This document shows positions 1 through 64,000 of a DNA stretch of 64,000 nucleotides, piece after piece. Source of the DNA: Fodinibius salsisoli (GTDB taxonomy: Bacteria > Bacteroidota > Rhodothermia > Balneolales > Balneolaceae); the NCBI RefSeq assembly GCF_026229185.1, contig NZ_JAGGJA010000002.1, positions 124,001 through 188,000 on the forward strand, in the 5' to 3' direction. The stretch's first letter is position 1. Each line of letters opens with the position of its first letter. Under the pieces are notes generated by a model. The model saw only the letters and a list, made by a program, of their open reading frames with translations. It was not told the origin of the DNA and made no database searches. The position numbers and the translations under genes are program-made.

Positions 1-3000
1 AAGTCCGGCGGCAAGGTTACCCGAGTCGACGGTTGATACATATTTAGGATTAAGTACTTCTCCCAGCCGTATATCATACCAGTTATAAAAATGCCCGTTG
101 TACCGATCCAGTTGCATCAGTGAATTTAACGTCCTCTCCAGGCGCGATAAAAGTTCGCTCAAGGTTATATAGCCCATTTCGTATGCTGCCTGGGTGGCAA
201 CCAATGTCAGCCCGATATTAGTAGGCGAGGTTCGGGCGACGGGAGGCAACAGCGGATCTTCCTGGTAGTAATCCGGTGGCAGCCACGAATATTCTTCGTT
301 CACCAGGCGCTCAAAGTAAAACCAAGTCCGACGGGCATATCTTCGCAGTTTCGATTTGTCGTCTCCAGAAAGCCCGTTTTTAGAAGACAAATGCGGATGT
401 GGATGACTAAAATACCATGCAAAGCCGGGCGAACTTATCCAGAGTAATGAAAATGGAACAACAATCCAGAGGCTTCCCGGGTCAATAAGAAGAGCCGTTA
501 TCAAAACAGCAATCCCTAACAATACAGATATCCCCATTAATCGGATGTACTCATAAACGGTATTTGAGCTCAAGGCTTCAGCCCGGGAAGCTGATGTCCA
601 CTCTAACAAATGTTTTTTTGAAATCAATAATCGCCAAATGACCCGAAATATAGCATCCAGATGAATAACGGCCTGGTGAGGTAAGATAGCCAGCGTTGAA
701 ATTGCCTGGAAGGTATTAATCTTCAGGTTAGAACGGACTTTTTCAAAGTACAGCTTCCATTTAATACGGGCCGGTCGGTTTAACACATCCGTGGAAAAGC
801 TGACGTAAATAGGAAAAGCAAGGATGCCGAAGGCTGCTGCGGTCCAGAGTAAGGCTGTTCCGGGAAGCCAAAACCATCCGGCAACAAAAAAGATAGTCAA
901 GAAAAGGGGCGTCAGTGATCGGCGCAGATTGTCAAAAATTTTCCAACGTGCTAACAGATGGAGAGGATTTTTTGCGGTTCCGTCAGCTGCTGGTACATCT
1001 CCAAACAGCCAGCTCGCGATTTGCCAGTCTCCTCTTGTCCACCGGTGGTTTCTTTTACAGTAGCTGGCATAGCTTGTGGGGTAATCATCAAACAGCTCGA
1101 TATCCGTACTTAGCGCAGCCCGAACGTAGTTACTTTCAATGAGGTCGTGAGAAAGTATTCTATTTTCAGGAAAACGGTTGTCCAATACGGTATGAAAAGC
1201 ACGGACATCATAGATGCCCTTCCCTGTAAAGACGGCCTCTCCCATCATATCCTGATAAATATCGGACACAGCGGTGGTATAGATATCGATACCCACATTA
1301 CCCGAAAATATACGGGTAAAATACGTTTTTTGGGCCGTATCCGGAGGAATGGATATCCGGGGCTGAATGATCCCATAGCCTTTGGTAATACGGCCTTTAT
1401 TCTTATCGTACCATGCTCTGTTCAGTGGATGTGAGGCCACTCGGACCAAGTCGATGACGCTATCCGGAGGTGTGCGGGTATCGGCATCGAGCGTCAAGAT
1501 AAACTGTACGGGCATACTTTGGATTGAGGATATAAAGTCGCCATAGATGGTCGAAAATGAGTGATCGGCTGACGGATCACAAAGAAGTTCGTTCAGCTTT
1601 TCCAGTTTACCCCGTTTCCGTTCCCATCCCATCCATACTCTTTCTTTGGGATTCCATTTTCGGCAGCGATGAAGTAGAAAAAACTTCTGTCCATACCGGG
1701 AAGTGTACTTCTTATTCAGTTCTTCAATGATATGTTTTGCTTCGTTGAGAATTGCAGCATCGTCCGGCATCTGTTCCTGATCGGCGTCAGTAAAATCAGA
1801 TAGCAGGACAAACTGCAGCCCGGGGTCAGGATTGGCCAATGCGGTAATCTCTAATTTTTCAAGCTGCCGTTTTACATCATCTGGCGAACTTAGCAGGGTG
1901 GGCACAACTACCATAGTACGCGCTTTATCCGGTATTCTATTGTCAATCTTCAGCTTGGGTAACCTGCGTGGAGGGAGCGTAAATGCAAAAAGACGGTTTA
2001 CAGCCGTCACCGAAAGTTCAAGAGCGGGAAAAAAAGCGACCAGCAGGACACTGACAGCAACCGGCCACGAAAAACTGATGGCATCGGTAGCTATCCAAAG
2101 AACGCCCAGCAGGGCAATGCAGAGTGCTGCTATTATCCCGATATAGTAACCCGCCGTTTTTTCCAGTTTCTTCCGGAGCTGTTCGCCTATGGGCATTTTA
2201 TATTTAATGTTTTGGGTCAACTCCTCGTACCCTCCTCCTACCAGGTAATAGCCCACATGCTTTTTCAGTACCGCATGATTGTGAAGGATGGCTGTTTCAT
2301 TACCGGTATGGTTGATGTTACGTTCGGCCAGAGACAGTACTTTTTCGGCAATTTCGGTCTCCGAATAATCCGAATATTTGCTCAGGCGCTCTACCGCCCG
2401 GCGGTACTGGTCTTTGGCCTCATGATCCATCTCGGGATAAATACCCATTGGATCGAGACGAAGCATCTGATCTACAATAGAGCACTCTTCAATAAATTCT
2501 TGCCATTCCGTTTCGGATATCTCCCGGAGTGAGATAACCCCATTCTGAATACTGACCTGCAGTTCTGACCTCCGCTGGGATTCTTCTCTAAGCGCCTCAA
2601 CGAGGGAAACACCTAATGGTTGTAACCGGTATTCGAACCACCTTTTTTCATCTTCCGATATCAGGCCGGCTACCTGCAATTGGTGGGCGAGCTCTACCAG
2701 CAAAGTTTGCTCTTCAAAGGATTGCCTGTGAGTTTTCATCCAGTCAATGACTCTGTGTAGTACCCAGCCGGGTTCATCAACTTCTTCTTTGAGTAACCGG
2801 TCGACAAATTCTTGTATTTCTACACGTATTTTACGACGCTCAAGAATTTGAGATGCTTTTTCCGCCAATTGTTGTACCAACACCAGGCGTACCATTATAG
2901 GAATGGCCCAAAGCTCTCCCATATTAAGGGTCAATTCCTCTTGGTAGCTCTGTATATAAAGGGTCAAATTTTGAAGGTCAACTATATTATCGGTATGAAG

Positions 3001-3360
3001 AACAAGACTTTGCACCAGATCATACACCCTGGGCATCCCTTGGTTTGGTCCGGAAGTAAGGTGGGGAACCGTACGCTGATACTCGATAGGAAAATCATTC
3101 TCTATCTGTATAATCTGTTCCTGGATGACGTAAAAATTATCGATCAGCCAATCAGCAGCCGGTGAAATGTCCTGATTCTGCTTAACAGAAGTAACTAAAG
3201 TTCGGTACGCTTTTGTCAGGCCTTCCTTAGCATCAATAAGTAACGGTTTTATAGGAATGATGTCTTTCTTTTGATGACTGAAGGTGTGGCGATGCGATAA
3301 TTCTCTCGCATTCTGGTTTAGCAAGTCCGATTGGTATAATAACTGGGATTGGGGAGGCAT
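1..3360 (-). CDS. Cyclic beta-1,2-glucan synthase-like protein (NdvB/ChvB family), 3' part cut by window edge
   Basis: The reading frame is open from an ATG at 3360 to base 1, giving the first 1120 residues. Rhizobial family members exceed 2500 residues, so most of the C-terminus is missing. About 390 residues of helical N-terminal region are followed by two membrane segments (near 395-450). A family-84-type glycosyltransferase domain comes next, with DAD at 625-627 and RWTRGDWQ at 773-780. More membrane segments follow, and then from about 960 a glycoamylase-like domain with RTSPTNIG. In the family the transferase uses UDP-glucose, the glycoamylase domain trims the chain, and a GH94 phosphorolysis domain (expected beyond the edge) sets its length. 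Product identity is by family, not proven. The start lies 7 bp after a DUF5335 gene, so the two are probably co-transcribed. Location: inner membrane. Confidence 0.85.
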   Translation of the reverse strand, partial: MPPQSQLLYQSDLLNQNARELSHRHTFSHQKKDIIPIKPLLIDAKEGLTKAYRTLVTSVKQNQDISPAADWLIDNFYVIQEQIIQIENDFPIEYQRTVPHLTSGPNQGMPRVYDLVQSLVLHTDNIVDLQNLTLYIQSYQEELTLNMGELWAIPIMVRLVLVQQLAEKASQILERRKIRVEIQEFVDRLLKEEVDEPGWVLHRVIDWMKTHRQSFEEQTLLVELAHQLQVAGLISEDEKRWFEYRLQPLGVSLVEALREESQRRSELQVSIQNGVISLREISETEWQEFIEECSIVDQMLRLDPMGIYPEMDHEAKDQYRRAVERLSKYSDYSETEIAEKVLSLAERNINHTGNETAILHNHAVLKKHVGYYLVGGGYEELTQNIKYKMPIGEQLRKKLEKTAGYYIGIIAALCIALLGVLWIATDAISFSWPVAVSVLLVAFFPALELSVTAVNRLFAFTLPPRRLPKLKIDNRIPDKARTMVVVPTLLSSPDDVKRQLEKLEITALANPDPGLQFVLLSDFTDADQEQMPDDAAILNEAKHIIEELNKKYTSRYGQKFFLLHRCRKWNPKERVWMGWERKRGKLEKLNELLCDPSADHSFSTIYGDFISSIQSMPVQFILTLDADTRTPPDSVIDLVRVASHPLNRAWYDKNKGRITKGYGIIQPRISIPPDTAQKTYFTRIFSGNVGIDIYTTAVSDIYQDMMGEAVFTGKGIYDVRAFHTVLDNRFPENRILSHDLIESNYVRAALSTDIELFDDYPTSYASYCKRNHRWTRGDWQIASWLFGDVPAADGTAKNPLHLLARWKIFDNLRRSLTPLFLTIFFVAGWFWLPGTALLWTAAAFGILAFPIYVSFSTDVLNRPARIKWKLYFEKVRSNLKINTFQAISTLAILPHQAVIHLDAIFRVIWRLLISKKHLLEWTSASRAEALSSNTVYEYIRLMGISVLLGIAVLITALLIDPGSLWIVVPFSLLWISSPGFAWYFSHPHPHLSSKNGLSGDDKSKLRRYARRTWFYFERLVNEEYSWLPPDYYQEDPLLPPVARTSPTNIGLTLVATQAAYEMGYITLSELLSRLERTLNSLMQLDRYNGHFYNWYDIRLGEVLNPKYVSTVDSGNLAAGL

Positions 3361-3367
3361 AGGCCGA

Positions 3368-3694
3368 CTACCGGGTTTCAATGATGTTTCGAGTACCGTC
3401 GTTTTGCACTATTTCAAAACTAAGTAACCAGCCATCATCGGCTTCATCCACATAGATTTCTTGGGGATGGTGAACCATCCTATTTAACTTTTCAAGTTGT
3501 ATTTCCAGCACATCGCCTTTTTTGTCGTAGGTTACACCCTTGAGTAATGTCCACTGGGTTTCGGGTTGAACCCCCATGGATTTGTTCAGTATCCGGACTT
3601 CAGCATATTCGGGTTGCTCGTCTTTTAGAAATTTTTTCGAAAATGAATTAAAATATTCCTGCCACTCTTTCTTCTCTATTTTTCGGATCGACAT
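3368..3694 (-). CDS. DUF5335 family protein
   Basis: Small soluble protein of 108 residues with no signal peptide. It matches what I know of the DUF5335 family: an N-terminal RKIEKKEWQEYF segment, a WTLLKGVTYDKKGD core and a HHPQEIYVDE motif near residues 75-84. Function is unknown. It ends 7 bp before the start of the large glucan synthase-like gene, so the two are likely one transcript. A short perfect palindrome, CCCTATAGGG at 3762-3771, lies about 70 bp upstream and could be a regulatory site, but that is weak. Confidence 0.75.
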   Translation of the reverse strand: MSIRKIEKKEWQEYFNSFSKKFLKDEQPEYAEVRILNKSMGVQPETQWTLLKGVTYDKKGDVLEIQLEKLNRMVHHPQEIYVDEADDGWLLSFEIVQNDGTRNIIETR

Positions 3695-4152
3695 TGTTAC
3701 ATGAGCTGAATGTTGATATTCATTTTTCTCTATAGGTAAAATATATCGATGCCGACCTATTCCCTATAGGGGTATACTCCTGTACGTGGTGAGAGAAAAA
3801 TCCCTACATGAAGATAAGCCAGTCAAGTCCGTCGCAGGTACCAAGTTGAGTAACATTGAGATAGGATCCTGCTCCTAAGGACATAGAGCAGATGTTCGGC
3901 AACCAAAGAGGAGAAATAGAACTATTTGGTAAGTAAGAGGCCCCAGAACCATCACTTTGATTAGAAATTGACAGTGAGTTTCGTTCTCCCCGAAAATCAT
4001 CCCCGCCGTAACGCCCCGTCAGCCAAGGAGGCAAAAGCAGATGCCCAGGAATGTACTCCAGAGTCTCTCTCACAGATCGAAAATACTGAGTAAAAAACCA
4101 GCTTTATCAAATCAAAACTTATGCTTGTTGGAACCCCAATTAACCTTTCTTA
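3695..4152. other. 458-bp spacer, no supported gene
   Basis: This lies between the cyclophilin gene and the DUF5335 gene, both on the minus strand. It holds the 10-bp palindrome CCCTATAGGG (3762-3771). An 89-codon minus-strand frame (3804-4073) is open but has unusual composition (rich in Ser, Leu, Gly, Asn) and no recognisable domain, so I do not call it. No terminator with a clear U-tract is seen after the cyclophilin stop. Confidence 0.5.
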
Positions 4153-6219
4153 TCAGTACCAGGTTGTGGAAATCACTTGGTCTCCTACTTCCATGCGGTC
4201 GACTACACCCATCCCTTCAATGACTTTTCCAAAGCGGGTATAATTGCCATTCAAATGTGGACTCCACTGATTCATCATAAAATACTGGCTGCCTTCAGTA
4301 TCTGTACCTGCGCTGGCAATGCCCGCAGCTCCGCGTTCAAACTCTAACTCCGACGATTCAGTAGGGAGTATAAAATCTGGTCCGCCAAAACCATCCTGGC
4401 GTTCAATATCACCGCCTTGAATCACAAAGTTGGGCACCACACGGTGAAAAGGAACGCCGTCGTATGCTCCGGCCCGGCTTAGACTGTCGATAGCAGAAAC
4501 CGTTGCGGGTGCTCTAAGCGGATCCATGCGGATGGTAATTGCTCCCCTTTCGGTGTAGAGCGTCCACCGAGGTTTAGTACCCAACTGCCACAGTCGCTGC
4601 CAATCGGGTGTGCGGAATTTATTCCCCGAACTTTTCGGGATATCGACCTCCCATCCTGCATCAGCGAGCGACTGGTTTAATGGTGCATAACCCAATGCAG
4701 CCAATGAATCTATAACGGGCCGGGCCTGCTCTTCAAAGCGTTCTTTGTACAGCTGCCCAAACTGCTGATATACTTCAATATCATCCGGTAATAAAAACCC
4801 GTCTAAGGTACCGTTTATTTGCTTAAAGTCATCCTGCTGAAATAGCGCTTCCTGCTCCAACAATGGCTTGGCCATATAAGCTACGCCCCGATCATGCAGC
4901 TGCAATGCATCAAATGTGAGCGCTCTTATCTTTCTAATACGGTCCGGCATCTGCTCCTTGGCAGGTAACTCCTGCCAAAATTGTTGGAGACTCTCCACAA
5001 CCTGCATAGTGGCAAGGTGATCCTCCTGATTGATCACTTCCCGGAGGTGCTTCAAATACTCTTCCGGCGATTGGCTTGCCTGGAACACCCCAAGTTGATA
5101 CGATCTTAAATAGGGATTCTCCTCCACGTACTGCTCCATGCGCTGCTTGTATTGACCCACAAGGGTTGAATCAACGGCACTGGCAACTTTCAGTGCCTGA
5201 AACCAGATGTGGCCGGAAATGGATGTATTCTCTAACATCGTTTCCGTAACATATCGGTATAAATCGCCGCCTTGGGTAAATTTTCCAGCGAGGCTCTGCA
5301 ATGCGGTTAGTTGCACTTGGGGATTCTCATGCATCAGCAAAATTTTGGCGGCCAGCGACCTTCGCTCCGTCATTTCAATTGGACGTAATGATTTGGCCAG
5401 TTCCACAGAAAGCTGAACTTTGCTGTCGAGCTCTTGCTCACTGTTATAAAAATTCGTAATCCGGTAAGTGGTACGATCAGGCAAAATATGATTCACATAT
5501 TGATCGAGGGTCCGGTCAATTCCTAACCCTTGTGTTCGCCAGCGGCTCAGCAGCGTATCCCGGGCTGTCGATGATAGCGGTGTTTGAGGATTTCGATACC
5601 AGCCATAGAGATAAGCCTGACGTACAGAATCTGCATCAACCGTAAAAGCCTGTTGTAAGAGCCGTATTTGTTCCTCTTCCCCGATTTCATAGCGCATCAA
5701 CAGCCTGCTGATGGCAAGCGCAAAATGATATTCACGGTTATGGATTGAATCCACCTGTGAAAGCAAAAATTGCAGGCTCTGTTGGTCGCCCTGCCTGCCA
5801 AGTACCCGCGCAATGCCTGGCCGCAATGCTTGCTGTTGCCCCCATAACTGTTCCAACTGGCGCAGCTGTTGTACATTCATGGAGTGCTTGCTCAATGCAA
5901 ACCAGCTAACTTCCGTATTTTGTTGTTTGGCCAGACCTATAAATAATTCTGTTGAATCTATGGGCGTGGATGCCAATGCTCGCCACGCTTGTTGGCGGAC
6001 GGTATCACTTGCATGGGTAAGAAAAGGGGTAATTTCCCGGGCATCGCGCTGAAAAACAGCATTATACAACTCTGGATAGGCTGCTGTTATTGCTTCATCC
6101 GTTATGGGAGATTCTGCCTGGTAGATTCCTCTGCTATCAGCAGCCCATTTAAATAAGAGTACGACAATGACTACGAGTGCTGCGAACAGAAACCATACGC
6201 GGAGCCGAATATATTCCAT
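4153..6219 (-). CDS. Membrane-anchored cyclophilin-type peptidylprolyl isomerase with long helical-repeat N-terminal region
   Basis: 688 residues. A hydrophobic segment at about 6-26 serves as membrane anchor or uncleaved signal. Residues 40-540 are alpha-helical with HEAT-like character (for example HASDTVRQQAWRALAST). A cyclophilin domain occupies about 552-688. It carries the family motif FHRVVPNFVIQGGD starting at 591, with R593, F598 and Q601 at the expected catalytic positions, and GSQYFMM around 643-649. The loop Trp and His of human cyclophilin A look replaced (HLNGNYTRFG). Prolyl cis-trans isomerisation of proteins in the cell envelope is the likely job, and the repeat region may hold client proteins. 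Size is far above the 160-200 residues of single-domain cyclophilins. Confidence 0.88.
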   Translation of the reverse strand: MEYIRLRVWFLFAALVVIVVLLFKWAADSRGIYQAESPITDEAITAAYPELYNAVFQRDAREITPFLTHASDTVRQQAWRALASTPIDSTELFIGLAKQQNTEVSWFALSKHSMNVQQLRQLEQLWGQQQALRPGIARVLGRQGDQQSLQFLLSQVDSIHNREYHFALAISRLLMRYEIGEEEQIRLLQQAFTVDADSVRQAYLYGWYRNPQTPLSSTARDTLLSRWRTQGLGIDRTLDQYVNHILPDRTTYRITNFYNSEQELDSKVQLSVELAKSLRPIEMTERRSLAAKILLMHENPQVQLTALQSLAGKFTQGGDLYRYVTETMLENTSISGHIWFQALKVASAVDSTLVGQYKQRMEQYVEENPYLRSYQLGVFQASQSPEEYLKHLREVINQEDHLATMQVVESLQQFWQELPAKEQMPDRIRKIRALTFDALQLHDRGVAYMAKPLLEQEALFQQDDFKQINGTLDGFLLPDDIEVYQQFGQLYKERFEEQARPVIDSLAALGYAPLNQSLADAGWEVDIPKSSGNKFRTPDWQRLWQLGTKPRWTLYTERGAITIRMDPLRAPATVSAIDSLSRAGAYDGVPFHRVVPNFVIQGGDIERQDGFGGPDFILPTESSELEFERGAAGIASAGTDTEGSQYFMMNQWSPHLNGNYTRFGKVIEGMGVVDRMEVGDQVISTTWY

Positions 6220-6253
6220 ATAGGTAGATGTCGATAGATTTTAGAAAAATAGT

Positions 6254-6463
6254 TTATATGGACGCTTTTTCTTTATCCTCAGCCCCTTCAACCAAGTCAT
6301 GATCTTTTTCCCCGTGGATTGTCTTCAGCTTGCCATTACCATCTTTGCGAGCTTCATGCAGTTGAGAGTCCTTAATCCATGCACGTCCGCCATCGTGCTG
6401 AAAACGTTTGGTATTCTTAAACATGAAAGCCTGTTCGTGTAAATCGGGTAATTTTTTAGACAT
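6254..6463 (-). CDS. Small charged hypothetical protein
   Basis: About 69 residues from the ATG at 6463; an alternative in-frame ATG at 6472 adds three. The product is very hydrophilic (many Lys, His, Asp, Glu), with no signal or membrane segment. I do not recognise the family. It looks real because it has balanced charged composition and sits alone and co-directional 35 bp upstream of the cyclophilin gene, with which it could be co-transcribed. Function is unknown. Confidence 0.5.
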   Translation of the reverse strand: MSKKLPDLHEQAFMFKNTKRFQHDGGRAWIKDSQLHEARKDGNGKLKTIHGEKDHDLVEGAEDKEKASI

Positions 6464-6544
6464 TACGATCATTACTTAAGGTTAAAGTTTTACAGTTGGG
6501 TTTAACATACCATTTTTGGTTCATTTGTTCATCTAAATTTTGAC

Positions 6545-6575
6545 TTTGCTTTCAGCAATGAAACGCTTATATTTG
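6545..6575 (+). promoter_or_regulatory. Predicted primary sigma promoter of rplU-rpmA
   Basis: TTTG at 6545-6548, exactly 19 bases, then TATATTTG at 6568-6575. This matches the known Bacteroidota pattern TTTG at -33 and TAnnTTTG at -7. Transcription would start near 6582, leaving a leader of about 40 nt before the rplU ATG. Confidence 0.7.
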
Positions 6576-6621
6576 GAGTCTCTTGTGAAAAGAATATTTA
6601 TAACGTTAAATCATTAGTTAG

Positions 6622-6972
6622 ATGTACGCAGTTGTAGAAATAGGTGGGCATCAGTATCGCGTTTCTGAAGGCGATGTATTGTTTGTCGACAAACAAAGTG
6701 ATGAAGTTGACCAAGAACTTACTTTCGATCGTGTTATGTTGGTCAATGATGATGGTAATGTAACCGTAGGTAAACCCGCCGTTGAGGGCGCTGCTGTAAC
6801 AGCAACGCTGCTTGATAACGTTAAGTCGGACAAAGTGATCGTATTCAAGAAGAAACGACGCAAAGGCTATAAGGTTAAGCGCGGTCACCGGCAACCAATG
6901 TCACAAATCGAAATTAATTCAATTTCTGTTTCTTCGGCTTCGAAAGAAGAATCCTCATCCGAAGAAGAATAA
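6622..6972 (+). CDS. rplU: 50S ribosomal protein L21
   Basis: 116 residues with the L21 start [18 protein letters not shown] and the C-terminal RNA-binding stretch [18 protein letters not shown]. It binds 23S rRNA in the large subunit. The usual length is about 103; the extra tail is Ser/Glu-rich (ending EESSSEEE), an acidic extension seen in some relatives of this clade. It is followed after 18 bp by rpmA, the conserved rplU-rpmA operon. Confidence 0.97.
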
Positions 6973-6990
6973 AAAAACTTCCAATTTATT

Positions 6991-7248
6991 ATGGCACATA
7001 AGAAAGGACAAGGTTCAACGAAAAACGGCCGTGATTCGATATCCAAGCGGCTTGGAGTAAAGAAGTATGGTGGAGAGAAAGTTCGCGCCGGCCATATTAT
7101 TGTTCGCCAGCGTGGAACGAAGTTTCATCCCGGCGAAAACGTAGGCCGCGGTAAAGATGATACCCTCTTTGCCAAAGCAGATGGACAGGTTACCTTCCGT
7201 GTTCGTTCTGGTGGACGTAAATACGTGAGCGTCGAGCCTGTCGCTTAA
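6991..7248 (+). CDS. rpmA: 50S ribosomal protein L27
   Basis: 85 residues beginning [16 protein letters not shown], the normal short L27 N-terminus that reaches toward the peptidyl-transferase centre. There is no Firmicutes-type cleavable leader. The conserved core [22 protein letters not shown] is present. It is second gene of the rplU operon and is followed by a strong terminator. Confidence 0.97.
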
Positions 7249-7270
7249 AAAAAATTTTTACGAAATTTTA

Positions 7271-7305
7271 AAGCCTTGGTTTTCTAACGAGACCAAGGCT
7301 TTTTT
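7271..7305 (+). terminator. Rho-independent terminator of rplU-rpmA
   Basis: A perfect 10-bp stem, AAGCCTTGGT (7271-7280) with ACCAAGGCTT (7292-7301), has an 11-nt loop and runs into a T tract ending at 7305. It lies 23 bp after the rpmA stop. Confidence 0.9.
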
Positions 7306-7319
7306 ATATTCATCTACTT

Positions 7320-7973
7320 ATGGCTCAAATAAATTTACCGGGATTACCCCATTTAAGCGCTAAATCTGTATTTTGCATCGGCCGCAATTATGTAGCTCAT
7401 GCGAGGGAGCTCAATAATGATGTGCCCGATGAACCGCTCATCTTTTTGAAACCCCTCGGCAGCCTCACCTTTGATGGTCCCATACAGCTGCCATCGCAAA
7501 GCAATAATGTGCACCATGAGGTCGAGCTGGTGGCTGCCATTGGGAAAGGGGGAAAAAATATTTCCAGGAAAAAAGCGCTCGACCATGTTGCCGGCTATGC
7601 TGTAGGTATCGACATAACGGCGCGCGATATCCAGAGCAGGGCAAAAGAAAAGGGCCGCCCCTGGTCAGTGGCCAAAGGCTTCGACACTTTTGCACCCCTC
7701 AGTTCATTTATCCCTGCTGACGAAATTGCTGATCCACAGGATATCGACCTTTCCCTAACGGTTAATGGCTCCGTAAGGCAAGCTTCCAATACCAGTCTTA
7801 TGATTTTTTCGGTAGCTGAACTCATTCATTACCTGTCGGGAATTGTTACCCTACAGCCCGGCGACCTCATTTTTACCGGCACCCCGGAGGGAGTCTCTCC
7901 CCTGCAATCTGGAGATAATATCCAGGCTAACCTTGGCTTTTTAAACGCTCACTTATCGATCAATGTAGCATAA
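7320..7973 (+). CDS. Fumarylacetoacetate hydrolase (FAH) family protein
   Basis: 217 residues with the FAH-family fold signature: FCIGRNYVAHARE near 18-30; HHEVELVAAIGK near 65-76, giving metal ligands E67 and E69; GIDITARDIQ near 96-105, giving D98; and RPWSVAKGFDTF near 113-124. The family hydrolyses or decarboxylates acylpyruvates and related beta-diketo acids with Mg2+ or Mn2+. Its short form resembles YcgM/FAHD1-type acylpyruvase or oxaloacetate decarboxylase. The exact substrate is not readable. The M23 peptidase gene follows after 1 bp, so the pair is translationally close. Confidence 0.88.
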   Translation: MAQINLPGLPHLSAKSVFCIGRNYVAHARELNNDVPDEPLIFLKPLGSLTFDGPIQLPSQSNNVHHEVELVAAIGKGGKNISRKKALDHVAGYAVGIDITARDIQSRAKEKGRPWSVAKGFDTFAPLSSFIPADEIADPQDIDLSLTVNGSVRQASNTSLMIFSVAELIHYLSGIVTLQPGDLIFTGTPEGVSPLQSGDNIQANLGFLNAHLSINVA

Positions 7974-7974
7974 T

Positions 7975-9897
7975 ATGAGGACCACCTATTTTCTGGCACT
8001 ACTCTTAGCCCTGCCCTTTTTAAGTGCAAAAGCACAGTATAACACATCTTTTGACCCCACCGAGGCCCATTACCTTTGGCCCACGGATGCCAGTCACCAT
8101 TTAACATCCACCTTTGCCGAGACACGTACCGGCCATTTTCACGCCGCATTGGATATTAAAACCTGGGGACGTCGCGGCTACAAAATTTTTGCAACCCGGG
8201 ATGGCGTACTACACAGAATGGCTATTAAACCCAATGGCTACGGAAAAGTGCTCTATCTCAAACATGAGGATGGGGCGTTCTCTATCTATGCGCATTTAAT
8301 GAAATTTAACGATCCGCTGCAACAGTTGGCCGACTCCATGCGGGTAGCAAATAATTACCGGCCTCATTTTGATAAAGTAGTGGAGAATCAAAATATCCGA
8401 ATCCAACAAGGCGATGTGATTGCCTACAGCGGTGCTTCGGGCATTGGGCCGCCCCACCTGCACTTCGAATTCCGCACCCCCGACCAGGATCCATATAACC
8501 CATTATTGACAAACCTAAGCGTTCGGGATGATATTTCCCCACAAATTACGGGACTTTCGGTCGAGCCTCTTTCTCCAAAATCCTTTATAGAAGGTGAAAA
8601 TAGCTTTCACACCCAAGATCCCCGGTTTCGAAACGGCAAATACCAGTTCCAAACGGTCACCACATCCGGTTCGGTGGGCTTAGGCATCGATGTTTTTGAT
8701 CGATCCAACGGCGTGCATAACTCTTATGGGGTCTATGAACTTTCGATGTCGGTCGATGGTCAGCCTCGGTTCTATGCCCGCGTTGACAGCTTTTCTTATG
8801 AAGAAGATAATCAGATCTGGATTGACCGCGTATATCCCCTGTTAAGCCAGCATGGCCAGACCTATCAGCGCCTTTTTGTTGCGGATGGCAATACCTTACC
8901 CTTTTATCAAACCTCAAATAGCGGTGGGCGACTCCACCTGCCGCCCGGACGGCATACGGTTGAAATTACGGCCTCCGACTATTTTGGAAACAAAAGCACC
9001 GCCGTTGTTGATTTGGTTGTCCGGTCAGAAGTAAACTTACCATCCATCCAACCTGAGCCTCCTCGGGCCCCTACCAAAGTACCGGATATCAATATTGATG
9101 ACTGGAACTGGTTTGCCAATTGGGTAACCCTCCCCCAGGAAGTTTTCAGAGACATTACCATTGCTCTGCCGGATCCCTGGCATGCCCGGTTTTATAATTC
9201 TAAAACCAGTATCGAGCTAAAAAACCTGGATAATCTGTTCATGAATATTCCGGGCTATGGTCCCTTGGTTTTCCATCGGATGGTCCCCCAACATAAGGGC
9301 CTAATAACCTCCGTTGATCGAAAAGCAATGGCTACTTTTCCACGGCATGCTTTTTATGATACGGTATCAGTAGCACTGACAGCTAAGCAGTATAAACCAG
9401 ATTCGGTAAAAGTGACGGTTGGTCCTGAAGCTTATCCGCTGGATAAATCATATAAATTTACCGTTAAACGAGACTCTACTCTCCAGCATACCTCTAAGCT
9501 CTCTTTCTATAAATATAATGAACGCTATGATCGGTGGTATCCCATCGATACCCATTTTACTGAAGAGCATATTATTGGCAAAACCAATTCTCTGGGTACG
9601 TTTATTACCCGCCGCGATACGATGGCCCCAGAGCTGGATCAACCCCGGCTAAGTCGCCGTCCCGATGGCCAGTGGCTGGTTTTTATTGGGGTGGAAGACA
9701 ATCTCTCCCAAATTGATTACCAGCGATCTAAAATTTTGATCAATGGTAAACCCGGCTTTGCAGAATATGAACCCGAAGATGACCGGCTGGTCTATTACCA
9801 TCCTGATTTTGAACCCAGGTCGGCCATGAATATCAATGTGGTTGCTTATGATAAGATGGGGAATCGCGTCCGGAAGCAGTTTAAGCTGGGTAGATAA
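7975..9897 (+). CDS. M23 family metallopeptidase, secreted
   Basis: 640 residues. A signal peptide ends near residue 20 (FLSAKAQ). A LytM/M23 zinc peptidase domain at about 45-175 shows HAALD (H56, D60) and HLHFE (H161, H163), the expected Zn ligands and catalytic His. The remaining 450 residues are beta-rich and probably periplasmic binding or sandwich domains. M23 enzymes cut peptidoglycan cross-bridges or act as divisome activators. The unusual feature is that the catalytic domain is N-terminal with a long C-terminal extension; in most relatives it is C-terminal. Confidence 0.9.
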   Translation: MRTTYFLALLLALPFLSAKAQYNTSFDPTEAHYLWPTDASHHLTSTFAETRTGHFHAALDIKTWGRRGYKIFATRDGVLHRMAIKPNGYGKVLYLKHEDGAFSIYAHLMKFNDPLQQLADSMRVANNYRPHFDKVVENQNIRIQQGDVIAYSGASGIGPPHLHFEFRTPDQDPYNPLLTNLSVRDDISPQITGLSVEPLSPKSFIEGENSFHTQDPRFRNGKYQFQTVTTSGSVGLGIDVFDRSNGVHNSYGVYELSMSVDGQPRFYARVDSFSYEEDNQIWIDRVYPLLSQHGQTYQRLFVADGNTLPFYQTSNSGGRLHLPPGRHTVEITASDYFGNKSTAVVDLVVRSEVNLPSIQPEPPRAPTKVPDINIDDWNWFANWVTLPQEVFRDITIALPDPWHARFYNSKTSIELKNLDNLFMNIPGYGPLVFHRMVPQHKGLITSVDRKAMATFPRHAFYDTVSVALTAKQYKPDSVKVTVGPEAYPLDKSYKFTVKRDSTLQHTSKLSFYKYNERYDRWYPIDTHFTEEHIIGKTNSLGTFITRRDTMAPELDQPRLSRRPDGQWLVFIGVEDNLSQIDYQRSKILINGKPGFAEYEPEDDRLVYYHPDFEPRSAMNINVVAYDKMGNRVRKQFKLGR

Positions 9898-9915
9898 ACT
9901 TGTAAGCATTTATGG

Positions 9916-10046
9916 AGAGGGCTTGCAAAACCGGCCTGTCATCCTGAACGGAGCTAAAGGATCTCCCTTAAAAAGCTATAGGCGTTGCTTGGGAGACTCT
10001 TCGACAAGCTCAGAGTGACAAATTTTATGGTTTTGCAAAGGCCTCT
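9916..10046. repeat. ~131-bp palindromic intergenic element, copy A
   Basis: The outer arms AGAGGGCTTGCAAAACC (9916-9932) and GGTTTTGCAAAGGCCTCT (10029-10046) are inverted. An inner pair is also inverted: TGTCATCCTGAAC with its relative ending CAGAGTGACA, and GGATCTCCC with GGGAGAC. The inner TGTCATCCTGA...AGTGACA motif resembles a common Bacteroidota-lineage intergenic repeat. A second element with the same end sequences is at 56426-56560. Confidence 0.7.
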
Positions 10047-10123
10047 ATAGACTATCTCCCCGAACCTAATAGAAAGTACCGGAAATAGATCCAACTTATA
10101 ATGACCAACCCTTCATAGGCTCT

Positions 10124-10501
10124 TTAAATATAGGCCGTGCACCCGATTTCAACCTTGCAATTTTTGGGAAGCGTCTTGACGGCTACGGTCTCACGTGCCG
10201 GGGGCTCCGCATCAAAGTATGATCCGTAAATCTCATTAACCGTCGCAAAGTTATCCATGTCATCCAGATAAATTCCGCATTTGATAACTTTTTCGAACCC
10301 TGAACCAGCCTCCTCTAAAACGGCTTGCAGGTTTTTCATTACCTGTTTAGCCTGAGATGCTACATCTTCCCCAACAAATTCATTCGTCTCGGGATCCAGC
10401 CCAATTTGTCCGGAACAGTAGACGATATCACTATGAACAACCGCCTGGCTATAGGGACCAATGGCATCTGGTGCTTCAGAGGTATGGATAATCTTTTTCA
10501 T
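10124..10501 (-). CDS. ridA: RidA family reactive intermediate deaminase
   Basis: 125 residues, the normal length. The motifs are typical of the family: IGPYSQAV near the N-terminus, CSGQIGLDP, and PARETVAVKTLPK near 100-112, which carries the conserved Arg that binds the substrate carboxylate. RidA hydrolyses 2-aminoacrylate and related enamines made by PLP enzymes. Its ATG overlaps the stop of the upstream alpha/beta hydrolase (ATGA at 10501-10498), so translation is probably coupled. Confidence 0.95.
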   Translation of the reverse strand: MKKIIHTSEAPDAIGPYSQAVVHSDIVYCSGQIGLDPETNEFVGEDVASQAKQVMKNLQAVLEEAGSGFEKVIKCGIYLDDMDNFATVNEIYGSYFDAEPPARETVAVKTLPKNCKVEIGCTAYI

Positions 10502-11307
10502 AAATACTGAGAAGTCTTTGAATTAGATTTAGTTTCAAGTTGACGTAAAAAATCCTGTAAAATGGCAGCAAACTTTTCCGGATGTTCCATCATAGGAGCG
10601 TGCCCGCATTTGTCAATCCAGTGCAGCTGGGTATTAGCCAGCTTTTCCTCGAACATATAAGCGACTTCCGGCGGGGTGATTTCATCTTGCTTGCCCCAGA
10701 CTAATAGCACTTCGTGATCGATTTTAGGCAAAAACTTTTCCATATGATACTTGTGGGTATCCCGGGTTAGCGCCAGTAGCTTCGTTAACTTAGAGGGTGA
10801 CTTAACAACAGTCATTATTTCGTCCATAACGGTATCGTCAATTAAATCCTCATAAAAAGTAAGGTTTGCCTGTTTGCGAATAAAATCGCGATCCTTGCGG
10901 CGGGGAAAGGTAGAACCGAAATCTTTTTCGAGCAGCCCAGAGCTCCCGGTTAGTACTAAGGCCGAAACATCATCCGCGTATTTTTGTGCATAATCTAAGG
11001 CCAAATGACCGCCCATAGAGTTACCCAGCAAAATAGGATTTTTTATATCCAATGTCTCACAAAACGACCTTAGCCACTCGGTAAGACGACTGATAGAAAT
11101 CTTCCGGGCTTTAATTTCATAAATGGGGATCTTCGGAACAAAAATCGTATATCCCTGTATTCTTTTAAGAAGAGGGTCATAATTACTCAAACCCCCAAAC
11201 ATACCATGCAAAAAAATCAGGTTCTGCTTATTTGATGTTTCGGATGAAATATGCAAATATTCAAAACCGTCTTTTTTGTTAACGTCAAAGTCACTGGATC
11301 CAAACAT
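10498..11307 (-). CDS. Alpha/beta hydrolase
   Basis: 269 residues without signal peptide. The HLHG-like oxyanion segment is FLHGMFGG (near 32-39), the nucleophile elbow is GNSMGG with S97, the acid is D208 (WGKQDE) and the histidine is H236 (CGHAPMMEHP). The triad is complete. The DEITPP and EHPEKF segments resemble the MhpC/BphD-like esterase branch, but the substrate cannot be read. It overlaps ridA by 4 bp. A 10-bp inverted repeat (11352-11383) lies in the divergent region upstream. Confidence 0.9.
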   Translation of the reverse strand: MFGSSDFDVNKKDGFEYLHISSETSNKQNLIFLHGMFGGLSNYDPLLKRIQGYTIFVPKIPIYEIKARKISISRLTEWLRSFCETLDIKNPILLGNSMGGHLALDYAQKYADDVSALVLTGSSGLLEKDFGSTFPRRKDRDFIRKQANLTFYEDLIDDTVMDEIMTVVKSPSKLTKLLALTRDTHKYHMEKFLPKIDHEVLLVWGKQDEITPPEVAYMFEEKLANTQLHWIDKCGHAPMMEHPEKFAAILQDFLRQLETKSNSKTSQYL

Positions 11308-11351
11308 ACGTTATCCTTAAATCTGTTAATTGAAATAATGAGTACAGAAGC

Positions 11352-11383
11352 GCAATATAATAATTTCTAATCGATTATATTGC
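11352..11383. promoter_or_regulatory. Perfect inverted repeat, possible operator between divergent genes
   Basis: GCAATATAAT (11352-11361) and ATTATATTGC (11374-11383) are perfect inverted copies with a 12-nt spacer, centres about two helical turns apart. They lie in the 152-bp space between the divergent alpha/beta hydrolase and TPR lipoprotein genes. This could be a dimer-binding operator; the lack of a T tract argues against a terminator. Confidence 0.4.
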
Positions 11384-11459
11384 AGAAAGGGCTATATATG
11401 TTTACTTTCCCTTTTCATCTTACTGGATTTTAAATTGAATACAATAGAAATATAACATC

Positions 11460-12773
11460 ATGTTCACAAATAAATTGCCACATCTACTTCTCACACTGCT
11501 TATCGGCATCTTGATAGGCTGTGGAAGCTCTAATCCTTTAGCTGATAAAGCACAATCGAATATTGAAAGCCAAAATTTTGAATCTGCGCTTGCAGCTGCA
11601 GAGGAATCTATTCAAACAAATCCACAGGATCCTCTGGGCTACTATTATAAAGGAGTTGCATTAGGTGAAATTGCCGGTGCCAAAGAAGATCCCGCTACCC
11701 GGACCGAAACCTATAAAGAGATGAATGCAGCCTTTGATCAGGCCAAAGCAATTGCAGATACTTCTGAAAGCGTGCCCGGTGAAATTGAACGCATCAACTC
11801 TGTGAAGCAAGTATTGTGGCAAACCGAACATAACCGAGCTGTAAAACTCGCCACAGACGACAGCTTAAAGAATGCTGTTGATCAGCCCTTGGTAAAGTCA
11901 ATGGCTCACTTGAAAAATGCTACTACAATTCAGCCAGACAGCGCCCTCTCCTGGAGCGTACTTTCCCAGGTTTCTGCTATGAACAAAAGTTACGAAGAGG
12001 CTGCCAACGCTCAGAAAAAATATTTGTCTATTGCGGTAGATACGACGCTTAAGCCCAACGATTATCTACAACTGGCCAGTTATTACTACCAGATGGATAA
12101 CCAGCAAGAAATAGTTACTGTTCTGGAAGGTGCTCAGGAACAGTTTCCTGAAAACCAAGAAATTGTTTCAAATTTAGCGGATGCTTACCAACGGATTGGT
12201 GAATCCGAGAAGGCTATTGCATCAGTAGAACAGCTTGTAGAACAACAGCCTGACAACCCCCAATATCGACTTGTCCTCGGTACAAAGATATATCAGCAGG
12301 CCTTGGTTTATAATGACAGCCTTTCACAAAATAGCAATAAACTTTTTGAGCTTAGGCGGCAGGAAGATAGCGATGCTCAAAGCGTGCAGCAGCAAATCCA
12401 ACAGCTGGAGCAGAAAAACGAACAACTGAGAACCAAAGTAAATAGTCTGACCGACCGGGCAGAGGAAGAGCTTAATACCGTGCTTGAATATCGTCCTAAT
12501 GATGATGCTGCGTACAACACGCTCGGCATTATTTATCAAAACAGAGCGAAAGCTATTTTTGATAAGCGAAACAATACGACCGATAACGCCGAAGCAGCTA
12601 AGCTGGACAAGCAGGGACAAGAACTGCTGAAAAAAGCGTTAGAGAACTATGAGAAAGCTACAGAAATCAAGCCTGATAATAAGGAATACTGGAAAAGTCT
12701 GTTCAGCATTTATACTGCTTTAGGTATGGATGAAAAAGCGCAGGAAGCAATGCAAAAAGCAGGAATGCAATAA
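11460..12773 (+). CDS. TPR-repeat lipoprotein (first of a tandem pair)
   Basis: 437 residues. The lipobox is LIGC with the lipidated Cys at 21, followed by GSSN, which fits export to the periplasm or outer membrane. TPR-like helical repeats fill the chain, for example FESALAAAEESIQTNPQDPLGYYYKGVAL near 40-68 and the final YEKATEIKPDNKEYWKSL. A coiled-coil-prone Gln/Glu-rich insert lies near 300-330. It is a scaffold protein of unknown partner. The next gene, 21 bp downstream, is a paralog: both have Cys21 and share the segment WxxEHN(R/Q)(A/G)(V/I)K. Confidence 0.85.
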   Translation: MFTNKLPHLLLTLLIGILIGCGSSNPLADKAQSNIESQNFESALAAAEESIQTNPQDPLGYYYKGVALGEIAGAKEDPATRTETYKEMNAAFDQAKAIADTSESVPGEIERINSVKQVLWQTEHNRAVKLATDDSLKNAVDQPLVKSMAHLKNATTIQPDSALSWSVLSQVSAMNKSYEEAANAQKKYLSIAVDTTLKPNDYLQLASYYYQMDNQQEIVTVLEGAQEQFPENQEIVSNLADAYQRIGESEKAIASVEQLVEQQPDNPQYRLVLGTKIYQQALVYNDSLSQNSNKLFELRRQEDSDAQSVQQQIQQLEQKNEQLRTKVNSLTDRAEEELNTVLEYRPNDDAAYNTLGIIYQNRAKAIFDKRNNTTDNAEAAKLDKQGQELLKKALENYEKATEIKPDNKEYWKSLFSIYTALGMDEKAQEAMQKAGMQ

Positions 12774-12794
12774 ACCATACTTTCCTTAACCTTT

Positions 12795-14027
12795 ATGATT
12801 TATTCATACACCCGAATAGCAAGCCTTGCGCTTGCATTCGGGTTCTTTTTTGGATGCTCAGTTATAAAAAATAGTTCTAATACCTCCTCCGGTCCCATAG
12901 CTGGGGACCTGACAAAGCAGCAGTTGGCAAAGCGTTTGGATGCTATTCAAAATGAACTTGGTGATACTCCGAATAATCCAAAACTGTACTACGAAAAGGG
13001 ACTTCTGTTAACAAAGTGGACTCAAAAAAAGCAACAGCCCTCCCAGCGGACCCCTCTTTACAGAGAAGCCGATAAGGCCCTGTTTACTGCTGACAGTTTA
13101 ATAGACCACTCTCCAACTGCTAAAATTGACTCCAGTATACAGACAGATCAGTTGCGAAGAGTAGCCTGGACTAACGAACATAATCAGGGCATTAAGGTGT
13201 CTCAAAATGCGCGATCGAAGAATGATTTCTTACGGTCAGCAACCCATTTTAGCAATGCTGCGGCTATCATGCCAGATAGCGTTACCTCATACCAAAAGGC
13301 TGGCGAGGCTTTTTATAATGCGGACTCTCTCCCAGAAGCCATCCAGATACTTGAAAATGCCCGCAGACATATTGATCCACTGCCGGTAGAACTTCTGGAA
13401 TCGCTCGGCTATCTGTACCTGGAAACAGACAACGCCGACCAAGCCGTGCCCGTATTTGAGAAAGCTCGTACACTGGATCAACGAAACTTTAACATTATGC
13501 ACGGCTTATCAAATGCCTATATCCGATCGGGGCGTCATCAAAAAGCTATTACATTGTTGCAGCTATTAACAGAGCGGCAACCTAATAATACCACCTATCA
13601 ACTGGCTCTTGGAGCTCAGCTTTATGAAGCAGGCAACGATCAACTCAAATTGCTAGTCAATAATCTAAATGACCAGCAAAAATTTGAGGAACAGTTCTTT
13701 ACAGTAGCAAACTCCTTTATGGATCGAGCCGAAGAGCAGTACAATGCTATTGTAGGGGAAAAATCTTCCAATAAAGAAATTATTACCACGGTGGCCCAGT
13801 TTCATCAAAACAGGGCAGCACAGTATCAAAAATTATTACCTTACCTGCCTTCATCAAAAAAGAAGAATATAGCATCTATTATTGAGCGAAGTATTTCAGC
13901 TTCTATTCCTCTGCTGCAACAACTGGCCAAACAAAACCCCAGCGACCAAGTTTGGCAAAGTCTATACCAGGCTTATAACTATCTGGGAATGCAGGAGGAA
14001 GCACAGAAAGCAAAAGCCAATATTTAA
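12795..14027 (+). CDS. TPR-repeat lipoprotein (second of a tandem pair)
   Basis: 410 residues with lipobox FFGC (Cys21) and a Ser/Asn-rich linker. TPR units are visible, such as YQKAGEAFYNADSLPEAIQILENARRHI and LLESLGYLYLETDNADQAVPVFEKA. Order of elements and the MDRAEEQYNAIV segment match the preceding gene, so an old tandem duplication is likely. It starts 21 bp after that gene and ends 13 bp before a PLP-enzyme gene, which suggests one operon of three. Function unknown. Confidence 0.83.
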   Translation: MIYSYTRIASLALAFGFFFGCSVIKNSSNTSSGPIAGDLTKQQLAKRLDAIQNELGDTPNNPKLYYEKGLLLTKWTQKKQQPSQRTPLYREADKALFTADSLIDHSPTAKIDSSIQTDQLRRVAWTNEHNQGIKVSQNARSKNDFLRSATHFSNAAAIMPDSVTSYQKAGEAFYNADSLPEAIQILENARRHIDPLPVELLESLGYLYLETDNADQAVPVFEKARTLDQRNFNIMHGLSNAYIRSGRHQKAITLLQLLTERQPNNTTYQLALGAQLYEAGNDQLKLLVNNLNDQQKFEEQFFTVANSFMDRAEEQYNAIVGEKSSNKEIITTVAQFHQNRAAQYQKLLPYLPSSKKKNIASIIERSISASIPLLQQLAKQNPSDQVWQSLYQAYNYLGMQEEAQKAKANI

Positions 14028-14040
14028 TATACCTTAGATT

Positions 14041-15180
14041 ATGAAATTCAATACCAAAACCATACATGCCGGTCAAAAGCCGGAAGAAACGTCGGGTGCA
14101 GTTATGCCCCCCATTTTTCAAACCTCTACATATGCCCAGCAAGCACCGAATGTGAACAAGGGATATGATTATGCACGGGTTGGAAATCCTACACGGACGG
14201 CCCTTGAAAAACTGATCGCCGGGCTTGAAGATGCCGATGAATGTGCCTGCTTTGCCAGTGGCTGTGCAGCTATGGATGCCGTCTTAAAGATGTTTCGCCC
14301 CGGGGACCACATCATTGCATCCAATGATCTTTACGGCGGATCTTACCGCCTTTTTACGAAAGTCTTTGAACCTATGGGCATCGACTTCAGCTTTATTGAT
14401 ATGACCTCCATGCAGGCTGTCCAGAAAGCTCGTACGGAGCAAACTAAACTGCTATGGATAGAAACCCCCACCAATCCCCTGTTGCGCATTGTAGATATTG
14501 AAAAGCTTACTTCTTTTGCCCGTGAGCATGATATGCTTTCGCTGGTAGACAATACCTTTGCCTCTCCCTACCTGCAGCAACCGTTAAATTTGGGAGCCGA
14601 CATGAGCCTCCATTCCACCACCAAATACCTGGGGGGGCATTCGGATGTGATTGGTGGGGCCGTGGCTACCTCAAACAGTGAAGTGATGGAGCAGATCCGT
14701 TTCCAGGTTAAAACTACCGGAGCTGTACCTGGCCCAATGGATTGCTATTTAACCCTGCGTGGAATTAAAACACTCTCTGTTCGTGTTCAACAGTCTGTAG
14801 AAAATGCCAAAAAGGTCGCTACCTTTCTGGATAAACATGCTCAGGTCGATCGGGTTATTTACCCTGGTCTTGAAAGCCATGAACAGCACGAGATTGCAAA
14901 AAAACAGATGAAAGACTTTGGAGCAATGGTTTCTTTTTCTCTGAAGGATGATTCCCAGGAAAAAGCCCAGGAATTTATGAGCCGAACCTCTATTTTCACC
15001 CTCGCGGAAAGCCTTGGCGGTGTTGAATCACTGGTCAGCCACCCGGCCTCGATGACTCATGGTTCCATTCCTAAAGAAGTTCGTGAGAAAGCCGGGCTTA
15101 AAGATTCATTAATTCGTCTATCCGTGGGTATTGAAGATGCTGACGACCTGGTTGATGATTTAGCACAAGCTTTTGAGTAA
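14041..15180 (+). CDS. Trans-sulfuration PLP enzyme (cystathionine gamma-synthase/lyase family)
   Basis: 379 residues with the Cys/Met-metabolism PLP fold: TKTIHAGQ start, YDYARVGNPTR (near 42-52), FASGCAAMDAV, LVDNTFASPYLQQPL with D170, and the PLP lysine K195 in HSTTKYLGGHSD. The family makes or breaks cystathionine in methionine and cysteine interconversion. Sequence alone does not let me separate synthase (MetB) from gamma-lyase. Length is normal for the family. It follows the TPR lipoproteins by 13 bp and precedes a thiolase by 44 bp. Confidence 0.92.
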   Translation: MKFNTKTIHAGQKPEETSGAVMPPIFQTSTYAQQAPNVNKGYDYARVGNPTRTALEKLIAGLEDADECACFASGCAAMDAVLKMFRPGDHIIASNDLYGGSYRLFTKVFEPMGIDFSFIDMTSMQAVQKARTEQTKLLWIETPTNPLLRIVDIEKLTSFAREHDMLSLVDNTFASPYLQQPLNLGADMSLHSTTKYLGGHSDVIGGAVATSNSEVMEQIRFQVKTTGAVPGPMDCYLTLRGIKTLSVRVQQSVENAKKVATFLDKHAQVDRVIYPGLESHEQHEIAKKQMKDFGAMVSFSLKDDSQEKAQEFMSRTSIFTLAESLGGVESLVSHPASMTHGSIPKEVREKAGLKDSLIRLSVGIEDADDLVDDLAQAFE

Positions 15181-15224
15181 CTTATGACATAGACACTCAT
15201 ATTAACGCTTAACCACTTTCTGTT

Positions 15225-16406
15225 ATGAAAAATGTAGTCATTGTAGAAGCCAAACGAACCCCCATTGGATCATTTGGCGGTAGTTTATCTTCATTTTCTG
15301 CTCCCGAGTTGGGGGCCACAACGATTACGGAAGTCATCAAGAGGGCAGGTATTAAACCCGACGATGTACAGGAAGTGGTATTCGGCAATGTACTTACTGC
15401 TGGTATTGGTCAGGCCCCGGCCAGGCAGGCTGCCCTTAAAGCCGGACTTTCGGAATTGACGCCCGCCACAACTATCAATAAAGTCTGCGCATCAGGAATG
15501 AAGGCTGTAATGATTGCTGCCAATCAAATACAGCTGGGCGAAGCTGATGTCATTGTAGCCGGTGGTATGGAAAGCATGAGCAATGTGCCCTATTACCTCA
15601 ATAAGCATCGGTTCGGTTCCAAACTCGGGCACGCTCAAGCTGAAGACGGCATCCTCAAAGATGGTTTATGGGATGTCTATAACGACTTCCATATGGGTAA
15701 TGCAGCCGAGATCTGTGCGAAAGAGTGTAACATAAGCCGCGAAGAGCAGGATAAGTTTGCCATCACTTCTTATAAAAGAGCCATTAAAGCTCATGAAGAA
15801 GGATATTTTGATGATGAGATCATTGAGATGAAAGTAACCGACCGCAAAGGCAATGTGACTAAGGTTAAAATGGATGATGAATTAAAGCGGGTTAACTTTG
15901 ATAAAATCCCCAATCTGCGACCCGTTTTTGATAAAGAAGGTACGGTAACACCGGCTAATGCCAGCAGCATCAACGATGGGGCTGCCGCTCTTTTATTAAT
16001 GAGTGAAGAAAAAGCGCAAAAACTGGGAGTAAAACCGATGGCACGTATCTTAAGCCAGGCAAGCGCTGCCAAGAAGCCCGAGTGGTTTACGACCGCTCCG
16101 GCTGATGCGATGCCCAAGGCCCTAACACGCGCCGACCTGGATAAAGATAAGGTAGACCTTTTTGAAATAAATGAGGCTTTCTCAGTAGTTTCATTAGCAA
16201 ATAATAAAATCATGGAACTTAATCCCGACAAAGTAAACATAAGAGGAGGAGCTGTTAGCATAGGTCATCCTATTGGATGCTCGGGAGCTCGTATCATGGT
16301 TACGCTAATCCACGCTTTGAAGAAAACAGGCGGTACTTTTGGATGCGCTGGCATTTGTAATGGCGGCGGTGGAGCTTCTGCTATGGTTATAGAAATGCAC
16401 GGCTAA
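15225..16406 (+). CDS. Acetyl-CoA acetyltransferase (thiolase)
   Basis: 393 residues, the full thiolase length. Active-site residues are all visible: C88 in NKVCASGMKAV, H348 in SIGHPIGCSGAR and C378 in CAGICNGGGGAS. It starts VVIVEAKRTPIGSFGG as in AtoB/PhaA. It condenses two acetyl-CoA to acetoacetyl-CoA or runs the reverse thiolysis. No beta-oxidation partner is adjacent, so biosynthetic and degradative roles cannot be separated. Confidence 0.95.
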   Translation: MKNVVIVEAKRTPIGSFGGSLSSFSAPELGATTITEVIKRAGIKPDDVQEVVFGNVLTAGIGQAPARQAALKAGLSELTPATTINKVCASGMKAVMIAANQIQLGEADVIVAGGMESMSNVPYYLNKHRFGSKLGHAQAEDGILKDGLWDVYNDFHMGNAAEICAKECNISREEQDKFAITSYKRAIKAHEEGYFDDEIIEMKVTDRKGNVTKVKMDDELKRVNFDKIPNLRPVFDKEGTVTPANASSINDGAAALLLMSEEKAQKLGVKPMARILSQASAAKKPEWFTTAPADAMPKALTRADLDKDKVDLFEINEAFSVVSLANNKIMELNPDKVNIRGGAVSIGHPIGCSGARIMVTLIHALKKTGGTFGCAGICNGGGGASAMVIEMHG

Positions 16407-16575
16407 TGCCTTAAGACTCAACCGGAGGTTGGAATTTCCATTATCCTGTCTTATTATTCCTGCTGGTAGCATTTTACAGTATCTAAATTATTGCATTTAA
16501 GCTGGTAAATAAGCAAATTCAAGAGAGAGGCTGAGTTATTTTCTCTGGTTATAATGATTTTCATATCTAATACCG

Positions 16576-17682
16576 ATGAAAAAAATACTATCGACATTTG
16601 CTTTTCTACTGATATGTGTGGCTTTCACTCAGGCACAAGTTGGTACTACTTCTGTTCTATTTTTACAAATTGAGCCGGACTCACGAGCAGCAGGAATGGG
16701 CAATACAGGAGTCGCTATTGCAGACAATGCTTCTGCCGTCTTCTGGAATCCAGCAGGGCTGGCCTTTCAGACAGGTAACCAAGTAAGCATTACCCACAGC
16801 GAATGGCTTCCCCAGTTTAATGCGGATCTGTTCTACGACTATTTGGTTGGGAAATATCATGTGAAAGATATCGGGACTTTTGGCGCCCATATTACCTATT
16901 TGAATTTGGGAGAACAAAAGTATACCTCTCTTGAGGATCCCACGGGTCAAAACCTGGGTCGTTTTAATAGCTATGAATTTGCTGGTGGTATTTCATACGG
17001 TTATCGGATCAATCAGAAATGGTCGGTCGGTACCAGCTTCCGTTTTATTTACAGCAGCCTTGCTGATATAACTTTTGCCAACGGAAGTGAGACAAGTGTT
17101 GAACCGGGCTCCAGTTTTGGGGTAGACTTAGCCAGCATGTATAAATCTGATACGTTTACCTTTTGGCAACAAGAGGCTTCCTGGACAGCAGGCATTAACA
17201 TTTCAAATATCGGTCCGGGCATTAAATATACCAGCAATGCAGAGAAAGACCCTCTCCCCACTACCCTGCGCCTCGGATGGTCTTTTACTACAGCTCTCGA
17301 CCAAAAGGGTATTAACACATTAACGCTTGCCAATGACCTCTCTAAGGTGATGGCTCGGGAAGGTTCAGGCCCTGTCAACTCTTTATTTACCTCTTGGGAT
17401 AGCTTTAAGCGTGACTTAGGTGATGGCAGATCCGCCACCCTCAATACCTTTCAACAATTGATGGTAGCTACAGGGATTGAATACTGGTATGATGATCTCT
17501 TTGCCGTTCGCAGCGGATATTACTACGAAGATCCCAATAATGGTGATCGACAGTTTATGACTTTCGGAGCGGGCCTTCGATACCAATTCCTGGGAGTCGA
17601 TTTTAGCTATATTTACACTTTAGGGGATAATAATCACCCCCTTGCCAATACGACTCGTTTTGGATTGCTTCTAAACTTCTAA
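16576..17682 (+). CDS. PorV/PorQ family outer-membrane beta-barrel protein
   Basis: 368 residues. A signal peptide ends at about FTQAQ (residue 20). The N-terminal motif SRAAGMGNTGVAIADNASAVFWNPAGLA (near 36-63) is the hallmark of the PorV/UPF0164 group. The rest alternates beta strands, ending in a barrel-like terminus (TRFGLLLNF, last residue Phe). PorV shuttles cargo in type IX secretion in Bacteroidota. In this lineage many PorV-like proteins exist whose link to secretion is not shown, and no other Por gene is in this window. Confidence 0.85.
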   Translation: MKKILSTFAFLLICVAFTQAQVGTTSVLFLQIEPDSRAAGMGNTGVAIADNASAVFWNPAGLAFQTGNQVSITHSEWLPQFNADLFYDYLVGKYHVKDIGTFGAHITYLNLGEQKYTSLEDPTGQNLGRFNSYEFAGGISYGYRINQKWSVGTSFRFIYSSLADITFANGSETSVEPGSSFGVDLASMYKSDTFTFWQQEASWTAGINISNIGPGIKYTSNAEKDPLPTTLRLGWSFTTALDQKGINTLTLANDLSKVMAREGSGPVNSLFTSWDSFKRDLGDGRSATLNTFQQLMVATGIEYWYDDLFAVRSGYYYEDPNNGDRQFMTFGAGLRYQFLGVDFSYIYTLGDNNHPLANTTRFGLLLNF

Positions 17683-17717
17683 TATCCTTTTGTAAATGAC
17701 TTTGTATCTAATTCCAG

Positions 17718-17750
17718 AAGCACGTTCTAACCGGGAACGTGCTTTTACTT
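17718..17750 (+). terminator. Rho-independent terminator after PorV-family gene
   Basis: A perfect 10-bp stem, AAGCACGTTC (17718-17727) with GAACGTGCTT (17735-17744), has a 7-nt loop followed by TTACTTTACT, about 35 bp after the stop codon. Confidence 0.8.
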
Positions 17751-17832
17751 TACTAAAGCCTCATCTTTAACTACAATTTTTTTAACTCAATATCGTTTTT
17801 AAGAATCAATTAAAGTACCGTACCTTAACGGC

Positions 17833-18597
17833 ATGAAATCAAAAATAAAAGCGACACTTATCAATAAGAAGCTCCTCTATTGGATTGGAGGGATTATAAT
17901 AGCAGGAATCCTGTTTTTGTTACTATTAGACAAGGTTGTTATGCCTGCTTATACCAATTACAATGAAGGGCTTACTGTCCCCAACGTTTCTCAACTCTCC
18001 CTTGATGATGCACAAAAAAAGCTTACTGAGTACGGACTTCGGTATGAAGTAGCGGATCGCCGCTCTAATGAAGCCTACCCTGCCAATTATGTCATTGACC
18101 AGACCCCCGCAGCAGCAAAAATTGTTAAACCCGACCGAAAAGTCTACTTAACGGTTAATACAGAGGCTAATCCAACCGTTGCGGTTCCAAAAGTGGTAGG
18201 ACTATCGAAAAGAAACGCAATCATACAGCTCCAAAATAGTGGATTGAAAGTTGGTACGATCAGCAAAGAGTCATCACGTTTTAAAAGTAGTGTACTTCGC
18301 CAATCTGCCCCCCCACAGACCGTGGTTCCCGAAGGTACGGTTATTGACCTTACCGTCAGTGATGGTCTCGGTGAAAAGATGGTTATAATCCCCGACTTAA
18401 AGGGACTTCAACTTGCCGAAGGACAACAAAAGCTTAAAGAGCTTGGGCTTCGGGTAGAAGAAATAAAGTTTCGTCCCACCTCGGGAGTAGCTCCAAATAC
18501 CATTCTTGAGTACCGTCCCAATCGTGACCGACTCCTGGAAGGAGAAACATTAATTTTGATCGTATCTGAACAAACTGGCGAAGCGGAACAGTCCTAA
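17833..18597 (+). CDS. PASTA-domain membrane protein
   Basis: 254 residues: short cytoplasmic N-terminus, one membrane segment (about 15-36), then three PASTA domains outside the inner membrane. Each begins with a P-x-(V/L)-x-G/Q-L-S/Q cue (TVPNVSQLSLDDAQ near 48, AVPKVVGLSKRNAI near 120, IIPDLKGLQLAEGQ near 188). PASTA modules bind peptidoglycan fragments. No kinase, PBP transpeptidase or FtsI portion is attached, so this is a stand-alone form. The next gene is rpe, 58 bp downstream. Confidence 0.88.
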   Translation: MKSKIKATLINKKLLYWIGGIIIAGILFLLLLDKVVMPAYTNYNEGLTVPNVSQLSLDDAQKKLTEYGLRYEVADRRSNEAYPANYVIDQTPAAAKIVKPDRKVYLTVNTEANPTVAVPKVVGLSKRNAIIQLQNSGLKVGTISKESSRFKSSVLRQSAPPQTVVPEGTVIDLTVSDGLGEKMVIIPDLKGLQLAEGQQKLKELGLRVEEIKFRPTSGVAPNTILEYRPNRDRLLEGETLILIVSEQTGEAEQS

Positions 18598-18655
18598 TTG
18601 AGGACTGTTTGCAGTTATTTCGTTCGATTTTATAGCTATTAATGAATATTTGTTT

Positions 18656-19342
18656 ATGGATTCTAATCAACCCATTTTAGCCCCCTCCATTTTAGCCGCC
18701 GACTACACACGGCTTGGTGCAGAAATCGCAAAGTGCGATCAGGCCGATATCAAATGGCTACACTGTGATATCATGGATGGTCACTTTGTGCCGAACATCA
18801 GTTATGGCCCTGCCGTTGTGGCCGCAGCATCCAGAAGCACCTCAGCCTTTATCGACGTGCATTTGATGATTGAAAACCCTGACGATTATATTCAGGCCTT
18901 TGTTGATGCCGGTGCGGATCAAATAACGGTACATCAGGAAGCCTGCCCACACCTTCACCGCACCATCCAAACAATCCACAGCCATGATATATCGGCCGGT
19001 GTGGCTATCAACCCGGCGACTTCTTTGCACGTCCTTGAGCCCGTTCTCAATGACATTGAGCTGGCACTTGTAATGAGTGTAAATCCGGGTTTCGGTGGCC
19101 AATCATTTATTAATACTACATATAACCGGTTGCAGCACCTCCGGGATATGCGAGAACAATATAACGCCAATTTCTATATAGAAGTGGATGGCGGTGTTAA
19201 TCCCGACAACATTCAAAAAGTAACTCATGCCGGGGCCGATGTATTGGTGGCCGGCAGTGCGGTCTTTAAAGCACCCAACATTCCCAAGCGTATTAATGAG
19301 CTTAGAAAACGAGCTCAAAGCGGCCGTGAGATGATCGCCTAA
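18656..19342 (+). CDS. rpe: Ribulose-phosphate 3-epimerase
   Basis: 228 residues from the ATG at 18656; a TTG two codons upstream is possible but less likely. Motifs of the TIM-barrel epimerase are all present: LAPSILAADYTRLG, HCDIMDGHFVPNISYGP, VHLMIENP, VNPGFGGQSF and EVDGGVNPDN. It interconverts ribulose 5-phosphate and xylulose 5-phosphate in the pentose phosphate pathway. rpiB, the partner isomerase, is elsewhere in the window (59.3 kb). Confidence 0.95.
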   Translation: MDSNQPILAPSILAADYTRLGAEIAKCDQADIKWLHCDIMDGHFVPNISYGPAVVAAASRSTSAFIDVHLMIENPDDYIQAFVDAGADQITVHQEACPHLHRTIQTIHSHDISAGVAINPATSLHVLEPVLNDIELALVMSVNPGFGGQSFINTTYNRLQHLRDMREQYNANFYIEVDGGVNPDNIQKVTHAGADVLVAGSAVFKAPNIPKRINELRKRAQSGREMIA

Positions 19343-19419
19343 TTAATGCTGATATTTTATATCCCCTTTACAAAAAGTTCATAGAATTTCTTTATTTTTA
19401 GTGAGCAATTGCCAACTAA

Positions 19420-20427
19420 ATCAAAGATATTACTATCGGAAATCAATCAACTGTTAGTGATCAGGTCTATCAGATCAAAGAGGTAGAACCCGTTCTAATC
19501 TTAGGCTTTCAGGATGAACATTTAACAAAGATCGATGCGGCCTATCCGGATGTTACCTTAACTGCTCGCGGAAGCAGTATCAAAATTTCTGGTTCACAGG
19601 AAAATAGCCAGGAGCTTATAGAAATTTTTACTGAGCTCGAAGCGATGGCCAAACAGAATGGTGATCTTACGGACCAGGATGTTAATACGGTTCTTGCCTT
19701 AAAACAGACGGATCAGCCTTCTCAAAAGCCCAATCCTCTGCGCGATACGCGAGTAACCGGCGACTTTATCCTTAATACCCATGAGGGAGAAGCCATCACG
19801 GCTAAAACAGCTGGGCAAAAAAGGATTGTTGAAGCATCCGCTTCCAATGATATAGTATTCACCATTGGTCCAGCCGGTACGGGAAAAACCTATACCTCTG
19901 TGGCACTGGCGGTGAAGGCCTTAAAAGAGCAGAAGGTAAAGAAGATCATTTTAGCACGTCCGGCGGTAGAAGCAGGCGAAACATTAGGCTTTTTACCCGG
20001 CGATTTGCGCGAGAAAATTGACCCCTATCTCCGACCACTGTATGACGCCCTGGAAGATATGATTGAATACGATCGGCTGGAGCTCCATCTTGCCAAAGGT
20101 ACGATTGAAATTGCTCCCCTTGCCTACATGCGGGGACGAACGCTGAATAATGCTTTTGTGATCCTGGATGAAGCCCAAAATGCCACCAATATGCAGATGA
20201 AGATGTTTCTTACTCGTATTGGTTTTAACAGCCGGGCTATTATAACCGGCGATATCACGCAAACCGACCTCCCGCGCAAGCAACAGTCCGGACTCATATC
20301 TATCCAACAAATCTTAAAGGGTATCAAAGGTATTTCTTTTGTCTACCTGGATGAAAGTGATGTGGTCAGACATCGGCTTGTTCGTGAAATTATTGAAGCT
20401 TACGACCGGCATGAAAATGAAAAATGA
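19420..20427 (+). CDS. phoH: PhoH family ATPase; start codon unclear
   Basis: The ATPase part is clear: Walker A GPAGTGKTYTS, ARPAVEAGETLGFLPGD, and Walker B FVILDEAQN. The first ATG is at 19645 and would give 260 residues, short for the family (about 320). The frame stays open back to a stop at 19417. The intervening 75 codons read like the family's N-terminal domain (VEPVLILGFQDEHLTKIDAA then LTARGSSIKISGSQE), but contain no ATG, GTG or TTG. So either a rare start (ATC 19420, ATT 19429) is used, or the product is truncated, or one base is wrong upstream. Coordinates give the maximum open extent. Confidence 0.85.
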   Translation: MKDITIGNQSTVSDQVYQIKEVEPVLILGFQDEHLTKIDAAYPDVTLTARGSSIKISGSQENSQELIEIFTELEAMAKQNGDLTDQDVNTVLALKQTDQPSQKPNPLRDTRVTGDFILNTHEGEAITAKTAGQKRIVEASASNDIVFTIGPAGTGKTYTSVALAVKALKEQKVKKIILARPAVEAGETLGFLPGDLREKIDPYLRPLYDALEDMIEYDRLELHLAKGTIEIAPLAYMRGRTLNNAFVILDEAQNATNMQMKMFLTRIGFNSRAIITGDITQTDLPRKQQSGLISIQQILKGIKGISFVYLDESDVVRHRLVREIIEAYDRHENEK

Positions 20428-20431
20428 TATA

Positions 20432-20469
20432 ATGAAAAATTAATAATTTGTAGATTCTTAATTTTTCAT
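20432..20469. terminator. Hairpin after phoH
   Basis: ATGAAAAATTAA (20432-20443) and TTAATTTTTCAT (20458-20469) form a perfect 12-bp AT-rich inverted repeat 4 bp after the phoH stop and 15 bp before the MBL hydrolase start. It may be an attenuating hairpin or a degenerate spacer repeat. Confidence 0.4.
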
Positions 20470-20484
20470 TTTTAATTCAGATAA

Positions 20485-21285
20485 ATGGCAAATTCAGTAA
20501 CAAAAAACCTTGCTCGACCTCTCTACGAAGGCACCTTCAGCGTGGGCCTGGATAAAAAATTTAACCGCATTGACCGAGAGGATCCTCCTGCCAAAGGGGC
20601 CCTCAAGATTTCTTTGAATCCTTTTCTCATTGAATCTGGAGATAAATACATTCTCTTTGATGTGGGAATCGGAGACTTTGGGGAAGATACCAGCACGGAA
20701 ACCATCAAAGAAAATTTATCCGCGCATGGGCTAACCGAATATGACATTACGGATATCTTTCTCAGCCATCTGCATTACGACCACCTGGGCGGGCTCGCGG
20801 GGCGTGGCTCCGGCTATTGGGAGCTGACCTTCCCGGACGCCAAACTCTGGGTTTCGGGACAAGGCTGGGCCGATGTTATGGCGAAAGAGGAGTTCTATGA
20901 TGAGGAAAAAACCGCTTTCGCCCACTTCCTGGATGCCAAAGCAGACCTGCATTTCCTGGATGAAGAGGATCAGCCCTACCCCGAAGTGTCGGTAAAAACC
21001 ATCGGGGGACACACCAAGTATTCTCAGCTCTTGGCTTTTGATGACGGCAAGCAAAAGTACCTGATGGCGGGCGATGTGCTGGCCAATCGCGGAGAAGTAA
21101 ACAGAACCTTTGAAGCCAAGTACGATGTAGATCCCAAGCGAAGCATGAAGATGCGTAACCAAATTACCCGCAAAGCATACGAAGAAGACTTTGCCATTAT
21201 GGGTTATCACGATTCCCATCACTCCATCTTTAAGCTCACCGATTACGATGAGCAACAAGGCTATAAAATTGAACCGGTCGCATGA
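20485..21285 (+). CDS. MBL-fold metallohydrolase
   Basis: 266 residues, cytoplasmic. The metallo-beta-lactamase signature is SHLHYDHLGG with H95, H97, D99 and H100. Further ligands are H176 (TIGGHTKYS), D197 (AGDVLA) and a late His-rich segment (YHDSHHS near 241-246). A dinuclear metal site is expected. Substrate is unknown; lactonase and phosphodiesterase-like relatives share this layout. Its stop overlaps the ATG of the purine nucleoside phosphorylase gene by 4 bp, so the two are coupled. Confidence 0.88.
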   Translation: MANSVTKNLARPLYEGTFSVGLDKKFNRIDREDPPAKGALKISLNPFLIESGDKYILFDVGIGDFGEDTSTETIKENLSAHGLTEYDITDIFLSHLHYDHLGGLAGRGSGYWELTFPDAKLWVSGQGWADVMAKEEFYDEEKTAFAHFLDAKADLHFLDEEDQPYPEVSVKTIGGHTKYSQLLAFDDGKQKYLMAGDVLANRGEVNRTFEAKYDVDPKRSMKMRNQITRKAYEEDFAIMGYHDSHHSIFKLTDYDEQQGYKIEPVA

Positions 21286-22076
21286 GTCAGTTTCCAGCCT
21301 TTATTAATGCTATCGTTAAGGATCTAACGAACCGCCAAACCCTTGAAAACCTGGAGGCAGCCATTATTCTGGGCTCTGGGCTCAGCAGTTTTGCTGAACA
21401 AATTGAGCAGCCCGAGATCATTCCCTACGCTGAAATACCCCAAATGCCTCAGACCTCTGTTGCCGGACATGAGGGCAACCTGATTTTTGGAACAATCAAT
21501 GGTCAAGAGGTTATAGCCTTTTCCGGGCGCTTCCATCACTACGAAGGATTCGACTTTGAGGAAACGGCCACCCCGGTGTACCTGGCAAAGGCACTGGGTG
21601 CTCAGAAACTCATCATTTCTAATGCGGCCGGAGCCATCAACACTTCGTTTTCGGTGGGCGATCTTATGGTCATCGAAGATGTGATTCGGGGCAACTCATT
21701 AATCACCCCTACCGGCAAAAAACGGCACCGGTATCGGCATCACCAGTGGGTGCCCGAGGTGCGAGACCTGGCTTCTCAAATGGGCATTACCACACAGCAA
21801 GGCACCTACTTTTTTGCGAAAGGCCCCAATTATGAGACAAAAGCCGAGATTCGTGCTTTTCGGCGTATGGGTGGAGACGCCGTGGGTATGTCTACGGCCC
21901 CTGAACTTTTCGAGGCGGCCCGTTTAGAGCTTAAGACCACGGCCATATCCCTGATCAGTAACATGGCGGCCGGCGTAACTAAAGGGAAACTCAATCATGA
22001 GGAAGTAAAAGCCGCCGCCGACTCCCGAAAGGACGATTTTGCCCGGCTCGTGAAAGCACTTATTGCTAACTTTTAG
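21282..22076 (+). CDS. punA: Purine-nucleoside phosphorylase (trimeric type)
   Basis: 264 residues with the low-molecular-mass PNP motifs: ILGSGLSSFA (phosphate loop), GHEGNLIFG, FSGRFHHYEG, SNAAGAIN, GPNYETKAEIR and GMSTAPELFEA. It splits purine (deoxy)nucleosides with phosphate in purine salvage. It overlaps the preceding MBL hydrolase by ATGA. The gene symbol follows usage for this type; deoD would be the unrelated hexameric form. Confidence 0.93.
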   Translation: MSQFPAFINAIVKDLTNRQTLENLEAAIILGSGLSSFAEQIEQPEIIPYAEIPQMPQTSVAGHEGNLIFGTINGQEVIAFSGRFHHYEGFDFEETATPVYLAKALGAQKLIISNAAGAINTSFSVGDLMVIEDVIRGNSLITPTGKKRHRYRHHQWVPEVRDLASQMGITTQQGTYFFAKGPNYETKAEIRAFRRMGGDAVGMSTAPELFEAARLELKTTAISLISNMAAGVTKGKLNHEEVKAAADSRKDDFARLVKALIANF

Positions 22077-22166
22077 CGACAAATGCCCCCTGTCATCAAT
22101 TCCCTACTCTTTTATTCCACCACTTTATCCGGTCTTTTTATATCTGCCCTAAATACTGCTTCTGAA

Positions 22167-22269
22167 AGCAATGCGCATTGCTCTATGAACTTATAGGCAT
22201 AAGTTCGCAGACTTATGCGCATAAGTTGTTCCTTTTATAGGCATAAAAATAAATCGAATGCCTATAAAA
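22167..22269. repeat. Cluster of four related palindromes
   Basis: AGCAATGCGCATTGCT (22167-22182) is a perfect 16-bp palindrome. GAACTTAT-AGGC-ATAAGTTC (22187-22206) is an 8-bp stem with a 4-nt centre. ACTTATGCGCATAAGT (22211-22226) is perfect. TTTTATAGGCAT (22233-22244) pairs with ATGCCTATAAAA (22258-22269). Stems differ between units, yet each keeps self-complementarity. Confidence 0.75.
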
Positions 22270-22424
22270 TATTTCACTGGCAGGCATCGGCGTTTTCAGC
22301 CTCTCTGGGCCCTTTTAGAGTTAAGCGTGTGTAACAAGAAAGATGACCGTCCAATAGCTTTGGATAACGGTGGTTAATCTTGTAGCAACCCCCTGATAGC
22401 ATCCTGGGCTTCAGATTGAGCGTA

Positions 22425-22442
22425 ATCCCGATAATTCGGGAT
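22425..22442. repeat. ATCCCGA/TCGGGAT hairpin
   Basis: A 7-bp perfect stem around TAAT. A related TCCCGA-ATTC-TCGGGA hairpin lies inside the repeat near 56520. Confidence 0.5.
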
Positions 22443-22485
22443 AAATATATGCCATCCCGATGGTTGCCTCTGCTGTAATAAACGT

Positions 22486-22508
22486 AGAGACGCATCGCAT
22501 GCGTCTCT
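22486..22508. repeat. AGAGACGCAT hairpin
   Basis: AGAGACGCAT (22486-22495), loop CGC, ATGCGTCTCT (22499-22508): a perfect 10-bp stem. It resembles the GTAGAGACGC...GCGTCTCTAC repeat that is common in cyanobacterial and Bacteroidota intergenic DNA. Confidence 0.6.
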
Positions 22509-22554
22509 GTAGTGGAATAACAGTCCTACAAGGGCCGTATTTCAAAGCCTCCTA

Positions 22555-24036
22555 CTAAATATCCAGCGCTTTTTGGCTGCCGTATGTCTTTAGATAGTTG
22601 TCCAGTTTCAGCTTCCGGCAGGCGCTTTGGCTGGTCATATAGCGTGTTTTTCCAAAGATAGGACGCTCCTGCCAGGCACGGTCGAACCGACCGAAACACC
22701 AAAAGATGCCCGAATAGCTGTTGGGATCACGGCCATCAATAGCATACTTATTGTTTAATTCGATAAGGTAAGCCAAGGCAATTTCCGGGTCGGGGGTCCA
22801 CTGCATCACCTTCTTGCCCCACAACATTCGCAGATAGTTATGCATAATGCCCTCTTCCCTGAGCTGGGTCTGTGCGGCATTCCAGAGCTCATCGTGCGTT
22901 TGAGAGTGCGCGAGCTCCTCCAACTCATAAATATACTCCCGTTCATCATGTTTATGCGCTTCCAGGGTCTCCAGGGCCCAGTCGGGCAATGATTCATACT
23001 GATCGTAGGCCGGCTCATGATGCGCAAAGTGAAAGCCTACCTCCCGCCACGTAATCACTTCATCCAGGAAGCTATCTACATTGGGATCTCCATTGAAAAA
23101 GCCCCCGGTGGATCCGCCGTTAAAGGTAATGTTATCCAGATCCCAATTCTTCGGCTGATGCTCAAGCACGGCCTTTACGATCTCGTACTCCGATATCTTT
23201 CCAAAGTGCAGCCAGGGACTCATGCCGCTGGTGGCGTCTGCATCCGGGTCGTTGCGCTTGTCATCGTAGTGCTTCAGGTTATACTGAATGAAACTACCCA
23301 GCTGACCCAAAGCGGCCTGACGGGTTCCTTTAATATCAATGGGGCTCACCTCATGATCGATATCCAGCGTGGCAATAAACTCCTCCGGATGAGCAATGCG
23401 TTCCAGGCTTTTTGCTCTTATTTGCTGCTGTTCTTTGGTCCATTTAATAGCAGACTGGTTTTCTAAGTCCTCCAAAGGATGCTGCTTTGGAGGGGAAGTG
23501 AAACATTCCACAAAATGCTTCTGCATTATCTTACGAAAGAAATAGGCATTGTAGGGCGCCTTCTCCGTTAGGCCAAGCGGAATGAGTCCATTAGAATCAA
23601 CGGTAATAAAAGCGATATTCAGCTCTTCAGCCAAATTGTTGTTACGATCCCGGATAAAATACACTGGGTATTCATCGGTAATCAGGCAGCAGGCGTTATC
23701 GAAGATGTCATTCAATATAGCCCGACTTTGGCCGGCTTCATCTTCTACAACGGGCAGCAAGTTAAACCCTTTTTGCTCGGCCCGTTCTACATGCTCAGCC
23801 ATCCCTTCCAGGTAGAATGTATGAATGCGATCCGAAACCCAGTGATAGTCGCAGCTTAATTCCTCATAAATGAGCAGCGGCTTATCCAGTTTATTCGCCC
23901 AGGCTACCGCATATTCAAGGGCATAATTATACTGTAGTCGATGGCTCGTTTGCGTCCAGTACACCACATAGTCTCCGTCGGGTGAAGGATCATATTCGTT
24001 CCGCTTAAATACGCGATGGCTGTTGATGTTCTGCAT
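22555..24036 (-). CDS. Class II deoxyribodipyrimidine photolyase
   Basis: 493 residues from the ATG at 24036. An in-frame ATG at 24129 would add 31 residues unlike the family start. The N-terminal Rossmann part reads VVYWTQTSHRLQYNYALEYAV, typical for class II. The FAD domain has SPWLHFGKIS, FLDEVITWREVGFHF, and the class II hallmark DGRDPNSYSGIFWCFGRFDRAWQERPIFGKTRYM near the C-terminus. It repairs UV-induced cyclobutane pyrimidine dimers using blue light. It is convergent with punA and divergent from a GH43 gene. Confidence 0.92.
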   Translation of the reverse strand: MQNINSHRVFKRNEYDPSPDGDYVVYWTQTSHRLQYNYALEYAVAWANKLDKPLLIYEELSCDYHWVSDRIHTFYLEGMAEHVERAEQKGFNLLPVVEDEAGQSRAILNDIFDNACCLITDEYPVYFIRDRNNNLAEELNIAFITVDSNGLIPLGLTEKAPYNAYFFRKIMQKHFVECFTSPPKQHPLEDLENQSAIKWTKEQQQIRAKSLERIAHPEEFIATLDIDHEVSPIDIKGTRQAALGQLGSFIQYNLKHYDDKRNDPDADATSGMSPWLHFGKISEYEIVKAVLEHQPKNWDLDNITFNGGSTGGFFNGDPNVDSFLDEVITWREVGFHFAHHEPAYDQYESLPDWALETLEAHKHDEREYIYELEELAHSQTHDELWNAAQTQLREEGIMHNYLRMLWGKKVMQWTPDPEIALAYLIELNNKYAIDGRDPNSYSGIFWCFGRFDRAWQERPIFGKTRYMTSQSACRKLKLDNYLKTYGSQKALDI

Positions 24037-24186
24037 GTAGCATGCGTTTTGAGTTTGTAATTGGAAGTGGTAACACCATTCCCCCTGACGACATTCCTTA
24101 ACTTCTACGTCACTGAAAATGATTTGCAAAATTTGCGAGAAATGGCTATCAATAAATGTTCTTAAAACACTTATAAATAATACTAT

Positions 24187-25191
24187 ATGCCTTTAACTTT
24201 TAAGCAATGGTTTTTCCTTATTTTCCTATGCATGGTGTCTTCGATTGGCATGGCACAATCAGAGAAAAATGCTATTCGCGTTCATGATCCGGTTATGGTT
24301 CAACAGGATGACAGCTATTACCTCTTTGCCACCGGTAGAGGAATTGCTGTTTGGTCTTCGCCCGATATGAAGGATTGGAAACGTGAAGAATCGGTTTTTG
24401 AAGAAGCTCCGCAGTGGACATTAGATATGAATCCAGATTTTAGAAACCATATCTGGGCCCCTGACATTGCCGAATATAACGGCACTTATTATCTCTATTA
24501 TTCCGTATCTCAGTTTGGACGCAACAAATCGGCCATTGGTGTAGTAACGAATGAAACGATGAATCCCAACGACCCCAATTATGAGTGGGTTGATCACGGA
24601 CCCGTCGTGCAGTCGGTTCCGGGGCGCGACCTTTGGAATGCCATCGATCCAAACTTGTCCTTTGATGATGAGGGTACGCCCTGGCTTTCTTTTGGATCGT
24701 ACTGGCGTGGAATCAAGATTGTACAACTTAAGAAGAATCTGACAGAAATTACTACTTCTCCGCAGTCCTGGCGTACGATCGCCTCCCGGCACCGTTATTG
24801 GAAACTGGATGTACGCGATGCCGGCAATAAGTCCAGTGGGGATATCGAAGCTCCGTTTATCTTTAAAAAGAACGGCTTCTATTATCTGTTTGCCTCTTGG
24901 GATCGCTGCTGCGCCGGCAAGGAAAGTACGTATAAAGTAGTGGTTGGTCGATCCGAAAACATCACTGGTCCCTACCTGGATAAAACCGATAAGAAGATGA
25001 TTCATGGGGGCGGTACCCTGGTAACCAAAGGGAACAAAAAATGGGCCGCAGTGGGTCATCAGGCCGCTTATACGTTTGATGATACTGATTATCTAATCTT
25101 CCACGGCTATGACAATGAAGATGACGGAGATGCCAAACTTATCATCAGAGAAATTGAGTGGACCGATGGATGGCCTGCGGTGAAGCTTTAA
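24187..25191 (+). CDS. Secreted GH43 family glycosidase (arabinan-degrading type), copy 1
   Basis: 334 residues with a signal peptide ending near IGMAQ (about residue 23). It has the five-bladed propeller of GH43, with the three acidic residues in context: Asp in VHDPVM, Asp in NAIDPNLS and Glu in DIEAPFIF. The APDIAEYNGTYYLYYSVSQFGRNKSAIG stretch points to the endo-1,5-alpha-L-arabinanase or arabinofuranosidase branch. The likely role is cutting arabinose-containing plant or algal glycans in the periplasm or outside. A close paralog follows after 39 bp. Confidence 0.9.
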   Translation: MPLTFKQWFFLIFLCMVSSIGMAQSEKNAIRVHDPVMVQQDDSYYLFATGRGIAVWSSPDMKDWKREESVFEEAPQWTLDMNPDFRNHIWAPDIAEYNGTYYLYYSVSQFGRNKSAIGVVTNETMNPNDPNYEWVDHGPVVQSVPGRDLWNAIDPNLSFDDEGTPWLSFGSYWRGIKIVQLKKNLTEITTSPQSWRTIASRHRYWKLDVRDAGNKSSGDIEAPFIFKKNGFYYLFASWDRCCAGKESTYKVVVGRSENITGPYLDKTDKKMIHGGGTLVTKGNKKWAAVGHQAAYTFDDTDYLIFHGYDNEDDGDAKLIIREIEWTDGWPAVKL

Positions 25192-25230
25192 GAACAATAA
25201 ATGACTTTTAACTAATAACTAATTTTCGAT

Positions 25231-26307
25231 ATGAATTCTTTCCTTAAAACAATAGCTATTTTCCTCTTGTTAGGAATTTGCACATCTCCATTAAAAGCAC
25301 AACTCGACTATGAACAGATTCCCATTCATGATCCGGTTATGATTGAGCACGAAGGCACCTACTACGCTTTTAGCACCGGTAAAGGGATTGCCGTATGGTC
25401 TTCTCCTGACATGAAAGAATGGACCGCTGAAGCGCCGGTTTTTGAGGAAGCCCCCGACTGGTCTTTTGAGCTTGTCCCCGATTTTGATAATGTGGAATGG
25501 GCCCCAGACATCGCTGAGCACGATGGCACATTTTATCTTTATTATTCAGTATCCCAATTTGGCCGCAACAATTCGGCCATTGGCGTAGCTACGAATGAGA
25601 CGCTGAATCCCGAAGATCCAAATTATGAATGGATTGATCACGGACCTGTTGTGCAGTCGGTTCCCGGTCGCGATATGTGGAATGCTATCGATCCCAACCT
25701 CGCCTTTGATGACAGTGGTACCCCTTGGCTCTCCTTCGGTTCGTTCTGGATGGGTCTAAAGATTGTAAAATTACAGGATAACCTGACGGAGATTGTTGAA
25801 GATCCACAAGAACAAGAGTGGCATACCATTGCAGCCCGCCACCGTAACTGGAAAGTGGATGAACGCGATGCCGGTGATGCCGCCAATCCCGAGCTCGACT
25901 ACGAAGAACTCTATTCCAGTGACCTGCTCGAGGCAAATCAGAATATGGAAAACGGAGCGGTAGAAGCCCCCTTTATCTTCAAAAAGAATGGCTATAACTA
26001 TCTTTTTGTATCCATGGATCGGTGCTGCCGGGGACTTGAAAGCAGTTACAAAATTAAGGTGGGACGTTCAAAGAATATTACAGGTCCATATTTGGATAAA
26101 AGTGGCGATAAACTCGTTCACGGCGGCGGTACGCTCATTGCCAAAGAAAATGAAGACTGGGCTGCAGTCGGCCATCAGGCAGCGTACACCTTCGACGGTA
26201 CCGACTACCTGATCTTCCACGGCTATGATAAATCTGACGAAGGTAAGGCCAAGCTGATTATTCGGGAGATCCAATGGAACGACGGCTGGCCTGAGGTTTC
26301 TTTATAA
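25231..26307 (+). CDS. Secreted GH43 family glycosidase, copy 2
   Basis: 358 residues with a signal peptide ending near LKAQL (about residue 24). The catalytic contexts match copy 1: IHDPVM, NAIDPNLA and VEAPFIF. It differs by an insert of about 25 residues rich in Asp, Glu and Asn (NPELDYEELYSSDLLEANQN) just before the general-acid Glu, near the mouth of the active site. A change in chain-length or branch preference is therefore plausible. Tandem duplication with copy 1 is clear. Confidence 0.9.
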   Translation: MNSFLKTIAIFLLLGICTSPLKAQLDYEQIPIHDPVMIEHEGTYYAFSTGKGIAVWSSPDMKEWTAEAPVFEEAPDWSFELVPDFDNVEWAPDIAEHDGTFYLYYSVSQFGRNNSAIGVATNETLNPEDPNYEWIDHGPVVQSVPGRDMWNAIDPNLAFDDSGTPWLSFGSFWMGLKIVKLQDNLTEIVEDPQEQEWHTIAARHRNWKVDERDAGDAANPELDYEELYSSDLLEANQNMENGAVEAPFIFKKNGYNYLFVSMDRCCRGLESSYKIKVGRSKNITGPYLDKSGDKLVHGGGTLIAKENEDWAAVGHQAAYTFDGTDYLIFHGYDKSDEGKAKLIIREIQWNDGWPEVSL

Positions 26308-26385
26308 TCTTGGAAACCTTTCCGTAAGACAAATCGTTGCTAAGATCTACATATTCTTCATATCAACAGATAACAACATTTTAAG

Positions 26386-27057
26386 ATGGCAACTATCCCC
26401 GGTGTAATTTTCGATATGGATGGTGTAATTGTGCACAGCAATCCCGCTCATAAAGAGGCAATCCAAATTTTTTGCGAAAAGCATAATTTGGATGTATCCG
26501 ACCCCCTGCTTGAAAACAAGGTGTATGGTCGTACGAATAAAGAATGGATCCCTGAAGTGTTTGGAGATATCAGTGCAGAAAAGCTCAAGAAGCTTGCCGA
26601 TGATAAAGAGCAGCTCTTCCGGGATATTTTTGAGCCTGAGGAGAATATCGTATCGGGCATTCACGACTTTCTGGATCGGCTCAAAGAAAACGACATCCCG
26701 ATGGCCGTGGCGACCTCCGCTCCCGGTGAAAATGCGGACTATATTTTGTCCAGCCTTTCCATAACATCGTACTTTGATACCGTATTGGATTCCTCAGACG
26801 TAACGATTGGAAAGCCCCATCCTGAGGTTTATCGAAAGGCGGCTAAAGCCCTCGGAAAAACGCCAGAAGATACCATCGTATTTGAGGATTCTATTGCAGG
26901 TGTCAAGGCCGGACTTTCCGCAGGAGCTTCGGTCGTAGGCGTAACAACTACGCACACGACAGATGAATTTGACCCTTGCCATCTGTTTATTGAGAACTTT
27001 GAGTCTTTGGAAGTTCAACAACTTTCTGAACTATCCCGGGAGCGGCTGGCACAGTAG
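26386..27057 (+). CDS. HAD hydrolase, beta-phosphoglucomutase-like
   Basis: 223 residues. HAD motif I is FDMDGVIVHSNP (nucleophile and acid Asp), motif II VATSAP, motif III Lys in GKPHPEVY and motif IV FEDSIAGVKAG. A four-helix cap follows motif I, as in beta-phosphoglucomutase and sugar-phosphate phosphatases. Substrate is not readable. It lies 78 bp after the GH43 pair on the same strand, compatible with sugar-phosphate handling downstream of glycan breakdown, though that link is inferred. Confidence 0.87.
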   Translation: MATIPGVIFDMDGVIVHSNPAHKEAIQIFCEKHNLDVSDPLLENKVYGRTNKEWIPEVFGDISAEKLKKLADDKEQLFRDIFEPEENIVSGIHDFLDRLKENDIPMAVATSAPGENADYILSSLSITSYFDTVLDSSDVTIGKPHPEVYRKAAKALGKTPEDTIVFEDSIAGVKAGLSAGASVVGVTTTHTTDEFDPCHLFIENFESLEVQQLSELSRERLAQ

Positions 27058-27123
27058 GTGAGCCACGAGCTCTATCCAAAGCGAATTTGATAACCTAAAG
27101 GTAGTACAAATTACGTTTTTAGC

Positions 27124-27165
27124 CTGGCTGCTCTGATAGCTGCGGTTATTTTTCAGGGCAGCCAG
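27124..27165. terminator. Hairpin between convergent HAD and rfbB genes
   Basis: CTGGCTGC-T-CTGA (27124-27136) pairs with TCAG-G-GCAGCCAG (27153-27165). It sits directly against the rfbB stop and 67 bp after the HAD stop. It is stable but lacks a long T tract on either side. Confidence 0.55.
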
Positions 27166-27166
27166 C

Positions 27167-28165
27167 TTATTGATATCGTTCAATATACCAATCTATGGTT
27201 TCGGTGAGCCGCTCGCTGAAGGCATCTTCGGGGCTCCATCCCAGTTTCCGTTTAATTTTTGAGGCATCAATGGCATAGCGGAAATCATGGCCGGGACGAT
27301 CCGTTACAAAGGTAATGAGGTTTTGGTAATCTCCTATCGATTGTTGGGGTGCTTCTTGATTCAAGATGGTACAAATCTGCCGGACCAATTCGATATTTTT
27401 CCATTCATTATCACCTCCAATCACATAGGTTTCTCCGGCTTTACCTTCTTTATAAACTACTTCCAACGCCCTGCAATGATCCCTGACATATAGCCAGTCC
27501 CGCACATTTTCCCCCTTTCCATAAACGGGAATATCCTCACCCTTGAGGGCCGTTCTAATAACCGTCGGGATAAGCTTTTCATCATGCTGATGCGGACCAA
27601 AGTTATTAGAGCAATTGGTCGTCACAACATCCATGCCATAGGTGTGGAAATAAGACCGTACAATAAAATCGCTGCTGGCTTTGGACGCAGAGTAGGGTGA
27701 GTTGGGGGCATACGGGCTTTCTTCCGAAAAGGCGCCCTCATCACCAAGTTCTCCATACACCTCGTCCGTTGAAACATGCAAAAAGCGGTGGGGTTTCCAA
27801 CTATTATCATCTTGTTTCCAGAACTGGCGACATTCCTCGATTAAGTTAAAGGTTCCAACCACATTCGATTGAATAAACGGTTCAGGCCCCTTTATAGAAT
27901 TGTCCACATGCGATTCCGCGGCCAAGTGAAAAACCCCATCAGGCTTATAGGTACGTATGATATCTCGCACTGCCTCCCTGTCAACAATATCCATCTTTTT
28001 AAATGTATACCGATTAGAATTCCTGATAGAATTCAGGTAAGAAAGGTCCGAGGCGTAGCCCAGCTTATCAATATTCAAAAAATGAGCATCCGGATATTTT
28101 TCATACAGATAACAAAGTAGATTAGATCCAATAAATCCCGCACCGCCCGTAACTATAATATTCAT
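27167..28165 (-). CDS. rfbB: dTDP-glucose 4,6-dehydratase
   Basis: 332 residues. The NAD-binding GGAGFIGSNL is at residues 7-16, the catalytic segment is STDEVYG (Thr-Asp-Glu), and the YxxxK pair is in YSASKASSD. It converts dTDP-glucose to dTDP-4-keto-6-deoxyglucose, step two of dTDP-L-rhamnose synthesis for O-antigen or exopolysaccharide. It is the last gene of an rfbA-rfbD-rfbC-rfbB run, 96 bp after rfbC. Confidence 0.96.
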   Translation of the reverse strand: MNIIVTGGAGFIGSNLLCYLYEKYPDAHFLNIDKLGYASDLSYLNSIRNSNRYTFKKMDIVDREAVRDIIRTYKPDGVFHLAAESHVDNSIKGPEPFIQSNVVGTFNLIEECRQFWKQDDNSWKPHRFLHVSTDEVYGELGDEGAFSEESPYAPNSPYSASKASSDFIVRSYFHTYGMDVVTTNCSNNFGPHQHDEKLIPTVIRTALKGEDIPVYGKGENVRDWLYVRDHCRALEVVYKEGKAGETYVIGGDNEWKNIELVRQICTILNQEAPQQSIGDYQNLITFVTDRPGHDFRYAIDASKIKRKLGWSPEDAFSERLTETIDWYIERYQ

Positions 28166-28261
28166 TGTGATATTATTTTAAGTAACATTAGATAACTAGC
28201 TACCGTAACTTCTTTGTCATGCTAAACCTGTTTCAGCATCTAAAAAGCACCATTTTAGTCT

Positions 28262-28807
28262 TTAAAATAAATCCTGCTTGGCAATCTCTTTGAGTAATGG
28301 CTGCTGCTGATCCTTTTCAGAGACAATAGGACTCTTAATCTGCCAATTAATTCCCAGCTCAGGATCATTCCAGCGTAACCCTCGTTCGCCTTCCGGAAAG
28401 TAATAATCACTGCATTTGTAATAAACCAGTGCTTCTTCAGATAGCACCGAAAATCCGTGGGCAAATCCTTTGGGAATAAAAAGCTGGTGTCTGTTTCTTT
28501 CCCATAGTTCTACCGCCGTGTGTTGACCAAATGTTGGGCTATCAAAGCGCAGATCAACAGCCACATCTAAAATGCGTCCCTGCATCACCATCAGCAATTT
28601 GTCCTGTTGCTGTTCAATTTGGTAGTGCAGCCCCCGCACCGTATTTTGTTGCGATTTGGAAAGATTATCCTGTACAAAATGGGTATCAATGCCCCGCTTC
28701 CGAAGATGCTCTTCACGATAAGTTTCCAGGAAGAAACCCCGCTTGTCCCTATAGACTTCTGGTTTTAGCAAAAGAACATCTTCAATATTAGTCGATACTA
28801 TTTCCAT
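28262..28807 (-). CDS. rfbC: dTDP-4-dehydrorhamnose 3,5-epimerase
   Basis: 181 residues, cupin fold. Motifs: GFFLETYREE, VRGLHYQ (catalytic His region) and IPKGFAHGFSVLSEEA. It is the third enzyme of dTDP-L-rhamnose synthesis. It lies 81 bp downstream of rfbD in the operon order rfbADCB. Confidence 0.96.
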   Translation of the reverse strand: MEIVSTNIEDVLLLKPEVYRDKRGFFLETYREEHLRKRGIDTHFVQDNLSKSQQNTVRGLHYQIEQQQDKLLMVMQGRILDVAVDLRFDSPTFGQHTAVELWERNRHQLFIPKGFAHGFSVLSEEALVYYKCSDYYFPEGERGLRWNDPELGINWQIKSPIVSEKDQQQPLLKEIAKQDLF

Positions 28808-28888
28808 GAACTATATTATCGTTTCTCAATGGTATATCTGACTGCGAATATAGGATTTTACAACCTCAATTGCAGAAGCTGCTACCAT

Positions 28889-29776
28889 TTAGCCCTCTTT
28901 TGCTTGAGATTCCAGTTCTTCAAGCATCGATTTGAGTCCCAGCTTCCAGTCAATAACTTTGGTGCCCGCAACAGCTTTAACTTTGTTCGTATTAAGCTTA
29001 GAAAAATGAGGGCGTTTAGCAGCAGTGGGAAACTGATCGGAAGAAACCGGTTGTACTTCCACATTCACACTGGCTGCTTCGAAAGTTGCGCGGGCAAAAT
29101 CGTACCAGGTTATCAGTCCCTTCGAAGTAATGTGATAGGTTCCACTTTGGCCGGCTTCAAGCAATTGCCAAGTATTAAAGACCACATTCTCCGTAAACGC
29201 AGGACTTCCCCATTGATCATTCACCACTTGCAGCTGATCCCGCTCCCGGCCAAGCATTAACATCGTCTTTACAAAGTTTGCTCCATAGGCACCACACAAC
29301 CAGGACACCCGGACAATGAGGTGCCTACAACCGGATGAACGAATTCCCTCTTCCCCTTTTAGCTTCGTTTCACCGTAATAATTAATAGCATTGGTCGGAT
29401 AGTCTTCGGGGTAACCACCCGGCAAATTATCACGATCATCCAAGCTGCCCGGAAAAACGTAATCCGTTGAATAATGGATAAGCATACAATCCAAATCGGA
29501 ACATATCTCAGCTAAAGAAGCTACCGCTTCTGCATTCACCTTTAAGGCTGTATCACGGTGCTCTTCAGCGCCATCCACATCCGTATATGCCGCACAATTA
29601 ATAACGACATCGGCTTCCTGTTGTTCTAGTTCATGCGCCAGTTCTTCCTCGTTCGTTATATCAAGCTGAGAAGAAGTATATGGAAGGAGCAGATGATCAG
29701 CGCTGGCCTGCTTATTAAAAAATACCTGCCACTCTTGCCCCAGCTGTCCGGATGCCCCCAGTAAAACTATCTTCAT
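28889..29776 (-). CDS. rfbD: dTDP-4-dehydrorhamnose reductase
   Basis: 295 residues. N-terminal LLGASGQLGQEW binds NAD(P)H, STDYVFPGS precedes the YYGETKLKGE active-site Tyr/Lys pair, and VSWLCGAYGANFVKTML is typical. It gives the final reduction to dTDP-L-rhamnose. Its ATG shares one base with the rfbA stop (TAATG at 29778-29774), so translation is coupled. Confidence 0.95.
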   Translation of the reverse strand: MKIVLLGASGQLGQEWQVFFNKQASADHLLLPYTSSQLDITNEEELAHELEQQEADVVINCAAYTDVDGAEEHRDTALKVNAEAVASLAEICSDLDCMLIHYSTDYVFPGSLDDRDNLPGGYPEDYPTNAINYYGETKLKGEEGIRSSGCRHLIVRVSWLCGAYGANFVKTMLMLGRERDQLQVVNDQWGSPAFTENVVFNTWQLLEAGQSGTYHITSKGLITWYDFARATFEAASVNVEVQPVSSDQFPTAAKRPHFSKLNTNKVKAVAGTKVIDWKLGLKSMLEELESQAKEG

Positions 29777-30483
29777 TATTCGCTGCCTCCAACCAGTTCA
29801 TTAGCCCGCTTATATGATCCCGGCGTTCCGGCATCGGTCCACCAGCCTTCGAGGAGTGAAAACCGCATCGCTTGCTGCCTGATGTACTTATTATTGACAT
29901 CCGTAATTTCAAGCTCATCGCGATCCGACGGCTCCAGCGTGCGAATGTAGTCAAAAACCTGCGCATCATACATATATACCCCCGTTACTGCTAAATTACT
30001 CTTCGGATTATCCGGCTTTTCTTCGATGCCAATTATTTTATCTCCTTCTACCTCTGCAACACCAAATCGCTCTGGGTCCTCCACTTCCTTCAGCAAGATT
30101 TGCGCTCCGGTACCCGGATAATCGTCCAATGCTTTTTGCAGAGAAGTTTTAAAGATATTGTCCCCGAGAATAACCGTCATATTATCCTGACCCACAAAAT
30201 TTTCAGCCAGTCCCAGCGCCTGGGCAATACCACCGGCCTCATCCTGAACCTTATACGTAAAACGACAACCGAAGTCTTTGCCCGAGCCCAACAGGTTAAC
30301 CACATCCCCCATATGCTCGGTGCCTGTGACCACTAAAATTTCTTCAATCCCTGCCTCCGTCAATTTCTGTATGGGATGGTAAATCATCGGTTGCTCACCC
30401 ACAGGTAGCAAGTGTTTATTGGTAACTTTGGTCAATGGATACAAACGAGAGCCGGTTCCCCCGGCCAGTATGATTCCTTTCAT
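29776..30483 (-). CDS. rfbA: Glucose-1-phosphate thymidylyltransferase (short form)
   Basis: 235 residues. Nucleotidyltransferase signature GGTGSRLYPLTKVTNKHLLPV is at 8-28, with ILGDNIF, EEKPDNPKSN and GWWTDAGTP. It makes dTDP-glucose from dTTP and glucose 1-phosphate. It lacks the roughly 50-residue C-terminal helical part of the 290-residue RmlA, as in the short class; such forms may lack the allosteric dTDP-rhamnose site. First gene of the rfbADCB operon. Confidence 0.92.
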   Translation of the reverse strand: MKGIILAGGTGSRLYPLTKVTNKHLLPVGEQPMIYHPIQKLTEAGIEEILVVTGTEHMGDVVNLLGSGKDFGCRFTYKVQDEAGGIAQALGLAENFVGQDNMTVILGDNIFKTSLQKALDDYPGTGAQILLKEVEDPERFGVAEVEGDKIIGIEEKPDNPKSNLAVTGVYMYDAQVFDYIRTLEPSDRDELEITDVNNKYIRQQAMRFSLLEGWWTDAGTPGSYKRANELVGGSE

Positions 30484-30565
30484 AATAAACAGCTCAAATT
30501 ATGTCTTCTGCAATTTAGAATATTATTTCAGCTTTATAGACTTTAACAATAATCTCGATATATAC

Positions 30566-30599
30566 AAAAGGCCCTGAGCCATAAGGTTCAGAGCCTTTT
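30566..30599 (-). terminator. Terminator downstream of pdhC
   Basis: On the minus strand AAAAGGCTCTGAA (30599-30587) pairs with CTCAGGGCCTTTT (30578-30566), ending in TTTTG, 25 bp after the pdhC stop. It separates the pyruvate dehydrogenase cluster from rfbA. Confidence 0.75.
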
Positions 30600-30623
30600 A
30601 AACTTAAAACAGTTTTTTTTAGC

Positions 30624-31862
30624 TTATAACACCAAGCCAAGCGGATTTTCCAGCATCTGACGAAGGGTACTCAGGAATTGAGCAGCCATAGCTCCATCCA
30701 CAATGCGGTGATCACTTGAGAGTGTCATCTTCATGCGTTTACCGGGTACTACTTCTCCATCTTCTACGACAGGCACTTCTTTAATCGCCCCAACCGCTAA
30801 AATACAAGCATTCGGTGGATTAATAATGGCCGTAAATTCTTCAATACCAAACATGCCCAGGTTACTGACAGTGAACGTACTGCCTTCCATCTCTTCGGGC
30901 TGCAGGTCCCGATTACGTGCTTTCTCAGCCAGTTCTCGTGTCTCTTGGCCAATCTGCTGTAATCCTTTCTGATCGGTATTGTTGATTACGGGTGTTACCA
31001 GTCCTTCATCGATAGCCACAGCAACAGCCACATTTACATCGCCATGTTCTACAATCTTATCTCCGTACCAAGAACTGTTGATTTCCGGGTGCTTGCGGAG
31101 AGCCGCTGCACAAGCTTTAACTACGATATCGTTGAAGCTTATCTTGGTCTCACTGATTTCATTTACCTGCTTCCGGGCATCCCACACCGGTTGCATGTCA
31201 ACTTCAATAGTTTCATAATAATGGGGATTGCTATACTTACTTTCAGCCAGACGGCGAGCAATAGTCTTGCGCATCTGTGATACGCGATGCTCTTTATCTT
31301 CGCGGGATACTGTAGCAGCAGCGGGCGCTTTGCTCGGCTCATAGCTCTCAATATCGCGCTTGATAATTCGTCCGTGTGGGCCACTACCCTTCACATTTGA
31401 AAGCTTAATGTCCTGATCCTCTGCCATTTTCCGAGCCAGAGGCGAGGCTTTTATTCGACCATTATCTGCAGTTGTTTGTTGTTCACCGTCTTCATCCAGG
31501 TCTTCAAAAACGGGGTCATAGTCTTCCTCTTCCTGTGTCTCATCAGCCGTCTCTTGCTCTTCCGTGTCATCCGAAGATGAACCAGAGGACTGGGCCTCCT
31601 CCAGGATATCACTGATATCTTCTCCTTCTTCCCCAATAACGGCCATTGTCTTTCCCAAGGGAACGGCGTCACCTTCTTTAGCGAGTATTTTTAGGATAGT
31701 ACCGGCATCAAAGACCTCTACTTCCATCGTGGCCTTGTCGGTTTCGACTTCCGCAATAATATCTCCGGATTCTACCTCATCTCCTTCCTGTACATTCCAT
31801 TTCGCGATAACCCCTTCTTCCATGGTATCGCTCAACTTGGGCATTTCAACTTTTATAGCCAT
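30624..31862 (-). CDS. pdhC: Pyruvate dehydrogenase complex E2, dihydrolipoamide acetyltransferase
   Basis: 412 residues. There is one lipoyl domain (1-80) with lipoyl-lysine K43 in ETDKATME. An acidic flexible linker of about 50 residues follows, then the peripheral subunit-binding domain at about 136-171 (KASPLARKMAE ... GPHGRIIKRDI). The catalytic acetyltransferase domain spans about 190-412, with the active-site SSDHRIVDG motif near the end. It forms the core of the complex that converts pyruvate to acetyl-CoA. The two E1 subunit genes lie just upstream; no E3 gene is in this window. Confidence 0.95.
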   Translation of the reverse strand: MAIKVEMPKLSDTMEEGVIAKWNVQEGDEVESGDIIAEVETDKATMEVEVFDAGTILKILAKEGDAVPLGKTMAVIGEEGEDISDILEEAQSSGSSSDDTEEQETADETQEEEDYDPVFEDLDEDGEQQTTADNGRIKASPLARKMAEDQDIKLSNVKGSGPHGRIIKRDIESYEPSKAPAAATVSREDKEHRVSQMRKTIARRLAESKYSNPHYYETIEVDMQPVWDARKQVNEISETKISFNDIVVKACAAALRKHPEINSSWYGDKIVEHGDVNVAVAVAIDEGLVTPVINNTDQKGLQQIGQETRELAEKARNRDLQPEEMEGSTFTVSNLGMFGIEEFTAIINPPNACILAVGAIKEVPVVEDGEVVPGKRMKMTLSSDHRIVDGAMAAQFLSTLRQMLENPLGLVL

Positions 31863-31958
31863 TGGTGTATAACTCTTAGTTTAAATTTAAAACGTTACAG
31901 CAAATTATCTTAATATCGGATCTGTGAGCTTGTTGGGAAATAGCTTCTTACCCACCTA

Positions 31959-32942
31959 CTATTTACGATAGGTAACAGTATTTACCGCTTCGATTACATC
32001 AGCAGCATCCGGCAGCCATTCATCGAACAGATTTTTGGCAAAAGGGGCGCTGGTATCGGGCAGCGTCACTCGCTGAACAGGAGCATCCAGGTAATCAAAA
32101 GCTTCGCGCTGGATCAGGTAACCAACTTCAGCCGCCAAGCCTCCAAAAGGATGAGCTTCATCCACAATAACGCATCGATTCGTCTTTTTAATTGACTTGA
32201 TAATCGTTTCAAGATCCAGCGGCTTAACGGTACGGGGATCAATAATTTCTATATCCACCCCTTCCTTTTCTAACTGCTTGGCCGCCTGTGTTGCCACATG
32301 GTACATTTTACCGTGGGCTACGACCGTTACATCACTCCCCTCCCGCTTCACTTTGGCTTTTCCAATTGGGATGGTAAAGTCTTCTTCGTCTGATACTTCC
32401 CCTTTAAGACCGTACATCTGCTCAGATTCCATGAACAACACGGGATTGGGATCGCGAATAGCTGATTTGAGCAGTCCTTTAGCATCTTCGGGCTCGGAAG
32501 TATAGATCACTTTCATTCCCGGAAAATGAGCATACATAGCATCATACGCGACCGAGTGGGTAGCGCTTAATTGACCCGCCGAAGCATTAGGACCACGGAA
32601 AACAATAGGAATCTCTACCTGTCCACCGGTCATATACCGGATTTTCGAAGCGTGATTTATAATTTGATCTGCTGCAAGTACAGCAAAGTTAAACGTCATG
32701 AATTCAATAATAGGACGCAATCCGTTCATAGCAGCTCCAACACCAATTCCGGAAAAACCGAGTTCGGCAATGGGGGTGTCAATCAGTCGCTTAGGGCCGT
32801 ATTTATCCAGAAGCCCCTCGGTAACTTTATAAGCACCATCATACTCAGCGACTTCTTCACCCATTACAAAAATATCTTCGTCCTGTGCCATTTCTTCATC
32901 AATGGCGGCACGGATTGCTTCTCTGAATTGTAGTTCAGCCAT
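31959..32942 (-). CDS. pdhB: Pyruvate dehydrogenase E1 component, beta subunit
   Basis: 327 residues, normal for the heterotetrameric E1 beta. It starts with FREAIRAAIDEEMAQDEDIFVMGEEVAEYDGAYKVTEGL, and the thiamine-diphosphate-activating Glu is in the FMGEEVAEYDG context. YDAMYAHFPGMKVIYTSEPEDAKGLLKSAI is characteristic. The C-terminal transketolase domain reads VIVDEAHPFGG. It is between pdhA (145 bp upstream) and pdhC (96 bp downstream) on one strand. Confidence 0.95.
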   Translation of the reverse strand: MAELQFREAIRAAIDEEMAQDEDIFVMGEEVAEYDGAYKVTEGLLDKYGPKRLIDTPIAELGFSGIGVGAAMNGLRPIIEFMTFNFAVLAADQIINHASKIRYMTGGQVEIPIVFRGPNASAGQLSATHSVAYDAMYAHFPGMKVIYTSEPEDAKGLLKSAIRDPNPVLFMESEQMYGLKGEVSDEEDFTIPIGKAKVKREGSDVTVVAHGKMYHVATQAAKQLEKEGVDIEIIDPRTVKPLDLETIIKSIKKTNRCVIVDEAHPFGGLAAEVGYLIQREAFDYLDAPVQRVTLPDTSAPFAKNLFDEWLPDAADVIEAVNTVTYRK

Positions 32943-33087
32943 AAATACGTTGTTCTTCTTAAAAGTTTTAGGGAGCTTAACTCCCGAAAATAAATAGTTA
33001 CTAATGGTGGGAGGATTGCCTCCCTTTATACTTCATCTGGAGGGAAGAAGTCAGATGCTCTTACCTTCTGCCTCCAACTTCCAATTT

Positions 33088-34194
33088 CTATGTATGAAAT
33101 GGATAATCATCTTCAACAAACACATCTTTATAAAGGTCGCTCTTCTCAGGAAAATCACTTTCCTCGGCAAAATCGATAGCCTCCATGACCCTATCTTCGA
33201 TATCATCCTGAATTTCTTCAACTTTTCCTTCATCGATAATATCATTGTCGAGCAAATATTGTTTAATGCGCTCAACAGGATCCAGCTTTTCGTACTCTTT
33301 AAGCTCTTCTTTAGTACGATACTTCATCGGGTCAGACATGGAGTGTCCGCGGTAACGGTATGTGCGAATTTCTAACAACCAGGGATTTGAATTTTCCCGA
33401 ATGTCTTCAGCAATTTCTTTCATCTTCTCATACACGGTAAACACGTCCATACCATTGATAACGGCGCTCTTCATTCCATAACCTTTAGCGCGGTCCACCA
33501 GCTCTCCTACCGAGTGCCGGTGTACGGCAGTTCCCATGGCATAGCCATTATTTTCGATAGCGAAGATACACGGGAGCCCCCAATTCTGGGCCATATTCAT
33601 CGTTTCATGTAATACCCCTTGGTCCACAGCACCATCGCCCATAAACGAAGCGGTCACACGACCATTCTGCTTATATTTGTTCGCAAAGGCAATACCTCCA
33701 CCCAACGGGATACTTCCGCCTACAATACCATGGCCGCCCCAAAAATGCTCTTCTACATTGGCAAAGTGCATGGAACCGCCCTTACCGCGGGAGCAACCGG
33801 TTACTTTTCCGTACAATTCGGCCATTCCCTCTTTTGGGCTAACACCACGTACCAGTCCCCATCCGTGATCACGGTAAGCAGTAATAATATCATCATCGTC
33901 ATTCAGAGCAAATACCGTACCGGTAGAAATGGCTTCCTGCCCCATATACAGGTGAAGAAATCCACCAAATTTCCCCTTTTGATACATCTGCATGGCCCGC
34001 TCTTCAAACCGGCGTTGCAGATACATCTGCTCAAACATGGCGACCAGATCTTCTTCGGAGAGCCCGAGCGACTTATGTTTTTTCCGGGTAGGCGATGGCA
34101 ACTCTGTACTCTTTTGAATTTTACCATTCGTAAGAATGCTCGTCCCCGACGGTGTAAACTGTATTTCCTGTGTATCTTTGTCTTTTTTAGCCAT
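33088..34194 (-). CDS. pdhA: Pyruvate dehydrogenase E1 component, alpha subunit
   Basis: 368 residues. The thiamine-diphosphate motif is GDGAVDQGVLHETMNMAQNWGLPCIFAIENN. The phosphorylation-loop-like segment YRYRGHSMSDPMKYR is conserved as in all E1 alpha chains. An N-terminal extension of about 40 polar residues precedes the catalytic core, which begins LSEEDLVAMFEQMYLQRRFEERA. It is the first gene of pdhA-pdhB-pdhC. Confidence 0.95.
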   Translation of the reverse strand: MAKKDKDTQEIQFTPSGTSILTNGKIQKSTELPSPTRKKHKSLGLSEEDLVAMFEQMYLQRRFEERAMQMYQKGKFGGFLHLYMGQEAISTGTVFALNDDDDIITAYRDHGWGLVRGVSPKEGMAELYGKVTGCSRGKGGSMHFANVEEHFWGGHGIVGGSIPLGGGIAFANKYKQNGRVTASFMGDGAVDQGVLHETMNMAQNWGLPCIFAIENNGYAMGTAVHRHSVGELVDRAKGYGMKSAVINGMDVFTVYEKMKEIAEDIRENSNPWLLEIRTYRYRGHSMSDPMKYRTKEELKEYEKLDPVERIKQYLLDNDIIDEGKVEEIQDDIEDRVMEAIDFAEESDFPEKSDLYKDVFVEDDYPFHT

Positions 34195-34339
34195 AATATC
34201 TACTTACGACAACAAACGTCGTCTCAACAATTAATATTAAAAATTCTCAGAAATCAGAGTGCCAGAATATACCTAAAATTATTGAAGATTACAGCCCACT
34301 TACGTTAAAAAACGTTAGGTGTAATATGAAAGGGCATAA

Positions 34340-37015
34340 CTACCCTTCTTCTAAGGCCTTTTCAATGATTGCAGGAAGTTTATCAAACATCTCTGCAAGC
34401 TTCTCCGGCTTTCTTCCCCCTGCCGTTGCCAGATCGGGCTGACCACCGCCTCCGCCGCCCAGCATATTACCAAGCTGGCCAACCAGGGTACCAGCTTTGA
34501 CGCCCTTTTCCTGAATAAGATCATCGGTGACAGCTGCTACAATATATACTTTACCTTCAGCTTCATCTTTTGCACCAAGAACGGTGATGGTCGCTTCTTT
34601 TTGCTTCTCGAGCGCATCATAGCCCAGCTGCTTGAGCAAATCCATGTCGGCTTGCTCTATTTCTCCATGAACCAACCGGGTACCATTTTCCAGCTCTACA
34701 GCAGCACTAAACAATGCGCTTAACTTTGATGCACTTTGCTGGTGTTGTAGTTTCTCTACTTCTCTTTCCAGTGCTTTACGATCCTCAATCAGCTGGTGGA
34801 TATCCTTCACCAAATCTTCCGACTGACCTACTTCGGACCGAATCTGTTGCACTAAATTAAATTCTGACCGTAATAACTGATCCGCACTTTTGCCCACCTT
34901 GGCCTCAATGCGGCGAACGCCTGCAGCAGCAGATGACTCATTCAACAAACGGAAATAGCCAATTTCTCCGGTAGCATCAACGTGGGTACCTCCGCAAAGC
35001 TCCATAGAGTATTCGGGGCCGAACGTAATGACTCTCACCTTATCGCCATATTTTTCGCCAAACAACATGGTTGCACCACGTTCACGGGCCTCATCAATGG
35101 GCACCGCTCGCTGTTCATCTTTGGCGATATTCCGCTGGATTTTTTCATTAACAATTTCTTCAATTTCTTTAAGCTGATCGGAGGTAATCTGTTCGAAGTG
35201 AGAAAAATCAAATCGAAGATGATTTTCATCAACCAACGAACCCTTTTGTGCTACATGGTCGCCCAGTACTTTCTTGAGAGCGGCATGGACTAAGTGGGTA
35301 GCTGTATGATGCTTTCTTATCTCTCGGCGGCGTTCCTCATCGACCATCGCTTGCCAAACCCCTTCTGGGTTTTTGGGCAGGCTATCTACATAGTGGATAT
35401 ATCCATCGGGTGATTTCTTCACATCGCTGACCCGCAGGTGTTCTTCTCCATTGCTGATAATACCGGTATCGGCTACCTGTCCCCCGCTCTCAGCGTAAAA
35501 GGGAGTTCGATCCAAGATAATAGCATGCCGCCCCTCCCCTTTTCGAAGTGCTTTGATATGAGCTTCCGTGGAGCACTCATCATAGCCGGTAAATTCAAAC
35601 TCATCGGAATCAGTAACGGTTATCCATTCTTTTTGTGAAGATTGATCTACATTAAACTTACCCGCAGCACGAGCGCGTTCTTTCTGCTCTTTCATACGAG
35701 CTCGGAATCCTTCCACATCCACTTCTAAGCCGCGTTCACGAGCCATAAGCTGCGTTAAATCAATTGGGAACCCATAGGTATCGTGTAGTTTGAAGGCCTC
35801 TTCACCCGTAATATGATCCTTATTTTCGGCCATTTCTTCAAAAAGCTGTATACCCTGGCCTAAAGTATTAAGGAAACTTTCTTCCTCAGCTCGTACCACA
35901 TTCTCGACATACTCCTGCTGCTGAATGAGCACCGGAAAAACATCTGAAAACTGTTTGGCTAACACGGGGACCAGTCTATGGAAAAATGGCTCTTTCAGGT
36001 TCAGCTGATCCCAGCCATAACGAATGGCTCGCCGTAAAATGCGCCGCACTACATAACCCCGTCCGTCATTACCGGGAGATACCCCATCGGCCACCGAAAA
36101 ACTTACGGCCCGGATATGATCGGCAATTACCCGCATTGCAATATCAGTTTGCTCATCTTCGCCATAGGTCACTTCAGCAAGGCTGCCAATTTTATCCAGA
36201 AGCGGCTCAAATAGATCGGTATCGTAATTTGAACGCTTACCCTGCAGCACCGCGCACATCCGTTCGAAGCCCATTCCCGTATCCACGTGCTGGGCAGGTA
36301 GTTTTTCCAGCGATCCGTCGGGTTGACGGTTAAACTGGATGAAAACCAAATTCCAAATTTCCATAACCTTGGGATCATCCATATTGACGAGCTCGGCACC
36401 CCGCTTTTGGGCACGCTCTTCGTCGGGACGCAGATCGACATGCACTTCAGAACAAGGTCCACAGGGACCGGTTTCGCCCATCTCCCAGAAGTTATCCGTT
36501 TTGTCAAATTTCAGGATATGATCTTCTGCAATATTGGTCTCTTCCTTCCACAGATCAATGGATTCCTGGTCAACGGGCAAGCCGTCATCTTCATCTCCTT
36601 CAAAAACCGTGGCATAGAGTCGGTCGGGATCCAGTTCCCAACGATCTACCAATAATTCCCAAGCCCAGCGGATGGCCTCACGTTTAAAATAATCTCCAAA
36701 AGACCAGTTCCCCAGCATCTCAAAAAGCGTGTGGTGATACGTATCCCGCCCTACTTCCTCCAGATCGTTATGCTTACCGCTTACGCGAATACATCGCTGG
36801 CTGTCAACAGCCCGTTTCCATGTTTCTCCATCTTTTTTATATCCCGGTTGTTCGCCCAGAAATATAGGTTTAAACTGGTTCATCCCCGCATTAGTAAATA
36901 GTAACGTGGGGTCGTCTTTGGGAGCTACAGGTGCACTCGGAACCTGAAGGTGCTGCTTCTCTTCAAAAAATTCCAGAAATTCCTGGCGTATCTGTGCAGA
37001 ACTTTTGTGAGACAT
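34340..37015 (-). CDS. alaS: Alanine-tRNA ligase
   Basis: 891 residues, full length. The N-terminal catalytic domain starts SSAQIRQEFLEFFEEKQH with TLLFTNAGMNQFKPIFLG. The editing domain has HHTATHLVHAALKKVLG and CGGTHVDATGEIG (Zn-binding His and Cys). A coiled coil lies near 730-760, and the C-Ala/DHHA1 domain ends with a glycine run then QPDLATAGG. It charges tRNA-Ala and clears Ser- and Gly-tRNA-Ala. It is divergent from the DUF502 gene, with 136 bp between. Confidence 0.97.
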   Translation of the reverse strand: MSHKSSAQIRQEFLEFFEEKQHLQVPSAPVAPKDDPTLLFTNAGMNQFKPIFLGEQPGYKKDGETWKRAVDSQRCIRVSGKHNDLEEVGRDTYHHTLFEMLGNWSFGDYFKREAIRWAWELLVDRWELDPDRLYATVFEGDEDDGLPVDQESIDLWKEETNIAEDHILKFDKTDNFWEMGETGPCGPCSEVHVDLRPDEERAQKRGAELVNMDDPKVMEIWNLVFIQFNRQPDGSLEKLPAQHVDTGMGFERMCAVLQGKRSNYDTDLFEPLLDKIGSLAEVTYGEDEQTDIAMRVIADHIRAVSFSVADGVSPGNDGRGYVVRRILRRAIRYGWDQLNLKEPFFHRLVPVLAKQFSDVFPVLIQQQEYVENVVRAEEESFLNTLGQGIQLFEEMAENKDHITGEEAFKLHDTYGFPIDLTQLMARERGLEVDVEGFRARMKEQKERARAAGKFNVDQSSQKEWITVTDSDEFEFTGYDECSTEAHIKALRKGEGRHAIILDRTPFYAESGGQVADTGIISNGEEHLRVSDVKKSPDGYIHYVDSLPKNPEGVWQAMVDEERRREIRKHHTATHLVHAALKKVLGDHVAQKGSLVDENHLRFDFSHFEQITSDQLKEIEEIVNEKIQRNIAKDEQRAVPIDEARERGATMLFGEKYGDKVRVITFGPEYSMELCGGTHVDATGEIGYFRLLNESSAAAGVRRIEAKVGKSADQLLRSEFNLVQQIRSEVGQSEDLVKDIHQLIEDRKALEREVEKLQHQQSASKLSALFSAAVELENGTRLVHGEIEQADMDLLKQLGYDALEKQKEATITVLGAKDEAEGKVYIVAAVTDDLIQEKGVKAGTLVGQLGNMLGGGGGGQPDLATAGGRKPEKLAEMFDKLPAIIEKALEEG

Positions 37016-37151
37016 CTAAGGTATTGTTTACTGATTGCAGATTTTACAGACCGTTGAAAATAGTAAAAATTAATGTTGAACTCACGCCCAGAACTTACAA
37101 ATTTAGGAAACGCCTTTTTTGCAAGAGTAATTTTAACCTTATTTCCCTATT

Positions 37152-37733
37152 ATGCGTCCACTTTTGAACAACTTTTTTCGAGGGCTGCTTTTAGTTTTTC
37201 CCATCGGTGCCACGGTTTATATTATTTATTCGGCCGTAGTCTGGTCTAACAATGTACTTAACGATCTGTTGTTTGAGTGGTTGAGCGTAGACATTCCGGG
37301 ATTAGGAATGATCACCGTCTTTCTTAGCATTTCATTAATCGGCTACATCTTTTCACTTACTTTTACCCGTCCCCTTGTCACCTATTTCGAGCAGTTACTT
37401 AAACAAGTGCCCATCATCAAAATTATTTATACGGCACTTAAGGATCTCACCGAAGCCTTTGTCGGAGATAAAAAACGATTTAACAAGCCCGTGATTGTCG
37501 ATTTTGGTAATACCCAGGTAAAACGCATGGGGTTTGTGACTGAAGACGATTTAAAGGAACTGGACATTACCGGTATGGTAGCCGTGTACTGTCCCCATTC
37601 CTATAATTTTTCCGGGAATCTTTATTTCGTTCCCGCAGATAGCGTTCAACCACTAAATCTGGATTCCACGGATGCCATGAAATACATAGTCTCCGGGGGT
37701 ATTACTTCTGTTGAGACAGATGCCGAAAGTTAG
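37152..37733 (+). CDS. DUF502 family membrane protein
   Basis: 193 residues with two membrane segments (about 9-30 and 50-72), then a soluble domain. It matches DUF502 by RGLLLVFPIGATVYIIY, VPIIKIIYTALKDLTEAF and the later VAVYCPHSYNFSGNLYFVP. In plants a relative (LCV/COV-type) affects vascular patterning; the bacterial function is unknown. It is divergent from alaS, a pairing whose meaning I cannot tell. Confidence 0.85.
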   Translation: MRPLLNNFFRGLLLVFPIGATVYIIYSAVVWSNNVLNDLLFEWLSVDIPGLGMITVFLSISLIGYIFSLTFTRPLVTYFEQLLKQVPIIKIIYTALKDLTEAFVGDKKRFNKPVIVDFGNTQVKRMGFVTEDDLKELDITGMVAVYCPHSYNFSGNLYFVPADSVQPLNLDSTDAMKYIVSGGITSVETDAES

Positions 37734-37772
37734 AGGTTGGAGGTTAGAAGCTTATAAACTCACAACTCAAAA

Positions 37773-38699
37773 CTAGTATACTTCTACAAAAGTTCGTGCC
37801 GAAGGCTTAACATAGCGCTTAAGGTCGGTTTCATCCCACTCGTCCGGCGTTTTTCCGGAAGCAGGCTCACGAATATCCAAATATGGTGTCAATCCTTTCT
37901 TTCCTAATGCACGGTAGATACCCGCTTCCATGCCCTTAAGCCCACAGATGTACATCAAAGTGTTCTCCTTTTCCAGAACGGGATCAAACAGTTCCTCGTC
38001 ATCCCAGAGGCAAGTCTGAACATACTTTTTGCTTCCATCGGCTCGGCGATCTTCCCGAGAGATGTATGGCAAATAATGGAAGTTAGGATATTCTTCATCC
38101 AATGACTGAAAGTAATCCGCATAGAGCAGATCTGTGCGGTACGGACATCCAAAAACCAACATAATGTCATTTTCGATGCCGGCATCTAACATCTCCATAA
38201 TCATGCCACGATACGGGGCAATACCGGTTCCGGTAGCAAACATTACGTAGTTAAAATCAGTAGCATTCTCAGGAAGCAGAAAACGACGTCCACTGGGACC
38301 CGTCATTTTTACTGTGTCTCCGGGCTGAAGGTTGGCCAAATAATTGGAACAAACCCCTAAATAAAGTTCGTTATTATCAAATTCCTCAATCGTACGTTTT
38401 ACGGTGGTAGAAACCAGATTAGCCTCACCATTTTCGCCTTCTGTAGGCGATGAAACAGAATACAGCCGCAACTTATGGGGACGACCTCGTTCATTCTCAC
38501 CCGGAGGTAGAATCCCGATGGACTGACCAACCTGTACATGTCCTTCCAAATCAGTTCCCGCTATATCAAAGGTTACGTGGCGAACATAATTGGGGCTGCT
38601 CTCTTTGGTACAGATTCGATTTTCAACAATAGGAACTTCTACAGGATTTCTCGGAGTGTATATATTCAGTTCAACTTCGGGAAGCTTTATCTCAGGCAT
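37773..38699 (-). CDS. Plant-type ferredoxin-NADP+ reductase
   Basis: 308 residues, cytoplasmic. The FAD-binding RLYSVSS is at 78-84 and GVCSNYL near 115-121. NADP-binding segments are GTGIAPYRG (157-165) and YICGLKGMEAGI. The C-terminus ends in an aromatic Tyr (FVEVY), as in plastid and cyanobacterial enzymes where it stacks on the flavin. It moves electrons between ferredoxin or flavodoxin and NADPH. This plastid-like architecture is uncommon outside phototrophs. A short hydrophilic N-terminus of about 20 residues has no targeting signal. Confidence 0.92.
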   Translation of the reverse strand: MPEIKLPEVELNIYTPRNPVEVPIVENRICTKESSPNYVRHVTFDIAGTDLEGHVQVGQSIGILPPGENERGRPHKLRLYSVSSPTEGENGEANLVSTTVKRTIEEFDNNELYLGVCSNYLANLQPGDTVKMTGPSGRRFLLPENATDFNYVMFATGTGIAPYRGMIMEMLDAGIENDIMLVFGCPYRTDLLYADYFQSLDEEYPNFHYLPYISREDRRADGSKKYVQTCLWDDEELFDPVLEKENTLMYICGLKGMEAGIYRALGKKGLTPYLDIREPASGKTPDEWDETDLKRYVKPSARTFVEVY

Positions 38700-38914
38700 A
38701 ACAAAAAGTGCAAAAAATGCTATTATTTAGATCAATTTTAAATGCCTATGAAATTGTAAAGCTTAGACCATAAAAACAAGTCTTAATTCGAATAATTTAA
38801 AATATTGTAAAAGTGAAGATATATCTGTTACAATACTGATGTATTTTTTCTGCAAAGTGGGTGCGCCCTCCTACCTTATGTTAACGCGCTGATAATAGGT
38901 TACTGCTCAATTAG

Positions 38915-38946
38915 AAAAGCCCATCCCAAATGAATGGCATGGGCTT
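38915..38946 (-). terminator. Terminator after csbD-like gene
   Basis: AAGCCCAT (38917-38924) pairs with ATGGGCTT (38939-38946). On the minus strand the stem is followed by TTTTC, 27 bp after the csbD-like stop. Confidence 0.65.
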
Positions 38947-38972
38947 AAATCAGAAGGATATCCATTATAGCA

Positions 38973-39158
38973 TTATAGACTTTTCAACTTTTTGATGATT
39001 TCATCACGAGTTTTGCCAAGCTTCTCTTGCAAATGCCCCAGAAGCTGTTCTTCCTGGCCCTGCTCGTACTGTAAATCATCTTCCGACAACTCTGCATATT
39101 CCTGTTTAAGCTTGCCTTTTAGTTGATTCCACTTTCCTTTTAATTCTAATTTATCCAT
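38973..39158 (-). CDS. CsbD family stress-response protein
   Basis: 61 residues, strongly helical and charged, with the family opening LELKGKWNQLKGKLKQEYAELSEDDLQY. CsbD-like proteins are general-stress induced; their biochemical role is unknown. Size is typical. It is followed by its own terminator and preceded by an outer-membrane barrel gene 37 bp upstream, so the two may share a transcript. Confidence 0.92.
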   Translation of the reverse strand: MDKLELKGKWNQLKGKLKQEYAELSEDDLQYEQGQEEQLLGHLQEKLGKTRDEIIKKLKSL

Positions 39159-39195
39159 AACTAATCCTCATAATTTGTTCGAGAATTAAAAAACG

Positions 39196-39795
39196 TTACA
39201 TATAGAACATCAAACCAGCGGTAAATACATTCCCGCTAAGATCTGCATCTTCCACATCTCCAAAAGAGTCGCTACCGGGATCTAAGAAGATATAACGATA
39301 ATCCGCGTTGATAGCTACCTTATCATTGATGGGCAATTCTAAGCCGGCACCTAAATGGTATCCGAAGTCAACCGTATGATCGTCTTCGATGCCAGGCAAC
39401 CCTTCCGCATCAGAATTATAATCAATCATATTGTAGTAGGCACCTAATCCGGCTACGCCGTAGGGCTGAAAATGTTCATCAATGGGCAAGAAAAGAAGTG
39501 CCGAGGCCGTGACAGGAATCTGTCGAACATCAGCAGAAAATTCTCCCAGGTCATACTCTTGGGAGGTTCGATAATCAACAGCCCCCTCAATTCCAATTAC
39601 CCGGCCCAGACGAGCACGAATTTGCGCTCCTCCATAGAAACTACCTTCTTCGGCATCATCGGCTTTGTAGTAACCTAATCGTGGACCAATGCCGATGGTG
39701 TTTTTAATGGCATCGGAGTCGCTTTGGGCTTGAGCTGTATTAATAAATGGGGTAAAAATAAGTGCAAATAATGGTAAAAATATTAGCTTCTTCAT
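39196..39795 (-). CDS. Outer-membrane beta-barrel protein (OmpA/OmpX-like porin family)
   Basis: About 199 residues from the ATG at 39795; this start leaves a clean signal peptide MKKLIFLPLFALIF ending at AQAQ. An upstream in-frame ATG at 39822 would add nine residues and spoil the signal. Eight-strand barrel character: alternating hydrophobic residues, GIGPRLGYYKADDAEEGSFYGGAQIRARLG, and a C-terminal strand FTAGLMFYM. No peptidoglycan-binding domain. Likely a small structural barrel; function unknown. Confidence 0.82.
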   Translation of the reverse strand: MKKLIFLPLFALIFTPFINTAQAQSDSDAIKNTIGIGPRLGYYKADDAEEGSFYGGAQIRARLGRVIGIEGAVDYRTSQEYDLGEFSADVRQIPVTASALLFLPIDEHFQPYGVAGLGAYYNMIDYNSDAEGLPGIEDDHTVDFGYHLGAGLELPINDKVAINADYRYIFLDPGSDSFGDVEDADLSGNVFTAGLMFYM

Positions 39796-39866
39796 AATGA
39801 GTAAATGAATATTCATTAGCATTCACTTACTTATTATTCCTAAGCCTAACCAAATGTTCCATGCAA

Positions 39867-40568
39867 TTATTGATTACTGATATGATGCCTTATAAGCTCA
39901 GAAACGGTAGGTTTTGTACTATTATCACTCATTAATTGCTTTACTTCTGCAATTTCTACCCCGGTATCTTTAAGCCGGATGAGTTCTTCGGTTGTTATAT
40001 CGGTATATCCAAGGTCATGCAAATTGCTGGTATAATAGGCTGTAACATTATGCTGTCTAAGTTCTATCAAATCATTTACCGTTAGTGAGTATCCCAGTTC
40101 TTGCATCATAGTCGCAAATGTAGCAGATACATCATTTTGCTGTAATCGTACCGCCTCATCAAGCGTAAGGTTCTCGTGGCCTAAATCACGTATTCGTGAC
40201 ACAAACGTTGCCATTACCCCCTGCTGGCGCAACTCAACCAAATCCTGTTGGCTCAAATTACCATACCCCATTTCTTCCATCCAACTGCTCATACCAGCAA
40301 GCAGTTCTTCATCGGGTTGGTCAACCCAACTTTGTACGGATTCGACCGTATTGATATCTACCGCATTAACATTGAAAATCTGGCTTCCCATATACAGAAT
40401 AAAAGAAAGGAGAAAAGCCCCGAAGAGAGTCATTTTGAGCCATGTAGGAGTTGAACTCCCTAATTCCAACAAGGTATTCCGGTGCTTATAAGCAGACGAG
40501 CCGACAAATTTGTCTTCCTTTTCTAAAGATTGCAGCTGATCTTTTAGTTTCTGGAATTTTGTATTCAT
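39867..40568 (-). CDS. Single-pass membrane protein with four ~28-residue repeats
   Basis: 233 residues. A cytoplasmic N-terminus of about 43 residues is followed by a membrane segment at about 44-64. Then come four tandem units at roughly 97-124, 125-153, 154-181 and 182-210, with consensus LGYxNLTxDELIxLRQxGVxATYxS. Similar repeats occur near M56/BlaR1-type peptidases and other proteins in this lineage. No peptidase is adjacent here, and I do not know the ligand. It is read in the same direction as a lone response regulator 129 bp upstream. Confidence 0.7.
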   Translation of the reverse strand: MNTKFQKLKDQLQSLEKEDKFVGSSAYKHRNTLLELGSSTPTWLKMTLFGAFLLSFILYMGSQIFNVNAVDINTVESVQSWVDQPDEELLAGMSSWMEEMGYGNLSQQDLVELRQQGVMATFVSRIRDLGHENLTLDEAVRLQQNDVSATFATMMQELGYSLTVNDLIELRQHNVTAYYTSNLHDLGYTDITTEELIRLKDTGVEIAEVKQLMSDNSTKPTVSELIRHHISNQ

Positions 40569-40696
40569 AGCTATGAATTTTTGAGATTACATGCCAATAT
40601 ACGAACATTGTAACCAAAAGATTCATTGCTACAGCCAATATGAAGGAAAACACAGTAGAAGTGTATTCCAGATTACCTTGATGATATTAAAACAAC

Positions 40697-41065
40697 TTAT
40701 GAAGCTAACCCAAAAGAACGACTTAAGTCAGAAATGGTTATCGGCTTGGCAAGAAAGTCAATATATTCAGTTTCTCTAAGCTTACCCTGTGTATGAGCAT
40801 CCGTATTTCCCGAGATATAAATAACAGGAATATTCCGATCTTTATGAATTTGAGAAATCGCCTCAATGCCATTCATTTCGCCCTCAAGACGAATATCCAT
40901 CAGGATAAGGTCGGGCTTCTCTTCCCGTGCACATATAATGGCCTCTTCTCCAGAAGGCACTCGTTTTAGCACCTGGTGTCCAAGGTTTTCGACCATCCGC
41001 TCAATAAGAAGCGAAATGATCATCTCATCTTCCACAATTAATACCTTTTTCTTTTTCATATCCAT
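40697..41065 (-). CDS. Single-domain response regulator (CheY-like receiver)
   Basis: 122 residues from the ATG at 41065; earlier in-frame ATGs extend a non-homologous leader. The receiver fold is complete: acidic pair in LIVEDEMI, phospho-acceptor Asp in LILMDIRLEGEMNGIEAI, Ser/Thr in IPVIYISGN and Lys in IDFLAKPI. There is no output domain. No histidine kinase is next to it, so the phospho-donor is elsewhere. Confidence 0.9.
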   Translation of the reverse strand: MDMKKKKVLIVEDEMIISLLIERMVENLGHQVLKRVPSGEEAIICAREEKPDLILMDIRLEGEMNGIEAISQIHKDRNIPVIYISGNTDAHTQGKLRETEYIDFLAKPITISDLSRSFGLAS

Positions 41066-41495
41066 TGTAAAGTCCATAAGGTTTAATGAACTAACTATTA
41101 TTGAAATCGTCGCAGATGCATACTTTATATACAAGAGTGATATACATGGTGAATTGTTACAAAAAATTTTTAAAAAAAATCTACCTTGCTTATAAAATCA
41201 CTTACTATGTCGATTTCCTTACGGTATCAGAAATAATTTTCCTCTCTAAATACATGCCCATTGCCTGTAATAAGGCGGATAATAATCAATAGAGCTGCTT
41301 TATGAGAGCACCCGATAACCGTACCCTACTGCATATTGCCTCTTTATAGATTTTATATGTCATTTCGTTCCATTAGATTTTTCTAACATTCTATCATGTC
41401 TATCCTAACGATAATGAAGAGTTTCTGTTCTTGAATTTGGGAAATAAAAAATTTTAAGTATTATCCCCTAAACATTCAGATAAAAGAAGAGCACA
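41066..41495. other. 430-bp AT-rich divergent spacer
   Basis: This lies between the divergent response regulator and NfeD genes. I see no gene, clear hairpin or repeat. The last 100 bp before nfeD are AT-rich and probably hold its promoter, but no good TTTG-TAnnTTTG pair is visible. Confidence 0.4.
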
Positions 41496-41960
41496 ATGGA
41501 CGGAGGTACGCTAACGACTATTTTTTTTATCGGAGGAATCATCCTCATGATAATCGAAACACTTATTCCCGGAGGGGTCTCCTTTTTCCTGGGTTTTAGT
41601 GGTCTCCTTGTAGGTGCTTTACGATGGTTTGGGATCTTGGAAGGCCCTATGACTTCCGTCATCACATGGCTTTTTACATCCCTGGCGCTCATCTTAGCTA
41701 TGCGTCCCCTATTAATGAAATACTGGGGCGGTAATACGGATTACAAATTAGCCGACGAAGATCTGGAAGCAATGGATGAAGTAGTTGAGGTAATTGAACC
41801 AATTAACGCCAACAACAACTCAGGCCGAATAAGGTTCCAGGGAATTTCGTGGCAAGCTCAAACTTTAGAGGGCGAAATACCGGCAGGATCTAAAGCTAAA
41901 ATTCGCTATCGTGATAATGTTACCTGGATAGTAGAACCCGTCGACGAATTAGAAGAATAA
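41496..41960 (+). CDS. NfeD family membrane protein
   Basis: 154 residues with three membrane segments in the first 75 residues (FFIGGIILMIIETLIPGG...) and a soluble OB-fold domain at about 95-150. This is the short NfeD1b form without a protease. NfeD proteins pair with SPFH proteins in membrane microdomains; two SPFH genes follow directly, 41 bp downstream, which supports the call. Confidence 0.9.
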   Translation: MDGGTLTTIFFIGGIILMIIETLIPGGVSFFLGFSGLLVGALRWFGILEGPMTSVITWLFTSLALILAMRPLLMKYWGGNTDYKLADEDLEAMDEVVEVIEPINANNNSGRIRFQGISWQAQTLEGEIPAGSKAKIRYRDNVTWIVEPVDELEE

Positions 41961-42001
41961 AACAGCTATTTATTATAATTTGAATTTCTAAACCCAACGC
42001 T

Positions 42002-42940
42002 ATGTGGACGACCCTACTCATTATCATTGCTATTGGTGTCTTTATATTCACCAAGGTCTTCATCATCGTAGAGATGCGTGAAGAAGTTATCCAAGAACGA
42101 CTCGGCAAATATACCGAGACTTTGAAACCAGGCCTTCACTTCCTTATTCCATTCGTAGATCGGGTAGCTTACCGCCAGGAAATGCGCGAACAAGTGATTG
42201 ACGTACCCAGCCAAACCTGCATTACCAAAGACAATATTGAAGTTGAGGTTGATGGCTTAGTCTATGTGAAAGTAATGGACTCCTACAAAGCCAGCTATGG
42301 TATTCACAACTATAAACTGGCCTCCATTAATCTTGCGCAGACAACTATGCGTAGTGAAATTGGTAAAATTACCCTCGATGATACCTTCTCGGAACGAGAG
42401 GAAATGAATGAAAATATTGTTCGCGAAATCGATAAAGCCTCGGATCCCTGGGGCATTAAAGTATTGCGTTATGAAATCCGAAATATCCGTCCTTCTGACA
42501 ACCTGATTAACACCCTTGAGAAACAGATGGAGGCCGAACGTGACAAACGTGCTGAAATTACCGAGTCGACCGGAACGCGTGACTTTAAGATCAATGAGTC
42601 GCAGGGAGAACGGCAGGAGGCTATCTTAATTTCGGAAGCTCAGCGCCAGAAACGCATTAATGAAGCCAAAGGTAAGGCCAAAGAGATGGAGCTTATTGCC
42701 AAAGCTACTTCCAAGGGTATTAAGCGTGTTTCTAAAGCCATTGCCAAGCCGGGTGGAGACCTTGCCGTCAAGACGAAACTGATTGAGCAGTTTATTGATC
42801 AGCTGGGTAACGTAATTGAACGATCCAATGTTTCTGTACTGCCCACTGAAACTGCTAACCTCAAAACTTTTTTCGAAGGAGTTGATAAAGTGAGCGATCA
42901 TACCTCCTCATCTGCAACTAAAAATGTCAAGGGAAGTTAA
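42002..42940 (+). CDS. SPFH/band 7 (stomatin-like) protein, copy 1
   Basis: 312 residues. An N-terminal membrane segment (about 2-22) is followed by the SPFH domain with VEMREEVIQERLGKYTETLKPGLHFLIPFVDRVAYR, then a charged helical region (EKQMEAERDKRAEI) that oligomerises. It resembles QmcA/stomatin-like scaffold proteins of the inner membrane. It lies between NfeD and a second SPFH gene that starts 3 bp after its stop. Confidence 0.92.
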   Translation: MWTTLLIIIAIGVFIFTKVFIIVEMREEVIQERLGKYTETLKPGLHFLIPFVDRVAYRQEMREQVIDVPSQTCITKDNIEVEVDGLVYVKVMDSYKASYGIHNYKLASINLAQTTMRSEIGKITLDDTFSEREEMNENIVREIDKASDPWGIKVLRYEIRNIRPSDNLINTLEKQMEAERDKRAEITESTGTRDFKINESQGERQEAILISEAQRQKRINEAKGKAKEMELIAKATSKGIKRVSKAIAKPGGDLAVKTKLIEQFIDQLGNVIERSNVSVLPTETANLKTFFEGVDKVSDHTSSSATKNVKGS

Positions 42941-42943
42941 ATT

Positions 42944-43894
42944 ATGATTGAACTCATCAGCCAAGCCGTATTAGGACTTTTAAGCATTTATATACTTTTT
43001 AAATTTTTACAATCCATCCAGCTGGTTCCTACCCAGCGGGCTTATATTGTAGAACGACTGGGAAATTATCACAAAACACTGGGGCCAGGTTTTCATGCCT
43101 TGGTGCCTTTCTTTGATAAAGTACAATATAAACAGGATCTGCGTGAAGAGACGATTGAAGTGGAGCCTCAAGAATGCTTTACCCGCGATAATGTTAAAGT
43201 AGAAGTGGACGGCGTAATCTACCTCTCTGTCATCGACCCGGTAAATGCCAGCTATGGTGTTACCAACTATCGATTTGCGGCCGTTCAACTGGCCCAGACG
43301 ACTACACGATCTATCATTGGTAAAATGGATCTGGATGATACCTTTGAGGACCGGGCGATTATTAATAAAGAAGTCGTCCATGTGTTGAGTGAAATGGAAA
43401 AGGCCTGGGGCATTCGGGTTATGCGTTACGAGATCAAAAATATTTATACTCCCAAGACCATCCAGAATGCCATGGAGCGCCAGATGACGGCCGAGCGGGA
43501 ACGCCGGGCAACGATTGCAAAATCAGAGGGGATTATGCAGTCAACTATTAATGATGCCGAAGGCGAGAAAACGGAAATTATTAACGTCTCGGAGGGTGAA
43601 ATGCAGCGACGTATCAACGAAGCCGAAGGGGTTGCCCAGGAGATTGAATCACTGGCTGAAGCCTCTGCTGTCTCTATTGAAGAAATTGCTGATGCCCTGT
43701 CTCAAAATAAAGGTAAAGAAGCCATGCAAATGCGACTGGCCGAGCAGTATATCCGTCAGCTTTCGAAGCTGGCCAGTGATAAAAATGATGTCATCATACC
43801 GAAAGACGTTACCAATTATGATGCCATCATGAGTGGCCTTTCCCTCGATAAGATTTCTATTGTACCGGAGGAGGGTAAACTGAAAAAAGAATAA
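42944..43894 (+). CDS. SPFH/band 7 (stomatin-like) protein, copy 2
   Basis: 316 residues. It has the same layout as copy 1: membrane anchor, SPFH core (VPTQRAYIVERLGNYHKTLGPGFHALVPFFDKVQYKQDLREETI) and the helical tail AMERQMTAERERRATIAKSEG. The two copies diverge in the C-terminal 60 residues, so hetero-oligomers like HflK-HflC are possible, though no FtsH is adjacent. Third gene of the NfeD-SPFH-SPFH cluster. Confidence 0.92.
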   Translation: MIELISQAVLGLLSIYILFKFLQSIQLVPTQRAYIVERLGNYHKTLGPGFHALVPFFDKVQYKQDLREETIEVEPQECFTRDNVKVEVDGVIYLSVIDPVNASYGVTNYRFAAVQLAQTTTRSIIGKMDLDDTFEDRAIINKEVVHVLSEMEKAWGIRVMRYEIKNIYTPKTIQNAMERQMTAERERRATIAKSEGIMQSTINDAEGEKTEIINVSEGEMQRRINEAEGVAQEIESLAEASAVSIEEIADALSQNKGKEAMQMRLAEQYIRQLSKLASDKNDVIIPKDVTNYDAIMSGLSLDKISIVPEEGKLKKE

Positions 43895-43933
43895 CCCCAG
43901 ACCTTTTTTAAAGTAACTTATTTATAATTCGAT

Positions 43934-43962
43934 AAAATCCCGGCCTCATGGTCGGGATTTCC
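43934..43962 (+). terminator. Hairpin terminator after the SPFH cluster
   Basis: AAATCCCGGCC and GGTCGGGATTT form an imperfect 10-11-bp stem around TCAT, 40 bp after the stop. The T tract is short (TTTCC), so efficiency is uncertain. Confidence 0.55.
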
Positions 43963-44100
43963 TGTAGAAGTCTGCTATAAGAATCCATAAATGTCAATTT
44001 CATGTTAAGGTCATGAAATTGGAAATATTTAATTCGATTCTCTTACCAACTATAGTGTATTATTCCGCCGAACTCTCTATCTTACCTAAAAAGATCAGAG

Positions 44101-44751
44101 ATGCCTACTTCTACACCTTCAACCACTTCTTTTAATAAAACACAATGGAATCAGTGGCTGGATCAACTGGCTGAAAAGGAGTATATCTATATCGATAGTT
44201 TTATCGACGATTCGCTCTACCAAAAAATTCAGCACTATTTTCATACGCTTTATTCGGAAAGCGAATTTACCAAAGCAGCTATCGGCCCCTCCAAGCAGCA
44301 ACAGATTAAAAGCTCGATCCGGGGTGATTTTATCTACTGGCTCGATCGAGAAAAAGACTCCGAAATTTCGGCGCTATTTGTACTTCTTGAGGAACTGGTA
44401 GATAACCTAAAACAGAACCTCTTTCTTAGTATTGCTGACTATGAATTTCATTTTGCTCTTTATCCAGCGGAGACTTTCTATAAGAAACACCTGGACCAGT
44501 TTCAGGGACAAAGCAACCGCCTTATTTCTGTACTTATTTATCTAAACGATCATTGGCAACCGGGTGATGGCGGTGAGCTGAAAATATATGAGCCTAACGG
44601 CAAGGAAGTGTTAATTGAACCATTGGGTAACCGTCTACTCATGTTTAAAAGTGACTCTGTAGCGCATGAAGTTCTGCTGACCCATAAATCCCGTAAAAGC
44701 CTTACCGGCTGGTTGCTCCAAAAACCTGCCTCCCTCAATCATCTTGTTTAG
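44101..44751 (+). CDS. 2-oxoglutarate/Fe(II)-dependent oxygenase
   Basis: 216 residues. The iron-binding triad is H130, D132 (KKHLDQF) and H189 (SVAHEV), and the 2-oxoglutarate-binding Arg is R198 nine residues later. GDGGELKIY near 155-163 fits the double-stranded beta-helix of prolyl-4-hydroxylase-like enzymes (P4Hc). It probably hydroxylates a protein side chain, but the substrate is unknown. It stands alone between a plus-strand SPFH cluster and the convergent DUF389 gene. Confidence 0.88.
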   Translation: MPTSTPSTTSFNKTQWNQWLDQLAEKEYIYIDSFIDDSLYQKIQHYFHTLYSESEFTKAAIGPSKQQQIKSSIRGDFIYWLDREKDSEISALFVLLEELVDNLKQNLFLSIADYEFHFALYPAETFYKKHLDQFQGQSNRLISVLIYLNDHWQPGDGGELKIYEPNGKEVLIEPLGNRLLMFKSDSVAHEVLLTHKSRKSLTGWLLQKPASLNHLV

Positions 44752-44775
44752 GATCTGCTAAGGCAGTGTTCAACT

Positions 44776-45804
44776 TTAGGGGATCATTGCCTCAACATCA
44801 AACTGTCCCCAGTACCAAATGATAGAAGCAAAAACAACTAGCAATACAAACCAGGTTACAAGAGCAATTCTGGAAGCTTTTTTAGCTTTTTTCTCTTCCC
44901 ACCAACTCCGGGGACGTACTCCCTGAATCAGGAATGTTGAAATACCTGCGAGATTAATACAAATCAGGTTAGTTATGGTGAGGATACCAGCCCCAATAGC
45001 TAATTGCATATAACCTGCTCCCAGCAGTAGCCCCACATCCACCAGTGGAGGAAGTAAAGCCACAGCCACCATTACACCCACGATGGTTGCTGGTACGCCA
45101 CGGGTAAAAGCGAGCACGCCCGCACTTCCAGCCGCCAGAGCAATGATTATGTGTTTTAAATTGACCATTGTTCTGCTTATCAGCTCTTCAGATTCAGGAT
45201 TCACCGTAAACATAAGCCCCATCATAAAAGCTACCGCCAGTGAAACCAACAGTCCCGCTGCGTTGGCCTTCAGCGATCGCCACCCCAAATCGGTATCTCC
45301 TAATGTTGCAGCCAGTGCTAAGGAAACATTGGGACCTAAAAGCGGAGCAATAACCATGGCCCCGATTATAGTCGCTACATCATCCAGTAAAAGCCCTACG
45401 CCTGCCACCAGTGTAGAAAGAATCACCATGGCCAGATAGACCGGTGTCAGTTCGGATCCACCGGTGACATCCGCATACAGCTCTTCACGAGAAACACGGC
45501 CCGGCCCCTGTTTCTCGTCCGCCTCCTCCTTACTGTTATTATTCTGCTCTTCATTATCCGGTTGAGGGAGCGTTGCTTCTACCGAGAAGAGCATGATACG
45601 GAAACCATCCACATTGCCGAACTTTTCGCTCAGCGTATCAGAAACCGTTTCGGTCTGTTCTACATCCAGCAACACTCGCAGAACCGCATATCCGTCTTCC
45701 AGGTCGTCCGTCCAGATGCCGATAACATTTTGATCTTCGACTATTTCCCGGGCTTGCTGAGCTGTATCTGGTGGAGCTATGAGCTCCATCATCCGTAAAT
45801 TCAT
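44776..45804 (-). CDS. DUF389 / TIGR00341 family membrane protein
   Basis: 342 residues. A soluble N-terminal ferredoxin-like domain (1-75) and an acidic linker (DNEEQNNNSKEEADEKQ) are followed by about six membrane segments. The family motifs YLAMVILSTLVAGVGLLLDDVATIIGAMVIAPLLGPNVSL and PPLVDVGLLLGAG are present. Function is unknown; a transport or stress role is assumed in the literature without proof. Confidence 0.9.
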   Translation of the reverse strand: MNLRMMELIAPPDTAQQAREIVEDQNVIGIWTDDLEDGYAVLRVLLDVEQTETVSDTLSEKFGNVDGFRIMLFSVEATLPQPDNEEQNNNSKEEADEKQGPGRVSREELYADVTGGSELTPVYLAMVILSTLVAGVGLLLDDVATIIGAMVIAPLLGPNVSLALAATLGDTDLGWRSLKANAAGLLVSLAVAFMMGLMFTVNPESEELISRTMVNLKHIIIALAAGSAGVLAFTRGVPATIVGVMVAVALLPPLVDVGLLLGAGYMQLAIGAGILTITNLICINLAGISTFLIQGVRPRSWWEEKKAKKASRIALVTWFVLLVVFASIIWYWGQFDVEAMIP

Positions 45805-45954
45805 AAATCTATATCACTTATTTTAATTTACACATAGGATACCGACAAAGTTCTTTAGAATAAAGCTGCCGGTACATCAATAGATTACTGTTGATTAGCA
45901 TTTCAAATATTTCTATATAACTAATGAATAATAACCATATAAAACATTATAGTT

Positions 45955-46404
45955 ATGGGATTAATATCATTTATTAAAGAGGCAGGATCTAAAGTATTGG
46001 GAATTGGAGAATCTGACGAAGAAAAAAAGAAGAAGGCCACCCAGAGTGTAAAGCAAAATATTAGCAATCTGGGGCTGGATGTGGAAAATCTGGATATCTC
46101 TATTAATGGCGATACCGCTACCATATCGGGTAAGGCCGCCGATCAGGCCACCAAAGAAAAGGTTGTGCTGGCCGTCGGTAACAATCAAGGGATTGCCAAT
46201 GTTGATGACCAGCTGACGGTCGAAAAGCAGGAGCCGGAAGCGCAATACCATACGGTAGAAAGCGGAGACACGTTAAGTGCTATTGCCAAACAATTTTATG
46301 GGGATGCTGGCAAATATCCCATCATCTTTGAGGCCAACAAGCCGATGCTCAGTGATCCGAATAAAATTTATCCGGGACAAAAGCTGCGTATCCCTCCGCA
46401 ATAG
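45955..46404 (+). CDS. lysM: BON-LysM domain protein (YgaU/LysM type)
   Basis: 149 residues without signal peptide. A short N-terminus (MGLISFIKEAGSKVLGIG) precedes a BON domain (about 28-93, ending QGIANVDDQLTV) and a LysM domain (about 97-147, YHTVESGDTLSAIAKQFYGDAGKYPIIFEANKPML). This is the arrangement of E. coli YgaU/Kbp, a potassium-binding protein, so a K+-sensing role is possible by homology only. Confidence 0.93.
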   Translation: MGLISFIKEAGSKVLGIGESDEEKKKKATQSVKQNISNLGLDVENLDISINGDTATISGKAADQATKEKVVLAVGNNQGIANVDDQLTVEKQEPEAQYHTVESGDTLSAIAKQFYGDAGKYPIIFEANKPMLSDPNKIYPGQKLRIPPQ

Positions 46405-46473
46405 ATCAATCATTATTTAATAGCCTATTGGTTCGAGCGGATGCTCGCGCCATGGGTGACACCATGTAAAAAT

Positions 46474-46595
46474 AGGGGCCTTTACAAAAATCGTCGGGCG
46501 ATTGTTTTTGTCGTCCGGCGAATAGCCTTAGGTTATAAACTCGCCCGACCACAAAACCAGTGTTCGGACAAGGAAGTATTTCAAAGCCCCCAACT
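46474..46595. repeat. ~120-bp intergenic repeat element with internal GC-rich inverted repeats
   Basis: The outer arms AGGGGCCTTTACAAA (46474-46488) and TATTTCAAAGCCCCC (about 46577-46591) are approximate inverted copies. Inside, TCGTCGGGCGA (46491-46501), TCGTCCGGCGA and the inverted CTCGCCCGAC repeat one theme. The ends loosely resemble those of the elements at 9.9 and 56.5 kb. Confidence 0.45.
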
Positions 46596-46620
46596 AATCG
46601 GTGCACGTATTCAGCTCATA

Positions 46621-46655
46621 ATAAAAAGGCTGTTTCCGTCTTTGGAAACAGCCTT
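46621..46655 (-). terminator. Terminator of the siderophore receptor gene
   Basis: A perfect 12-bp stem AAGGCTGTTTCC / GGAAACAGCCTT (46626-46655) with loop GTCTTT. On the minus strand it runs into TTTTTAT, 25 bp after the receptor stop. Confidence 0.9.
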
Positions 46656-46679
46656 AATAGATGCAAAGGATGATATATC

Positions 46680-49025
46680 TTAGAAAGCGTAACTAACGCT
46701 TAAGCGGAAATTGCGGCCCGGCTCTGATTGCCAGTACACATAGCTCCCGTAATCGGCTCCCGAATACAGGTATTCATCCAGTAAATTGTTGATGTTCAAG
46801 TTGATATCATAATTGCCTGTTGACCATGAAAGCCCACCGTCAAGTCGGAAATAATCTGGCAGATACGATTCATTATCAGACCCCCAGTTCCATGATGACC
46901 GATCTACCTGATATTGATATCCGAGCGAAAGACCAACGCCGTTGAGGGGTGTGGAGGATGCAAAGGTATATTTAAGCCAGCCGTTGGTCATATGACGCGC
47001 GTGGCCCGCTAACCGATCTCCAACGTTTTCGGGGTTGGTATCTTCGGTAATGGTTACATCCGTATTGGCATAATTCAGTAACAGGCTGAGCCCGTCTACG
47101 ACTTCTCCATGGACATCAAATTCAAATCCTTTGGACTCTGCCTCTCCCAATTGGATGGAATAGTTTGGGTTCTCCGGATCTCCGGTGAGGATGTTTTCCT
47201 TGGTCATATGATAATAGGTGAAGGTAGAACTCCAATTGCCTCCACCCCAGGATTTTTTAATTCCCCCTTCAATGTCATTGCCTCGCTCAGGATCAAAGGC
47301 TTCTCCATCGAAAGTTTGTCCGGTTTGGGGCACAAAAGATTGATCGTAGAGGCCATATATTGAGGTATTCTCTGTTATAGAGAAGCTCACAGCTGCCCGT
47401 GGAGAGAATACCTTGTCTTCGGTTGTAGCACCATAGGATGAGCTTTTATAATCCGTCAGACGGCCCGCCAGGGTCACCCGAAGCCGATCATCAAAAAAGC
47501 CGAGTTGGTCCTGGATGTAGTAAGAGTGATACTGTGAATTTATGATATTGGTCCCTGCCCGATTTCGCAGGCTTCTCTCCCGATTAAAGGTAGGAATTGT
47601 TACATGCTGATTGCTCGGATTATAGACATTGAATGGATTTTCCTCGGTATCCAGGCTGTCACTTTGATTCCAGTCGGCGTATAAGTTTTTATATCCTAAA
47701 TCCAGCCCCACTAAAATGGAGTGTGAGATGCCCCCGGTTTGCTCTTTACCGGTCAGAAACAGCTGTCCCAGCTTAGCTTGGTTGCGAGAGTCACTGCTGC
47801 TTAATCGCCGGATGATATCCCCGTTTTCGGCTACCGAGGCCGGCCATATAGAGCTCCCCTGTTTGTGGTAATCCAGGTAGCCAATTTTCCCCGTTATGCT
47901 CCAGTTATTATTCAATTGGTGCTTAAGGTTTACATATGCAAAGTGCTCTTTCATTTCTGCAGGATCTATCCGCGGATCAAATATGGAGAAATCTCTCGGC
48001 AGGCTTGCAAACTTATCCGGAGAAAAAACGTAGCCCGATCCAATATACATTTTGGAATACTGCAGCGAATATTGCCCGGTGATGGTTGTATTCTCATCGA
48101 TGACATACCGCAGAGATGGGGCGACGGTATACCGATCGTTGAACCCATACTCACGATGGGAGTTTTCAGTCGTTCCCGCGGCGTTTAAACGATATAACAA
48201 GCGATCATTTTCACTGAGACTTCCATCCAGATCAACTGACGTGCGGAGCGTATTAAAGCTTCCGGCCATCAGGCTCACTTTGCCCTTTGTTTCCCCTGTC
48301 GGTTTTTTGGTAGACACATTGTATAAACCCCCAGGCTCGCCACTTGAAAGCATAAAGGCCGAAGGACCTTTAACAAATTCAATCCGGTCAACCATGACCA
48401 TATCTTCAGTAAGCGGCCCCCAGGAGAATTGCACATTCATTCCATTTCGGAAGGCCGGAATTCTAAAACCGCGCATATTGATACGGGCAAAATTTCCCCA
48501 GTGCTCAATCATCTGTGCCCCACTTACATTTCGGCTCACCGACTCTAACATATCAACGGTCTGTTGGTCTTCAAGCAAATCCCTGGTTACGACCTGGATA
48601 TTCTGTGGCACGTCGATCAAATCTTCGTTAAGCCGCAACGAAGGTGATACATCCACGGCATCATACGTTTCGATACGAGAACCTGAAACGGTAACCTCAC
48701 TCATGGCCTCTACTTTCCCTTTTAAAGTAGCATTGAGCGTTATATTTCTATCCACTTCTATTGTTCTGGAGTAGCGCTGAAATCCTATGGAAGATATCAC
48801 AAAGGTATATTCGCCTCTGGCTACTTCCGAAATTTCATAGGTTCCATCTGTTTCTGTTGAGGCTCCATGCGAAGTGTTTTCTACTAGCACATTCGCATTT
48901 TCCACCGGTTCCCCATTGGGGTTGGTAATTTTACCTGTAACTGAAAATTGCTCGGCCTGTTGAGCAAAGCCAGTTAGCGTCATCAAAGAAAGCGTAAAGA
49001 TTAACGTTATCGTTTTCTGCATCAC
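46680..49025 (-). CDS. TonB-dependent siderophore receptor
   Basis: 781 residues. A signal peptide ends near GFAQQ (about 22). A carboxypeptidase-regulatory-like domain at about 27-105 (GKITNPNGEPVENANVLVENTSHG) is followed by a plug domain (DVPQNIQVVTRDLLEDQQTVDMLESVSRNVSG; GPSAFMLSSGEPGGLYNVSTKKP) and a barrel ending SVSYAF. The plug wording matches the ferrichrome/hydroxamate siderophore group (FhuA, FpvA). Iron-siderophore uptake is likely. A 17-bp imperfect palindrome 12 bp upstream may bind an iron regulator. Confidence 0.9.
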   Translation of the reverse strand: MMQKTITLIFTLSLMTLTGFAQQAEQFSVTGKITNPNGEPVENANVLVENTSHGASTETDGTYEISEVARGEYTFVISSIGFQRYSRTIEVDRNITLNATLKGKVEAMSEVTVSGSRIETYDAVDVSPSLRLNEDLIDVPQNIQVVTRDLLEDQQTVDMLESVSRNVSGAQMIEHWGNFARINMRGFRIPAFRNGMNVQFSWGPLTEDMVMVDRIEFVKGPSAFMLSSGEPGGLYNVSTKKPTGETKGKVSLMAGSFNTLRTSVDLDGSLSENDRLLYRLNAAGTTENSHREYGFNDRYTVAPSLRYVIDENTTITGQYSLQYSKMYIGSGYVFSPDKFASLPRDFSIFDPRIDPAEMKEHFAYVNLKHQLNNNWSITGKIGYLDYHKQGSSIWPASVAENGDIIRRLSSSDSRNQAKLGQLFLTGKEQTGGISHSILVGLDLGYKNLYADWNQSDSLDTEENPFNVYNPSNQHVTIPTFNRERSLRNRAGTNIINSQYHSYYIQDQLGFFDDRLRVTLAGRLTDYKSSSYGATTEDKVFSPRAAVSFSITENTSIYGLYDQSFVPQTGQTFDGEAFDPERGNDIEGGIKKSWGGGNWSSTFTYYHMTKENILTGDPENPNYSIQLGEAESKGFEFDVHGEVVDGLSLLLNYANTDVTITEDTNPENVGDRLAGHARHMTNGWLKYTFASSTPLNGVGLSLGYQYQVDRSSWNWGSDNESYLPDYFRLDGGLSWSTGNYDINLNINNLLDEYLYSGADYGSYVYWQSEPGRNFRLSVSYAF

Positions 49026-49036
49026 TATTAATTTAA

Positions 49037-49053
49037 TTTAGACTTAGTTTAAA
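49037..49053. promoter_or_regulatory. Possible iron/metal regulator box upstream of the siderophore receptor
   Basis: TTTAGACT-T-AGTTTAAA is a 17-bp palindrome with one mismatch, flanked by A/T. It sits 12-28 bp upstream of the receptor start. Spacing and AT-rich inverted form recall DtxR- or Fur-type boxes. The assignment is inferred from the gene it precedes. Confidence 0.4.
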
Positions 49054-49298
49054 TAAGGCCGAATATACATAAGTCCGATTTATTATGAAATAAAAAGTCC
49101 AAATCATGAAAATTAGAGATACAGGGATCTCAAGCCCCCCTTAATAGAATGGTTTTAGCATTGGTAAAAGCTGTCCAGGAAAAAGATTGTTCTTTGTAGA
49201 AAGGGCCCATCTGTTCATCCTCTTTTTCCCAAGAAGTCCCGATTAATTTGCAGTATGGATTAGCTCAACATATGGTAAGAGGCGAAAGCTGGGGTCAA

Positions 49299-49331
49299 TA
49301 AAAAAGCCTCTCACCCATAAGGTAAGAGGCT
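49299..49331 (-). terminator. Terminator of ssrA
   Basis: On the minus strand AGCCTCTTACC (49331-49321) pairs with GGTGAGAGGCT (49315-49305), one mismatch, and continues into TTTTTTATTG. It lies 14 bp after the tmRNA 3' end. Confidence 0.9.
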
Positions 49332-49344
49332 ATCCTAATAAAAG

Positions 49345-49710
49345 TGGAGGTGCGGGGAATCGAACCCCGGTCCGAAATGGTATATCGTTCAAACATCTAC
49401 ATGCTTAGTTACTGAATTAAGTTTCGCCTACAGCAACGCTCAGTAACACACAACTGCAGACTATTTCGTATAAATTTTACGCCGCACCTGACGAAAGGCA
49501 AGATGCTACGCTATCCTATCATAGTCGGCGCTCCACACGGCACTGACAGGCAAGAAGCCGAGGGAACGGCAAAGCTGCGTTACGCAGCTAAGCTATAAGA
49601 ATAGTTGTTGTCAACTACATTTAATGCATGATGTTTTTTACGAGTGTCATCGCTCAAACTCGGCATGCAGCCTGCGATTCTACTCATCCCGTCGAATCCA
49701 CTACACCCCC
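49345..49710 (-). ncRNA. ssrA: Transfer-messenger RNA (tmRNA)
   Basis: The 5' end GGGGGTGTAGTGGATTCGACGGG (49710 downward) is the classic tmRNA start, and the 3' end GGGGTTCGATTCCCCGCACCTCCA is the tRNA-Ala-like T-arm and acceptor. GGGGGUG pairs with CACCUCC. CCA is not fully encoded. The tag frame runs from GTA (49618) to TAA (49582-49580) and reads VVDNNYSYSLAA, ending in the usual LAA degradation signal. It rescues stalled ribosomes. The length of about 366 nt is normal. Confidence 0.97.
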
Positions 49711-49797
49711 AAAATGTTAAAGAACAATTCCTTCAAAGCATTACCTAAGATAACAAATTATTAACGGTTTATCATACTGTTTATTGCGCCGGATATT

Positions 49798-49816
49798 GGA
49801 TACCGGTTTCCAGATG
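49798..49816 (+). repeat. Left inverted repeat flanking four-helix-bundle gene
   Basis: GGATACCGGTTTCCAGATG here is an inverted match (17 of 19) to 50342-50360; the 14-bp core CCGGTTTCCAGATG is exact. It is surrounded by degenerate CCGGAT-type short repeats. Confidence 0.7.
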
Positions 49817-49837
49817 CCGGATGTAGAGGCTGCCGGA

Positions 49838-50212
49838 TTATTTTGTACTTTTGTGATTTTCCTGCACAGAGGATAAAAAGTTGTTAATCATTTTACTTAA
49901 AACATTGAGACGTTCATGCAACTGTTGAAACTGGGTATCATCTTTTAGCGAACCTGTCTCATACAGTGTTTCAAGATGATCAATAGTTTCATCAGTAGAT
50001 GATAAGGCATAAATAATAAACCTAATAAAATCATTTTTATAATGTCGCCGCCCATATCCCTCTACGATGTTAGCTTTTACAGCTTTAATAGATCTCCGAA
50101 TTTGTGATCCTGTTTCATATAATTCAAATTTGGGTAGTTTCAGACTCATCTTGTGAATATCAATAACCAACTCCCTCGAACGCTTCCAAATATCAAGCTT
50201 TTTATAACCCAT
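49838..50212 (-). CDS. Four-helix-bundle protein (23S rRNA intervening-sequence protein family)
   Basis: 124 residues, with the family pattern [54 protein letters not shown] and later [23 protein letters not shown]. It belongs to the S23/IVP group, related to the Avd accessory protein of diversity-generating retroelements. Many members sit inside 23S rRNA genes; this one does not. It is flanked by 14-bp exact inverted repeats at 49803-49816 and 50342-50355, which hints at a small mobile unit. Its function is unknown; the family binds nucleic acid in the Avd case. Confidence 0.93.
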
Positions 50213-50341
50213 GAGTCACGAGTTAAATTAACATTCTCCTTAATAAGATCCTTTAATCTATAATTCCTTACAAAATAATTAATTGATTATAGCAGGATTT
50301 ACTTAAAGCAGGATATCTGGAATCAGGTATCCGGGAACTGA

Positions 50342-50360
50342 CATCTGGAAACCGGAATCT
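50342..50360 (-). repeat. Right inverted repeat flanking four-helix-bundle gene
   Basis: CATCTGGAAACCGGAATCT is the inverted partner of 49798-49816. It lies in a 56-bp run of degenerate units (ATCTGGAATCAGG, ATCCGGGAACTG, AATCTG). Confidence 0.7.
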
Positions 50361-50364
50361 GAAA

Positions 50365-52950
50365 TCAAATAACCACATCCTTGGCTGGAGCTCTGAGGTT
50401 ATAGTCAGAACTCATTACCTGTCCGTAGGCGCCGGTATTAGCAACCAAAATCACATCTCCTTCTTTGCATTGCGGGAATAGCCGATCAATACCCAGCTTA
50501 TCGCCCGACTCACAAATAGGTCCGACAATATTAACCGACTGGCTGTTGGGTTCCTCGAGTCGGGATAGGTTGACAATGGTATGTCGCGCGCCGTATAACG
50601 CCGGCCGGATAAAGGAGTTCATCCCCGTATCGACGCCCACATATTTGACCTGCCCTTTCCCTTTAAGCTGGGTTACCCTGGTAAGCAGCACACCTGCGAC
50701 CGCCACCAGGAATCGTCCCGGTTCCACCCAAAGCTCGTACTGGGGTTCAGCTTCTTTGAATTCATTCAACGACTCATTGACCTGCTTGATATCCAAGTGG
50801 GCCTGTGTATCATTTTCACGGATTCCAAATCCACCGCCCAAGTCCAGGATATCCACACCACCCAGCTGTTCAGCTACCTCATGCAGGATGATGGCCGTTC
50901 GTTTCCAGGAAAGAGGATCCTTAATGCCGCTACCAATATGGGCATGCAGCCCTTTAATTGTTAAATTAAGTTCTTCTACAAGTTCTGCCACCTCCTCGAT
51001 CTCAAAGCGCGGAATACCAAATTTGGAGTGTACCCCTCCCGTCTTCACATGCTTATGATGACCATGCCCGTGGCCGGGATCGATGCGCAAGAACAGCTCC
51101 TGTCCCCTAAACACCTCAGGCCACTGCTGCAGCGGATAAATATTATCCAGTGTAAGGTTGACCTCTAATTCGAGGGCTTCCTCATACTCTGATTTCGGAG
51201 CAAAGTTAGGAGTAAACAAGATGTCTTTGCGGTCGATGTCCGGGAAAAGCTCTATTACGCGATGGACCTCCCCAATCGAAACGCATTCAAATCCAAACCC
51301 TAACGAATGGAAGGTACGCATCACCTCTGGATTGGCATTCGCCTTGATGGCATACAGCGTGCGATCAACGGCTTCAATTTCTTGGATGAGCCCCGCATAT
51401 TTTTCCAGCGTTTGGGTATCATATACATAACTGGGCCCCTCCTCCTCGACAATATCGAGGAGCTGTTGCTGTTTTTCTTTCCACCAAACCGACTGATCAC
51501 GAACATCTTCTTCCTGCTCTCCCATCAGCTCAGGCCAGGTGAGCCCAAACGACTGCTGGTTGCCCGACTGGGTGATCACATGCTCGTGTAGCTGACGAAC
51601 CAGCTTGTCAGCCTGGTCATTTTCGACGACAAACGTAAAGTTCAGGTCATTCGCTGCCTGGCTTACCAAGTATACTTTATGTTCTTCAAAGACTTCAAAG
51701 GCGCCGCCCAGCTGGTGAAGAATCGTTCGGATGCGTCGCCCAAGCAGACTGACCGCCGAAACCGACTCGATAACATTCACCTTACACAGCTGGCTTAACT
51801 CCTCAATAAACGGCTCCCGCACGTCATAAAAGTGGGTATTCAGTCCGGGATCCAGTGACACTGTTACATTCGATTCTGAGGTGGAAACTAAATCGATAGA
51901 CAGGCCATACCGCTTGAAAACATTCGCAGCATCCGCTAAAAACCCCACGGCCTGCCACATGCCCAGCGAGTCCATGCTGATTAACACGACATCCTTGCGC
52001 ATGGCTATTGTTTTAACCAGCGCTTCATCCGCAGAAGCCTCATCAGAAATGACGGTGCCCGAAAGTTCCGGACGCTGAGTACAGCGCACGTGAATTGGAA
52101 TTTGATGCTTCCGCGCCGGCATGATACTCCGCGGATGAAGAACCTCTGCCCCATTGGTGGCTATCTCCTGCGCTTCCTCATAGCTTAAGTGATTTAACAG
52201 GCGAGCCGATGGCACATTCTGTGGGTTGGCCGAAAACAGTCCGGGCACATCCGTCCATATTTCCAGTCGCTCGGCCCCAATCTTTGCAGCAAAATAAGCG
52301 GCCGATACATCGGATCCTCCGCGACCAAGCACTACGGTTTTACCCTCGGCGTCACTGCCTATAAATCCTTGTGTTACTACAACCGGACCGGCCTCTTCTA
52401 CCTGTTTCTGAACGGCAGGATCCCGATCGGTCTCACTTATGGCCGACAGGATGAGTGACCGCTCACTGGTATTTTTGGGCGCTATGGTTTTAATGCAATC
52501 TCTGCTGTCAACCCAGGTACCCTCGCCCAATTCTTTTTGTACATAGGCAGCCCCCAGTTTGGTGGCCATCAGCTCTCCCATGGCAAGCAGACGTGCCTGA
52601 ACACGGTAGCTGGCTTCCCCGATAAGCTCAATGCCTTTGACAATATGTTCGAATTCATCGAATCGGTCGCTAAGTAATTCATCTACGGGTAAATCCAGAT
52701 CGCGCCCCAGATCGTAATGTCGATCTTTAACCTCCTGAACCAGATTACCTGTTTCTTTCTCCGGTGCCTGGGCAATAATCTGCTCCAACTTATCAGAAAT
52801 ACCACTTAACGCCGAATGAACCATACATACGGAAAAACCCTCAGCCTTTCGTTGCTTAATCACTGAAACAATATTCTTCCAGTTTGCTACGGATGAAACA
52901 CTGGTTCCTCCAAATTTAAGTACGATCCACCTTGAATTTCCGTCAGACAT
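50365..52950 (-). CDS. Bifunctional aspartate kinase / diaminopimelate decarboxylase
   Basis: 861 residues, a fusion of the first and last enzymes of lysine synthesis. The aspartokinase domain (about 1-300) starts VLKFGGTSVSSV and has GRGGSDVSAAYFA; tandem ACT domains (about 315-460) offer feedback control. The diaminopimelate decarboxylase part (about 500-861) has the PLP lysine K536 in YAIKANANPEVM, HIGSGI, the EPGRF segment and CESGDKL at the dimer-site Cys. Fusing both ends of the pathway could tie lysine feedback to flux. Similar fusions are known in Xanthomonas and relatives. Confidence 0.96.
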   Translation of the reverse strand: MSDGNSRWIVLKFGGTSVSSVANWKNIVSVIKQRKAEGFSVCMVHSALSGISDKLEQIIAQAPEKETGNLVQEVKDRHYDLGRDLDLPVDELLSDRFDEFEHIVKGIELIGEASYRVQARLLAMGELMATKLGAAYVQKELGEGTWVDSRDCIKTIAPKNTSERSLILSAISETDRDPAVQKQVEEAGPVVVTQGFIGSDAEGKTVVLGRGGSDVSAAYFAAKIGAERLEIWTDVPGLFSANPQNVPSARLLNHLSYEEAQEIATNGAEVLHPRSIMPARKHQIPIHVRCTQRPELSGTVISDEASADEALVKTIAMRKDVVLISMDSLGMWQAVGFLADAANVFKRYGLSIDLVSTSESNVTVSLDPGLNTHFYDVREPFIEELSQLCKVNVIESVSAVSLLGRRIRTILHQLGGAFEVFEEHKVYLVSQAANDLNFTFVVENDQADKLVRQLHEHVITQSGNQQSFGLTWPELMGEQEEDVRDQSVWWKEKQQQLLDIVEEEGPSYVYDTQTLEKYAGLIQEIEAVDRTLYAIKANANPEVMRTFHSLGFGFECVSIGEVHRVIELFPDIDRKDILFTPNFAPKSEYEEALELEVNLTLDNIYPLQQWPEVFRGQELFLRIDPGHGHGHHKHVKTGGVHSKFGIPRFEIEEVAELVEELNLTIKGLHAHIGSGIKDPLSWKRTAIILHEVAEQLGGVDILDLGGGFGIRENDTQAHLDIKQVNESLNEFKEAEPQYELWVEPGRFLVAVAGVLLTRVTQLKGKGQVKYVGVDTGMNSFIRPALYGARHTIVNLSRLEEPNSQSVNIVGPICESGDKLGIDRLFPQCKEGDVILVANTGAYGQVMSSDYNLRAPAKDVVI

Positions 52951-53113
52951 ATTAGTATATAGTAAAAGTTAAGTTATAAGCGTTTAACGCATCAGGCTGC
53001 AGAATATAATAATCTCTTCATTCGTTTTTTGAAAAAAATCCCAATCATTTTCTTACCTTAATGCGCATTCAACCTACTCAACATTCATCAATCAATAAGC
53101 TATCTGTATTGAG

Positions 53114-55378
53114 GTGAAAAAATTTAACCTTTTCTTTTTACTATCGTTGTTATTATTTCCGCTTGTCGGTACTGCGCAGCAACAGACTGCTTCGCTGAAC
53201 GGTTATATTACGGATGCAGAAACAGGAGAAACACTCATCTCAGCCAATGTAGCCCTTAAAAACAGCCGGCAAGGAACGTCAACAAATACGTCTGGCTATT
53301 TTAGTTTACCCAATATTGAAGCCGGTACCTATACCGTGCTGGTCACCTATGTGGGGTATCAACAGATCACCCGAGAAATAACACTTGCTCCCGGTGAAAG
53401 CCGCCGGTTAGATATCCAGTTAAAGCCTCAGGGCTACCAGCTGGAGGAACTGGTCGTGCAATCCGAAAGTGACCAGGAGGAAGAACGAGCCATTGGCACG
53501 GCCGAGATTGAAACAGAATTTATCAAAGAAGTGCCCAGTGTCTTTCAGGCTGATGTCTTCCGCTCGCTGCAGTTACTCCCGGGTATAAAGTCAGCTTCCG
53601 ACTTTTCCAGCGGCCTCTATATTCGCGGGGGCAGTCCCGATCAAACGCTTATCTTGCTGGATCGCACCACGGTCTATAACCCCTCCCATTTCTTCGGCTT
53701 TTTCTCTACCTTCAATCCCGATGCCGTCAAAGACATCCAGCTTTATAAAGGAGGCTATCCGGCTAAGTACGGCGGACGGCTCGGATCTGTACTGTCTATT
53801 TTCAACAAAGATGGAAACCGCAATGAGTTCGAGGGTTCGGTAACGCTGGGCATGCTGGCATCCCGTGCTTCGGTAGAGGGCCCTTTTGAAAAAGGATCCT
53901 GGATGTTTGCCTTTCGGCGTTCCACACTTGAGCCGCTGCTGGCTGTTCTTCAGCAATCCCAGGATAATATTCCGGAAAGTTTCTATTTCTGGGATCTCAA
54001 TGGCAAGATCAATTATGATGCCAACGAAAATAATAAACTCTCCCTCGCTTTTTATGCCGGCACCGATGATCTTAAATTCCCCTTCGGTGACGACGCCAAT
54101 ATCAACCTAAATTACGGGAATCAAACGCTCAGCTCTACCTGGACCCACATTTTTTCTGACAACGTCTTTTCCAATTTTACCACTACGGCGTCACGATACT
54201 TCAATTTTCCCTCTTTTAATATTGCTTCCACTCCTTTTGAGCGCTCAAATAACATCTACGACTTTTCCATGCAGGGAGATATTGAGTACTTCCCCAACGA
54301 CAATCATGATATTTCCACCGGATTTGATCTGAGTTTATTGACCCTGAAGATCAAGGATCGATTTGACGGAGACCTGAACTACAACTCTCGCATTCATTCA
54401 CAATATGGCTCTTTTTATATCCAGGATAAGTGGAAGATTTCAGATCAATGGACGCTCACACCCGGACTGCGTCTAAACGGTTTCAGTGAGGGAAGCTATC
54501 TGCGGTGGGCTCCGCGCCTTTCGGCAGAATATCGTCCCTCCGATCGTATTCGCCTGCAGGGCGCATACGGACGCTACCACCAGTTTTTGACCTTATTCTC
54601 TAATGAGGCCTTTACCGGCTTTGATGCCTGGTTTACCACCGATGAAGGCGTTCCACCGGCTTCTGGCAGCCAGTATATTTTGGGTCTCAAAACTACGCCA
54701 TGGCCCGGTTATGCCTTCGATGTAGAAGGCTATTACCGCACCATGGAAAACCTGTTTGAACCCGATCCCTTTCTTCCGGACCAGGCGGGCGTTCCCTATG
54801 ACGAAACCTTCCGCTTCGGTGAAGGATACGCGACAGGTGTTGAATTCTTGTTCAAGCGTAACATCGGCAGGCTCACCGGCTTTGCGGGCTACACATTTGG
54901 CGTTACCCGACGTAATTTCCCTGGATTTAATGAACCCATCCAGGGTGGTCAAGCGCGGACGTATCCCCCAAAGTACGACCGTATACACGATATTAAAGTC
55001 GTACTAAATTATGATCTTAACAGCCGATGGTCGGCCTCTACGGTCTTCAATTATGCAACCGGGCAAGCCTACACGAAGCCGCTGGGACAAACCGCAGCTT
55101 TTAACTTTCCGACTTCTTCACTTGACAAGCAACAGCTTATTGTTGGAAAAGTGAATGCTTCACGACTTCCGGCCTATCATCGCATGGACCTGAGCTTTTC
55201 GCGCGACGGTACCTTCTTTGGATTGGGAGAAGCCCAGTGGCAATTTCAGCTGGTAAATGTATACTCCCGGCGTAATATTTGGTTCTATAATTACGACTTG
55301 GATGAAAATCCCGCTGAGCGGCAAGCCGTAAAGTTGTTGCCCATACTCCCAACTATTTCTTATACGCTCAACTTTTAG
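53114..55378 (+). CDS. TonB-dependent receptor (carboxypeptidase-like N-domain)
   Basis: 754 residues from a GTG start at 53114. A signal peptide ends near VGTAQQ, then comes a CarboxypepD_reg-like domain (ASLNGYITDAETGETLISANVALKNSRQG). The plug is marked by GSPDQTLILLDRTTVYNPSHFFGFFSTFNPDAVKDIQLYKGGYPAKYGGRLGSVLSI, and the barrel ends TISYTLNF (C-terminal Phe). The ligand is unknown. A DUF4249 lipoprotein gene starts 3 bp after the stop, a pairing common in Bacteroidota, and is probably its surface partner. Confidence 0.9.
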   Translation: MKKFNLFFLLSLLLFPLVGTAQQQTASLNGYITDAETGETLISANVALKNSRQGTSTNTSGYFSLPNIEAGTYTVLVTYVGYQQITREITLAPGESRRLDIQLKPQGYQLEELVVQSESDQEEERAIGTAEIETEFIKEVPSVFQADVFRSLQLLPGIKSASDFSSGLYIRGGSPDQTLILLDRTTVYNPSHFFGFFSTFNPDAVKDIQLYKGGYPAKYGGRLGSVLSIFNKDGNRNEFEGSVTLGMLASRASVEGPFEKGSWMFAFRRSTLEPLLAVLQQSQDNIPESFYFWDLNGKINYDANENNKLSLAFYAGTDDLKFPFGDDANINLNYGNQTLSSTWTHIFSDNVFSNFTTTASRYFNFPSFNIASTPFERSNNIYDFSMQGDIEYFPNDNHDISTGFDLSLLTLKIKDRFDGDLNYNSRIHSQYGSFYIQDKWKISDQWTLTPGLRLNGFSEGSYLRWAPRLSAEYRPSDRIRLQGAYGRYHQFLTLFSNEAFTGFDAWFTTDEGVPPASGSQYILGLKTTPWPGYAFDVEGYYRTMENLFEPDPFLPDQAGVPYDETFRFGEGYATGVEFLFKRNIGRLTGFAGYTFGVTRRNFPGFNEPIQGGQARTYPPKYDRIHDIKVVLNYDLNSRWSASTVFNYATGQAYTKPLGQTAAFNFPTSSLDKQQLIVGKVNASRLPAYHRMDLSFSRDGTFFGLGEAQWQFQLVNVYSRRNIWFYNYDLDENPAERQAVKLLPILPTISYTLNF

Positions 55379-55381
55379 ACT

Positions 55382-56278
55382 ATGAATCGATTTCTACTCC
55401 TTCTGATTAGTATCATTATCATCTCAAGCTGCGAATTGTACGAGCAGGATGATTACCAGGAATATTATGTCGTCGAAAGTTACTTGATAGCTGATAGCCC
55501 GTTGCCTAACCTGCTGCTCAGCAAGACTTCCCCGATTGAAGAGAAATACTCCTTCAAAGATGCGGTTGTGAATGAGGCCGAAGTAGAAGTACGCCTCCTT
55601 AATGCCGACAGCACCATTGCCGAACGATACGCTTACACTCAAAATGGCAATGGGACGTATTCGCCTACCGCCCAGGCAAAGGTTAAGCCAAAGCGTTTAT
55701 ATCAGCTCTATATTTCCTTATCGAATGGAGACAGTATTGAAGCCAAAACCTTTGTACCGGGCAATTTTGAAGTCCTCAACAAAGATCAAATTTCCAAAGA
55801 GTACACTTATCAAAGTGACCAACAGGTACAACTTCGTACTACCCCCAGTGACTATATAACCGACCGGCAGACCTATTATATTTTTACGATAAATGCCGTA
55901 AATCCGGATTCATCGAAATTAACGCCCTTCTACCGCGATTTGGTGATTGACCAGGAAAACAGTATTGAAAATTTCACTATCAATTCATCCGGCATTATTA
56001 ACGAAAAAAACTATGAGCGCAATGCCGATGATACGATCACGCTTGATGTTCCCTGGCTTTCTATTGCATTCTATGATACGAACAAAATAATTACCAATGC
56101 CATCGATGATAACATGTACGATTTTGTTCGGACCCAAGATGCACAGACCGGAGGCACCAGCCTTTCGCCCGGCGAAATCCAAAATATTCGTTACCATGTA
56201 CATGGTGGCATCGGGATTTTCGGGAGCATGGCCAGCGATACCCTCCAGGTCCAAATTCTTCGTCCGGACCAACAATAA
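55382..56278 (+). CDS. DUF4249 family lipoprotein
   Basis: 298 residues. The lipobox ISSC has Cys17. The chain is beta-rich with YYVVESYLIADSPLPNLLLSKTSPIEE and EVEVRLLNADST, typical of DUF4249, and ends with IRYHVHGGIGIFGSMASD. Genes of this family regularly follow TonB-dependent receptors, as here (3-bp gap). A likely role is capturing substrate at the outer membrane for the receptor, but no ligand is known. Confidence 0.88.
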   Translation: MNRFLLLLISIIIISSCELYEQDDYQEYYVVESYLIADSPLPNLLLSKTSPIEEKYSFKDAVVNEAEVEVRLLNADSTIAERYAYTQNGNGTYSPTAQAKVKPKRLYQLYISLSNGDSIEAKTFVPGNFEVLNKDQISKEYTYQSDQQVQLRTTPSDYITDRQTYYIFTINAVNPDSSKLTPFYRDLVIDQENSIENFTINSSGIINEKNYERNADDTITLDVPWLSIAFYDTNKIITNAIDDNMYDFVRTQDAQTGGTSLSPGEIQNIRYHVHGGIGIFGSMASDTLQVQILRPDQQ

Positions 56279-56738
56279 ATACATCCAAGCTATTTGGGTT
56301 TATTATCTTATTTCTACTTCAATAATCCCTTCGAAAAACAGATGCACATTTCGACTCATATTCGCTATAAAAGATCGTAGATCCCTTCTTACAAGATAGG
56401 AGCACCATATATTCTTTAACTTAAAAGAGACTTTCCAAAACCATCACATCCCCGAAAGTGGTCGGAGTTTCAGAATCTCAGATAGCTTTGGCAGCCTTTG
56501 AAAGAAGATCCTGAATCCCGAATTCTCGGGAGATGACAAGTCAGGTTTTGGAAAGCTTCCTTTAGTTGCTCCTCTCTTTCTTTTTATCTCCCTTCCAAAA
56601 ATAATTTGGCTCGAGTCCAAAAAAAATAAATCTGCTTTCCCCAGACCTCCGTACAGTCGGTTGTAGCAAGTAAATCATTAATTCTATTTAGTGGATTCGA
56701 ATTAATTCTTCTGAAACTAAAATTAAAGATAAAAAGTC
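56279..56738. other. 460-bp spacer with repeat element
   Basis: It holds the palindromic element at 56426-56560. The last 150 bp probably contain the ferritin-like gene promoter. No coding frame is supported. Confidence 0.4.
56426..56560. repeat. ~135-bp palindromic intergenic element, copy B
   Basis: The outer arms AGAGACTTTCCAAAACC (56426-56442) and GGTTTTGGAAAGCTTCC (56544-56560) are inverted. Inside are TCCCGA-ATTC-TCGGGA and a GATCCTGA segment. The end sequences match the 9916-10046 element (AGAGxCTTxCAAAACC form), and the lengths are 135 and 131 bp. Confidence 0.7.
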
Positions 56739-57473
56739 ATGGCAAATTCTATTAACAAAAAGCCCGAAGATGGTGAACAAAAGACGGGTAACACCATATC
56801 GAGAAAGAACTTTTTCAAATATGCCGGAGCCTCAATGGTAGGAGCCGCTGCTATCGGTCTCTACGGATGCGGAGATGACGAAGACCCCATGGGGCCTCCT
56901 ATGGAAGAAGCCGTATACTTGGGAACAGGGGATGTTGGTATTCTCAATTACGCCTACGCCTTAGAACAGCTTGAAGCTGCTTTCTATATCATGGCAACCG
57001 ATCAAAACAGCTGGATGCAAGAGGGGGATGGCGAAATATTCGAAGCCATCCGGGACCATGAAATTGCACACCGGGACTGGTTTAGTGCAGTGATTGGTAG
57101 TGTCAATGAAGAAGCAAGAATACCTGGATTGACGCCAAACTTTAGCACTGTTGATTTTTCTGATCGAAATTCTGTCCTCGGTGCAGCACAGCTTTTGGAA
57201 GATACGGGAGTAACCGCTTACAATGGCGCGGGGCATTTAATTGAAAATCCTGATTACTTGGTTCAGGCCGGTAAGATTGTTTCCGTTGAAGCACGCCACG
57301 CATCATCCATCCGTGGCCTCATTCAACCAGGTTCCTTTTATGGAAGCATTACGGCCGCTTCAGGTTTAGATGCTGCCGCAAGTCCTGCCGACATACTCGC
57401 AGCCGCTGGTGGATTTATCGATGATGAAATCGATGCCAGTGGTCTGCCACAGCCTGCCAATGTTTACTCCTAA
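56739..57473 (+). CDS. Exported ferritin-like domain protein 1 (Tat-type signal)
   Basis: 244 residues. The N-terminus has a twin-arginine-like motif with Arg-Lys, SRKNFFK at 21-27, a hydrophobic stretch, and a possible lipobox YGC (Cys44). The ferritin-like four-helix domain shows diiron-type acidic/His patterns: EQLEAAFY, DHEIAHRDWF, LLEDTGVTAYNGAG and SVEARHASSIRG. This matches the PF13668-type ferritin-like group. Its role is unknown; metal or oxidant handling in the periplasm is a guess. A paralog follows 36 bp downstream. Confidence 0.88.
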   Translation: MANSINKKPEDGEQKTGNTISRKNFFKYAGASMVGAAAIGLYGCGDDEDPMGPPMEEAVYLGTGDVGILNYAYALEQLEAAFYIMATDQNSWMQEGDGEIFEAIRDHEIAHRDWFSAVIGSVNEEARIPGLTPNFSTVDFSDRNSVLGAAQLLEDTGVTAYNGAGHLIENPDYLVQAGKIVSVEARHASSIRGLIQPGSFYGSITAASGLDAAASPADILAAAGGFIDDEIDASGLPQPANVYS

Positions 57474-57509
57474 GCATATTTCTCCAATTAACTTAAAGAT
57501 ATTGACACT

Positions 57510-58370
57510 ATGAATTTTTTAGATCTCATTAATGACGTAGACGCCGATAAGTTAAACGGCGAATCCAAGGACAAATTCCTGAGTCGCAAACAAGCCCTGG
57601 GTAAACTTAGCAATTTTAGCAAAAAGTTAGCTGTAACGGCCCTGCCCCTGGGTGCTTTTGCTGCCTTTAGTAAACCGGCACAAGCTCAGTCAACCGATCA
57701 GCTGGTTGATACGCTCAATTTCGCGCTTACGCTTGAGTACCTGGAAGCCGAATATTACCAGAAGGGAATCGATTCCGGTATCGTGGACAGCTATGGAAAG
57801 GTTGGAGGCGTATCTGCTCAAGCTCATGGTGATACCTTCCGAGAGATTGCCGACCACGAGGCCGACCACGTTGCCTTCCTGACCGAAGTTATTGGTAACG
57901 TATTGGGCGGAGAACCGGCTCAAAAACCAACCTTCGACTTTACAGTTGACGGTGCTTTTGATCCGTTTAATAACAACGCTCAATTTTTAGCACTCGCTCA
58001 GGCCTTTGAGGATACCGGAGTGCGAGCCTATAAAGGACAGGCCGGAGCCGTTATGGGAAATGATTTAGTTCTGACCCGCGCGCTTCAAATCCACTCCGTA
58101 GAAGCACGCCATGCTTCCCGGGTTCGCGAATTACGAGGCTTAAAGGGTTGGATTACCGGTGACTCTACAGAACAGTCATTACCAGAAGCTGCTCAAGCAG
58201 TTTATGAAGGTGAAACCCCTGAAACCAACACCACACAAGTAGTTGATGTCAGCGCTACACTCAGTGGTGATGGCGATGTGGACAACACCGATATTGCCGC
58301 AGCTTGGGATGAATTCCTGACCAAGGATGAAGTGCTTGCCATTGCCAGCTTATTCATCGTTGAGGAATAA
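57510..58370 (+). CDS. Exported ferritin-like domain protein 2
   Basis: 286 residues. SRKQALGK at about 25-32 and a hydrophobic segment ending FSKPAQAQ look like a Tat-type signal with a single Arg. The ferritin-like domain carries LEYLEAEYYQKG, DHEADHVAFL, FEDTGVRAYKGQAG and SVEARHASRVREL, the same four acidic/His positions as protein 1. There is a C-terminal extension of about 60 residues. Tandem with protein 1; a hetero-oligomer is plausible. A terminator follows. Confidence 0.88.
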   Translation: MNFLDLINDVDADKLNGESKDKFLSRKQALGKLSNFSKKLAVTALPLGAFAAFSKPAQAQSTDQLVDTLNFALTLEYLEAEYYQKGIDSGIVDSYGKVGGVSAQAHGDTFREIADHEADHVAFLTEVIGNVLGGEPAQKPTFDFTVDGAFDPFNNNAQFLALAQAFEDTGVRAYKGQAGAVMGNDLVLTRALQIHSVEARHASRVRELRGLKGWITGDSTEQSLPEAAQAVYEGETPETNTTQVVDVSATLSGDGDVDNTDIAAAWDEFLTKDEVLAIASLFIVEE

Positions 58371-58395
58371 TTCATATCCCTTTGCACGTTACATT

Positions 58396-58428
58396 AAGGA
58401 GGCTCTCTCATCGGGAGTCTCCTTTCTT
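58396..58428 (+). terminator. Terminator of the ferritin-like pair
   Basis: AAGGAGGCTCTC (58396-58407) pairs with GGGAGTCTCCTT (imperfect, 58412-58423), then TTCTTATTT. It lies 26 bp after the stop. Confidence 0.7.
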
Positions 58429-58526
58429 ATTTGAAATACATTTCCATTCCTGTGTACCGATAGAGCCCTCGTCATAGTTCGGCAAACGGTGAATTGCATC
58501 CTTTCACGCTATACGTCAGTGATTGT

Positions 58527-58614
58527 AACCCTGCTCGTCAGACCCTCTGACCCTACGTGTTACGACCTCTAACACGACGTGTTATACCCTTTAACCCTAC
58601 GTGTTATAACCCCT
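58527..58614. repeat. Four 22-bp tandem repeats bounded by inverted octamers
   Basis: Units start at 58527, 58549, 58571 and 58593; the last three carry ACGTGTTA at exact 22-bp spacing (58555, 58577, 58599). The consensus is roughly AACCCTACGTGTTATACCCT plus CT. CTCGTCAG (58534-58541) in the first unit is inverted as CTGACGAG (58613-58620) just after the last. Confidence 0.75.
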
Positions 58615-58733
58615 GACGAGTACAAACACCCTTCAAATATTTTTACTGTTTGGCTCCCTATTAAATGAAGGAATCCATTAATCGAGAAAGAAACTGAAAA
58701 CAATAAATGGCTTTATATGGATCCCTTCTCGTT

Positions 58734-58757
58734 CTTCCCCTAAAAAATTAGGGGAAG
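58734..58757. repeat. Perfect 10-bp hairpin
   Basis: CTTCCCCTAA (58734-58743), loop AAAA, TTAGGGGAAG (58748-58757). No T tract follows, so it is not an ordinary terminator. Confidence 0.65.
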
Positions 58758-58900
58758 ATGCGTTTTGTTTGCAATCCAAATTAGGGCAAAAAACTGACTA
58801 CAGTTAGAAAAACAATCCTTTCCGTTATCTCAAATTTCACGTTAGTTAAGCAACAGTACTTCAGGTTTGAACATAGTAGTGGGAACGGGTCATCCATAGT

Positions 58901-58918
58901 GCGGGAATTCATTCCCGC
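58901..58918. repeat. GCGGGAAT/ATTCCCGC palindrome
   Basis: Perfect 8-bp arms around TC. Confidence 0.55.
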
Positions 58919-58979
58919 GGGTAAAAGGCTATGCGAAATAGCAAGTACTGGCGTTTTACCTTTGTTATTGGTATTCCAT

Positions 58980-59043
58980 ACTCATCGGATGAGTAAACGA
59001 GACCTACAAATAGGTATTGGGTGGGATCACTCATCCGATGAGT
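58980..59043. repeat. Inverted pair of self-complementary 15-mers
   Basis: ACTCATCGGATGAGT (58980-58994) and ACTCATCCGATGAGT (59029-59043) are exact reverse complements, and each is itself a 7-bp palindrome around one base. A smaller ACCTA-CAAA-TAGGT hairpin lies between them. Confidence 0.7.
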
Positions 59044-59279
59044 GAATTAAACCTATCTCTCATTTGCTACTCCTCGTCACAGGCTTCTCTGAATGGCCCA
59101 GTGGGGATATATTTCACAGGCAAGCCTCCGTTGAATCCAACACTGATATCCCAAAACATCAGTAGATCTGGCCCCCGCAAAAGATTTAACATCTCTCCCA
59201 TTTATCCTTGCTGTTTCCCTTTGGTCTTAACATATTTTTCGAGATATTTACGTGTTATAATACAATCCAAAAAATTGTT

Positions 59280-59732
59280 ATGATCATCCCCATCGCAAGC
59301 GATCACGCTGGTTTTGAAGCCAAAGAAAAGGTAAAGAAAATGCTCGAAGAACTCGGTCATATGCCGGTAGACTTCGGTACCCATTCCGATGAATCGGTCG
59401 ATTATCCTGATTTTGCCATCCAGGTTACCGAAAAAGTTAGTGAAGGCGAACATGAAAAAGGCATCCTTGTCTGTGGTAGTGGACAAGGCATGTGTATGAC
59501 GGCCAATAAATATGGTAATATTCGCGCAGCGTTGGTGTATGATGAAGAATCAGCCCGACTGACTCGCCAGCATAACAACGCCAACATTCTTTGCTTGCCC
59601 GGGCGGATGCTTACCGACGATCAGCTAAAAAAAGTACTCAGCGTTTGGCTCGAAACCGACTTTGAAGGCGGGCGGCACGAGCGACGCGTCAACAAAATTC
59701 AAGACTTAACCCAGAATAAAAAAGATTCATGA
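59280..59732 (+). CDS. rpiB: Ribose 5-phosphate isomerase B
   Basis: 150 residues from the ATG at 59280, which gives the normal family start [16 protein letters not shown]. The upstream open stretch does not match the family. Catalytic Cys and surroundings: [16 protein letters not shown]; later [18 protein letters not shown]. It interconverts ribose 5-phosphate and ribulose 5-phosphate. Its stop overlaps the glyA ATG by 4 bp. Confidence 0.95.
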
Positions 59733-61027
59733 AATCACTTTCACAACAAGACTCCACCATCTTCAACCTGCTGGATGAAGAAAAAGAGCGTCAAAATAAT
59801 AACTTAGAGCTTATTGCATCCGAAAACTTTGCTTCCAAAGCCGTTATTGAAGCAATGGGTTCAACGCTGACCAACAAATATGCTGAAGGCTTGCCCGGCA
59901 AACGTTACTATGGCGGTTGCGAAGTGGTTGACAAGGTCGAAGATATTGCTCGTGACCGGGCAAAAGAACTTTTTGGAGCATCCTGGGTTAATGTACAGCC
60001 TCATGCCGGTGCACAGGCCAACGCTGCGGTCTACCTGGCCTTTATGGAGCCCGGTGATACGCTGTTGGGCTTGAATCTTTCCCACGGTGGACACCTAACG
60101 CATGGCTCTCCGGTTAACTTCTCCGGTCTTATTTACAATTCCGAATTTTATGGCGTTGATAAACAGACCGGACGCATTAACCTGGATGAAGTTCGTAAAA
60201 AAGCCAAAGAAGTACAGCCCAAGCTTATTTCAATAGGGGCTTCCGCTTATCCCAGAGACTTTAACTACAAGGCATTTCGGGAAATTGCTGATGAGGTAGG
60301 CGCTTATCTCTGGATGGATATGGCCCATACAGCAGGACTCATTGCAGCCGGTTTACTTAACAACCCCTTGCCCCACTGTCACGTAGTTACAACAACAACA
60401 CACAAAACACTGCGTGGGCCACGGGGAGGCATGATTCTACTGGGTGAAGATGGGAAGAATACCCTTGGCGTCACCGCTCGAAAGTCTGGTCGAACAAAGA
60501 ACTGGAGCGAAGTGCTTGATTCCGCGGTATTCCCCGGAACCCAGGGTGGACCGCTGATGCACGTCATCGCTTCCAAAGCAGTAGCATTCGAAGAAGCCCT
60601 GCAAAAAGATTTTAGCGACTACCAGAAACAGGTAAGGACCAATGCCAAAACTATGGCAGAAGCCTTCCTTGAAAAAGATTACGACTTAGTCAGCAACGGC
60701 ACCGACAACCACTTAATTCTTGTAGATTTACGCAACAAAGGCCTTACCGGAAAAATTGCCGAACAGGCCCTTGAAGAAGCTAACATCACGCTCAATAAGA
60801 ACATGGTCCCCTTCGATACGGAAAGTCCTTTTGTAACGTCTGGCATCCGCATTGGATCACCAGCCATGACGACCCGGGGATTTGGGGAAACGGAGTTTCG
60901 CACCGTAGCCGACCTGATTGACCGGGTATTACAGGATCCGGAAGATGAAACGGTTATTTCCAATACCCGGCAAGAAGTGGCAGAAATGTGCCAGGAATTT
61001 CCATTATATGACTTTGTAACGGCCTAA
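59729..61027 (+). CDS. glyA: Serine hydroxymethyltransferase
   Basis: 432 residues. Motifs: [52 protein letters not shown], and the PLP lysine in [14 protein letters not shown]. It converts serine and tetrahydrofolate to glycine and methylene-tetrahydrofolate. Coupled to rpiB by an ATGA overlap. It ends 9 bp from the convergent tatA. Confidence 0.97.
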
Positions 61028-61036
61028 GAAGAAGGG

Positions 61037-61222
61037 TTAATTACTGTGATTCGTATGAGTTTCCTGCTTATTATCTTCAGGTTCGGAATCCTCAGAAACC
61101 TTTTTAAATTCCTTAAAGCCCTGACCAATACCACGGGCTAATTCAGGTATCTTCTTGGCTCCAAAAAAGAAAACCACGATAACAGCCAGAATAATAACAA
61201 TTTCGGTTGCTCCAAAAGCCAT
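61037..61222 (-). CDS. tatA: Twin-arginine translocase subunit TatA
   Basis: 61 residues. It has one membrane segment (about 5-21), the hinge [22 protein letters not shown] typical for TatA, and a hydrophilic tail. TatA forms the pore. It is divergent from tatC, 186 bp apart, and in the same region as the two exported ferritin-like genes with Tat-like signals. Confidence 0.94.
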
Positions 61223-61408
61223 AATAGTACGTTTTAATTAAAAGTGTTATAATCTTCTGCTTAAGGATAACAAAACAGAAGCATTTAAAATAATTTATGT
61301 GAATTAAAATCTAATGGGAACTAACTATACGTACAGTATCCCTTAAGAGATTTATTCTGAATCACATTTTTCAAATAAGTTGGTATTTCTGTGGAAAAAA
61401 GAGAAACA

Positions 61409-62230
61409 ATGACCAAGAATCCTCCTGCGGCTAAACCTCCAAAGGATCGGACCGATGAAATGGCTTTTCTGGATCACCTTGAAGAACTCCGATGGCACAT
61501 CATTAAAGGGCTTGGGGGTATAGGATTAGGCATTATCGTTGCTTTTATTTTTGGCGACTTTTTTGTCGATAAGGTGATGCTTGGGCCAACTGACTCCGAT
61601 TTTATTGTCTACCGACTTCTTGGAATCGATGCGATCGATCTTACCCTTCAAAGTCGAAAGCTTCCCGGTCAGTTTTTTACCTACTGGGGTACGCTCATTG
61701 TGTTGGGAGGCATTATAGGATCTCCTATACTTTTTTATCAAATATGGGCTTTTATCGCCCCCGCACTGGAAAGCAGCGAAAAGTGGAAAACCCGTGGGCA
61801 TACCCTGTTCATCACCTTTTTCTTCCTGCTCGGGGTTGCTTTCGGGTACTTCGTACTGGTACCCTTTGCCCTGCAGTTTTTTACGCAATTCCAGATATCA
61901 GACGCTATTCATAACGACTTTGATATCAATGAGTATTTCAGCTCGCTAACCATGTGGGTACTTTCCTGTGGCGTTATTTTTCAGCTGCCGGTACTCAGCT
62001 ACTTCTTATCTAAGTTTGGTCTTCTGACACCCGAATTCCTCAAGAATTACCGGCGTCATGCCATCATTTTCTGCTTTATTCTATCTGCATTCTTAACGCC
62101 TCCGGACCCTGTCTCACAAATTCTGATTGCAATTCCTCTTATTTTACTTTTCCAGCTTTCGGTATGGGTGAGTAAAATCGCCGTCCGTAAACGCAAGAAA
62201 GAACTGGATAAGGCCTTCGGCGATGCTTAA
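61409..62230 (+). CDS. tatC: Twin-arginine translocase subunit TatC
   Basis: 273 residues from the ATG at 61409 (preceded by AAAAAGAGA); a GTG at 61391 would add six. The family start MAFLDHLEELRWHI and six membrane segments are present, with FFTYWGTLIVLGGIIGSPILFYQIWAFIAPAL and the late VSQILIAIPLILLFQLSV. It recognises twin-arginine signal peptides. A TatB is not seen nearby, consistent with the TatA-TatC minimal system in many Bacteroidota relatives. Confidence 0.95.
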   Translation: MTKNPPAAKPPKDRTDEMAFLDHLEELRWHIIKGLGGIGLGIIVAFIFGDFFVDKVMLGPTDSDFIVYRLLGIDAIDLTLQSRKLPGQFFTYWGTLIVLGGIIGSPILFYQIWAFIAPALESSEKWKTRGHTLFITFFFLLGVAFGYFVLVPFALQFFTQFQISDAIHNDFDINEYFSSLTMWVLSCGVIFQLPVLSYFLSKFGLLTPEFLKNYRRHAIIFCFILSAFLTPPDPVSQILIAIPLILLFQLSVWVSKIAVRKRKKELDKAFGDA

Positions 62231-62361
62231 AAACTTCAGAAATTAAAAAATATTCGCGCTTTCCTGCTCGTTTGAAATACGTTAACTTTAGCAGCTGCAA
62301 TAATGAAAGCAACGATTGCTTTTTATTCTGAAGAAATTCAATACTACAAGTAATTTATTTG

Positions 62362-62952
62362 ATGTATAAATTGAAGAAATCTACATTCGTTTTTTCCATC
62401 CCTGCCCTGTTACTCATGTTCTTTTTACAAGCATGCGGTGATGGATCCACGGGGTACTACCAGCGCGAGTTCACCCCACCTGAGCCTTATGATGTTAGTC
62501 AATCAGTGAGTGATACAACGACCGCTGATGGTCTGGAAATTCATGTGATTGAGGAAGGGTATGGCCGGATCGAAGTCATCCACCGCGACCGGGTACAGGT
62601 TAAATACACAGGTCGTATTGTAGAAGAAGATGGTAGTCTTGGTGATGTTTTTGACAGCTCATACATCAACAACCAAACAGAGACGACCACTTTTAATAAC
62701 TTAACACCCAATCCAATTCCTTCTGGAAATGGTGGCCAAATAAGTCCTCTTGTTGATGGATTCCGACGAGGTATCATCAAAGAAGTCTCCGAAGATACCA
62801 CTAATATACTTTCGGGTATGAAAGAAGGTGAAAAAAGAGTCTTGATTATTCCACCGGCACTGGCCTATGGAGAAGCTGATGAAAACAGTAGCAGCAGTCT
62901 AGCAGGCCGGACGCTCCGTTTCGATGTAGAACTGGTGCAGATTGCAGAATAA
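62362..62952 (+). CDS. FKBP-type peptidylprolyl isomerase, lipoprotein
   Basis: 196 residues from the ATG at 62362. Lipobox LQAC with Cys25, followed by a linker. FKBP domain about 60-195: VQVKYTGRIVEEDG, VFDSS, PLVDGFRRGIIKEV and EGEKRVLIIPPALAYGEADE. The domain has a longer loop between the first strands than standard FKBP. It catalyses proline isomerisation in the envelope. The gene is convergent with alr. Confidence 0.92.
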   Translation: MYKLKKSTFVFSIPALLLMFFLQACGDGSTGYYQREFTPPEPYDVSQSVSDTTTADGLEIHVIEEGYGRIEVIHRDRVQVKYTGRIVEEDGSLGDVFDSSYINNQTETTTFNNLTPNPIPSGNGGQISPLVDGFRRGIIKEVSEDTTNILSGMKEGEKRVLIIPPALAYGEADENSSSSLAGRTLRFDVELVQIAE

Positions 62953-62954
62953 TT

Positions 62955-63016
62955 GTTATTTGTTAATGGTTATTAGTGCAGGCTTTAATAGTAACTAATA
63001 ACCAGTCACAAATAAC
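62955..63016. terminator. Long inverted repeat between FKBP and alr
   Basis: GTTATTTGTTAATGGTTATTAGT (62955-62977) and its inverted partner (62994-63016) match at 20 of 23 positions. It sits between convergent genes and touches the alr stop. It may act as a bidirectional terminator, or be another degenerate spacer repeat. Confidence 0.5.
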
Positions 63017-64000
63017 TAATTTACGTACTTTCTGGGAATACGCGGATCGATACTGGTAAGTATCTCATAAGGTATGGTTTTTAATTTTTGGGCCCAATCA
63101 TAGGCCGTACTTTCAGGATATAGCAACTCCACTTCCGTACCGGTCTCATAGTAATCTTCCCCGAGATAGATCATGCTGTAGTTCATGGTAATAGTTCCTA
63201 CGGCCTCGTATTCTTTCCCATTAATGCGAACCGGGATTTTACCCGTCAAATTTCGCTTCAACCCATCGGAATATCCGATCGGCAGAATACCCAAATACCC
63301 CTCTCCTGGAGCTTCCCATTCGGCGCCATAGCTTACGGTCTGCTCCTTTTGGATGGCTTTAACCTGCGCAAGATGCGTACGCCAGCTTAAAATGGGCTCC
63401 AGACCTTCAATAGCAACTTCGCCCGGTGCATATCCATAGAGTCCAATGCCCAGCCTTACCATATTAAACTGGTTAGTATCGTAGAATGCTGTACCACCGG
63501 TATTGGCAATATGGGCCGCCAAATTTTCGGGGAAATGTGAACGTATTTCTTTGAACAACTTATGTTGCTCGGCCACAAAGGCCGAACCGGGCTCATGGGC
63601 GGTAGCAAAATGGCTGTATATTCCGGTGCAAAAAAGTTCTCCTCTATCCTCGACTAAGGCTGCAATTTCCTCAGCTTCTATGGGTTGAAAACCCAGCCGG
63701 CCCATCCCGGTATCAAAATTCAGGTGATATGAGGTACCATTCGGCACCCATTCAAAATGCTCCCTCGAACTGATAGTGGCAGTCAAATTATGAATGCGAT
63801 ACTGGGTAGCAAGTGCTTGTTGAGGTACTTCAAAGACTAAAATAGGTTTCGTAATATCATGTTCGCGCAGTTCAATGCCCTCCTGAATTGCATTCACTGC
63901 AAAGGCGCCCACATGCGGATCTAAGGCCTTGGCAACTTCAACGGCACCGTGGCCATAGGCGTCGGCTTTCACGACCGCCATAATGCGCGTTTGGTTATCC
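63016..64000 (-). CDS. alr: Alanine racemase, N-terminus beyond the window
   Basis: The frame runs off the right edge; the ATG at 63981 is internal, because the preceding codons (DNQTRI) continue the frame and the PLP lysine motif MAVVKADAYGHGA begins there. Further motifs: NFDTGMGRLGF, NTGGTAFYD, VRLGIGLYGYAPGE, and the second catalytic tyrosine in QTVSYGAEW. It makes D-alanine for peptidoglycan. The visible part gives 328 residues. Confidence 0.95.
   Translation of the reverse strand, partial: DNQTRIMAVVKADAYGHGAVEVAKALDPHVGAFAVNAIQEGIELREHDITKPILVFEVPQQALATQYRIHNLTATISSREHFEWVPNGTSYHLNFDTGMGRLGFQPIEAEEIAALVEDRGELFCTGIYSHFATAHEPGSAFVAEQHKLFKEIRSHFPENLAAHIANTGGTAFYDTNQFNMVRLGIGLYGYAPGEVAIEGLEPILSWRTHLAQVKAIQKEQTVSYGAEWEAPGEGYLGILPIGYSDGLKRNLTGKIPVRINGKEYEAVGTITMNYSMIYLGEDYYETGTEVELLYPESTAYDWAQKLKTIPYEILTSIDPRIPRKYVN

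Follow-up and report, generated by a model that had tools for sequence, protein, structure and literature searches.

A phased row of five dyad sites in the punA-phr spacer of Fodinibius salsisoli, putatively bound by a dimeric protein

Five dyad sites lie between punA and phr

The DNA analysed is a stretch of 64,000 nucleotides from F. salsisoli (the window). Within it, the phosphorylase gene punA and the photolyase-like gene phr converge on a 478-bp spacer, and a row of five short dyad sites, about two helix turns apart, sits in this spacer 91 bp from punA and 286 bp from phr (Table 1). The sites are separated by linkers of 6, 6, 6, and 5 bp. The sequence-only reading had described four palindromes at this place. 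Its two perfect 16-bp palindromes, with a common core and differing but compensating flanks, were found as sites 1 and 3, and its third, with ACTTAT/ATAAGT around AGGC, is site 2, in which the AGGC core is not self-complementary. The arms of its fourth, TTTTATAGGCAT (22233-22244) and ATGCCTATAAAA (22258-22269), are indeed complementary at 12 of 12 positions, but they belong to two separate sites, 4 and 5. The regular pitch of all five sites is an addition to that description.

Table 1. Coordinates of the arrays and of neighbouring features in the window.
Feature	Position	Strand	Description
punA, PNP_UDP_1 phosphorylase gene	21282..22076	+	Ends 91 bp before site 1
Site 1	22167..22182		AGCAATGCGCATTGCT, perfect 16-bp palindrome; flanks AGCA/TGCT around the ATGCGCAT core
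Site 2	22189..22204		ACTTATAGGCATAAGT, read as ACTTAT-AGGC-ATAAGT; half-sites ACTTATAG / ACTTATGC; centre 22 bp from site 1
Site 3	22211..22226		ACTTATGCGCATAAGT, perfect 16-bp palindrome; flanks ACTT/AAGT around the ATGCGCAT core; centre 22 bp from site 2
Site 4	22233..22248		TTTTATAGGCATAAAA; centred 22 bp after site 3; left arm of the fourth hairpin described earlier lies here
Site 5	22254..22269		TCGAATGCCTATAAAA, orientation inverted; centred 21 bp after site 4; right arm of the same hairpin lies here
Linkers CTATGA, TCGCAG, TGTTCC, ATAAA	within 22183..22253		Vary between copies, the sites being kept
Terminator-like hairpin AGAGACGCAT...ATGCGTCTCT	22486..22508	- (phr strand)	Apart from the array
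phr, photolyase-like gene	22555..24129	-	Convergent with punA; both Pfam photolyase matches below curated cut-offs
Second, unrelated 22-bp family	58526..58620		Dyad centres 58533, 58555, 58577, 58599 and a terminal half-site 58614-58620

To estimate chance expectation, the 478-bp spacer was shuffled by a first-order Markov model, a palindrome being counted at 6 or more of 8 half matches. Chains of at least four palindromes at a pitch of 20-23 bp occurred in 0 of 2000 shuffles and chains of at least three in 2 of 2000. The array is the only even-centred chain of three or more in the window, and an odd-centred chain of three lies elsewhere in the window, at 52984-53030. Chains of three are not rare, two even-centred ones being present in 393 kb of two relatives. 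The same scan of 489 kb of the own genome returned two even-centred chains (four palindromes in the window, three at the C6 array described below) and one odd-centred chain, and only the window array reached four. Because the scan missed the array at C3, more arrays may exist.

Two similar adjoining ORFs, the first with a Pfam GH43 match, follow phr in the window at 24187-26307 and are probably a tandem duplication.

Half-sites and pitch are kept between copies

A BLAST search of the own genome revealed two more arrays, at C6:81920-82007 (78%, E 4e-12) and C3:47197-47254 (78%, E 0.001). Both align with the window array in the same orientation and have four sites each, at pitches of 22, 22, and 21 bp. 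These three arrays constitute family 1. The second 22-bp family in the window has the half-sites TAACCCT, TAACACG, TGACCCT, and TGACGAG, and has one further copy at C22:417532-417603 (88%; about 1500-1590 of stretch L140), likewise at a pitch of 22. Tandem Repeats Finder lists family 2 at 58544-58611, which the half-site reading extends to the limits given in Table 1; run at score 40, the program did not list the window array of family 1. The two outer places at which TGACGAG occurs coincide between the family-2 copies, as does the 22-bp phase. The family-2 dyad pattern was found at five places, four of them inside the two arrays, against one for the control. The window array of this family lies past a ferritin-like ORF at 57510-58370, the name being assigned by reading.

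We compared one pair of copies in each family, family 1 having three copies in all. Between the window and C6 arrays, differences were found at 2 of 48 positions of the 12-bp cores, 4 of 16 of the outer flanks, and 9 of 12 of the linkers (core versus linker, p=7e-7, with the 6/5-bp linker omitted). Between the two family-2 copies, 3 of 56 half-site positions and 13 of 28 linker positions differed (p=1.7e-5). In two unrelated families, half-sites and pitch are kept and linkers are largely scrambled. The element is constrained, and dyad symmetry at the DNA level is part of the constraint. Since the copies differ enough to tell held bases (half-sites, pitch) from free ones (linkers) in both families, this contrast makes the function of 20-23-nt repeats directly testable.

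The half-sites of the three family-1 copies share a simple pattern. TTAT precedes the inner two bases in 19 of 26 half-sites, most of the seven exceptions lying in site 1 and at array ends, and the inner two bases are AG (8) or GC (18) in all 26. Within the 13 units, these words combine as 5 GC/GC, 8 AG/GC, and 0 AG/AG. Such free mixing of AG and GC within units fits recognition of half-sites; selection for base pairing would not be expected to give it. A lone TTATGCGCATAA lies at C11:119052 in the own genome.

The arrays are intergenic: none of the five, counting both families, falls within an ORF call of 80 aa or longer, and no stop-to-stop frame of 80 codons spans any of the four arrays other than that in L140. 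Each of the three family-1 arrays begins 91-121 bp past the 3' end of a same-strand gene. This position, together with the strong hairpins, is what a bidirectional intergenic transcription terminator would present. However, a scan for intrinsic terminators (a G+C-rich hairpin followed by a T run) with loops of 3-8, a range too narrow for the 13 bases that loop out between sites 4 and 5, gave no terminator-like match at any of the three family-1 arrays, and this identity was rejected. The C6 locus has a separate strong terminator (L044:6842-6867) that lies past the gene end and ahead of the array, the phr strand carries its own hairpin, and a strict 22-bp pitch would be superfluous for termination. 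We consider a terminator role very improbable.

The array looks lineage-specific

The genes punA and phr adjoin and converge in all 12 genus genomes examined, with spacers of 26-651 bp. On reading the spacers by eye, the array was absent from the punA-phr spacer of all 11 other genus genomes, and the best BLAST match of the array in these genomes had an E value of only 0.018. The exact two-site pattern was found in 1 of 92 family genomes. Of 394 phylum genomes, 2 matched a relaxed version, the additional one only through a lone pair within an open frame. From these sequence searches, the array looks lineage-specific. In another species (G017, L055) the spacer is 651 bp long and carries different inverted repeats (TTTAGTACACTT...AAGTGTACTAAA); for this reason, the spacer seems to tolerate insertions.

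We further scanned species genomes for pairs of TTATRSSYATAA at a pitch of 21-23. The scan, which had no matched control, yielded 51 stretches, of which 24 were titled Prevotella or Prevotellaceae and 7 lay within called ORFs; 8 viral contigs also matched. Because of the missing control and the seven stretches in ORFs, we do not claim one homologous family across the 51. With the arms read loosely, 19 of the 24 Prevotella or Prevotellaceae stretches have at least three units, and all steps are 21 bp except one. The metagenome-assembled genome G093, titled uncultured bacterium, gave ten match rows on six contigs. In the five contigs read, AGGC-like cores recur at a 22-bp pitch in dispersed arrays of three or four units each (L184, L194, L206, L208, and L212), and AAATATTT-like linkers are frequent, as they are in the C3 and C6 arrays. 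A reversed-pattern control gave 0 matches in ten genomes, all of which had been picked for having a match. The similar arrays in other groups may be homologous or convergent. A plasmid or phage origin of family 1 was rejected, as searches against plasmids and phages gave short matches only, at E 0.4 or worse; family 2 had no match among plasmids.

Pairing exceeds random mixing in the outer flanks but not in the cores

The sequence-only reading had proposed that paired changes preserve a structure at the DNA or RNA level. That the element is constrained and dyad-symmetric at the DNA level is borne out; the cores show no pairing beyond that of mixed half-sites, and the flanks and an imposed fold show some paired changes. 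Core complementarity within the 13 units of the three copies was 10 of 26, compared with 14.4-14.5 expected from random pairing of half-sites. In the own genome it was 22 of 40 between neighbouring units (21.5 expected) and 16 of 28 between every second unit (15.0 expected). These values lie below random within units and close to random between them. In 53 Prevotella units, picked by a pattern neutral to coupling of left and right, the two variable sides were independent (22 AT, 16 AC, 8 GC, and 7 GT; Fisher p=0.55). The units of the five G093 loci are mostly head-to-tail and not self-complementary, with core pairing within units at 2 of 34 against 16.5 expected.

The outer four bases of the units behave differently from the cores. 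They matched above random in the three copies (37 of 52 against 26.8, p=0.009), driven mostly by the window array (17 of 20, p=0.011; 20 of 32, p=0.20, in C3 and C6 together). When the window fold was imposed on the three copies, six pairs were changed on both sides, a number reached by 2 of 500 shuffles, and versions of this fold slid along the alignment gave 0-2. Two of the six double changes join the cores of units 1 and 3, two lie in the unit-2 flanks, and two at the outer edge. The covariation score of the imposed fold was reached by 1 of 500 shuffles. A dyad-only structure gave four double changes (12 of 500 shuffles). Core pairing between units 1 and 3 is at the level that mixing of units gives; the unit-2 flank changes count for covariation, and the core covariation amounts to no more than unit mixing. 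In Prevotella, neighbouring cores matched above random (147 of 184 against 132.4, p=0.002), which may reflect the sameness of units within an array.

These observations bear on the possibility that an RNA or cruciform structure is selected, the array being transcribed and folding into hairpins. RNA folding z scores of -5.2 (+ strand) and -6.2 (- strand) for the window array, -5.2 for C3, and -2.4 for C6 are in its favour, as are the double changes in the imposed and dyad-only structures, the matched outer flanks, and the Prevotella signal. Nevertheless, palindromes fold by construction, the imposed structure was taken from one of the compared copies, and the three copies do not share one minimum-energy fold. 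The core complementarity of the own genome and of G093 also argues against it, and so does the spacer, in which a scan for sigma-70-type promoters, with other promoter types outside its range, found no match. A search of 21900-22700 with Rfam covariance models gave four matches (E 0.28-3.3), all far under the gathering scores, and membership in an Rfam RNA family was rejected. We regard selection for an RNA or cruciform structure as unlikely, and as less probable than a strip of protein-binding sites. Three related copies cannot settle the pairing question. Palindromes with matching arms need not imply an RNA structure.

The matched flanks could also come from mutation. Template switching acts at quasi-palindromes, and it would account for the matched outer flanks if the array were a spreading REP/MITE-like repeat without a host function, copied by a transposase such as RAYT, with its palindromes perfected in this manner. 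The dispersed, lineage-specific copies are consistent with such a repeat, and Y1_Tnp matches are present in 6 of the 12 genus genomes, own included, with 8 matches in the own genome. However, neutral decay would strike sites and linkers equally, and the observed differences are unequal. Family 1 has three copies only, the Y1_Tnp matches extend beyond the own genome, and GTAG, CGTC, or their complements occur in none of the three family-1 arrays. An identity with REP/RAYT elements was rejected, and we think a spreading repeat quite unlikely.

A strip of protein-binding sites is the favoured reading

We consider it somewhat probable that the array is a row of phased putative sites for a dimeric DNA-binding protein. 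The pitch, the half-site words, the three copies, the kept half-sites beside free linkers, the absence from the relatives examined, and the intergenic position are observed features. The kept half-sites and pitch, the mixed inner words, and the position outside ORFs speak for this reading, as do other rows of similar period in the genome that are of protein-binding kinds. With inverted half-sites recurring every 22 bp, or two turns of the helix, the sites are presented on nearly one face of the DNA. A sequence-specific protein would most likely sit on each dyad as a dimer, and cooperative binding between adjacent dimers may build up a strip. We would expect this strip to serve a structural purpose, in nucleoid architecture, insulation, or titration, and not to control a promoter. 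The matching of outer flanks above random is not required by a plain half-site model.

The genome was also surveyed for related sites. TTATRSSYATAA occurred 20 times, array sites counted, against 24 for the reversed-pattern control, and TATAGGCATA occurred 26 times on both strands against 37, neither being in excess; ATGCGCAT occurred 56 times genome-wide against 22 for the reversed word. An operator reading was rejected on the TTATRSSYATAA and TATAGGCATA counts, which led to no operator that would implicate a regulator gene; ATGCGCAT is in excess of its control. The ORFs adjoining the family-1 arrays, read by eye and with Pfam for the window neighbours, included no rep or regulator gene, the genes next to C3 and C6 are not Rep by reading, and no candidate binding protein was found. 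Core sites of tyrosine recombinases have arms around a 6-7-bp linker. This identity was rejected; the match across linkers was 26 of 40 against 23.3 (p=0.23), and the sites are too close for cassettes.

A broader suggestion is offered tentatively, as a possibility that we do not favour. An undescribed class of proteins might lay phased dimers on 21-22-bp TTAT-RSSY-ATAA-like dyad arrays in intergenic regions of scattered, mainly Bacteroidota genomes. These arrays would act as local nucleoid anchors, each lineage having its own half-site code, and the TAACMCK-like family 2 would point to a second such protein.

Relation to known repeats

Subirana and Messeguer reportedly described the 20-23-nt noncoding tandem repeats of bacteria in J Bacteriol in 2020. 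Available sections of their papers on these repeats (PMC8161180, PMC6749651, and PMC8625621) suggest a DNA-polymerising protein, or small RNAs, as an explanation, and those of PMC8161180 report no obvious function and a search limited to at least four repeats. As far as that text describes the class, both it and the present arrays have a length of two helical turns, are noncoding and species-specific, consist of short words and their reverse, and occur as several equal-length families of different sequence in one genome. Here the pitch is 21-22, the position intergenic, the number of units 5, 4, and 4, the distribution species-specific, and the number of families two. Judged by the accessible portion of PMC8161180, the array is a variant of these known repeats. 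It differs in that the linkers of family 1 are too diverged for Tandem Repeats Finder to list it, as it does family 2, that the sampled part of the genome is not rich in such arrays, and that what is kept can be traced to the half-sites.

Other dispersed repeats are less similar. REP, BIME, and REPIN elements, as presented in the consulted part of PMC3733652, are short extragenic palindromes dispersed near gene ends, as is family 1. Most REPs are sorted there by GTAG or CGTC tags, whereas family 1 has neither tag, three copies only, and a strict 22-bp phasing. An intergenic repeat of Prevotella intermedia, compared by description only from the accessible text of PMC4755523, is likewise lineage-specific and from Bacteroidota, but its unit is 188 bp long and present in 177-184 copies, in contrast to the 22-bp pitch and three copies found here.

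The genome also holds repeats of similar period that belong to more familiar kinds. In 20 further 20-kb stretches of the genome (400 kb), Tandem Repeats Finder picked up four rows with periods of 20-23, two of them within long open frames and two outside; across 393 kb from two relatives it picked up five, with periods of 20-24. In plasmid iterons and tandem operators, binding sites for a protein recur roughly every two helical turns, and the own genome has one likely example of each, both in stretch L147 (G000:C8), where the gene names were assigned by reading. Like these, family 1 repeats at about two turns; unlike them, its sites are dyads and not plain direct repeats, and, in contrast to iterons, no replication initiator adjoins it, the window neighbours being a nucleoside phosphorylase gene and a photolyase-like gene. 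At 10164-10228, a Rep-like ORF is immediately followed by 23-bp direct repeats and then by mobilisation-like ORFs, an arrangement suggestive of iterons in an integrated mobilizable element. At 4746-4806, 20-bp repeats lie upstream, at about 15 bp, of an AbiE-like pair of winged-helix/nucleotidyltransferase-like ORFs; from this arrangement, the repeats are likely to be an autoregulatory operator. Both the AbiE-upstream and the Rep-adjacent repeats are of kinds that we take to bind proteins elsewhere.
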